From Smithella sp. (GTDB lineage: Bacteria; Desulfobacterota; Syntrophia; Syntrophales; Smithellaceae): a stretch of DNA of 33,915 nt. The translations under genes and the position numbers were made by a program. The stretch is taken from assembly GCA_012510495.1 (NCBI GenBank), contig JAAZHX010000157.1, positions 1-33,915 on the forward strand, in the 5' to 3' direction. Of the stretch, positions 1-33,915 are shown in pieces (the stretch's first letter is position 1; each line of letters begins with the position of its first letter). The notes under the pieces are model-generated. The model had not been told where the DNA came from and ran no database searches. It was given only the letters and a program-made list of their open reading frames with translations.

Positions 1-416
1 AGCGGCGCAATCACAATGCATTGATCTTTCACGATCTCCGGATGCTCCTGCAGGTACTGCGCTAGTTTCAGCATCAGATACACCGTCGGCCGCTCGTCGC
101 CGTGAACACCGCCCAGAAATAAGATGCAATTTCCCGCTCCGGCGCCGAAACGCGCAAAAATGAGCGGGCGGCGGTGGCGCGTGGTCCGGTGGTGCTCCCA
201 GGCTACTCCGGCGGCCGAAACATCCGTCCACCCGCAGCGCGCGTTGAGGTTGTCCAGAGCCTGAAGAAACGGCCGCATCTCTCCGGCGGAAGAATCGGCT
301 GCCCGCACAGCATCCGCGCAGGCCGGCGCAAGGAAGAAACAAAGACAAAAAATCCCGGCTGTTTTCAGGGGTGATCCGGTGACCCGGAGAAAAAGATGAC
401 AGACGGCGGCAAACAA
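1..416 (-). CDS. M14-family zinc carboxypeptidase-like protein, exported, 3' part missing
   Basis: The minus-strand reading frame that leaves the window at base 1 contains LFLGGVHGDERPTVYLM near residue 95-112. GxHGDE is the first zinc-binding motif (His and Glu) of M14 peptidases of the MpaA/succinylglutamate desuccinylase type, which trim peptide side chains or cell-wall peptides. A hydrophobic stretch (GIFCLCFFLAPACA) near the N-terminus looks like a signal peptide, so a periplasmic enzyme is likely. The rest of the catalytic domain lies outside the window. The start is uncertain: I see no ATG or GTG in frame, and TTG at 416 is the only usual start codon between gltX and the signal peptide. 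It lies about 20 bases after the gltX stop and probably belongs to the same transcript. The family call is fairly sure; the exact substrate is not. Confidence 0.62.
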   Translation of the reverse strand, partial: MFAAVCHLFLRVTGSPLKTAGIFCLCFFLAPACADAVRAADSSAGEMRPFLQALDNLNARCGWTDVSAAGVAWEHHRTTRHRRPLIFARFGAGAGNCILFLGGVHGDERPTVYLMLKLAQYLQEHPEIVKDQCIVIAP

Positions 417-438
417 ACGAATTTTCGAACCCGTCCTT

Positions 439-1890
439 TCAGAAATTCAAAATTTTCTCCACCTGCGCAAACCTTCTGCGGGCGGAGTCCAGGCCCAGAA
501 CAACAAAAATCCGGTCGAGTTCCGGTCCTTTCAATTGGCCGGTCAGCGCCGCCCGGACAGGCATGAACAAATCTTTCCCCCTGGCGCCGGAAGTTTCCTT
601 TGCGTGCCGGATCGCGGCGGCGTAAATGTCCCCGGGGTCGCCCTGCGCCCGCTTCAAATAGTCGCCAAAAACCCCGACCACCTCGCGGGCGCCGGGCGCT
701 GTCAGCAGCATGTGGGCCTCCTCCGACAGGGCATAGCGCTCATCGAAAAACAAAGCGATGCGGTCCCCGACCTCGGCGAGCGTCGTCAATTCACCTTTTA
801 CGATTTCCAGAACGTTTTTCAGCCAGACGGCATCGAGCGTTTCCGGTCGGTAGCCGGATGCCCGTAAAAAAGGCTCCAGCCGCCGGAACAGATCGTTCGT
901 TGAAGCATTGCGGATGTAGGCGGCGTTCAGCCAGCGGAGCTTGTCTTCATCGAAGATCGCGCCGCTTTTGGACGCTCTTGACAACGAAAACGCCCCGATC
1001 ATTTCGTCGCGGGAGAGAATTTCCCTGCCCCCGGCAAAAGAGCTTCCCAGAAGTCCCAGATAATTGATCAGCGCTTCGGGAAGAAACCCCTGTTTGCGGA
1101 ATTCGCCCACGGACACGGAACCGTGGCGCTTGCCGAGTTTGGCGTGGTCTCTTCCCAGAATCAGACAGTGGTGGGCAAACGCAGGCTCTTCAAAACCAAA
1201 AGCCCGGTACAGCATAATCTGCAAGGCGGTGTTGGACAGATGGTCTTCGCCGCGGATGACATGCGAAACGGCCATCAGGTGATCGTCGATGACCACGGCA
1301 AAGTTGTAGGCGGGCATTCCGTTGGACCGCACGATAATAAAATCGCCCATCGCCTCGCCTTCAAACCGCATCGGCCCCCGGATCAGGTCATGAAATTCTA
1401 TCGTCGTCTGTGGAACCTTGAAACGGTAGGAAGGTTTCCGGCCGGACGCGGCCAGCGCCTCTCGTTCTTTCCCGCCGAGATTGCGGCATTTCCCCAGATA
1501 GCGCGGCATGCGTTTGGCGAGAATCAATGTCCGGCGTTCCTCTTCCAGTTCCTCCTCCGTACAATAGCAGGGGTACACCAGATCCGCGTCCATCAGTTTT
1601 TTCAGATGTTCCGCATAGAGGGCCAGCCTTTCACTCTGCCGGTAGGGGCCATAGCCGCCGCCGATGTCCGGTCCTTCATCCCAGGCAAGCCCCAGCCATT
1701 TCAAATCCTCCAGCAGACTGGTCTGGTAAGCCGAATCGCTGCGGGACTCATCCGTGTCTTCAATCCGCAAAATGAAGCAACCGCCTTCGTGCCGGGCGAA
1801 CATCCAGTTGAATAACGCGGTACGCGCATTGCCCACATGCAGTTCTCCGGAGGGAGACGGCGCAAAACGGACTCTGGCATTATTCCCCAT
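439..1890 (-). CDS. gltX: Glutamate--tRNA ligase
   Basis: This 483-residue class I synthetase charges tRNA-Glu with glutamate in the cytoplasm, and its length is normal for the family. The N-terminus VRFAPSPSGELHVGNARTAL carries the HIGH-type signature as HVGN, followed by FILRIEDTD. The second signature reads DHAKLGKRHG where KLSKRHG is usual, so a glycine replaces the serine of the loop. A CYC...C cluster (YPCYCTEEEL and KCRNL) is the position where many bacterial GluRS bind zinc. I chose ATG at 1890 because an AAAGGATTACGG ribosome site precedes it and the conserved domain begins straight after it; the frame is open for 17 more codons upstream. The gene overlaps the end of ispDF by 11 bases, which suggests translational coupling. 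Confidence 0.95.
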   Translation of the reverse strand: MGNNARVRFAPSPSGELHVGNARTALFNWMFARHEGGCFILRIEDTDESRSDSAYQTSLLEDLKWLGLAWDEGPDIGGGYGPYRQSERLALYAEHLKKLMDADLVYPCYCTEEELEEERRTLILAKRMPRYLGKCRNLGGKEREALAASGRKPSYRFKVPQTTIEFHDLIRGPMRFEGEAMGDFIIVRSNGMPAYNFAVVIDDHLMAVSHVIRGEDHLSNTALQIMLYRAFGFEEPAFAHHCLILGRDHAKLGKRHGSVSVGEFRKQGFLPEALINYLGLLGSSFAGGREILSRDEMIGAFSLSRASKSGAIFDEDKLRWLNAAYIRNASTNDLFRRLEPFLRASGYRPETLDAVWLKNVLEIVKGELTTLAEVGDRIALFFDERYALSEEAHMLLTAPGAREVVGVFGDYLKRAQGDPGDIYAAAIRHAKETSGARGKDLFMPVRAALTGQLKGPELDRIFVVLGLDSARRRFAQVEKILNF

Positions 1891-3070
1891 CCGTAATCCT
1901 TTCCACGCCGCAGGCCGTCGCCCATACGGCGATTCCCTCACCGCGACCCGTAAACCCCATCCCCTCGTTGGTCTTGGCTTTGATGTTCACGGCCGTTTCC
2001 GGAATCTCGAGCACCCGGGCAATGTTGGCCGCCATGGCCTGCGCGTAAGGCGCCAGCCGGGGCTTCTCCAGCAAAACCGTAGCGTCAATGTTCATAATGT
2101 TCATGCCTCTGGATCCAACGATCCTTCCAACCCGCTCCAGGAGGACCAGGCTGGAAATGTTTTTAAACGCGGGATCGTTATCCGGAAAATGCCGGCCGAT
2201 GTCCCCCGCTCCGGCCATGCCCAAAAGCGCGTCGCAGACGGCGTGCAGGAGCGCGTCGGCATCGGAATGCCCCGCGAGTCCCAGGTCGAAGGGGATTTCC
2301 ACGCCGCCCAGCACCAGTCTCCGGTCCTTCTCGAAGCGATGGCTGTCGTAACCCAATCCGCTGCGGTGGCAAACCCGCCCGCCTCTTGCGACTGTCAGCA
2401 AAGCTTCCGCCATTTTTATATCTTCCGGTGTTGTGATTTTCATGTTTTCATCCGATCCCGCGATCATTTGGACTTTTGCGCCGATTCTTTCCACCAGCGA
2501 TGCGTCATCGGTTCCATAATAATGATCTTTTTCGGCCGCCCGATGCGCGGCAAGCAAGAGCTCGTAGGAAAACGCCTGGGGCGTCTGCGTTTGCCATAAA
2601 TTACCGCGGGGAAGCGTTCTTTTGACAACACCGTCTTCGATCGTTTCCTTGATAGTGTCTTTCGCCAAAACACCCAGGGACGCGGCGCCGCATCCGGCGG
2701 CCGCGGCCAGAACCCGAATAATCATGTCTTCGGTGACAAAAGGCCGTACGGCATCATGAACCATGACGATGTCGCAGGCCGCCGCGACAGCCCGCAGGCC
2801 GCAGGCGACGGAATCCTGGCGCTGTCCGCCTCCGGCAACAACGGCGGCCACTTTGGTCAGGCCGTATTTCTCCACCACCTGTTTCCGGACGGACGCGACA
2901 TCATCGCCCGGCACGACCACAATGATGTCGGAAATCGCTTCCGCTTTCTGAAACACGCGAAGTGTGCGCACCAGCACCGGCAGAGCATGGAGCAAAAGAT
3001 ACTGCTTGGCAACTGAAGCTCCCACCCTTTTACCCGAGCCGCCGGCGGGGATAATAGCAACCGTTTTCAT
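1880..3070 (-). CDS. ispDF: Bifunctional IspD/IspF isoprenoid enzyme
   Basis: The 396-residue protein fuses two enzymes of the non-mevalonate (MEP) isoprenoid pathway. Residues 1 to about 225 are IspD (CTP-dependent cytidylyltransferase): VAIIPAGGSGKRVG near the start is the nucleotide loop, VHDAVRPFV and TPQAF follow, and TDDASLVE and ENMKITTPED close the domain. Residues from about 235 are IspF (cyclodiphosphate synthase): LGYDSHRF and AGHSDADALLHAVCDALLG supply the metal-binding Asp and His residues, and NEGMGFTGRGEGI is the conserved C-terminal stretch. Fused IspDF occurs in several proteobacterial groups. The frame is open for 28 codons upstream of ATG 3070, but those residues are basic and unconserved and would cross a terminator hairpin, so I use 3070. 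The ribosome site there is weak. Confidence 0.95.
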   Translation of the reverse strand: MKTVAIIPAGGSGKRVGASVAKQYLLLHALPVLVRTLRVFQKAEAISDIIVVVPGDDVASVRKQVVEKYGLTKVAAVVAGGGQRQDSVACGLRAVAAACDIVMVHDAVRPFVTEDMIIRVLAAAAGCGAASLGVLAKDTIKETIEDGVVKRTLPRGNLWQTQTPQAFSYELLLAAHRAAEKDHYYGTDDASLVERIGAKVQMIAGSDENMKITTPEDIKMAEALLTVARGGRVCHRSGLGYDSHRFEKDRRLVLGGVEIPFDLGLAGHSDADALLHAVCDALLGMAGAGDIGRHFPDNDPAFKNISSLVLLERVGRIVGSRGMNIMNIDATVLLEKPRLAPYAQAMAANIARVLEIPETAVNIKAKTNEGMGFTGRGEGIAVWATACGVERITDGE

Positions 3071-3080
3071 AGCCAATCTC

Positions 3081-3119
3081 AAAAAAATACGGGCCCGAAA
3101 AGCCATTTTCCGGGCCCGT
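3081..3119 (-). terminator. Rho-independent terminator after the PIN/TRAM gene
   Basis: Read on the minus strand, the arms ACGGGCCCG (3119-3111) and CGGGCCCGT (3097-3089) pair around a 13-base loop and are followed directly by a run of T (A on the plus strand, 3081-3087). It lies 45 bases beyond the stop of the PIN/TRAM gene and only about 10 bases before the ispDF start codon. Confidence 0.8.
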
Positions 3120-3163
3120 TCATAATGTTTTTCTTCCCGGCCAAAAAGAAGCAAGCAACATGT

Positions 3164-4183
3164 CTATTCATTACCGCTTTTCTTATCGGCGGCTTCCTTC
3201 GGTTCCGTAAAAATCATCCGGCCGGCCGTTGTCTGCAGCACACTGGTGACGACCACATCGACGGTCATGTTGATCATCTTTTGCGCGCTGTCCACGATAA
3301 TCATGGTTCCATCGTCAAGATAACCGACGCCCTGCCCCGGTTCCTTGCCTTCCCGGATAATCTTCACCGTCATCGGCTCGCCGGGTAAAACCACCGGTTT
3401 CATGGCATTGGCCAGTTCGTTGACGTTGAGAACGCGCACACCCTGCAGTTCAGCAACTTTGTTCAGGTTATAATCGTTGGTCAGGAGCTTGGCGTTTAGT
3501 TTCTGGGCCAGCGCGACGAGCTTCCCGTCCACACCTTTTATCTTGGGAAAATCCTGCTCGACAATTTCAATGTTGATGGACGTGCTCTTTTGCATGCGGT
3601 TTAAAACATCCAGTCCGCGCCGACCCCTTGAGCGTTTCATGGAATCCGAAGAATCAGCGATGAACTGGAGCTCATTGAGGACAAAACGCGGAACGATCAG
3701 TTCTCCATCCATAAAACCCGTATCACAGATGTCCGCGATTCTTCCGTCAATGATCACGCTGGTGTCCAGCAGGCGATGATCCATCAGTTTCCGGGAATCG
3801 GGGGTGTGGAAATTGACTTCCTCCGCCTTTTTCGAGCCGATCACAAGCCCCAGATAACCCAGAATGCCGATCAGGAGCAGATAGATCCAGGGGACAACCT
3901 GCTGATTCTGCGGTATCCGGATGACCATATTCAAGCCAACACCGATGATCAGAGCGACCAAGAGGCCGACAATCATGCCGACCACGCCGCCCGTAATGAT
4001 TCTCACGGATTGCTTGCGGATATCACGTTCGACCCGAATGACCAGCAGCGCAACGACCAAGCCTATAATTAAGCCGAAAATCGCCTGAAAAACAGCATAA
4101 GAATCGGCGGCCAGAGTATAGTAGGCGATAAAATAACCACTTACCGAGCAAATTAAAACCAGTAAAGCTCTTACGATCAATCG
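3164..4183 (-). CDS. PIN/TRAM-domain integral membrane protein (YacL-like)
   Basis: The protein has about 339 residues. Residues 1-110 hold four hydrophobic segments (for example [20 protein letters not shown] and [19 protein letters not shown]). Next comes a PIN ribonuclease-like domain ([16 protein letters not shown], with Asp residues of the acidic site, then [10 protein letters not shown] and LLTNDYNL), and a C-terminal TRAM domain of about 60 residues ([16 protein letters not shown]). This matches the YacL family, thought to act on RNA at the membrane; the role is not well established. The ORF can begin at GTG 4189, but that GTG lies inside a near-perfect AGGGAGGTGA ribosome site. TTG at 4183 is eight bases beyond GGAGG and is the better placed start. 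A terminator follows the gene, so it is largely a separate unit from ispDF. Confidence 0.88.
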
Positions 4184-4235
4184 TTTCACCTCCCTTCGAA
4201 AAAATAATAATGATGTAATTTTTATGAATCAGGAA

Positions 4236-4391
4236 TGATGAACTCGTAAAAAGCACTTATTCCCGTCGCTCCCGCGAATCCTGCCCTGGAGAAGTCGGGG
4301 GGGCGGGAGTCCGTACCCCTTATAAATAACTGGATTCCCGTCCGCGAGGGAATGACCGCCGGGGAGTAAGATAAACTTTTACGTGTTCATC
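4236..4391. repeat. Interspersed MITE-like repeat, copy 1
   Basis: The ends are inverted copies of each other: TGATGAACTCGTAAAAAG on the left, and on the right a segment whose complement reads GATGAACACGTAAAAGT. Between them lie inner arms rich in CCCGCGAA and GGATTCCCG with an 'ATAACTGGATTCCCG' centre. Related copies lie at 30692-30855 and 33469-33603. This copy fills most of the 303-base gap between carD and the PIN/TRAM gene; no gene is visible in the gap. It has no coding capacity and no transposase. Confidence 0.8.
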
Positions 4392-4486
4392 GGAATAAAA
4401 ATCGAGGAGTCTCACACGATCAGAAAAAGAGAATTTGTTCTTCTTGAATTTTCAAAGAGCGCAAAATCAGACCCGATACCCGTTTG

Positions 4487-4972
4487 CTATTGCACGGTGA
4501 AAATACTTTGCAAATCACGTTCAACTTTGGCTTCCTGCGCGTTCGTGGCGACGGAAATCTCCTTCACGAGCAGATTTTTCGCGGTGTCCATCATCTTCCG
4601 CTCGCCGAAAGAAAGGTTTTTGTCGCTTTTCAAGATGAACAAATCCCTCAAAACACTGGCAATCTCAAAAACAGACCCGGTTTTAATCTTCTCCAGATAC
4701 TCCCGGTAGCGTTTGTTCCAGGTTTGCTTGTCTATGGTGACATCCTTGTTACGCAGAATTTCATAGACCTTGGGTATTTCCTTCTCCAGAATGACTTCCC
4801 GAAGCCCCACAGCCTTGGCAGAATTGGTTGGAATCATGATTTTCATACCGTTGCCCATGATCTTCATGACATAAAAAGGCTGCTTCTTTCCCATCACTTC
4901 TCTGCTTTCAATAGCCTCAATGACACCGACTCCCTGGGCGGGGTACACAGCCAAATCACCTACTTTAAACAT
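4487..4972 (-). CDS. carD: CarD/CdnL-family transcription regulator
   Basis: The 161-residue protein begins MFKVGDLAVYPAQGVGVIE, the typical opening of the CarD N-terminal (Tudor-like, RNA-polymerase-interacting) domain. The all-helical C-terminal domain (TWNKRYREYLEKIKTG, LSFGERKMMDTAKNLL) is the DNA-contacting part in CdnL. These factors bind the polymerase beta subunit and stabilise open promoter complexes, especially at rRNA promoters. ATG 4972 follows an AAAGGCAGGT ribosome site. A sigma70-like promoter lies just upstream (5003-5031), so the gene is probably transcribed alone. The repeat element at 4236-4391 lies just downstream of its stop. Confidence 0.93.
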   Translation of the reverse strand: MFKVGDLAVYPAQGVGVIEAIESREVMGKKQPFYVMKIMGNGMKIMIPTNSAKAVGLREVILEKEIPKVYEILRNKDVTIDKQTWNKRYREYLEKIKTGSVFEIASVLRDLFILKSDKNLSFGERKMMDTAKNLLVKEISVATNAQEAKVERDLQSIFTVQ

Positions 4973-5002
4973 TGGATACCTGCCTTTCTATATGAGGGAT
5001 GA

Positions 5003-5031
5003 ATCCTACCACTTCTGCTTGATTTAGTCAA
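5003..5031 (-). promoter_or_regulatory. Predicted sigma70 promoter of carD
   Basis: On the minus strand TTGACT (5031-5026) is followed after 17 bases by TAGGAT (5008-5003), about 30 bases before the carD start codon. Five of six -35 bases and four of six -10 bases match the consensus. Confidence 0.55.
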
Positions 5032-5092
5032 TGATGAATATAATTTACTGAAATAATTAAGAAATGTTGTTACGGGTTGGGAAGATGGCCGC

Positions 5093-6022
5093 TTACGGCA
5101 AATAAAACAGGGGATTTCGGGCTTTGCCCTTGAAACGGATTTCAAAATGCAGATACGTTTCTCCCGCCTCATCGGTTCTCCCTGCGTATCCAATGATCTG
5201 GCCCTTGCCGACATCTTGGTCCGCCCGGACAGATCTTTTGCCCAGATGGGTGTAAACGGTTGCGAAGTCATTGGCATGCCGGATGATCACGGTTTCGCTA
5301 AAACCTTTTAAATTTGCTGAAAAAATAACAGTCCCGCCTGCTGCCGCTTTCACGCCTGTTCCCTCGGGGCAAACAATTTTAATCCAGTTGTGATATGTTT
5401 TGTTGGGTTGAATTCCGAAGCGGGTTTTCACGTCTCCGCGGACCGGCCACGCGAAACGGCCCTTTTCCATCACCACTTTCTCTTCAGAAACCGGCGCTTT
5501 TCCTCCGCCGGCCGCCGCGGTTTTATCTGATTTCGGCGCAGGCGAAACCGGCCCTGAATCCGTTCGGAACGGTTTGGCAGGCGCTGGAGAATCCTTCCCC
5601 TGTAACGACGACGCCGGGGAAGGCGGTGAAGCCTTTTCCCCGGCGGAAGGCTTGGCATCCTTTGTCTTTTTTCCCCTGTCTGTGTCCGCAGCGGCTCTCT
5701 CTGCGGACACCATGACGTCTTCAATCACCTGATCGGCATGGGGAATAAATATGACGGCGCTCTCCCGGATGATGGCCACATCCTCGATATTATTGATTTC
5801 AGCAAGATCCTGCAAACTGATTGAATAAGCGCGGGAAATGCTGTAGAGGGTTTCTCCTTTTTTGACAATGTGATAAACGCCGCTGGCCTGACTTTTCTGC
5901 GCCAGAGAGTTCGCACAGCCTGCCGGCAAGAAAAGCGCCGTGATGGACAAAAAAAGGCACACTATGAAATATCTGCCTCTGAAAACGGCAAGAAAAAGAC
6001 TAACGCCGGCAACCCGGGTCAT
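5093..6022 (-). CDS. nlpD: NlpD-like LysM/degenerate LytM lipoprotein
   Basis: The 309-residue protein has a signal peptide ending in a lipobox (FLPAGC, Cys near residue 36), a LysM peptidoglycan-binding domain (YHIVKKGETLYSISRAYSIS, about residues 50-93), a Pro/Ala/Lys-rich linker, and a C-terminal M23/LytM domain (from FAWPVRGDVKTRFG). Two active-site positions are altered: HxxxD reads HNWIK, so a zinc-ligand Asp is Lys, and HxH reads YLH. E. coli NlpD and EnvC are also inactive and work by activating cell-wall amidases during division. The C-terminus LHFEIRFKGKARNPLFYLP closely follows E. coli NlpD as I remember it. pcm lies directly upstream, as in the E. coli surE-pcm-nlpD locus. ATG 6022 overlaps the pcm stop as ATGA; a GTG three codons earlier is less likely. 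Confidence 0.88.
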   Translation of the reverse strand: MTRVAGVSLFLAVFRGRYFIVCLFLSITALFLPAGCANSLAQKSQASGVYHIVKKGETLYSISRAYSISLQDLAEINNIEDVAIIRESAVIFIPHADQVIEDVMVSAERAAADTDRGKKTKDAKPSAGEKASPPSPASSLQGKDSPAPAKPFRTDSGPVSPAPKSDKTAAAGGGKAPVSEEKVVMEKGRFAWPVRGDVKTRFGIQPNKTYHNWIKIVCPEGTGVKAAAGGTVIFSANLKGFSETVIIRHANDFATVYTHLGKRSVRADQDVGKGQIIGYAGRTDEAGETYLHFEIRFKGKARNPLFYLP

Positions 6023-6672
6023 TCTTTCCACCCGCTTTCTCCGATCAGGCTGACGAAACGGCAGCCGCCCAGATCTTCTTTTTTCAGTTCAGACGGGTTT
6101 TCAGCAGACCGGGTCAGTTTATAAAGCGTCTGCACGCCCCGGCCGCCCACCGGCACAACCATCCTGCCGCCGGCAGAAAGCTGCGCGACCAGATGCTGTG
6201 GAAACTGCGGGGCGGCGGCAGTCGTAATGATCGCGTCGAAAGGCGCTTCCTCTTTCCATCCGTAGGATCCGTCGCCGACGCGAATCGCGACGTTGTAGCA
6301 ATTCAGCCTGTCCAGAATTTTGCGGGCGCGCGAAGCCAGCGCCGCCACGCGTTCAATGGAAAAGACCCGGTCGGCCAGTTTTGCCAGAACGGCCGTCTGA
6401 TATCCCGACCCCGTGCCGATTTCCAAAACCCGCTCCATTCCTTTCAGCTCCAGAGCCTGTGTCATCAGGGCGACAATGTAGGGCTGGGAAATCGTCTGCC
6501 TCTCTCCGATGGGCAGCGGATTGTCGCAGTAGGCCTGGCCAATCAACCCTTCATCCACAAAAAGGTGGCGCGGAACCGTCTCCATCACCTTCAAAACACG
6601 GTCGTCATGAATGGAACGGCCGCGAATCTGTGTTTCCACCATCCGTATGCGTTGCTTTTTGTACCTGTCCAT
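6019..6672 (-). CDS. pcm: Protein-L-isoaspartate O-methyltransferase
   Basis: The enzyme has 217 residues and transfers a methyl group from S-adenosylmethionine to isoaspartyl residues in damaged proteins, starting their repair. Signatures in order are RHLFVDEGLIGQAYCDNPLP and GERQTISQPYIVALMTQAL (substrate side), then VLEIGTGSGYQTAVLAKLA (SAM motif I), VFSIERV, and FDAIITTAAAPQFP. Length and order match the family. The ORF begins at TTG 6675, but ATG 6672 is the natural start: it shares its A with the TGA stop of the preceding gene (TGATG). The downstream overlap with nlpD is ATGA, so the three genes are almost certainly co-translated. Confidence 0.95.
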   Translation of the reverse strand: MDRYKKQRIRMVETQIRGRSIHDDRVLKVMETVPRHLFVDEGLIGQAYCDNPLPIGERQTISQPYIVALMTQALELKGMERVLEIGTGSGYQTAVLAKLADRVFSIERVAALASRARKILDRLNCYNVAIRVGDGSYGWKEEAPFDAIITTAAAPQFPQHLVAQLSAGGRMVVPVGGRGVQTLYKLTRSAENPSELKKEDLGGCRFVSLIGESGWKE

Positions 6673-7067
6673 CAAACCGCCTGCATCTTTTTCTTTTTGG
6701 GGGGAATCCGGTAAATTTTCTGAACCGTTTCGTGCCTGCGCAGCCCGAGGGCTTCACGGGTCACAATCAAATAATAATACTGCGTTTCAGCCTTTTGGCA
6801 AACTATGTTGAATTGATCAATTATTCCATTGATTTCTTCAAGGACCGACCGCTGTTCCCGCGGAAGCGCGCCGTCAGGAGAGCCGGTTTGCTGCGATTGC
6901 CAGCGGCGTATTATTTCTCCGAACTGACGGTCCAGCCGGTCTAATTTCGCCAGCGCGTCTTCTACGGCAAAACCCGCCCTCGCCAGAGTCGCCGCCCTCT
7001 CCCGCAGCAGTTCTTCACACAAACTTTCCTGCTGTTTTTCTCTGTTTCTGAACATTGCCAGCGCCAT
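6672..7067 (-). CDS. Small charged protein of unknown function, first gene of the pcm-nlpD operon
   Basis: I do not recognise this protein of about 131 residues. It is highly charged and probably helical and coiled (EKQQESLCEELLRERAATLA, DRLDRQFGEIIRRWQSQ), contains QYYYLIVTREALGL, and ends in a basic tail (IPPKKKKMQAV). It has no signal peptide or membrane segment. The ORF is open back to GTG 7139; I prefer ATG 7067, which has GAAGAAGG just before it. Its stop overlaps the pcm start by one base, so it is tightly coupled to pcm and nlpD and holds the place that surE has in many genomes. It does not resemble SurE. A weak TTGAAA-17-TAGAGG promoter-like pair lies upstream on this strand. Confidence 0.7.
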   Translation of the reverse strand: MALAMFRNREKQQESLCEELLRERAATLARAGFAVEDALAKLDRLDRQFGEIIRRWQSQQTGSPDGALPREQRSVLEEINGIIDQFNIVCQKAETQYYYLIVTREALGLRRHETVQKIYRIPPKKKKMQAV

Positions 7068-7229
7068 AAACCTTCTTCCCGATTCCTGAAGGCCTCTATC
7101 ATTCAAGCGCTTAATTTTCAAGCTAAAAACACTTGTCACCGGCGGGAAGGAATTTTTCTTCTTTACAGTTCCGTATTATTTCGTTACATAGACGCCCCAA
7201 TAAATACTGACGACAAACTGGTGCCTGCC

Positions 7230-8822
7230 ATGCATTCTGAAACGACATTTCCCATGTCCCGGGCTATCCTTGGCGCCTATGCCGAAGGGCAGGAAGACGA
7301 AACGCTGCTCCCTCTGGTGGGGGTCAATTCTCAGCAGGCGCCCCTGGGAAGAATCCAGCCTGGCGATTCGATCATCTTTTATAATATCCGCGGCGAGCGC
7401 GAAATTGAACTGAGCCGCAGTTTCACGGAAGAAAACTTTCGGGAATTCCCCGTTCATCCCGGACTTCCCGTACACTTCACCACCATGATCGAGTATTCGA
7501 AAAACCTGAACACCCGGGTCGCTTTTCCGCCCCGGGACGTTCTTTCCGATACCTTAAGCGACATCATCGCGGCGCACAGCCTTAAGCAGACAAAAATAAC
7601 TGAGGCGGAGAAAGCCGTTCATATCAGTTATTTCTTCAACGGGAAGAAAAACGATCCGCTGCCGAAAGAAGAACGAATCGTTGTCCCGACGCGCAAGGAT
7701 GTCAGACTGTTCGACGAAGCGCCCGAAATGTCCATTGATGAAATTTCCCGCGCGGCTGCGGCCAGAATTCAGGATCCGTCCTGTCATTTCATCGTCGTCA
7801 ATTTCCCGAATGTGGACGTCGTCGGCCATATTGAAAACGAACCGGCGATCCTCCGGGCGGTTTCGGCGGTGGACCGGAGCGCCGGAGCGCTGTTGGAGCA
7901 GGCGCTGCAGCAGAATATAACCGTCATCGTCACCGCCGATCACGGCACGGTGGAAAAATGGCTGTATCCGGACGGGGGAGTGGATACCGGACATACGGAC
8001 AGTCCCGTGCCTTTCATTCTTTTGCACCCGGATCAAAAACTGACGTTGAAATCCGAAGGAGAACTGACCGACATCGCGCCGACGATTCTGGAGTTGCTGG
8101 GCCTGCCCGTCCCTTCTGCCATGACCGGCTCGTCTCTGATTCAAAAAAAGCCTTCTTCTTTCGCCCCCGTATCTCGTCTGCTCCTGCTCATTTTGGACGG
8201 CTGGGGCCTTGGTGAAAACACGAAGGGCAACCTGATCGCCCGCGCCCAAACCCCGGTAATGGACCGGCTGCTCCGGGATTTCCCTCATGCGCGGCTGGCC
8301 GCCTCCGGATTAGCCGTGGGGCTTCCCGCCGGGAGCGTGGGCAATTCCGAGGCCGGGCACCTGCACATCGGGGCGGGGCGGCGGATTTATTCCGACCGTC
8401 TGCTGATCGATCAGGCGATTGCCCGGAAGGAATTTCACCAAAACCCGGCTTTTTTGCGCGCCATGAACCTGGCCATCCAAAACCGCCGCGCGTTGCACCT
8501 CATGGGCATCGTGTCTTTTTTCAGCTCGCATGGGTCCATCGAACATCTGTTTGCTCTGATGGAAATGGCCGGGCAGCAAGGGGTTTCCGAATTGTATATT
8601 CACGCCATGCTGGGACGGCGCGGCGAACAGGCCGAAAGCGGCGCGCGCTACATCCGGCAGGTGGAGGAAAAATGCCGGTCGCTGGGGCTGGGACAGGTGG
8701 TGTCCGTGATCGGACGATACTGGTCGATGGACCGCGAAGAGAACTGGGACCGGATCGAAAAAACCTACCGGATGCTGGTTTACGGAGAGGGAACCCCGGT
8801 CGCCGCGGAGGGAGAATCGTGA
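7230..8822 (+). CDS. Phosphoglycerate mutase (BPG-independent type), circularly permuted
   Basis: The enzyme family interconverts 3- and 2-phosphoglycerate using two Mn ions and a phosphoserine. All parts of a normal iPGM are present in 530 residues, but in swapped order. Residues 1-300 match the usual C-terminal half (SIIFYNIRGERE, NVDVVGH, TADHGT, HTDSPVPF, APTILELLGL, MTGSSLI). Residues 313-530 match the usual N-terminal half (LLLLILDGWGLGE, VGNSEAGHLHIGAGR with the catalytic Ser near 373, IGRYWSMDREENWDR, LVYGEG). The break falls in the segment between YGEG and the AYAEG-like helix. Metal ligands and most substrate residues are kept, but the usual LDGRD loop reads LGRRG and SDGGVHSH reads SFFSSHGS. 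I chose ATG 7230; GTG 7221 is possible and neither has a good ribosome site. It overlaps the macro-domain gene by four bases. Confidence 0.88.
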   Translation: MHSETTFPMSRAILGAYAEGQEDETLLPLVGVNSQQAPLGRIQPGDSIIFYNIRGEREIELSRSFTEENFREFPVHPGLPVHFTTMIEYSKNLNTRVAFPPRDVLSDTLSDIIAAHSLKQTKITEAEKAVHISYFFNGKKNDPLPKEERIVVPTRKDVRLFDEAPEMSIDEISRAAAARIQDPSCHFIVVNFPNVDVVGHIENEPAILRAVSAVDRSAGALLEQALQQNITVIVTADHGTVEKWLYPDGGVDTGHTDSPVPFILLHPDQKLTLKSEGELTDIAPTILELLGLPVPSAMTGSSLIQKKPSSFAPVSRLLLLILDGWGLGENTKGNLIARAQTPVMDRLLRDFPHARLAASGLAVGLPAGSVGNSEAGHLHIGAGRRIYSDRLLIDQAIARKEFHQNPAFLRAMNLAIQNRRALHLMGIVSFFSSHGSIEHLFALMEMAGQQGVSELYIHAMLGRRGEQAESGARYIRQVEEKCRSLGLGQVVSVIGRYWSMDREENWDRIEKTYRMLVYGEGTPVAAEGES

Positions 8823-9352
8823 AAATCACCGTGAATCAAACCGTTATCGAACTCGACTGCGGAGACATTACGGAGGAAACAACCGATGCCGTCGTCAACG
8901 CCGCCAACAGCCGCCTGGCGGGCGGCGCGGGCGTGGACGGGGCGATTCACCGCGCCGGCGGCCCCGCCATCATGGCCGAATGTCGTAAAATCGGAGGCTG
9001 TCCAACCGGTGAAGCCGTCATCACTACAGGCGGCAACCTCAAGAGCCGCTGGGTCATCCATGCCGTCGGCCCCGTGTACCGCGGCGGAGGACGAGGCGAA
9101 GCGGGCCTGCTGGTCTCGGCGTATCAAAACAGCCTGAACCTGGCCTGCAAGAAAGGCCTCGCCAGTCTCTCCTTTCCGGCCATCAGCTGCGGAGCTTACG
9201 GATACCCCCTCGGGGAAGCCGCCTCCCTGGCGCTCTCAACCTGCGTCACGTTCGCGCAAAGCCATCCGGAGCTTCGGCTCATCCGCCATGTTTTATTTGA
9301 CCGGCAAACCTACGACGTTTTCGCGCAGGAGTTGAAAAAAATAATGCCCTGA
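8819..9352 (+). CDS. Macro-domain protein (ADP-ribose/O-acetyl-ADP-ribose deacetylase type)
   Basis: The 177-residue single-domain protein reads GDITEETTDAVVNAANSRL near residue 14, AGGAGVDGAIHRAGG, then FPAISCGAYGYP and the terminal strand LIRHVLFD. This pattern matches the MacroD/YmdB class, which binds ADP-ribose and removes acetyl or ADP-ribosyl groups. The Asn-Ala-Ala-Asn and GVDGAI loops that form the active site are intact. GTG 8819 is the start: it overlaps the mutase stop as GTGA and the conserved domain begins at once. The frame is also open upstream inside the mutase gene, but that part has no homology I recognise. The overlap points to coupled translation with the permuted mutase; a shared metabolic role is only an inference. 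Confidence 0.92.
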   Translation: MKITVNQTVIELDCGDITEETTDAVVNAANSRLAGGAGVDGAIHRAGGPAIMAECRKIGGCPTGEAVITTGGNLKSRWVIHAVGPVYRGGGRGEAGLLVSAYQNSLNLACKKGLASLSFPAISCGAYGYPLGEAASLALSTCVTFAQSHPELRLIRHVLFDRQTYDVFAQELKKIMP

Positions 9353-9369
9353 AAAGCATGGGAGCCTCT

Positions 9370-11349
9370 ATGAACGACAAACCGACCTACAAGGAACTGG
9401 AGCAGAAAGTCGCCCGGTTGTCCCAAAAAGTGAACGAGCAGCAGGCCATCGAAAATCAATACCGCAACCTTGTGGACTCCACCAGCGACTCCCTGTACCT
9501 GGTGGACGCCGACGGCCGCTACCTGTTCATCAATCATAACCACGCGCGGCGTCTGAAAATACCGCAAAATGACGTTGCCGGCCTTTCCTACAAAGACATT
9601 CACCCGCCCGAGCAAAACGCCAAATTCGAACGCAAGATCCAAGGCGTCTATCAAACGGGGCAGTCCGATTTTGACGAGCACCACAGTCTGCGGGACGGCC
9701 GGTATTTTCTGCGCACCTTCAGTCCGGTGCGGGATTCCACCCACCCTGAACACATCATCGCCGTAGCGGTAGTCTCCAAGGACATTACCTCGAGAAGGAA
9801 AGCCGAAGAAGCGCTGAGGAAATCCGAGGAAAAATACCGCCAGTTGATTGAATGCTCCAGTGAGGCGATTTTTATCATCAGCGGCGGCAAAATCAGTTTT
9901 GCCAACAGCCGCACGGAAAAGATGCTGGGTTACCCGCTGGCCGAACTTCAGGCCATGCCTTTCCTGGATCTGGTGATTGACGAGGATCGCGATATGATCG
10001 ACGAGCGGCAGCAAGCCGTTCTCCAGGAAAACGATCCGTCGCTGAACAGCCGTTTCCGGATGGTCCGCCGGGATGAATCCACCATCTGGGTGGCCGCCAA
10101 CAGCGTCCTGATGCACTGGGATAACACCCGAGTCACGCTGAACTTCATGCGCGACATCACGCGGCAAAAAAAGGCGGAGGCAAAGCTTCTGCAGGCGCAA
10201 AAAATGGAATCCATCGGCACACTGGCCGGAGGCATCGCCCATGACTTCAACAATCTGCTCATGGGCATTCAGGGCCATGCCTCTCTGGCGCTTTTGAATC
10301 TTCAACCCAATGATCCCAATTACGAACATATCCGGGCGATTGAAACCCTGGTCCTCAGCGGCGCCGGTCTGACCAAGCAACTGCTCGGCTTTGCCCGCGG
10401 CGGAAAACATGAAATCAAAAACGTAGCGCTCAACGACCTGATTCGTCAAACGTCCCGGACCATGGGCCGAACCAAAAAGGAGATCAAAATTCATCACCAT
10501 TTCGAAGATTCCCTGTGGATGACGGAAATCGATCCGGCGCAGATAGAACAGGCGCTGGTCAATCTGTTCATTAACGCCTGGCAGGCCATGCCTGCCGGCG
10601 GAGAGCTGCATCTGGAAACGAAGAACATGATCGTGGACGAAAATCGCTTCAAAGATTTCGGCGGCAAAGGCGGCCGCTACGTCAGGATCTCCGTGACGGA
10701 CACCGGCGTCGGGATGGATGAAAAAACCCGGGAAAGAATTTTTGATCCGTTTTTCACCACCCGGGAGATGGGGCGGGGCACCGGATTGGGGCTGGCTTCC
10801 GTTTACGGCGTCATTAAAAACCACAACGGCTTCATCAACGTCTATTCTGAAAAAGGGCAGGGCTCGACGTTCAATATTTATTTGCCGGCCTCGGCTTATC
10901 AGGTCCCAAACCGTCAACATCCGGAAGAAGTGTCCGCCCCGGAGAGATCCGCCGGCGGAGAAACGATCCTGGTGGTGGACGATGAAGCCATGATTCTGGA
11001 CGTGGCCGGCGAAATGCTGAAAACCCTGAACTACCGGGTGATCGCCGTTCCCAACGGAAAAGCCGCGATTGATCTCTACCGGCGGGAGCAGGAGCGCGTT
11101 GATCTGGTCATTCTGGACATGGTCATGCCGGGCATAAACGGGTCAGAGGTCTTCGATGCCATCCGGCAGATCAACCCGGACGCCAGGGTTTTGCTGTCCA
11201 GCGGCTACAGCCTGAACGGCCAGGCCGACAAAATCATGGAGCGTGGCTGCAGCGGTTTTATTCAGAAACCTTTTTCGAGAAGCGAACTGGCCGGAAAATT
11301 GCGGGAGATTTTGGAACGACCGCAGGCTGCGTCTCTTTCCCTACCCTGA
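9370..11349 (+). CDS. PAS-PAS hybrid sensor histidine kinase with C-terminal receiver
   Basis: This 659-residue soluble kinase has no membrane segment. Residues 1-25 form a short coiled start ([20 protein letters not shown]), common in deltaproteobacterial kinases. Two PAS domains follow (about 30-150 and 155-270). The HisKA segment is [20 protein letters not shown] with the phospho-accepting His near residue 291. The ATPase domain has [11 protein letters not shown] (N box), [11 protein letters not shown], and [16 protein letters not shown] receiver closes the protein ([21 protein letters not shown] with Asp near 583, IQKPFS). No partner gene with an HPt or DNA-binding domain is adjacent, so the output is unknown. 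ATG 9370 is chosen over 9358 because GGGAG lies six bases before it. It starts 17 bases after the macro-domain gene and may be in the same operon. Confidence 0.92.
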
Positions 11350-11377
11350 AGAATATCGCCCAACGAGGCGGAAAACG

Positions 11378-11872
11378 ATGAGAAAATATTTTAAAGGACA
11401 TTTGCAACCCGTAGGCGACATCCTCCTGGCCGCGATGAAGAAAAGAGGCCTGGCCGGCAAGCTGGAGGAAAATTCCCTGTTCAAACTGTGGCCGAAAGCG
11501 GTCGGCGCGAAAATCGCCGCGCAAACCTGCCCCGACGGATGGCGCGCGGGCATCCTCTTTGTGAAAACAACCTCTTCCGTGTGGGTGCAGCAGCTTCATT
11601 TCATGAAAGAAGACATCCGAAAAAAAATCAACGAACTGGCGGGGAAAACAGCTGTGCGGGAGATCCACTTTACCGTCGGATACAGCCCCGTCCGCAAAAG
11701 CGCAGGGCGCCGGGCTCTCCCGTCCGGACTTGTTCTGAAAGAGAGAGACAAAAGAATCATTGCCGAATGCACCGCAGCGCTGAAAGACCGCGAACTGGCC
11801 GAAATCGTCAAACGGGTCATGCAGACGGAAATCAGCCGCCGCCGGCTTCGGGAGGCGCAGCAAGGCCGCTGA
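11378..11872 (+). CDS. dciA: DciA-family (DUF721) replicative helicase operator
   Basis: The 164-residue protein carries the DUF721 core LFKLWPKAVGAKIAAQTCPD followed by ILFVKTTSSVWVQQLHFMKE, the pattern of DciA. DciA promotes loading of the replicative helicase DnaB in bacteria without DnaC or DnaI. The C-terminal half is Lys/Arg-rich (RKSAGRRALP, ISRRRLREAQQGR) and probably disordered or DNA-binding. ATG 11378 follows GAGGCGG at a suitable distance; the ORF runs further upstream inside the kinase gene but without conservation. Its 3' end overlaps the convergent methyltransferase gene by 41 bases. Confidence 0.85.
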   Translation: MRKYFKGHLQPVGDILLAAMKKRGLAGKLEENSLFKLWPKAVGAKIAAQTCPDGWRAGILFVKTTSSVWVQQLHFMKEDIRKKINELAGKTAVREIHFTVGYSPVRKSAGRRALPSGLVLKERDKRIIAECTAALKDRELAEIVKRVMQTEISRRRLREAQQGR

Positions 11873-12587
11873 AAAGCTTCTTCATCTCCGGCGTATAGGT
11901 TTTCTGCGCTTCGTAAATGTAAAGCGGCGGCTCCATTTTCAGCTCTTCACGGGAACCGCTTCTTCCTTCCGCCAGCACAAACGCCGCGTCGGATGCCGCA
12001 TCGGAAAACACCAGCCTCATTCTCTTGGGTTCGATGTCCGTTTTGCGAAACAGGCTGACCAGCTCCACCAGCCGGGTCGCCGGATAAATCGTGAAGACCC
12101 GCCCTTTCGGCTTGAGCAGCATCTTCGACGCAGCCAGGAAAACCGCCAGAGATCCCTGAAGCTCGTGGCGGGCAATCGCTTTTTCCGAGAGCGGATTCAT
12201 TCTGCCGGAAGATATTTTCCGATAGGGGGGATTGAAAAGAACGTTGTCAAACGAACGGGGGGCAAAGGCTTTCCCGGCATCCCGGGCATCGCCCGTAACG
12301 ATCGCGACGCGCTTCTCCAGCCCATTTTGTTCGACATTCCGGCAGGCCAGCCCGGCCAGTCCTTCCTGAATTTCCAGACCGACCCAGCGGGTCAGGGGAT
12401 AACGCCCGGCCATGACCAGCGCGAGAATTCCGTTACCGCAGCCGAGATCCAGATTGACGGATCGGGGCTTTACCGAAGCAAACCAAGCCAGCATCAGGGA
12501 ATCCAGGCCAAACCGGTAACCTCTCGCGCTCTGGCGGATTTTCAGTCTTCCGCCCAGGAATTCGTCAACCGTTTCTTCATCCGTCAT
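11832..12587 (-). CDS. tRNA1(Val) adenine-N6 methyltransferase-like protein (TrmN6/YfiC family)
   Basis: This 251-residue SAM-dependent methyltransferase has LDLGCGNGILALVMAGRYP (SAM motif I, residues 45-65), VGLEIQEGLAGLACRNVEQN, TGDARD, and FNPPYRK with the NPPY motif of adenine-N6 methyltransferases. The opening DEFLGGRLKIRQSARGYRFG(LDSLML) is typical of the TrmN6/YfiC group, which methylates A37 of tRNA-Val in E. coli. The modified RNA in this organism cannot be read from the sequence. ATG 12587 has a GGGAGAGG ribosome site. A stem-loop (arms 12623-12630 and 12644-12651) lies 35-65 bases before the start. Confidence 0.87.
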   Translation of the reverse strand: MTDEETVDEFLGGRLKIRQSARGYRFGLDSLMLAWFASVKPRSVNLDLGCGNGILALVMAGRYPLTRWVGLEIQEGLAGLACRNVEQNGLEKRVAIVTGDARDAGKAFAPRSFDNVLFNPPYRKISSGRMNPLSEKAIARHELQGSLAVFLAASKMLLKPKGRVFTIYPATRLVELVSLFRKTDIEPKRMRLVFSDAASDAAFVLAEGRSGSREELKMEPPLYIYEAQKTYTPEMKKLFSGLAAPPEAGGG

Positions 12588-12847
12588 TTCGCCTCTCCCC
12601 GTCTGAAGGAATACAGGATTTTCCCGCCGGCCTGTGCCATGATCCGGCGGGATGACCGCGGGAACAACCTGCCTGCGCCATCCTCCGGATTGGAAAACGC
12701 GATCCGCGTTTTCAACTTTCCCTGTCCATAAACCGATACAGGCAATCCCTTCATGTTGTCAACACATAATCGGCTGCATCCCGGCGATGCCTTTCCCGGC
12801 CAACCGGCGGCAGATCCGGGATTTCTCCTGAATTTTCCAAGATTTTC
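12588..12847. other. Intergenic region between trmN6-like gene and chemosensory operon
   Basis: No gene is visible. The region holds two inverted repeats: CCCGCCGG/CCGGCGGG (12623-12651) and a tight hairpin with 9-base arms GAAAACGCG/CGCGTTTTC and a 3-base loop (12693-12713). The second has A and T runs at its ends, so it could stop weak transcription from either side, but no T run extends beyond the stem. The chemosensory promoter follows at 12848. Confidence 0.5.
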
Positions 12848-12876
12848 TTGACAGACCCCCCGGCGTTTTCTATACT
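12848..12876 (+). promoter_or_regulatory. Sigma70 promoter of the Wsp-like operon
   Basis: A perfect TTGACA (12848-12853) is followed after exactly 17 bases by TATACT (12871-12876), a five-of-six match to TATAAT. The start codon of the receptor gene is 36 bases further on. This is the best promoter match in the window and suggests constitutive housekeeping transcription of all seven genes. Confidence 0.8.
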
Positions 12877-12912
12877 TTACCGCGCCAAAATACGGACCAA
12901 GGATGCGCCGCC

Positions 12913-15111
12913 ATGTCTAAACTTTCCCTGAAGCGAAAGATCATCGGTCTTGCCGTCGTGGCCGCCGTTTTGCCGGTTGCGGTCATGATGCTCCTGATGG
13001 TGTCTTTTAAAACCTCCGTTTCGAATCTGGCCTCGAAAGAGCTGGGCGACGCCGCCATGGCCAACATGTCCCAGATTGCCAGAGACGTGTACGGACTGTG
13101 CGAAACCTCCAACGACCTGATGCAGAGAAAAATCAACAACGGCCTCAACGTAGCCAGAAACATCCTGAAGCAGCACGGGGGGATCGACGCGGCCGGGGAA
13201 AAGGTCGCCTGGGACGCCGTCAACCAACTGACACAGGAGACCCGGAAAGTCGAACTGCCCAAACTGACGGCGGGCGGCGTCTGGCTGGGCCAGAACCGCA
13301 GTCTGACGACGCCCACGCCTGTGGTCGATGACGTGAAGCGCCTCGTCGGCATCACCTGCACCATTTTTCAACGCATGAATGAAAGCGGCGACATGCTGCG
13401 GGTGGCGACCAATGTGGAAGATCTGAGCCATAGCCGGGCCATCGGCACTTACATTCCCGGCCTTTTGCCGGACGGAAAAGCCAACCCGGTGACGGCGTCG
13501 GTCCTGAAGGGACAGTCCTACCGGGGACTCGCCTATGTCGTCAACACCTGGTATCTGACAGCCTACGAACCCATCACGGACCGCGGCGGAAAAATCATCG
13601 GCATGCTCTACGTAGGAGAAAAGCTGGAGACTGTTTCTTCGCTGCGGAAAGCGATTATGAGCATGAAAGTGGGAAAGCTGGGCTATGTGGGCATCGTCGG
13701 GGGGAAAAACGAGCACCGGGGGAGGTACGTCATCTCTAAAGACGGAAAACGCGACGGGGAAAACATTTGGGATCAGAAAGACGTCCACGGCAATCTCACC
13801 ATCCAGGCCCTGATTACCAAGGCGCTGGCCCAGCCAAAGGGCGAAGCCTTTTATCACGAATACATCTGGCAAAACCCCGACGAGCCCAACCCGAGAAAAA
13901 AGATATCGTCCGTCATTTACTTTGCGCCTTTCGACTGGGTAATCGTGGCCGGCACCTACGAGGACGATTTCTTCGGTCCCATCGGCCATGTGCATGATAT
14001 GATCAGGTCCCTTTTTCTGAAAATGATCCTGGCGGGAGCGCTGATCATTCTTCTGTCCGTGCTGCTGGCCGTGGTTCTGGCCCGGCGGCTGACGGCGCCT
14101 CTGGATCTGACGACGTCGCTAGCCCAGAAGATCGCCACCGGAGATATTCAGCAAGCCCGGGAGGAACTGGCAGGGCCCGGGTCAGCGCGGGTCATTCAGT
14201 CCGGAGACGAAACGGGCAAACTTCTCCAGGCCTTCCGGTCCATGACGGGCAATCTCGATTCACTCATCGGCCAGGTTCACCGGTCGGGCATCCAGGTCAC
14301 CACTTCCGCCACGGAAATCGCCGCTTCTGCGCGCGAACTCGAAGCGACCGTGGCCCAGCAGGCGGCCTCCACAACCGAAGTGACGGCTACCAGCCGGGAA
14401 ATAGCCGCCACGGCGGACGACCTGGTCCAGACCATGGACGGGGTTAATGCGTCGCTCGATGAAACCATCGGAATGGCCCGGGAGGGACACAAGGACCTCT
14501 CCCGGATGGAAACGGCCATGCGCGAACTGGCCAGGGCCACCTCTTCCATCACTTCGAAGCTGACCGTCATCAACGACCGGGCCAACAGGATTTCCCACGT
14601 CGTCACCACGATCAACAAGATTTCCGACCAGACCAATCTGCTGTCATTAAACGCCGCCATCGAAGCGGAAAAAGCAGGGGAATTCGGAAGAGGCTTTTCG
14701 GTCGTCGCCCGCGAGATCAGCCGGCTGGCCGATCAGACGGCCATCGCCTCGCAGGACATCCAGCAGGTCGTCTCCGAAATGCAGACGTCCGTCACCGCCG
14801 GCGTCATGGAGATGGACAAATTCAACGACGAGGTCCGGCGCGGCGTGGAAACCATGGCCGCGCAGAGCGGGCGGCTTGCCCAAATAATTGACCAGGTGCG
14901 CATCCACGGTCCGCAATTCACCGTCGTCAAGGACGGTATGCACGGCCAGTCCCAGGGCGCGCAGCAGATCAGCGAAGCCATGAGCCAGTTGTCGCTGGCG
15001 GCGGAGCAGACCAAGGCGTCGCTGCATGAATTTAAACTGGCAACCGAGCAGCTCAACGAAGCCATCGCGGGGCTTCAGTCGGAGGTCTCCCGGTTTAGAA
15101 TCAGCTCCTGA
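12913..15111 (+). CDS. Methyl-accepting chemoreceptor, WspA-like signalling part with Cache-type sensor
   Basis: The receptor has 732 residues: a first membrane helix (about 9-31), a large periplasmic region (about 32-365) that looks like a double Cache sensor (YLTAYEPITDRGGKIIGMLY and later KVGKLGYVGIVGG), a second helix (about 368-392), HAMP, and the cytoplasmic signalling coil. The tip reads ISDQTNLLSLNAAIEAEKAG, and SVTAGVMEMDKFNDEVRRG and SEVSRFRI follow; these are hallmarks of Pseudomonas WspA and differ from flagellar receptors (EAEKAGE replaces EAARAGE). There is no C-terminal NWETF-type tether. ATG 12913 follows AAGGATG. It is the first gene of the operon and should feed the CheA at 17625. 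The ligand is unknown; Cache domains bind small organic molecules. Confidence 0.93.
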   Translation: MSKLSLKRKIIGLAVVAAVLPVAVMMLLMVSFKTSVSNLASKELGDAAMANMSQIARDVYGLCETSNDLMQRKINNGLNVARNILKQHGGIDAAGEKVAWDAVNQLTQETRKVELPKLTAGGVWLGQNRSLTTPTPVVDDVKRLVGITCTIFQRMNESGDMLRVATNVEDLSHSRAIGTYIPGLLPDGKANPVTASVLKGQSYRGLAYVVNTWYLTAYEPITDRGGKIIGMLYVGEKLETVSSLRKAIMSMKVGKLGYVGIVGGKNEHRGRYVISKDGKRDGENIWDQKDVHGNLTIQALITKALAQPKGEAFYHEYIWQNPDEPNPRKKISSVIYFAPFDWVIVAGTYEDDFFGPIGHVHDMIRSLFLKMILAGALIILLSVLLAVVLARRLTAPLDLTTSLAQKIATGDIQQAREELAGPGSARVIQSGDETGKLLQAFRSMTGNLDSLIGQVHRSGIQVTTSATEIAASARELEATVAQQAASTTEVTATSREIAATADDLVQTMDGVNASLDETIGMAREGHKDLSRMETAMRELARATSSITSKLTVINDRANRISHVVTTINKISDQTNLLSLNAAIEAEKAGEFGRGFSVVAREISRLADQTAIASQDIQQVVSEMQTSVTAGVMEMDKFNDEVRRGVETMAAQSGRLAQIIDQVRIHGPQFTVVKDGMHGQSQGAQQISEAMSQLSLAAEQTKASLHEFKLATEQLNEAIAGLQSEVSRFRISS

Positions 15112-15125
15112 TCGGAAAACAACCT

Positions 15126-15590
15126 ATGTTGCTACTTCAGTTTCAGGCAGGCACGGAACGTTACGGCCTCGATATCGGGCAGATTATTGAAGTATCCTCT
15201 CTGGTTTCCTTAAGGGCCGTTCCCCACGCGCCGCCGGAAGTCGCGGGAACGTTCAATTACCGGGGAACGCTCACCCCGGTGGTGGATCTGACCGTGCTTT
15301 TGACCGGCGCCTCCTCCCGCCCCCGGATGAGCACACGCATCATCCTGATTGCTTATCAGGGAGAAGACGGCCGTTCTCACATTCTGGGCCTGCTGGCCGA
15401 AGGTGTGACGGAAATGATCGACTGCAGGAAGGAAAGCCTCCAGCAGCCGGTGGTGGCCGTCAGCGGCGCGCTCTATCTGGGAGACACGATGTTTGACGAG
15501 CGCGGCGCCATTCAGCTTTTGGATATGGAACGACTGCTGACCCGCGACCTGCTTTTCACACTTTTCCCGCCGGAGGTCGCCAACCGATGA
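15126..15590 (+). CDS. cheW: CheW-type coupling protein (WspB position)
   Basis: This single CheW domain of 154 residues (LLLQFQAGTERYGLDIGQII, then VAGTFNYRGTLTPVVDLTVLL, and ILGLLAEGVTEMID) links receptors to the CheA kinase. It starts 14 bases after the receptor stop and overlaps the cheR start by four bases (ATGA). The operon contains a second, longer CheW-like gene at 16966, as in wsp loci, where WspB and WspD are both scaffolds. Confidence 0.92.
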   Translation: MLLLQFQAGTERYGLDIGQIIEVSSLVSLRAVPHAPPEVAGTFNYRGTLTPVVDLTVLLTGASSRPRMSTRIILIAYQGEDGRSHILGLLAEGVTEMIDCRKESLQQPVVAVSGALYLGDTMFDERGAIQLLDMERLLTRDLLFTLFPPEVANR

Positions 15591-16897
15591 ACGCGCCTCC
15601 CGCCATCATGGAATTCCTCACCCTTACCCTGGGCATGGCGCCGGAAGCAGCGGGTAAAAACGCCGCACAGCGTGCCGTCGCTTCCGCCATGCGACACGAA
15701 GGCGTTTCGGATCCGCAGGCGTTTGAAAAGCTGTTTGAGTCTTCTCCCGATGTGCGACAGCGGTTGATTGACGCCGTCGTCGTCGGAGAAACCTGGTTCT
15801 TTCGCGACAGGGGTCCCTTTCTGTGCCTCGCCCGCCACGCTCTGGACCGGCAGAAGACGCACCCGGGAAGCGTTTTAAAGATTCTGTCCGCTCCCTGCGC
15901 CACCGGTGAAGAACCCTACTCCATTGTCATGACGCTCCTGGCCGCCGGACTGCCGCCTTCGTCTTTCACGGTGGACGGGGTGGACGTCAGCGCCCTGGCC
16001 ATCGAGAAGGCCCGCCGCGCCTGCTATTCGAAAAGCGCCTTCCGGGGAAACATCGGGCAGGATATCGCCCGCTTTTTCGAGACAACACCTTCCGGCCGTA
16101 AAGTTGTCGATTCCGTTGTCCGCCGGGTCGCCTTTCATCCCGACAATCTGGCTTTGCCCGGAAGCCTTGCCGGACGAGGCACCTATGCGGTTATTTTTTG
16201 CAGAAACCTGCTCATTTACATGACCCCTGAGGCCCGTCTCCGGGTTTTCGACCGGATCGACCGTCTTCTGCTCCCCGGCGGGCTGCTCTTCACCGGTCAT
16301 ACGGAAACAAATTTCTGGCATCAGCGCGGCTATCAGCCCATCAGGTGGGACAGAGCCTTCGCCCTGGCCAAACCCGCCTCGTTTGCCGCCGCCCATCCGA
16401 ACTCGACCGCAAAGCCGACTTCGCCAAAAAACAGGTCTGATAAAATCTCCGTCCTTCCGGTGGAAGCCGCCGCAAAGAAAAAAATCCCGATCCGTCCGGA
16501 CACCGGTTTACAAAACACTCCCTTTGGAGAACGGCGGCAACCGCAAAACCCCGGAGCGGACGGCGCGGATATCCAAATTCCCCCGGCGCATGCGCAGATT
16601 CAGGAGGCCCGGCGTCTGGCTGACGCAGGCGATACGGCAGGCGCCGCCCGCCTCTGCCGGGAATACACGCGCAAATTCGGACCGGCCGCCGAAACCTGTT
16701 GCCTCATGGGAATTCTCTCCATGTCAAGACAGGACCTGGACGGCGCGGAAGAATGCTTTTTGAAGGCCCTCTACCTTGATCCCAACCACTATGAAAGCCT
16801 GGTTCACATCAGTCTTATCTGCCGGCAGAAAGGGAAGAAAAGCCGGGCGGCGCTTTACCGGGAGCGGGCCGAGCGAAGAGCGGCCGTCAAGGAATGA
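15587..16897 (+). CDS. cheR: CheR methyltransferase with C-terminal TPR segment (WspC-like)
   Basis: The 436-residue protein methylates glutamates of the receptor with S-adenosylmethionine. Residues 1-265 are CheR: VGETWFFRD, LSAPCATGEEPYSIVMTLL (SAM site), VDGVDVSALAIEKAR, IFCRNLLIYM, and GGLLFTGHTE. A Pro/Lys-rich linker follows. Residues 335-430 contain TPR-like helices (AEECFLKALYLDPNHYESLV), as in WspC, where the TPR part binds the complex because the receptor lacks a tether peptide. The 4-base overlap with the upstream cheW indicates coupled expression. A gap of 68 bases follows before the next gene. Confidence 0.94.
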   Translation: MNAPPAIMEFLTLTLGMAPEAAGKNAAQRAVASAMRHEGVSDPQAFEKLFESSPDVRQRLIDAVVVGETWFFRDRGPFLCLARHALDRQKTHPGSVLKILSAPCATGEEPYSIVMTLLAAGLPPSSFTVDGVDVSALAIEKARRACYSKSAFRGNIGQDIARFFETTPSGRKVVDSVVRRVAFHPDNLALPGSLAGRGTYAVIFCRNLLIYMTPEARLRVFDRIDRLLLPGGLLFTGHTETNFWHQRGYQPIRWDRAFALAKPASFAAAHPNSTAKPTSPKNRSDKISVLPVEAAAKKKIPIRPDTGLQNTPFGERRQPQNPGADGADIQIPPAHAQIQEARRLADAGDTAGAARLCREYTRKFGPAAETCCLMGILSMSRQDLDGAEECFLKALYLDPNHYESLVHISLICRQKGKKSRAALYRERAERRAAVKE

Positions 16898-16965
16898 CGC
16901 GAAATCAATCAAAACGCGCCGCAGAATAGCCAGGAAGGAAACAGGAAGAAGGCGGAACAAAAACG

Positions 16966-17628
16966 ATGGCAAACGCAGAAAAATATTGCTGGAAGGAAAA
17001 GGGAATCTACGGCGACGGGACCTGCCCGGACCTGGCGCGCCTGATTCACTGCCGGCGCTGCCCCGTTTATGCGACCGCGGGGAGGCAGCATCTGGACCGG
17101 GATATTCCATCGGCCTATGTGGAGGAACGAACCGCTGTGATGACCCTGCCCAAGGAAATCGCCAGGCGGGGAACAATATCCGCAATGGTTTTCCGCCTGT
17201 GCGGCGAGAAGTTTGCCGTCAAAACCATCTATTTTCAGGAAGCGGCGGAACCGTCTCCGATCCACACGCTGCCGCTGAAGGTCAACCGGGTCTTCCGCGG
17301 AATCGCCAATATCAACGGGGAACTCCTCCTGTGCCTGTCCATCGCGGATCTTCTGGATCTGACCTCCGGGGAGCAGGACCACGCGCCCCCGGTCGTCTAT
17401 GAGCGGATGCTGGTGGTTGGACGGGAAGGACAGCGCTTCGTGTTTCCCGTCCAACAGATTCTGGGAGTCCATCGAATTGCCCCGGAGGATCTCGCAGAAG
17501 TTCCCGCCACCATCTCGCGCAGCGCGAAAGCTTTGACCCGTGGCATTTTCCTGCTCAATGACCGCCCGGTCGGGCTTTTGGATGAAGAGCGGCTCTTCCC
17601 CGCCATGACAAGGAGTCTGAATCCATGA
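16966..17628 (+). CDS. cheW: CheW-type coupling protein with N-terminal cysteine motif (WspD-like)
   Basis: Residues 60-220 form a CheW domain (ISAMVFRLCGEKFAVKTIYF, RVFRGIANINGELLLCLSIA, LGVHRI). The N-terminal 50 residues contain four cysteines at 8, 20, 29 and 32 (YCWKEKGIYGDGTCPDL and IHCRRCPVY), which could bind a metal. WspD of Pseudomonas carries the same opening (CWN..G..GD.SCP......C..C.V), as I recall it, which supports orthology. The gene ends in an ATGA overlap with cheA. What the cysteines do is not known to me; a redox or structural zinc role is an inference. Confidence 0.9.
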   Translation: MANAEKYCWKEKGIYGDGTCPDLARLIHCRRCPVYATAGRQHLDRDIPSAYVEERTAVMTLPKEIARRGTISAMVFRLCGEKFAVKTIYFQEAAEPSPIHTLPLKVNRVFRGIANINGELLLCLSIADLLDLTSGEQDHAPPVVYERMLVVGREGQRFVFPVQQILGVHRIAPEDLAEVPATISRSAKALTRGIFLLNDRPVGLLDEERLFPAMTRSLNP

Positions 17629-19988
17629 CCACGGACACAGCCCCCATCGATCCCCTGATGCTCGATCTGTTCCGCGTGGAGCTGGAGAACAACACCCGTA
17701 TGCTGGAGACGGGTCTGGTCACGGCGGAGCGCGACCAAACGCCGGAACGCATCGAGCCGCTGATGCGGGCCGCCCATTCCATCAAGGGGGCCGCCCGGAT
17801 TGTGGGATTGAACACGGCCGTCACCCTGGCTCACGCCATGGAGGATGTTCTGTCGGCGGCACAAACCGGAAAGCGGCCGCTGACCTCAGCGGCGGTTGAC
17901 CGGCTGCTCAAGGGGAATGATTTTTTTGCCTCACTTTCCCGCCTGGACATTCAAAACCTGCCCGCCGCTCTGGAGCGGGGAACCCATGAAATTTCACTTC
18001 TGGCGGGCGAGTTGAAAAACTTTCTCTCATCGCTCGGGGAGACTGCGCCTCCTCCGGCCGCGGCCGCTTCTGCGGAAGAACAGGCAGCCGGGGCCCCGGA
18101 GACGCAAGACACAGACACCTCGCCGGCCCCGCGCCCAAAAGAGCCGGAATCTCAAAAGCCGCCCCAGGCGGCCGTTCTGGAAAACGTCTGCCCGGTGCCG
18201 CAAACCACGCCGCCGGCCATCCGTTCCCGCCGCACGCCGGATCAGAGAGATAAAGGCCTGGTGCGCGTCCGGTCCGAAAACATGAACCGCCTGATGGCTC
18301 TGGCGGGCGAATGCCTGGTGCAGGCCCAGTCCGTCAAAACCGTCTATCAAAGTCTCCTGGGTCTCAAAAAGGAGATCTTCGAAATCGAAAAATCCCTGCG
18401 CGAATTCCTGGAGCGGCAGGAGGCCGGCGAGCCCGACGAAGGAAAGGAAGACCTTCAGCAGACGCTGTCCGGCGCGATCGCGGCCCAGCAGACCGTTTTC
18501 CGGGAAACTGTCCGGTTCGAGCGTTTTTCACGCCGTCTGGAACATCTGGCGCATCGCCTTTACAACGAAGTCATCAGCAGCCGCATGGTGCCTTTCTCGG
18601 ACGGCCTCCACGGCTTTCCCCGCCTGGTCAGAGACCTGGCCCGGGAAACGGGAAAGCAGATCCGCCTTGAAATTGCCGGCGCCGCCACGCCCGTGGACCG
18701 GGATATTCTGGAGCGGCTGGAGGCGCCCCTGTCCCATTTGATCCGCAACGCCATCGATCACGGCATGGAAACTCCCGGAGAACGAAAAGCGGCGGGCAAA
18801 CCTGCCGAAGGCACCCTCATCCTGGAAGCGCGCCACGTCGCGGGAATGCTGAACATTTCACTCACCGACGACGGCCGGGGAATCAATCCCGAAGATGTAA
18901 GAAACAAGGTGGTTGAAAAAGGATATATCTCTCCGGACATGGCGGGAAGCTTAAGCCGCGCGGAGCTTTTCGAGTTTCTGTTTCTGCCGGGGTTTTCCAC
19001 TGCCCGGAAGGTGACGGAAATCTCCGGACGCGGGGTCGGTCTGGATGTCGTTTTCAATATGGCTCATGAAGTGGGCGGAACCGCGCGCGTGGATGCCGAC
19101 ACCGGCCTGGGCGCCCGCTTTCACCTGCTGCTGCCGCTGACGCTTTCAGTACTCAGAACCCTGCTTTTATCGATTGCCGGCGAAGCGTATGCCCTGCCCC
19201 TTTCCCGGATCGACCGGGTTTTGTCCCTGACGCCCGCCGACATCCGGGAAATCGAAGACCGTCCCTACTGCACTTTGGATGGGGAACATGTGGGCATTCT
19301 CGACGCGCGCCAGCTTTTCGGACTGCCGCAGGACTCCACTTTTCCTGCGGGATTTTCCGTCGTCATCATCAGCGACCGGTTGAACCGCTACGGGCTGGCA
19401 GTTGACCGCGTGATCGGCGAGGAAAATCTTGTCGTCCGGCCGCTGGACAGCCGCCCGGGAAAAATTCCCAATATCAGCGCCGGCGCCATTCTGGACGACG
19501 GTTCGCCGGTGGTTATTTTTGATGTGGATGATCTGGTCCGTTCCATTCATCAGTTGCTGACCACCGGCAAGCTTCAGAAAATCGGCCGGGAACGGGAGGC
19601 CCTGAAAACGGGCAAAAAGCGCGTTTTGGTGGTTGACGATTCCCTGACAGTGCGCGAAGTGGAGCGCAGGCTTCTGGAAAACGCCGGATATGAAGTCGCC
19701 ACCGCCATTGACGGCGCGGACGGCTGGAACAAGCTGACATCGCACTCCTTTGATCTGCTCGTTTCCGACGTGGACATGCCGCGCATGAACGGCATCGAAC
19801 TTATCCGGGCCGTCAAAGCCGATCCGCAGCTCCGCGACACACCGGTGATGATTGTTTCCTACAAAGACCGGGAGGAGGACCGGCTGCGGGGCCTCGAAGC
19901 CGGCGCCAACTACTACCTGACCAAGAGCAGCTTCCATGACGAAAGTCTGCTCGATGCCGTCCGCGACCTGATCGGAGAACCCGAATGA
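17625..19988 (+). CDS. cheA: CheA-type hybrid histidine kinase with receiver domain (WspE-like)
   Basis: The kinase has 787 residues. An HPt domain comes first (LMRAAHSIKGAARIVGL, phosphorylated His 51), then an Ala/Pro-rich linker, dimerisation helices (VRVRSENMNRLMALAGECLV), an ATPase domain (SHLIRNAIDHGMETPGERKA, LTDDGRGINPED, ISGRGVGLDVVFN), a CheW-like domain (SIAGEAYALPLSRIDRVL), and a C-terminal receiver (RVLVVDDSLTVREVE, DLLVSDVDMPRMNGIEL, Asp near 715). CheA-REC hybrids are characteristic of the alternative-function systems such as Wsp (WspE). The receiver may act as a phosphate sink or in self-adaptation. It overlaps both neighbours by four bases, so the proteins are probably made in fixed ratios. 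Confidence 0.95.
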   Translation: MTTDTAPIDPLMLDLFRVELENNTRMLETGLVTAERDQTPERIEPLMRAAHSIKGAARIVGLNTAVTLAHAMEDVLSAAQTGKRPLTSAAVDRLLKGNDFFASLSRLDIQNLPAALERGTHEISLLAGELKNFLSSLGETAPPPAAAASAEEQAAGAPETQDTDTSPAPRPKEPESQKPPQAAVLENVCPVPQTTPPAIRSRRTPDQRDKGLVRVRSENMNRLMALAGECLVQAQSVKTVYQSLLGLKKEIFEIEKSLREFLERQEAGEPDEGKEDLQQTLSGAIAAQQTVFRETVRFERFSRRLEHLAHRLYNEVISSRMVPFSDGLHGFPRLVRDLARETGKQIRLEIAGAATPVDRDILERLEAPLSHLIRNAIDHGMETPGERKAAGKPAEGTLILEARHVAGMLNISLTDDGRGINPEDVRNKVVEKGYISPDMAGSLSRAELFEFLFLPGFSTARKVTEISGRGVGLDVVFNMAHEVGGTARVDADTGLGARFHLLLPLTLSVLRTLLLSIAGEAYALPLSRIDRVLSLTPADIREIEDRPYCTLDGEHVGILDARQLFGLPQDSTFPAGFSVVIISDRLNRYGLAVDRVIGEENLVVRPLDSRPGKIPNISAGAILDDGSPVVIFDVDDLVRSIHQLLTTGKLQKIGREREALKTGKKRVLVVDDSLTVREVERRLLENAGYEVATAIDGADGWNKLTSHSFDLLVSDVDMPRMNGIELIRAVKADPQLRDTPVMIVSYKDREEDRLRGLEAGANYYLTKSSFHDESLLDAVRDLIGEPE

Positions 19989-21022
19989 CGCTCAAAATCG
20001 CCATCGCGCATCACGACGAAAACGCCCTGGAAATTCTGCGGCAGATCATTGCCCCGATTGCCGGCTGCTCGGTCATCTGGGCCACAGACCGCGGAAGCGA
20101 TGTCATCCGGCAATGCCGTCGCGGTTTGCCGGATATCCTGCTGGTCGATCTTGCGCTTACCGACGTCAACGGCGCGCGGCTGATCTGCGACGTAATGAAA
20201 GAAACCCCCTGCGCCATCCTGCTGCTGTCCAACGCGAAAGAACGGCAGGCGGGAAAAGTGTTCGAGGCCATGGGATGCGGGGCGCTGGACGTCATTTCCA
20301 CGCCCGTGCTTCACTCCAACGGGTTTCTGGAAGGGACGGACACCCTGCTTAAAAAAATCGACACGATGGCCAGACTTCTGGGAAACACGTCCCGGACGGC
20401 AAAACCGGCCGCGCCCGTCCGTCAGACTAAAAATGAGCCGCTCCCGCCCCTCGTCGCCATCGGCTCTTCGACGGGAGGCCCCCGGGCCCTGGCCACAATC
20501 CTCGCCGGCTTGCCCCGGGAATTTCCCGCTGCCATCATCATCTGCCAGCACGTCGATCTGCAGTTCGCCTACGGCCTTGCCTCCTGGTTGAACTCTCAAA
20601 CGCAGATTGCCGTAACCATTGCCCGGGAGGGCATGCGGCCCCGGCCCGGCGTCGCTCTGGTGGCCCAAACCAATGATCACCTCGTCCTTGGACCGGACGG
20701 CGCGCTTCATTACACCCAGCACCCCCGGAACTATCCCTATCGCCCGTCCGTCAACGCGCTTTTTGAAAGCCTCCTGCAATACTGGCCGCAAAATGATGCG
20801 GCGGTCCTCCTCACCGGCATGGGGCGGGACGGCGGGGAAGGACTGGCGGCTCTGTTCAAAGCCGGCTGGCACACGATCGTTCAGGATGAAAAAACCTCCG
20901 TTGTCTATGGCATGCCGGCGGCGGCCGTGGAACTCGGCGGCGCTTCGGAAATCCTGCCGCTGGACAAAATCGCCGGCGCCATTGCCAAAAACATTGCCAA
21001 TCGCAAAGGAAGTTCCTCATGA
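19985..21022 (+). CDS. cheB: CheB methylesterase, WspF-like
   Basis: The protein has 345 residues. Residues 1-125 are a receiver-like domain: the phospho-acceptor Asp is present (ILLVDLALTDVNG), but the usual acidic pair reads HH (IAIAHHDENAL) and the conserved Lys is replaced (GALDVISTP). The segment FEAMGCGALDVISTP matches the WspF type. Residues 150-340 are the methylesterase domain with the catalytic triad Ser near 162 (GSSTGGPRAL), His near 189 (CQHVD) and Asp near 282 (GMGRDGGEG). It removes receptor methyl groups; loss of WspF locks the Wsp system on. It overlaps both cheA and the response-regulator gene by four bases. Confidence 0.94.
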   Translation: MTLKIAIAHHDENALEILRQIIAPIAGCSVIWATDRGSDVIRQCRRGLPDILLVDLALTDVNGARLICDVMKETPCAILLLSNAKERQAGKVFEAMGCGALDVISTPVLHSNGFLEGTDTLLKKIDTMARLLGNTSRTAKPAAPVRQTKNEPLPPLVAIGSSTGGPRALATILAGLPREFPAAIIICQHVDLQFAYGLASWLNSQTQIAVTIAREGMRPRPGVALVAQTNDHLVLGPDGALHYTQHPRNYPYRPSVNALFESLLQYWPQNDAAVLLTGMGRDGGEGLAALFKAGWHTIVQDEKTSVVYGMPAAAVELGGASEILPLDKIAGAIAKNIANRKGSSS

Positions 21023-22242
21023 CCGAAAAAGAAAATACAAACCCCGCGCCGTCAGGCAGCCACGACCCCGTGTCCACGCTGACGGCCCATAAGATAAAGG
21101 TTCTGCTCATCGACGATCAGGCGATTGTCGGCGCGGCCGTAAAAAAAATGCTCGAGACGGAAACGGACATTGTTTTTCAGTTCTGCCAGGACCCCACGCA
21201 GGCCATCCCGACCGCCGCCGCCTTTCAGCCGACCGTGATCCTTCAGGACCTGATCATGCCGGAGATCGACGGTCTGACGCTGGTGAAATTTTTCCGCGCT
21301 CACCCCCGGCTCAGGGACGTGCCCCTGATCGTTTTATCCTCCAAAGAAGAAGCGGTAACGAAGGCGGACGCCTTCGCGCTGGGGGCCAACGATTACCTGG
21401 TGAAGCTTCCCGACCGCATCGAGCTTGTCGCCCGGATCCGCTACCATTCCCGGGGCTACATCAACCTGCTGCAGCGAAACGAAGCCTATGCCGCTCTGCT
21501 CGCCAGCCGGCAGGCTCTGGCCGCGGAGTTGGCCCAGGCGGCCGATTACGTGGTGTCGCTCATGCCGCCTCCCCTTTCCGATCCTGCCGTCACGACGGCC
21601 TGGCGCTTTTTCCCCAGCGCCCAACTGGGCGGCGACAGCTTCGGCTACCACTGGCTCGATGAAAACACGTTTGCCGTTTATCTGCTGGACGTCTGCGGGC
21701 ACGGAGTCGGCTCGGCGCTGCTTTCCGTCTCCGCCTTCAACGCCATTCGCTCCCGGACGCTGCCCGACACGGATTTCCATTCCCCGGACCGTGTGCTGGC
21801 GGCGCTCAACAACGCGTTTCAGATGGAGCGCCACAACAACCTTTATTTCACCATCTGGTACGGCGTTTTCGACCGCCGGAGTCGGGAGCTTCGCTTTGCC
21901 AGCGGCGGCCACCCCCCGGCTTTTCTCATTTCCAAAGAGGGGACCCTGGCCAAACTCATGACAAACAACCTGTTCATCGGCGGTCTCCCGGAAAGCGCCT
22001 ACCATGGAAGCTCCGTCACCGTGCCGTCCGGCGCGAATCTTTACGTCTTTTCCGACGGCGTTTACGAAGTGGATCCCCCCGAAGGCGACATGTGGACGCT
22101 GGATGAACTGGGGGAGTATCTGCTGCGGCATCCGCTGGAAACCGGCAAAGATATTGACGCCCTGTACCGGAAGATGCAGGACTACCACGGCCAAAAAATC
22201 CTGGAAGATGACTTTTCCATGCTGGTCGTTCATTTCACATAG
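21019..22242 (+). CDS. Response regulator with PP2C/SpoIIE-type phosphatase output (in the WspR position)
   Basis: The protein has 407 residues. The receiver (residues 25-145) has LLIDDQAIVG, FQFCQDPTQAI, PTVILQDLIMPEIDGLTLV (Asp 77), GANDYLVKLPD (Lys 129) and IELVARIRYHSRGY, which follow WspR of Pseudomonas closely. A coiled linker (LLQRNEAYAALLASRQALAA) follows. In place of GGDEF the rest is a PP2C/RsbU-like serine phosphatase: GGDSFGY (204-210), LLDVCGHGVGSALLS, FASGGHPPAF, SDGVYE and LEDDFSMLVV give all the metal-binding Asp positions. Such outputs normally dephosphorylate STAS anti-anti-sigma factors; none is encoded nearby. Its start overlaps cheB (ATGA), so it is the last gene of the operon. 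The identification of both domains is firm; the target is unknown. Confidence 0.94.
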   Translation: MTEKENTNPAPSGSHDPVSTLTAHKIKVLLIDDQAIVGAAVKKMLETETDIVFQFCQDPTQAIPTAAAFQPTVILQDLIMPEIDGLTLVKFFRAHPRLRDVPLIVLSSKEEAVTKADAFALGANDYLVKLPDRIELVARIRYHSRGYINLLQRNEAYAALLASRQALAAELAQAADYVVSLMPPPLSDPAVTTAWRFFPSAQLGGDSFGYHWLDENTFAVYLLDVCGHGVGSALLSVSAFNAIRSRTLPDTDFHSPDRVLAALNNAFQMERHNNLYFTIWYGVFDRRSRELRFASGGHPPAFLISKEGTLAKLMTNNLFIGGLPESAYHGSSVTVPSGANLYVFSDGVYEVDPPEGDMWTLDELGEYLLRHPLETGKDIDALYRKMQDYHGQKILEDDFSMLVVHFT

Positions 22243-22368
22243 GACGCGGAACAACAAAAGAGGACCGGGCAGCGGACCATCCCGGAACCGGCGTTGGCGG
22301 CGGGAGCTTTTACCGGAATAAGGGAAAAAGAGCTTTCTCACGCTGCGCGGCCGGTATTCCGCTCTGAG

Positions 22369-23556
22369 CTATTTGAGGAGCAGAAAGAAGAGTTCGCCTT
22401 TTTCCTTGAGACTGCCGGCCGTGGCCCGGGCTTCGGGGCCGAACCCGCAGAACAGATCGACGCGGCCCGGACCTCGGATGGCGGATCCCTTATCCTGGTT
22501 CAGGACAAAGCGCGAAAATTCGACGCGCCGGATAACCCGATAATCCTCGTCCAGAACCGGTTTTCGCAAACGGATAAACGCCGGCGCGCCTTGCGGGAAA
22601 TACGCCGGATCCGTGGCAATCGACCGGTGAGGCGTCACCGGTTGTCCCAGCGAACCAACCGGTTCGCCGTCCACGAAACGAAAGAAAATGTAGCGTTCGT
22701 TGCGACTGAGAATTTCGTAGATTTCTTCTTCGCTTTTGCCTTTAAGCCAGGCTTTGAAGCCCTGGTACGAGGCGTCGCCCGGGGCGATTTTGTTTTCGTT
22801 GAGCAGGGCCTGCGTCACGGAGCGAAACGGCCTGCCGTTGCTCTGGGCGTAGCTGACGGTCAGCACCGTGCCATCTTCCAGCCGTATTTTTCCCGATCCC
22901 TGGGTGTGCAGGGAATTCAGCTCGACGGGGTCGGACACCCAGATCAACTCCAGCCCCATGCCCTGCAATACGCCGTCCACATCGATTTCCCGGCGCGAGT
23001 GATAGGGAACCAGCCGGCCGTTCTCCCGGCGGCTGATTCTGGTTTCATGTTTGGAAATCTTTTCCGTAACGATGTCCGGCGGCGGGCGGTAGAGCGGATA
23101 TTTACACCTCTGGGTCCGCGTCAGAGAACCTTCCAGAAGCGGCTCGTAGTAGCCGGTAAACAGGACGAAGCCGTCCCCGCTTTCTCCCGCAGCGCGCAGG
23201 AGAAGAAATTCTTCCGCAATCCGCCTGTTCTTCTCCGTAACAGGGATATCGGACGCCAGAATTTCGCGGAAAGCGATCAGCGTTTCCTTCATCCGCGCCG
23301 CGGTCACCAAACGATCCATAAGCCGGAAAACCTGATTTCTTCCCGAGCCGTCATAATAGCGCAGGCTGCGGTCAACGGCCAGAAGAAGGGATTCGGCATC
23401 CAGGTCATCGACAAAGTCCAGGCGTTCCGCGTCCACCGCCACCAGCGCCTCTTCAGGCGGGGGCGCTTCCGGCCTGAACGCTTCCTTTTTTGCACAGCCG
23501 GCCGCCAGGACCATGACCGTCAGCGAGATAAGAAAATAGATTTTCCAATGTTTCAT
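22369..23556 (-). CDS. mltA: Membrane-bound lytic murein transglycosylase A
   Basis: This 395-residue lipoprotein has a signal peptide and the lipobox VLAAGC (Cys near 21). Signatures of the MltA/3D family are FTGYYEPLLEGSL, YPLYRPP, LELIWVSDPVELNSLHTQGS, SYAQSNGRPFRS and the C-terminal catalytic stretch NQDKGSAIRGPGRVDLFCG with the Asp residues expected. The enzyme cleaves peptidoglycan between MurNAc and GlcNAc, forming the anhydro end, at the outer-membrane inner face. ATG 23556 overlaps the preceding gene's stop by four bases (ATGA). It converges with the chemosensory operon; I saw no clear terminator in the 126-base gap. Confidence 0.94.
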   Translation of the reverse strand: MKHWKIYFLISLTVMVLAAGCAKKEAFRPEAPPPEEALVAVDAERLDFVDDLDAESLLLAVDRSLRYYDGSGRNQVFRLMDRLVTAARMKETLIAFREILASDIPVTEKNRRIAEEFLLLRAAGESGDGFVLFTGYYEPLLEGSLTRTQRCKYPLYRPPPDIVTEKISKHETRISRRENGRLVPYHSRREIDVDGVLQGMGLELIWVSDPVELNSLHTQGSGKIRLEDGTVLTVSYAQSNGRPFRSVTQALLNENKIAPGDASYQGFKAWLKGKSEEEIYEILSRNERYIFFRFVDGEPVGSLGQPVTPHRSIATDPAYFPQGAPAFIRLRKPVLDEDYRVIRRVEFSRFVLNQDKGSAIRGPGRVDLFCGFGPEARATAGSLKEKGELFFLLLK

Positions 23557-24011
23557 AATTCGATAATCATTGCCGTTTCATCGCAGTAGTCGGGATATTT
23601 GGGGCAGCGGAAACAGTCCGACCAGATCTTCTCCGGCAAAATGGAGCGGTCCACTTCCTGGAAGCCCATTTTGGCAAAGAATTCTTTCTTATACGTCAGG
23701 GTAAAGATGCGGAACAGCTCCAGGGTGATGGCGTCGGAAATACAAAATTCGACCAGCTTCCGGCCGACGCCCTTTCTCCGGAAGGCATCCTCCACATACA
23801 GGGAACGGATTTCCGCCAGATTTTCCCAGATAATATTCATCGCGCAGATTCCCACAATTTTCTGCCCGGCTTCATCGAAAAACACGATGAAGTCCCGGAC
23901 GGAATTATAGATATCCTTCAGGGAGCGGGGCAGCATCTCTCCTTTCGCCGCCGACAAATTGATCAGCCGGTGAATGGTTCTGACGTCACTGATGCGCGCT
24001 TTTCTTAGCAT
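23553..24011 (-). CDS. GNAT acetyltransferase, probable short N-acetylglutamate synthase (ArgA-type)
   Basis: This 152-residue GNAT domain protein starts LRKARISDVRTIHRLINLSA, with IRSLYVEDAFRRKGVGRKLV as the acetyl-CoA loop, IFTLTYKKEFFAKMGFQEVD, and a cysteine-bearing tail DCFRCPKYPDYCDETAM. Stand-alone GNAT domains with this tail are usually annotated as N-acetylglutamate synthase, the first step of arginine synthesis, in Deltaproteobacteria. ATG 24011 has an excellent AAGGAG site five bases earlier; the 17 codons before it in the open frame lie inside recN. It overlaps recN by 26 bases and mltA by four. The fold is certain; the substrate is inferred. Confidence 0.82.
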   Translation of the reverse strand: MLRKARISDVRTIHRLINLSAAKGEMLPRSLKDIYNSVRDFIVFFDEAGQKIVGICAMNIIWENLAEIRSLYVEDAFRRKGVGRKLVEFCISDAITLELFRIFTLTYKKEFFAKMGFQEVDRSILPEKIWSDCFRCPKYPDYCDETAMIIEL

Positions 24012-25707
24012 AGCTGCTCCTTCCCGCGTCCGTCTCCGCGGCAGCCAGCATTTCACGGGCATGGTTCCTCGCGGTTTCGGTCACCTCCACCCCGCCCAGC
24101 ATCCGGCCGATTTCGTCTATTTTCTGCGCCTCATCTATTTTTTCCACAACCGTGAACGTCCGGCCGCCGGCAACCTGCTTGCGGACCCGCAAATGAGGGC
24201 CGCCAAAGCTGGCAATCTGCGGCAGGTGCGTGATGCAGATCACCTGATGATGAGCCGACAAGGTCTTCAGCTTGCGTCCGACAATCTCCGCGGTAGCGCC
24301 GCCAATGCCGGAATCGACTTCATCAAACACGACGGTGTCCACCGAACCGATCCGCGTCAGAACATTCTTCAGCGCCAGCACGATGCGCGACAACTCGCCG
24401 CCGGAAGCGATTTTATGGAGCGCTTTCGGCTCTTCCCCGACATTGGCCGTCAGATAAAACTCCAGATCATCGCCGCCCTTCGGGCCGTATGTGTTTTCGT
24501 CCGCCACGCAGCGTCGCAGGAATTTCACGGCAAAGGATGCGTGCGGCATGTTCAGATCGCGGATTTCCCGGTCCACCGCCCGCTCCAGGTTTCGTGCGGC
24601 CTGCATCCGCATCTCTGAAAGCTTCAGCGCCTTTTTTCGCAGATTTTCTGCCGCTTCGTCTTTTTCCTTCAGCCACTGCGCCAGCTCTTCCTCCACGCCG
24701 GAAACGCCCTGCAGATCATCTTCCATTTCCATTTTCCGTGCCAGAACAGACTCCAGCGTTCCCCCATGTTTGCGCTTAAGCCGGCCCAGCGCATCCTGCC
24801 GGTCATCGATCGCGGCCAGCCGTTCGGGGTCGAAAACCAGTTTCTGCCTGTAATCGCGCAGCGTCAGCGCCGCTTCCTGTAACAGGGCGAAGCTCCCTTC
24901 CACATCGGCCGGCCGGAGGTTCAATCCCGGATCGATCTTCTGAATTTCCCGGATCTGCGAAAGAGTTTCTTTAAGCTTTTCGCCGACACATCCGGATTCC
25001 CCGTACAGCAGCGCGTAAGCCCTGTTCGCCCATTCGGCAAGCTTCTGCGCGTTGGCCAGCACTTTCTTTTCATCGGCCAGCAGGACATCTTCACCCGCGA
25101 GAGGATTCAGGTCGTTGATTTCGGCAAGCTGAAACCGGATCCAATCGGCTTTTTCCGCGCGGTTGCGCAACAGATCTTCCAATTTCGCAATCCGGTTCCG
25201 GCACTGCTGATAACGGTCATAAACGGCCGTATATTCCTCGCGGGCGTCCAGAATGCCTCCAAAAGCGTCGAGGATATCGATGTGATTTTCCGCGCAGAGA
25301 ATCTCCTGATGTTCATGCTGCCCGCAGATATTGATCAGTGATTCGCTGATCGCGGCAAGATTCGCCAGCGTCGCCATCTGTCCGTTGATTTGCGCCTTGT
25401 TCTTGCCGGAGCGTGAAATGACCCTGCGGATCACGAGGTCGTCTGAAGCGGCAAATCCCATCCCCGTCAGCTTCTCCTTAAGCGTCCGGTTGTCCTGAAT
25501 ATCAAAGAGCGCTTCCACGGTTGCCGTGTCCGCTTGCGTCCGGATCATATCCGCCGCGGCCCGGTCGCCCAAAAGCAGGCTGACCGCGCCGATTAAAATG
25601 GACTTGCCCGCGCCGGTCTCTCCCGAAATCACATTCAGGCCCTCTTCAAACGAAACGTGCAGTTCGTCAATGATGGCAAAATTGGCAATGCTCAGATCAC
25701 GAAGCAT
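23986..25707 (-). CDS. recN: DNA repair ATPase RecN
   Basis: This 573-residue SMC-like protein has the Walker A motif GETGAGKS in LNVISGETGAGKSILIGAV (near residue 30), a long central coiled coil, the ABC signature IASGGELSRIVLALKNVL, Walker B VVFDEVDSGIGG, and CITHLPQIASFG. The length is normal. RecN acts early in recombinational repair of double-strand breaks. ATG 25707 lies inside the end of nadK (11-base overlap), so the two are translationally linked, an arrangement seen in many bacteria. Confidence 0.96.
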   Translation of the reverse strand: MLRDLSIANFAIIDELHVSFEEGLNVISGETGAGKSILIGAVSLLLGDRAAADMIRTQADTATVEALFDIQDNRTLKEKLTGMGFAASDDLVIRRVISRSGKNKAQINGQMATLANLAAISESLINICGQHEHQEILCAENHIDILDAFGGILDAREEYTAVYDRYQQCRNRIAKLEDLLRNRAEKADWIRFQLAEINDLNPLAGEDVLLADEKKVLANAQKLAEWANRAYALLYGESGCVGEKLKETLSQIREIQKIDPGLNLRPADVEGSFALLQEAALTLRDYRQKLVFDPERLAAIDDRQDALGRLKRKHGGTLESVLARKMEMEDDLQGVSGVEEELAQWLKEKDEAAENLRKKALKLSEMRMQAARNLERAVDREIRDLNMPHASFAVKFLRRCVADENTYGPKGGDDLEFYLTANVGEEPKALHKIASGGELSRIVLALKNVLTRIGSVDTVVFDEVDSGIGGATAEIVGRKLKTLSAHHQVICITHLPQIASFGGPHLRVRKQVAGGRTFTVVEKIDEAQKIDEIGRMLGGVEVTETARNHAREMLAAAETDAGRSSYAKKSAHQ

Positions 25708-26590
25708 TTTTTCTTTTCCCGGCGTTTGAAGGCGGACTGCCCCAGCCCAGTTTGGAACGGAGAATCTCCCCGTAACTGCGGTGCGGTGAAAGCACCAGTC
25801 TGGTGTAAAATTTTGATTTTCGTATGCTTATGACGTCGCCGGAACTGATCCGGTAGGATTCCTGTCCGTCCAGCGTCACGGTGGCGCCGCTTTCCTTGGA
25901 CCAGAGCTTGATGTGCAAATCGGAATGTTCGGGGAATATGATCGGCCGGTTGGTCAGCGTGTGGGGACAGATGGGATTGATGATGATCAGTTCTTTTCCG
26001 GGATAGACAATCGGACCGCCGGCGGAAAGCGAATAGGCCGTCGAACCCGTGGGAGTTGAAACGATCAGGCCGTCGGACTTGTAGGTTGTGAGATAATGGC
26101 CGCTCACGGACGTTTCCAGCTCGACAATGCGGGACAGATTGCCGCGGTTGATCACCACGTCGTTCAAAACGATGCCCGATGCGATGGCTTTGCTGCCCCG
26201 GCGGATTTTCACATCCAGCATCATCCGTTTTTCCGTCAGTAAATCACCCTTGAGAATCACTTCGAAAGCCGCGTAGGTCTCGTTGAGATTGACCTCCGTA
26301 AGATAGCCGAACGTCCCCAGGTTGATGCCGACGATGGGAACGGGTCGCCGCGCGACATTGCGGGCGGTGCGCAGCATCGTGCCGTCGCCGCCCAGCACGG
26401 CGATCAGATCCGCTTTGGCGGCCAGATCTTCCAGTTTGAATCCTCCGCTCCCGCCAACGGCGGCCGCGATATTGGCTTCCAGAGAAACCCGAATTCCCCT
26501 GGCTTCCAGCCACTCTTTCAACGCGCCGGTGAATCCGGCAACGTTTTCCTTCTCGATGTTGGCGACAATGCCGACTTTTTTTATTTTCAT
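25697..26590 (-). CDS. nadK: NAD kinase
   Basis: The enzyme has 297 residues and phosphorylates NAD to NADP. Motifs are AVLGGDGTMLRTAR (the GGDG ATP-binding site), VGINLGTFGYLTEV, VLNDVVINRG, and the conserved GLIVSTPTGSTAYSLSAGGP. ATG 26590 follows GGAG and starts the conserved domain; the frame remains open 47 codons upstream without similarity. It is the first gene of the nadK-recN-argA-mltA run and is divergent from rdgC. Confidence 0.95.
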   Translation of the reverse strand: MKIKKVGIVANIEKENVAGFTGALKEWLEARGIRVSLEANIAAAVGGSGGFKLEDLAAKADLIAVLGGDGTMLRTARNVARRPVPIVGINLGTFGYLTEVNLNETYAAFEVILKGDLLTEKRMMLDVKIRRGSKAIASGIVLNDVVINRGNLSRIVELETSVSGHYLTTYKSDGLIVSTPTGSTAYSLSAGGPIVYPGKELIIINPICPHTLTNRPIIFPEHSDLHIKLWSKESGATVTLDGQESYRISSGDVISIRKSKFYTRLVLSPHRSYGEILRSKLGWGSPPSNAGKRKNAS

Positions 26591-26824
26591 GGCGCAGGCT
26601 CCAAAAAGACGAAGTTTCGTAACATAAAAACAGGCTGTTGTCCATGCATAATTTTTCGGACGGCAAATGCAAGTTCTTTGATTTATAAGGATATTTATGG
26701 AGCGATATGTCTTGACAGGATAGTGTTCCATAAGGTAGGGTGCGCGGCACCCGGCGGGGTTAAAACCGGCGGGGCGTCAGAAAATCATGCCGGCAATGAC
26801 CTTGGCCTTTTGGGAGTTGAGCAT

Positions 26825-27907
26825 ATGGGGTTGATCAGGGGCGCTTTTACATTCATGCAGTTTTCTGTGGACGGCAAACTGCCGCAGGCCTTTACAACAT
26901 TTGTCCACAGCAGGATTCGGGCCAACGCCTTTCGGGAGGAGCGCAATTCCAACGAAGAAAAAAGGATGGGCTGGGTATCGGCGATGGACGTTCTGGACGC
27001 CGATTTTGAAAAAACGCATTACGCGCTGGGCGATTACCTGATATTTTCCCTGCGCATCGACCGCAAACTGATCCCGCCGCAATTGATGAAAGTCCGCCTG
27101 ATGGAAGAGCAGCGGCGGTTCCTGTCCGAACGTCAACAAACCCGAATCGGCAAGGCCATGAATGAAGGGCTCAAAGAAAAGGTCCGGCTGGAGATCATGG
27201 CCAAAAGCGATCCCGTGCCTTCTTTTTACGACGTCCTGTGGGCCGTGGGGCAAAACAAGGTTTATTTTTCCTCCCTGTCCGACAAGATCGCGGATGATTT
27301 TGTCGATTTATTCAAAAAAACTTTTTCGCTGGGATTGAAGCGAATGATCCCCCATGAACATCCGCTGGCGCTGCAACACAAAGAAAAGGGCGACGCCTCC
27401 GCGGAAGATTTTCCCCTCATCGGACGGGAATTTCTCACCTGGTTGTGGTTCAAATCCGAAGAAAGAAACGGCGCCATCGCCCTGACCAAAACGGACGAGG
27501 TGCAGTTACGCCTGCTCAAGCGGATCGCCCTGGAAGCGGGCGAGGGAGAATACTCGCAGGGGGTGGTCTGCTCCGGTCTGCATGCCGAACTCAAGGAAGG
27601 CAAGGAGGCCATCCGCCAGGGGAAAAAAGTGAAAGAAGCGGGGATTTTGCTCCATCGCGACCGGGACGAATGGGAATTCCATTTCAAAGCCGACACCTTT
27701 TATTTCCAGTCGCTCAGGATGCCCGCCGCGGACCCGCCCGAAACGCAGGAAGACGCGGAAGGAATGCTTCTGGAGCGCATCTATCGCATTGAAAACGCGG
27801 TCAGGACCATCGACCAGCTTTATGAATCTTTTCTGACGATTCGCTTCTCCCCGGAGTGGGCGAAAAACGAAAAACCGCGCTTGGCCATGTGGCTGAAGAA
27901 GGAATAG
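26825..27907 (+). CDS. rdgC: RdgC-like recombination-associated protein (divergent)
   Basis: The protein has 360 residues. The layout resembles RdgC: MGLIRGAFTFMQFSV at the start, RMGWVSAMD near residue 50 (E. coli has KMGWVPPMG), a GDYLIFSLRIDRKLIPPQLMK segment, then LKEKVRLEIMAKSDPVPSFY and a later ERIYRIENAVRTIDQLYESF helix. RdgC forms a DNA-encircling ring that restrains RecA. It is best known from beta- and gammaproteobacteria, and this version is longer and diverged. ATG 26825 has GGGAG upstream; the frame is open earlier but unconserved. A possible promoter (TTGACA at 26712 with TAGGGT 18 bases on) lies in the divergent gap with nadK. The family assignment is likely, not certain. Confidence 0.72.
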   Translation: MGLIRGAFTFMQFSVDGKLPQAFTTFVHSRIRANAFREERNSNEEKRMGWVSAMDVLDADFEKTHYALGDYLIFSLRIDRKLIPPQLMKVRLMEEQRRFLSERQQTRIGKAMNEGLKEKVRLEIMAKSDPVPSFYDVLWAVGQNKVYFSSLSDKIADDFVDLFKKTFSLGLKRMIPHEHPLALQHKEKGDASAEDFPLIGREFLTWLWFKSEERNGAIALTKTDEVQLRLLKRIALEAGEGEYSQGVVCSGLHAELKEGKEAIRQGKKVKEAGILLHRDRDEWEFHFKADTFYFQSLRMPAADPPETQEDAEGMLLERIYRIENAVRTIDQLYESFLTIRFSPEWAKNEKPRLAMWLKKE

Positions 27908-27983
27908 CTCGTAGCATCGTAGTTCATAGCTGATAGATCATGAATCATTGTCATCAAAATGAGGAGAGCTGGAATGGTGGATG

Positions 27984-28011
27984 GTAGGGAACGGTCGCGA
28001 CTGTTCCCTAC
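27984..28011. repeat. Near-perfect 28-base palindrome, copy 1
   Basis: GTAGGGAACGGTCGCGA and its near-complement form a 28-base palindrome with one mismatched pair, in the 245-base gap after rdgC. A 24-base form of the same core is at 32506-32529. Short repeats of the type TCACTCATCACTCATCAC follow at 28018-28040. No gene is visible in this gap; the promoter of the next gene is at its right end. Confidence 0.75.
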
Positions 28012-28065
28012 ATATTATCACTCATCACTCATCACTCATTGCATATTGCTTTCTGCAAAAATCAC

Positions 28066-28093
28066 TTTACAAATAAGATTAAATCGTTAGAAT
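28066..28093 (+). promoter_or_regulatory. Predicted sigma70 promoter of the tandem small genes
   Basis: TTTACA (28066-28071) and TAGAAT (28088-28093) are separated by 16 bases and each matches the consensus at five of six positions. The first start codon is 60 bases downstream. Confidence 0.6.
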
Positions 28094-28152
28094 AGAATCT
28101 CATTTCAATTCTGGGACAGATAAAATCATTCCAAAGAGGAGGTGAAGCGTCG

Positions 28153-28446
28153 ATGGAACAAAAGCAGATCGTAAGACAAATGATCGAACTCAACAAAAAA
28201 GCGTTTGACAACAGTTTCAGCGCGATGTCGGAGCTGCAGGACCAGACGGGAAAGCTGATGTTGAATTTTCTGGAGAAAGCGGACTGGTTTCCGGAAGAAG
28301 GCAAAAATGCCCTGCAGGACTGGATTGCAAACTACAAGAAAAGCTGGAATGATTTCAAAGCTGCCGCGGATGACGGCTACCGGAAAGTCACCGAATTTTT
28401 CGAACAGGCGGAAAAACCGCAGACGCCCGCGAAAAAGAAAAAATGA
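28153..28446 (+). CDS. Small phasin-like helical protein, first of a tandem pair
   Basis: The protein has 97 residues, nearly all predicted helical: MEQKQIVRQMIELNKKAFDN, then LQDQTGKLMLNFLEKADWFP, and a Lys-rich tail (AKKKK). It is a clear paralogue of the next gene: both share the pattern KQI.(R/K)QMI..NK.AFDN.F.AM..LQ(D/E)QT, FPEEGK, and a DD-containing end. The amphipathic helical character and the FDN...LQ pattern recall phasins, which coat polyhydroxyalkanoate granules, but the match is to style only. An AGAGGAGGTGA ribosome site implies strong translation. No signal peptide is present. Confidence 0.75.
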   Translation: MEQKQIVRQMIELNKKAFDNSFSAMSELQDQTGKLMLNFLEKADWFPEEGKNALQDWIANYKKSWNDFKAAADDGYRKVTEFFEQAEKPQTPAKKKK

Positions 28447-28468
28447 AAATTTGAACAAGGAGGCTGCC

Positions 28469-28732
28469 ATGGATCCGAAGCAAATCGCCAAACAGATGAT
28501 TGTTTTCAATAAAACAGCCTTTGACAACAATTTCCGCGCCATGCAGGCGCTGCAGGAACAAACGGAAAGGCTGGTCGGAAAATTCTGGGAAAAATCGCCG
28601 ATGTTTCCGGAAGAAGGAAAAAGGGCGATCTCCGAGTGGGTGTCCGCCTATAAAAAAGGCTGCGACGACTTTAAAAGACTCGTGGACGATAACTTTAAAA
28701 AAGTGGAAGACTTTTTTAAGGAAACCAAGTAG
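28469..28732 (+). CDS. Small phasin-like helical protein, second of a tandem pair
   Basis: The protein has 87 residues: MDPKQIAKQMIVFNKTAFDN, MQALQEQTERLVGKFWEKSP, MFPEEGKRAISEWVSAYKKG and a DDNFKKVEDFFKETK end. ATG 28469 is chosen because AAGGAGG lies six bases before it; the reading frame is open further upstream through the first gene without similarity. It follows the first copy by 22 bases and lacks the Lys-rich tail. The pair probably arose by duplication and may form hetero-oligomers. The function is not known to me; a granule-surface (phasin) role is a guess. Confidence 0.75.
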   Translation: MDPKQIAKQMIVFNKTAFDNNFRAMQALQEQTERLVGKFWEKSPMFPEEGKRAISEWVSAYKKGCDDFKRLVDDNFKKVEDFFKETK

Positions 28733-28768
28733 TCCCCCTGCGGCAGGTCAGTTTTCTCCGAGGCATTC

Positions 28769-30361
28769 ATGGATTATTCTCCCATTATCGAACAGATGAC
28801 CCGTCCCCATTTTTATCCGCACCGGCCCCAAAAGGTTGAAACGGTGCAGACGCACATTTCGTACGTCTTCATCGCCGGCGACTACGTGTATAAAGTCAAA
28901 AAGCCGGTCAATTTCGGATTCCTCGACTTCACAACGCTCGACCTGCGAAAATTTTACTGCGAAGAAGAACTGCGGCTGAACAGGCGCCTGGCGCCCAGTA
29001 TTTATCTGGCCGTCGTGCCCATCGGGCACGACGATGCAGGAAAGCTGACGCTCGGCGGGTCGTCGGACATCGTGGAATACGCCGTGTTCATGAAAAAGCT
29101 GCCCCTGGACCGAATGCTCAAAATTTTGCTTGCCCGGGGACAGGCCGACGCAGGCGTCATGGACGCCGTGGCCGAAAAAATTGCCCGGTTCCATCAGGAG
29201 GCTCAGACGGGCGGCCGCATCGACGAGATGGGCACCCCCTCGGTAATCCTTCACAACCATGAAGAAAACTTCGCGCAAACCGAAAAGTACATCGGTGTCA
29301 CCATCCCCGCTTTTCAACATACCTTTCTTAAAGCGTATGCGGAACAATTTATCGCCTCCAACACCGACCTGCTGCAAAGACGCGTCGCGGAGCATAAAAT
29401 CCGGGACTGCCACGGCGATTTGCATCTGGAGCACATCTGCGTGGCCGACGAAATTATTGTTTTTGACTGTATCGAATTCAACGAACGATTCCGTTTCGCG
29501 GATGTGGCGGCCGAAGTCGCCTTCCTGACCATGGACCTGGATTACAACGGCTATTTTGGCCAGTCTGCGGATTTCGCGAACGCGTACCTGAAATACTCCC
29601 GCGACGAAGACCTGCGCGCGCTTTTGAATTTTTATCGCTGCTACTACGCCTTCGTCCGCGGTAAAGTCACGAGCTTCCGCCTGGATCAGAAAGAGATGCC
29701 GCAAGCCGAACGCGCCGGGATCCGCCGCGTCGCCTCAAAATACTTCGACCTTGCCTGCGCCTACGCGTCGCGACTGGAAAAACCGGCTCTGATTATGACC
29801 GCGGGGCTGATCGGTTCAGGCAAGAGCTACCAGGCGCGCAGCCTGGCGGAGCGGCTCGGCGCGGAAGTGATCCGCACGGACGTCCTGCGCAAGGAGCTTC
29901 TGCAGATTGCCCCCACCGAAAAGCATCATGAATCTTTCGGCCAGGGCATCTATTCCGGCGACATTTCCCGCAGGACCTACGAAAAAGCCGTTGAGCTGGC
30001 CGCCGAAAAAATCGGGCGGGGCATCCCGGTGATTCTTGACGCCTCCTTCCGATGCCGCGCCGACCGGACGATGGCTGCGGATATGGCGCGGAGACTCGGG
30101 ATTCCGTTTTATGTGGTGGAATGCGCCTGCCCCGATGACGTGGTGAAAATCCGCCTGGAAAAAAGAATGCTGGATCCGGACAACCCTTCCGACGGCCGCT
30201 GGGAAATCCTGCAGGAGCAGAAAAAACAATACGAAGCCGTCACGGAAATTCCCGAAAGCCGCCTCTTTCAAATCGACACATCGGACAACCCGGAAAGTAT
30301 GCGGCGGAAAATTGTTTCCTCCATCAAGCTGGCGGAACTGCACGGCATGTCGTCCAAATAG
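28769..30361 (+). CDS. Fusion of aminoglycoside-phosphotransferase-like kinase and P-loop kinase
   Basis: The protein has 530 residues in two halves. The N-terminal half (1-340) is an APH-type kinase fold: YVYKVKKPVNFGFLDF (ATP-binding Lys), IRDCHGDLHLEHICV (catalytic loop with Asp) and VFDCIEFNERFRFADVAAEV (metal Asp). The C-terminal half starts with MTAGLIGSGKSYQARSLAER near 343 (Walker A), RTDVLRKEL, ILDASFRCRADRTMAADMAR and EKRMLDPDNPSDGRWE; it resembles the COG0645/zeta-like predicted kinases. This two-domain family is widespread and not experimentally defined as far as I know; resistance should not be assumed. It starts 36 bases after the second phasin-like gene and may be co-transcribed. 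Confidence 0.88.
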   Translation: MDYSPIIEQMTRPHFYPHRPQKVETVQTHISYVFIAGDYVYKVKKPVNFGFLDFTTLDLRKFYCEEELRLNRRLAPSIYLAVVPIGHDDAGKLTLGGSSDIVEYAVFMKKLPLDRMLKILLARGQADAGVMDAVAEKIARFHQEAQTGGRIDEMGTPSVILHNHEENFAQTEKYIGVTIPAFQHTFLKAYAEQFIASNTDLLQRRVAEHKIRDCHGDLHLEHICVADEIIVFDCIEFNERFRFADVAAEVAFLTMDLDYNGYFGQSADFANAYLKYSRDEDLRALLNFYRCYYAFVRGKVTSFRLDQKEMPQAERAGIRRVASKYFDLACAYASRLEKPALIMTAGLIGSGKSYQARSLAERLGAEVIRTDVLRKELLQIAPTEKHHESFGQGIYSGDISRRTYEKAVELAAEKIGRGIPVILDASFRCRADRTMAADMARRLGIPFYVVECACPDDVVKIRLEKRMLDPDNPSDGRWEILQEQKKQYEAVTEIPESRLFQIDTSDNPESMRRKIVSSIKLAELHGMSSK

Positions 30362-30447
30362 CCTTTTTGCCTGCCCTTGCGTTCCGGTAAACAGGTATTT
30401 TAGTCATTTTTTAGGAGGGGCAGGGTTTTAGCCCTGATTGCGGAAAA

Positions 30448-30699
30448 ATGGAATTTAGGGTTTCAAATCACGCAAAAGAGGAAATGGTTCGCCGCTCCAT
30501 ATCGGAGCAGCATCTTATCACGGTAATGAACACCCCCCCCCAGCAGATTGTCTCAACGCGAGGGGATTTGAAAGCGTATCAATCCATAGTCGATTTCGGC
30601 AATGGCAAAATGTTCTTGATTCGGGTAATCGTTAATGACAATGTGGAACCGGCGGTAGTGGTAACGGTATATATAACCAGCAAAATTGCAAAATATTGA
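30448..30699 (+). CDS. DUF4258-type small protein, possible toxin-like partner
   Basis: The protein has 83 residues: FRVSNHAKEEMVRRSISEQH, then QQIVSTRGDLKAYQSIVDFG and MFLIRVIVNDN. The His-Ala-xxx-Met-xxRxI start is typical of DUF4258, which often lies beside a DUF2283 gene in a toxin-antitoxin-like pair. The gene contains a run of nine C (30533-30541) coding Thr-Pro-Pro. Its TGA stop is followed at once by a second TGA and lies within the left end of repeat copy 2, so the last codons may have been altered by that insertion. The ribosome site is weak (GGAAAA). Confidence 0.78.
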   Translation: MEFRVSNHAKEEMVRRSISEQHLITVMNTPPQQIVSTRGDLKAYQSIVDFGNGKMFLIRVIVNDNVEPAVVVTVYITSKIAKY

Positions 30700-30855
30700 T
30701 GAACTCGTAAAAAGTAACCCAAACCGTCACCCCGGCGAATACCCTAAAGGGCACGAGTGCCGGGGTCCATAACCAACTGTAATTACTGGATACCGGCTTT
30801 CGCCGGTAAGACTAAAAGAGACCGAAATTGACTTTTTACGAGGACATCAAATATT
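30692..30855. repeat. Interspersed MITE-like repeat, copy 2
   Basis: The left end AATATTGATGAACTCGTAAA and the complement of the right end AATATTTGATGTCCTCGTAA match over about 24 bases. The inner arms are CACCCCGGCGAA/TACCGGCTTTCGCCGG type around ATTACTGGAT. It lies exactly between the DUF4258 and DUF2283 genes. Confidence 0.82.
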
Positions 30856-30865
30856 GGAGGATATC

Positions 30866-31063
30866 ATGAAAGTATTTTATGATCCGGCAGTAGATGTTCT
30901 TCGCATTATCTTCAGCAACAGCGCCGTTGAGGAGAGTGACGAGGACAAACCGGGCGTCATCATAGATTATGACGTTGAAGGGAATATCGTAGGTCTTGAG
31001 GTGCTGGAAGCATCCCGTCGCATTGAGAACCCCCGTGCTCTGGAATATGCAGTTGCTGGCTAA
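30866..31063 (+). CDS. DUF2283 small protein, possible antitoxin-like partner
   Basis: This 65-residue acidic protein reads MKVFYDPAVDVLRIIFSNSA, then GVIIDYDVEGNIVGLEVLEA, the standard DUF2283 pattern (xYDxxxDxLYI, DYDxxGNIVGIEIL). It commonly follows a DUF4258 gene. ATG 30866 has GGAGG five bases upstream. The repeat element separates it from its partner by 166 bases, so any former translational coupling is lost; the repeat could carry a promoter or stop read-through. Confidence 0.85.
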   Translation: MKVFYDPAVDVLRIIFSNSAVEESDEDKPGVIIDYDVEGNIVGLEVLEASRRIENPRALEYAVAG

Positions 31064-31180
31064 TACCAACATGAACCGGAAACAAACACAATACGTTAAG
31101 ATTCCTCATCTTACGGCACAGCGCCTTTCGCCGGGGTGACGGCTTGAAGAATTTTTACGGCAGCGTCAAAATGGGAGGGT

Positions 31181-31963
31181 TCAGGAGTTTGTGGGTTCTT
31201 TCTCTTTGACCTTGTTTTTTTCTTTTTCTTCTTTCTTTTTGGCCTTGGCTTTCTCTTTTTCCTCTGTCAACTTCTGCTTTTGCTCTTCTTTGGCGAGACG
31301 CTCTCTGGTTTCCGCGATGTAGGCCTCCACTTTCAGGTCCAGCCCCACACCGGCGTAATCGCGGGCGATCCCCTCAAAACGCTTCAGCGCGGCATTGTAT
31401 TTCTTGTTCTTGAAATAAAAGTTGCCGATGTAAAACTCGTGTTCGGCCAGCTTCAATTTGCACTCCCGGACCATCTTTTCAGCCAGAATCGAAAATTTGC
31501 TCTGCGGATAGCGGGCAATCAGCCTCTCGAACTCCCGGCGGGCCTTGATGGTTTCCGTCTGGTCGCGGTCAATCGCGCCGATCTGCACGTAGTGGCACAT
31601 CCCGGTCTGGTAAAACGCGTAGGGAACGTTTTCATTGGTCGGATACAGAGACGTGAAGTCGCGGTAGGCCAGCTCCGCCTCGCCGTAATCCTTATCGCTG
31701 TAAAAAGAATCCGCGATTCCCAGTTCGGCCATGATCGCGAGATTGTGCAGCGGATATTGTTCTTTGAGCCGGGTATAGTATTCCCTGGCATTTTTGTAAG
31801 AACCGTTCTGATATTCGGTCGTGCCCCGCGAATACAGCCCTTCGGGGGTTGACCGGACCGGATCGCTCTTTACAAAAAACGACTTGATGGTCGCCATGTT
31901 AAAAGAGCAGCCGTTACAGATCAAGAGCAAGACAAGGATGACGCTCGCATGTTTTAGTTTCAC
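31181..31963 (-). CDS. bamD: Outer-membrane assembly lipoprotein BamD
   Basis: The protein has 260 residues with a signal peptide and lipobox (LICNGC, Cys near 19). TPR-like repeats follow: PEGLYSRGTTEYQNGSYKNA, GEAELAYRDFTSLYPTNENV, YAFYQTGMCHYVQI, RREFERLIARYPQSKF, HEFYIGNFYFKNKKYNAALK. This matches BamD/YfiO of the beta-barrel assembly machine. The last 45 residues are almost only Lys and Glu, longer than usual. The start is GTG 31963 with a weak ribosome site. It is 50 bases downstream of trxA on the same strand and may share its transcript. Confidence 0.92.
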   Translation of the reverse strand: MKLKHASVILVLLLICNGCSFNMATIKSFFVKSDPVRSTPEGLYSRGTTEYQNGSYKNAREYYTRLKEQYPLHNLAIMAELGIADSFYSDKDYGEAELAYRDFTSLYPTNENVPYAFYQTGMCHYVQIGAIDRDQTETIKARREFERLIARYPQSKFSILAEKMVRECKLKLAEHEFYIGNFYFKNKKYNAALKRFEGIARDYAGVGLDLKVEAYIAETRERLAKEEQKQKLTEEKEKAKAKKKEEKEKNKVKEKEPTNS

Positions 31964-32013
31964 CAGGATACCCGTTCCATCGGAATTGAATGTTTTGTAT
32001 TTGCCGAAAACCT

Positions 32014-32343
32014 CTACAGGCTTTTCTTCACAAACTCTTCGATTTTTTCCTTCGGCGTCATACCGACCAGCGTGTCCAGCACCTTCCCGTCCTTGAACAG
32101 GATCAGAGTCGGAATGCTGCGAACGCCGAAGGCGACGGCCGATTTCTGGCTTTCATCCACATTCAGCTTCATAACCTTGACCCGGTCCGCATATAAGCCT
32201 GCGATTTCTTCCACGAGAGGACCGATGGCCTTGCACGGTCCGCACCAGGGCGCCCAGAAATCAATGAGGACCGGCTTGTCGCTTTTCAGGACTTCCTGTT
32301 CGAAATTTGCATCCGTCGCCACACCCAGAAATTGGCCGCTCAT
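32014..32343 (-). CDS. trxA: Thioredoxin
   Basis: The 109-residue protein has the active site FWAPWCGPCKA, a VKVMKLNVDESQ segment, and the cis-Pro loop VRSIPTLILFKDG, with standard length. It reduces protein disulfides in the cytoplasm. ATG 32343 follows a perfect AAGGAGGTG site; the 13 codons before it in the open frame are not part of the protein. Upstream on this strand TTGACT followed by ATATAAC could be a promoter, but the spacing is long. Confidence 0.95.
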   Translation of the reverse strand: MSGQFLGVATDANFEQEVLKSDKPVLIDFWAPWCGPCKAIGPLVEEIAGLYADRVKVMKLNVDESQKSAVAFGVRSIPTLILFKDGKVLDTLVGMTPKEKIEEFVKKSL

Positions 32344-32712
32344 GATTTGCACCTCCTTTTTGATTCCACGGTTATATGTCACAGCGGGTTTCCAAAAGTC
32401 AAATGCTATTTGACCTTCCCTTCCCGGCGGCGGTCACCATGATATTCTCGTTCTTATCACTTGTTGCTTTTCACTCGTCGCTTTTATCCAATTCCTTACC
32501 GCCGCGGGGAACGGTCGCGACCGTTCCCCTCTTGCCACTTTCCACCATTCTCTTCCGGAGAGCTTTACAAAACTATCAAAGCCGTCATTCCGGGCAAGCG
32601 CAGCGCAACCCGGAATCCGGTATTATTAAAGGACCATGGATTCCGGCCATGGGATTTTTTTGACGACGGCCGGTTTATCTGCTATGAAAAAGCACACATC
32701 GGGAGGTTTTGT
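32344..32712. other. Divergent intergenic region with repeat remnants
   Basis: No gene is supported in these 369 bases. They hold the probable trxA control region (about 32344-32420), TCACTTGTTGC/TCACTCGTCGC short repeats (32457-32480), the perfect palindrome at 32506-32529, and a degenerate repeat at about 32582-32645 (CCGTCATTCCGGGC, ACCCGGAATCC, GGATTCCGG) that resembles the inner arms of the MITE-like family. Confidence 0.55.
32506..32529. repeat. Perfect 24-base palindrome, copy 2
   Basis: GGGGAACGGTCG followed by its exact complement. The core GGGAACGGTCGCGA is shared with 27984-28011. It contains no T run after the stem, so it is not a standard terminator. Confidence 0.8.
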
Positions 32713-33429
32713 ATGGAGCGTCTGGGCGTCTTATCGGGAATATTCATGCTGGAGCGAAGCGACTGGGTCCGGAAAGGCAAAAAGCACCGGATCCAAAATG
32801 CTTACGGCGAGGCAACGGCGATCGAAACGGATTGCGCGGTCTTTATCCTCCGGCACGGCGACGATCCGGCCCATTACATTTTACCCCACCGGGTCAACCA
32901 CGCCGCCAACCTCCAGGCGCTGAGGGATCTCGGCGTCACCGAGGCAATCGGCATCAATTCTACCGGCTCGCTGAAAACAAACCTGCGTCCGGGCATGATC
33001 GTCATCCCCGATGATTTCATTACCTTCACACCGACTCCTACCATTTACGAGAGCAAGCCGATCCATATCACCCCTTCTTTCAATGAATCCGTCCGTCGGA
33101 AACTGATTGCGGCGGCGCGGAAAATCGACCGCAACACGGTGGAATCAGGCATCTACTGGCAGACCTCGGGGCCCCGCCTGGAGACGCGGGCGGAAATCCG
33201 GATGATGTCCCGATTTGCCGACATCGTCGGGATGACCCTGGCCGGCGAGGCGATGATCGCCCTGGAAATGGATTTGCCTTACGCCTCCGCCTGCTCCATC
33301 GACAATTTTGGAAACGGTCTGGTGGAAAAGCCATTGAGCCTGGAGGAAATCGTCACCGGAACGCGCAAAAACGCGGATATGATGATCCGTCTCGTGCAGG
33401 AATACATTCGGCATTGGAGCGGCGCGTAA
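32713..33429 (+). CDS. MTAP/PNP-family purine nucleoside phosphorylase
   Basis: The 238-residue protein has AIGINSTGSLKTNLRPGMIV, IPDDFITFTPTPTIYE, TSGPRLETRAEIRMMSRFAD and IVGMTLAGEAMIALEMDLPY, which are marks of the methylthioadenosine/methylthioinosine/purine nucleoside phosphorylase family. The first residues (LGVLSGIFML) differ from the usual IGIIGGSGL phosphate loop. It splits a purine nucleoside with phosphate; the substrate (MTA, MTI or another) cannot be settled here. ATG 32713 has GGGAGG upstream and starts the domain; the frame is open 84 codons upstream through repeat sequence. No operon partner is visible. Confidence 0.85.
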   Translation: MERLGVLSGIFMLERSDWVRKGKKHRIQNAYGEATAIETDCAVFILRHGDDPAHYILPHRVNHAANLQALRDLGVTEAIGINSTGSLKTNLRPGMIVIPDDFITFTPTPTIYESKPIHITPSFNESVRRKLIAAARKIDRNTVESGIYWQTSGPRLETRAEIRMMSRFADIVGMTLAGEAMIALEMDLPYASACSIDNFGNGLVEKPLSLEEIVTGTRKNADMMIRLVQEYIRHWSGA

Positions 33430-33468
33430 TGTCCAATTCACGCGGGTGAAGCAAAAAACAGCAGTGTT

Positions 33469-33603
33469 TGACGGTCTCGTAAAAAGTCATTAATCCTGTC
33501 ACTCCCGCGAAGGCGGGAGTCCATAACCATTCTGAATTACTGGATTCCCGCCTTCGCGGGAATGACAACAAAGGGGCAAAACAGACTTTTTACGAAACCG
33601 TCA
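33469..33603. repeat. Interspersed MITE-like repeat, copy 3
   Basis: The left end TGACGGTCTCGTAAAAAGTC and the complement of the right end TGACGGTTTCGTAAAAAGTC match at 19 of 20 bases. The inner arms CACTCCCGCGAAGGCGGGAG and GGATTCCCGCCTTCGCGGGA are nearly perfect complements. This is the best preserved of the three copies and lies in a 346-base gap with no gene apart from the following promoter. Confidence 0.85.
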
Positions 33604-33655
33604 TGTTTGATTTTCATGTTAAAATAAACCGTTAAAACAGGCTGTTAAAATAGCC

Positions 33656-33684
33656 TTGAACATTCGTGACATATTGTGTAAGGT
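33656..33684 (+). promoter_or_regulatory. Possible promoter of the TpsB-like gene
   Basis: TTGAAC (33656-33661) is followed after 17 bases by TAAGGT (33679-33684), 92 bases before the start codon, in an AT-rich stretch. The match is moderate. Confidence 0.35.
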
Positions 33685-33775
33685 AAGGCTACACGAGGAA
33701 TTTGCGCCAAGCGAAAAGGCTGACATGGACGGGGCCTGGATTAAATCACTTTAATCGTTTCAACGGAGCACTGTC

Positions 33776-33915
33776 ATGAATTTACTTTTTCGAAACGCTT
33801 TCTCAAGCGTAATATTACTTTTACTGTTTTTTTGCGCCACGGCTTTTGCTCAACCCGACGCCGGCACACTTTTGCAGGAACAGCGGCAACTGACGCCTTC
33901 CCTGCCCGACCGCCT
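33776..33915 (+). CDS. Start of a TpsB/ShlB-type two-partner secretion transporter
   Basis: Only 46 codons are inside the window. MNLLFRNAFSSVILLLLFFC followed by ATAFAQ is a signal peptide with a cleavage site after AFA. The mature start QPDAGTLLQEQRQLTPSLPD resembles the N-terminal plug helix of ShlB/FhaC-type outer-membrane transporters (PDAGxLLxxQ...P.LP.R). These export large TpsA adhesins or haemolysins. ATG 33776 has CGGAG upstream. The family call is provisional because the barrel and POTRA domains are outside the window. Confidence 0.6.
   Translation, partial: MNLLFRNAFSSVILLLLFFCATAFAQPDAGTLLQEQRQLTPSLPDR

Follow-up and report, generated by a model that had tools for sequence, protein, structure and literature searches.

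The window, a 33,915-nt stretch of contig JAAZHX010000157.1 from Smithella sp., carries a gene whose product matches BPG-independent phosphoglycerate mutase (iPGM) with the two halves of the chain in exchanged positions. The locus raises the question of whether this order is genuine and, if so, whether the enzyme catalyzes the housekeeping reaction on 3-PG/2-PG. We consider it rather probable that the protein is a natural circularly permuted member of the iPGM/alkaline-phosphatase superfamily, a metal-dependent Ser-phosphoenzyme mutase of single origin whose role is probably not housekeeping. The permuted order is real and widespread, and it comes with a pocket specific to its clade.

Reading frame and order of the domains

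The uninterrupted open reading frame extends on the forward strand from a GTG at 7221 to the end of the stop codon at 8822 and encodes 533 aa. The initial annotation had placed the gene at 7230-8822, but the frame opens upstream of 7230. The ATG at 7230 is the next in-frame start after the GTG and the ATG at 7254 is another, and the true start may be any of the three.

A phmmer search of the PDB aligned the protein with 1EJJ in two blocks, with residues 16-309 corresponding to 1EJJ 220-511 and residues 320-525 corresponding to 1EJJ 6-211 (i-Evalues 6.9e-59 and 8.5e-58). The permutation cut lies inside 1EJJ 212-219, eight residues whose counterparts are the tails at the new N- and C-termini. 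The best stretch for the Pfam Metalloenzyme model was protein residues 102-295, and positions 1-131 of the Pfam iPGM_N model matched residues 396-526. In a genome profile search, iPGM_N positions 135-217 were located at 7251-7502, near the N-terminus of the protein. The chain order of bacterial iPGM, namely phosphatase-N, phosphotransferase, and phosphatase-C, is not that of the window protein, in which the blocks are reversed. In consequence, the phosphatase core is contiguous, whereas the phosphotransferase domain is divided between both ends of the chain.

The first piece of the phosphotransferase domain (7254-7550, outer bounds approximate; all parts are on the forward strand) contains the motif FYNIRGER, which includes R261 and R264 of 1EJJ. 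The C-terminal part of the phosphatase core (7524-8147, start approximate) includes the Metalloenzyme match from residue 102, ends at residue 309, the equivalent of 1EJJ 511, and carries the equivalents of K336, D403, H407, D444, H445, and H462. The gap between the aligned blocks is a ten-residue linker (8148-8177, protein residues 310-319), which links what were originally the C- and N-termini. It is followed by the N-terminal part of the phosphatase core (8178-8405, end approximate) with ILDGWG (D12) and VGNSEAGH, the latter containing the nucleophile S62, which is residue 373 of the 530-aa form. In the second piece of the phosphotransferase domain (8406-8798), the clade signatures GIVSFFSSHG and MLGRRGE replace the SDGGVHS-type and DGRD loops.

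The motifs on which the initial annotation was based (NVDVVGH, TADHGT, HTDSPVP, ILDGWG, and VGNSEAGH) were all found in the protein. Its claim that the C-terminal half of iPGM precedes the N-terminal half was borne out by the 1EJJ blocks and by the Pfam, NCBIfam, and genome searches. The break point that it proposed, with nothing obviously lost, agreed with the blocks covering 1EJJ 6-211 and 220-511, and these blocks together with the Pfam matches also bore out its contiguous core and split phosphotransferase domain.

The NCBIfam model TIGR01307 scored 460 bits in two stretches of the window protein against its cut-off of 330.65, and therefore the iPGM match is not due to chance; the ordinary gpmI that this genome also carries scored 429.4 bits. 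The model NF003897 (cut-off 862) missed both the permuted protein (383.9) and the ordinary gpmI (364.8), so this miss was not counted against iPGM membership. Like bacterial iPGM (GpmI/GpmM; TIGR01307; 1EJJ and 1O98 from B. stearothermophilus), the permuted protein has both domains with nearly full coverage, the seven metal and nucleophile residues, and eight of the nine substrate residues, but it differs in its rotated chain, its two altered loops, and its separate clade. Archaeal-type iPGM (apgM; PF10143, TIGR00306, PRK04135, PRK04200/TIGR02535) shares the metal-binding core of the superfamily, and TIGR00306 gave 34.5 bits on the window protein; in contrast, this type has about 400 aa, a phosphotransferase domain described by PF10143, and the normal order, and it occurs alongside the permuted gene in most genomes tested. 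Phosphopentomutase DeoB belongs to the same superfamily, but the best phosphopentomutase model reached only 31.7 bits against a cut-off of 254. A precedent for a permuted phosphomutase is PGM3 of the alpha-D-phosphohexomutases, for which passages of PMC5570346 describe a permutation involving about 60 residues that leaves the phosphoserine loop at its position in three dimensions; however, its fold is unrelated, and a segment was moved within one domain instead of the whole protein being rotated.

The structure predicted by AlphaFold2 from an alignment of 50 permuted proteins had a pLDDT of 91.6 and a pTM of 0.86. Foldseek returned 22 PDB matches at E <= 0.001, all of which were phosphoglycerate mutases of the iPGM kind, as expected for the iPGM fold. 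Each covered roughly half of the chain, over 225-316 columns with a TMq of no more than 0.51; 4my4, for example, gave 266 columns, 1.7 A, and a TMq of 0.48. This fits a permutation, because an aligner that follows chain order is limited to one half of a permuted protein. The second half alone, predicted without an alignment, had a pLDDT of 48.7 and was set aside. The permuted chain is predicted to fold into the ordinary two-domain iPGM shape.

Recurrence and origin of the permuted gene

Since the genome of the window is a 332-contig assembly with 6.56% contamination, the exchanged order might be an artifact of assembly, or the gene a pseudogene. However, the same order recurs in many genomes, as the initial annotation had proposed to check. 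Most of the protein was matched in one piece in 35 of the 59 relatives, with the genome of the window counted, and by fragments in two more (G042 and G018). In the class, 50 of 108 genomes contained the full-length permuted gene, and another six contained it in partial, split, or fragmentary form: on two contigs in G100, as partial matches in G082 and G075, as two matches in one 685-aa frame in G118, and as C-terminal fragments in G077 and G079. The gene was present in 16 of the 394 genomes of the phylum sample, once as two pieces in a single frame, and in 2/400 and 20/396 genomes of the samples from two other phyla, with the center genome counted each time. All 80 loci from the named genomes, which were the best 80 of 234 relatives, were permuted. 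The order was also present in G072, which is listed as a single 3.2-Mb contig.

The dN/dS values were 0.13-0.24 in 15 pairs among six related permuted genes, and the gene is under purifying selection, which speaks against a pseudogene. Adjacent separate genes of normal order that together make up the permuted protein were seen in none of the relatives, class genomes, phylum samples, or named loci. Judged from the assemblies, neither of the two outcomes that the initial annotation had named against itself, misassembly or such a gene pair in relatives, was encountered. Based on this recurrence and on the purifying selection, a misassembly or pseudogene was rejected as far as assemblies show, and we regard it as extremely improbable.

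The titles of the best 80 of 234 relatives named Smithella, Syntrophus, and Syntrophaceae (Syntrophales-type), Aminicenantes, Chloroflexota/Anaerolineae, Zixibacteria, Stahlbacteria, WOR-3, Neomarinimicrobiota, Armatimonadetes, and others, a list of phyla that is indicative, as it rests on MAG titles, which can err. A tree of 99 sequences was built with a quick method from 53 sequences out of a set of 90 distinct permuted ones, 45 ordinary sequences, and 1EJJ. The permuted sequences, after rotation, formed one side of a branch with an SH-aLRT of 100. The permuted order is common to one clade that is present under several phylum names, and the permutation would have arisen once and early. The tandem duplication and outer-half loss proposed in the initial annotation are a plausible putative route, of which no intermediate was seen.

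No published account of a permuted iPGM was found in the portion of the open-access result lists that was examined, in which the permutation papers concerned glutathione synthetase, Rossmann-type folds, SGNH hydrolases, PGM3, and GH70. The survey of 702 genomes by Foster et al. (2010; PMC2964296) describes iPGM paralogs as rare and assigns three archaeal-type iPGMs to Syntrophus aciditrophicus, and the string "permut" is absent from its main text.

Pocket residues and conventional mutases in the same genomes

The residues D12, S62, D403, H407, D444, H445, and H462 in 1EJJ numbering, which we take to be the two-metal site and the nucleophile, were kept in all 106 distinct permuted proteins mapped on 1EJJ. 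Nine iPGM residues contacting the reactants are named in passages of PMC3886921, namely S62, H123, R153, D154, R185, R191, R261, R264, and K336. In addition to S62, the residues H123, R153, R185, R191, R261, R264, and K336 were invariant in the 106 permuted proteins, which thus kept eight of the nine contacts, and D154 was replaced by Gly in every one of them. This exchange is part of the signature GRRGE, in which D151 is changed to Gly, G152 to Arg, and D154 to Gly, with Glu at position 155 (106/106). In contrast, DGRD, with Asp at position 154, was found in 55 of 55 ordinary-order proteins, a set made up mostly of the best matches to permuted queries and thus not random; Glu at position 155 alone occurred in three of them. 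The SDGGVHS-type loop, which is somewhat variable among the ordinary proteins, is changed to S(F/H)(F/Y)SSHG in the permuted clade. The residue census was made after leaving out 40 loci that lacked an iPGM-like frame of at least 300 aa (other-mutase loci, L172, and L239). One gene, represented by L053 and L106, was permuted and carried GRRGE, with the metal motif NVDVVAH in place of NVDVVGH and both D and H kept.

No ordinary-order gene with GRRGE and no permuted gene with DGRD was found among the 55 and 106 distinct proteins, respectively. Chain order and pocket are coupled in that the swapped order always occurred with GRRGE among the proteins examined. Because the metal residues, the nucleophile, and eight contact residues are kept, the serine-phosphoenzyme chemistry should be intact, and two pocket loops on the phosphotransferase side differ in a fixed way.

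An ordinary gpmI, which the initial annotation had proposed to look for, was found elsewhere in the genome of the window. It encodes 581 aa and is 32% identical to the permuted protein over either block. This gene (L001; G000:C116:40439-42025) shares a long branch with L165 and L173, away from the remaining ordinary iPGMs. The genome also contains an archaeal-type homologue classed as A-type (TIGR02535/PRK04200). At another locus, L163:880-3416 (reverse strand), a PF10143 gene of the A-type, matched by TIGR02535 (proposed homoserine kinase) and by PRK04200, adjoins a homoserine dehydrogenase gene.

Co-occurrence was analyzed in the 108 class genomes, which were at least 90% complete. B-type apgM was defined by PF10143 matches of about 147-165 bits, and NCBIfam was run on five examples, four of A-type and one of B-type. 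An ordinary gpmI, B-type apgM, or gpmA was present in 53 of the 56 genomes with the permuted gene, including G077 and G079 counted on fragments, and in 48 of the 52 genomes without it (Fisher p 0.71), where incompleteness makes absences unsure. Ordinary gpmI and B-type apgM/gpmA were nearly mutually exclusive, with an overlap in 2 of 41 gpmI genomes (Fisher p 9e-20; by genus p 3.7e-8); since the genomes are related to each other, these p-values overstate independence. On this circumstantial evidence, the permuted gene looks like an addition to the conventional mutases and not a replacement, because a conventional mutase was about equally present with and without it. Three class genomes (G013, G044, and G084) had the permuted gene without ordinary gpmI, B-type apgM, or gpmA, and all three carried an A-type form.

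In the genomes of the named loci L130-L162, the permuted gene was present in 33 of 33, ordinary gpmI in 3, an archaeal-type match in 31, and gpmA in 1. Of the 31 genomes, 30 were typed at one archaeal-type locus each, with 22 assigned to B, 7 to A, and 1 left undecided, and 26 of the 33 genomes showed B-type apgM, ordinary gpmI, or gpmA. The remaining seven comprised four with untyped or fragmentary further matches (G499, G503, G512, and G524), the undecided G528, and G523 and G527, which showed none. At E 1e-20, G523 had no ordinary gpmI, PF10143 match, or gpmA; G527 had an A-type match only. Genomes without a conventional mutase weakly favor the view that the permuted protein is an isozyme. 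Two phosphoglycerate mutases co-occur in E. coli, according to passages of PMC2964296, and therefore redundancy proves nothing about the substrate of the permuted protein.

Proposed function and gene neighborhood

The initial annotation had called the protein an iPGM. Its family assignment stood, with the TIGR01307 score, the metal site, the nucleophile, and eight of nine contacts on its side, but the reaction that it implies is less certain given the replaced D154 and the conventional mutase that is usually also present. We strongly infer the catalytic class, a metal-dependent Ser-phosphoenzyme mutase. In the proposed mechanism, the two-metal site would activate the serine equivalent to S62, which would accept the phosphate of a small phosphorylated carboxylate; this substrate would then turn in the cleft and regain the phosphate on another oxygen. 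The housekeeping pair 3-PG/2-PG is probably not the physiological substrate, or at least not the main one, because no member retains D154 and the gene accompanies a conventional mutase without taking its place.

That the permuted proteins form a distinct enzyme family from one ancient permutation, moving phosphate on a metabolite other than 3-PG/2-PG, is in our estimate an evenly balanced proposition. The retained eight of nine substrate residues would suit 3-PG well and speak against a different substrate. Together with the TIGR01307 score above the cut-off, they argue for a true second phosphoglycerate mutase acting on 3-PG/2-PG, in which GRRGE (R152 and E155) would replace the role of D154; E155 in particular might take over this role. 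The genomes G013, G044, and G084, as well as G523 and G527, point in the same direction, but some of them may be incomplete, and all except G523 carry an A-type homologue, which PRK04200 also names a mutase. Moreover, D154 is replaced throughout the clade, and the ordinary forms displace one another, whereas the permuted gene displaces none. We therefore hold a second phosphoglycerate mutase to be possible but somewhat doubtful. The invariant metal and nucleophile residues combined with two changed phosphotransferase-domain loops could also be read as a phosphatase, or as a phosphotransferase to another acceptor, in which the phosphate would not be returned to the same molecule without D154. 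The seven further contact residues kept in all permuted proteins are more than a plain phosphatase seems to need, and this activity appears improbable to us.

If the reading of a separate family with its own substrate is correct, glycolysis reconstructions in several phyla would include a gene that does not belong there, pathway annotations would be in error for many uncultured anaerobes, and a further reaction would await discovery. Because its score exceeds the curated gpmI cut-off, the protein would be named an ordinary phosphoglycerate mutase by annotation pipelines. The old permutation of single origin, with the same pocket change in every case examined, would also be a natural experiment on chain order and the domain hinge in a two-domain mutase.

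The neighboring genes were clustered for 79 of the 80 named loci (L106 was left out), and 20 hand-picked neighbors were analyzed with Pfam. No metabolic context common across clades was found in these data, and the neighbors were clade-specific. A scan for promoters and terminators around the permuted gene gave nothing above chance. In the window, a Macro-domain gene (8819-9352, forward strand; Pfam Macro) lies directly downstream, with an inferred GTG start at 8819 and an apparent overlap with the stop codon of the permuted gene, and a similar gene follows the permuted gene in 37 of the 79 clustered loci. Transporter-like downstream genes, as judged by eye, were common to ten loci, of which nine carry Aminicenantes titles and one an Acidobacteria title. 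Two Chloroflexota loci had a histidine phosphatase gene (PF00300) directly downstream, at L132:6554-7177 and L134:6566-7189.
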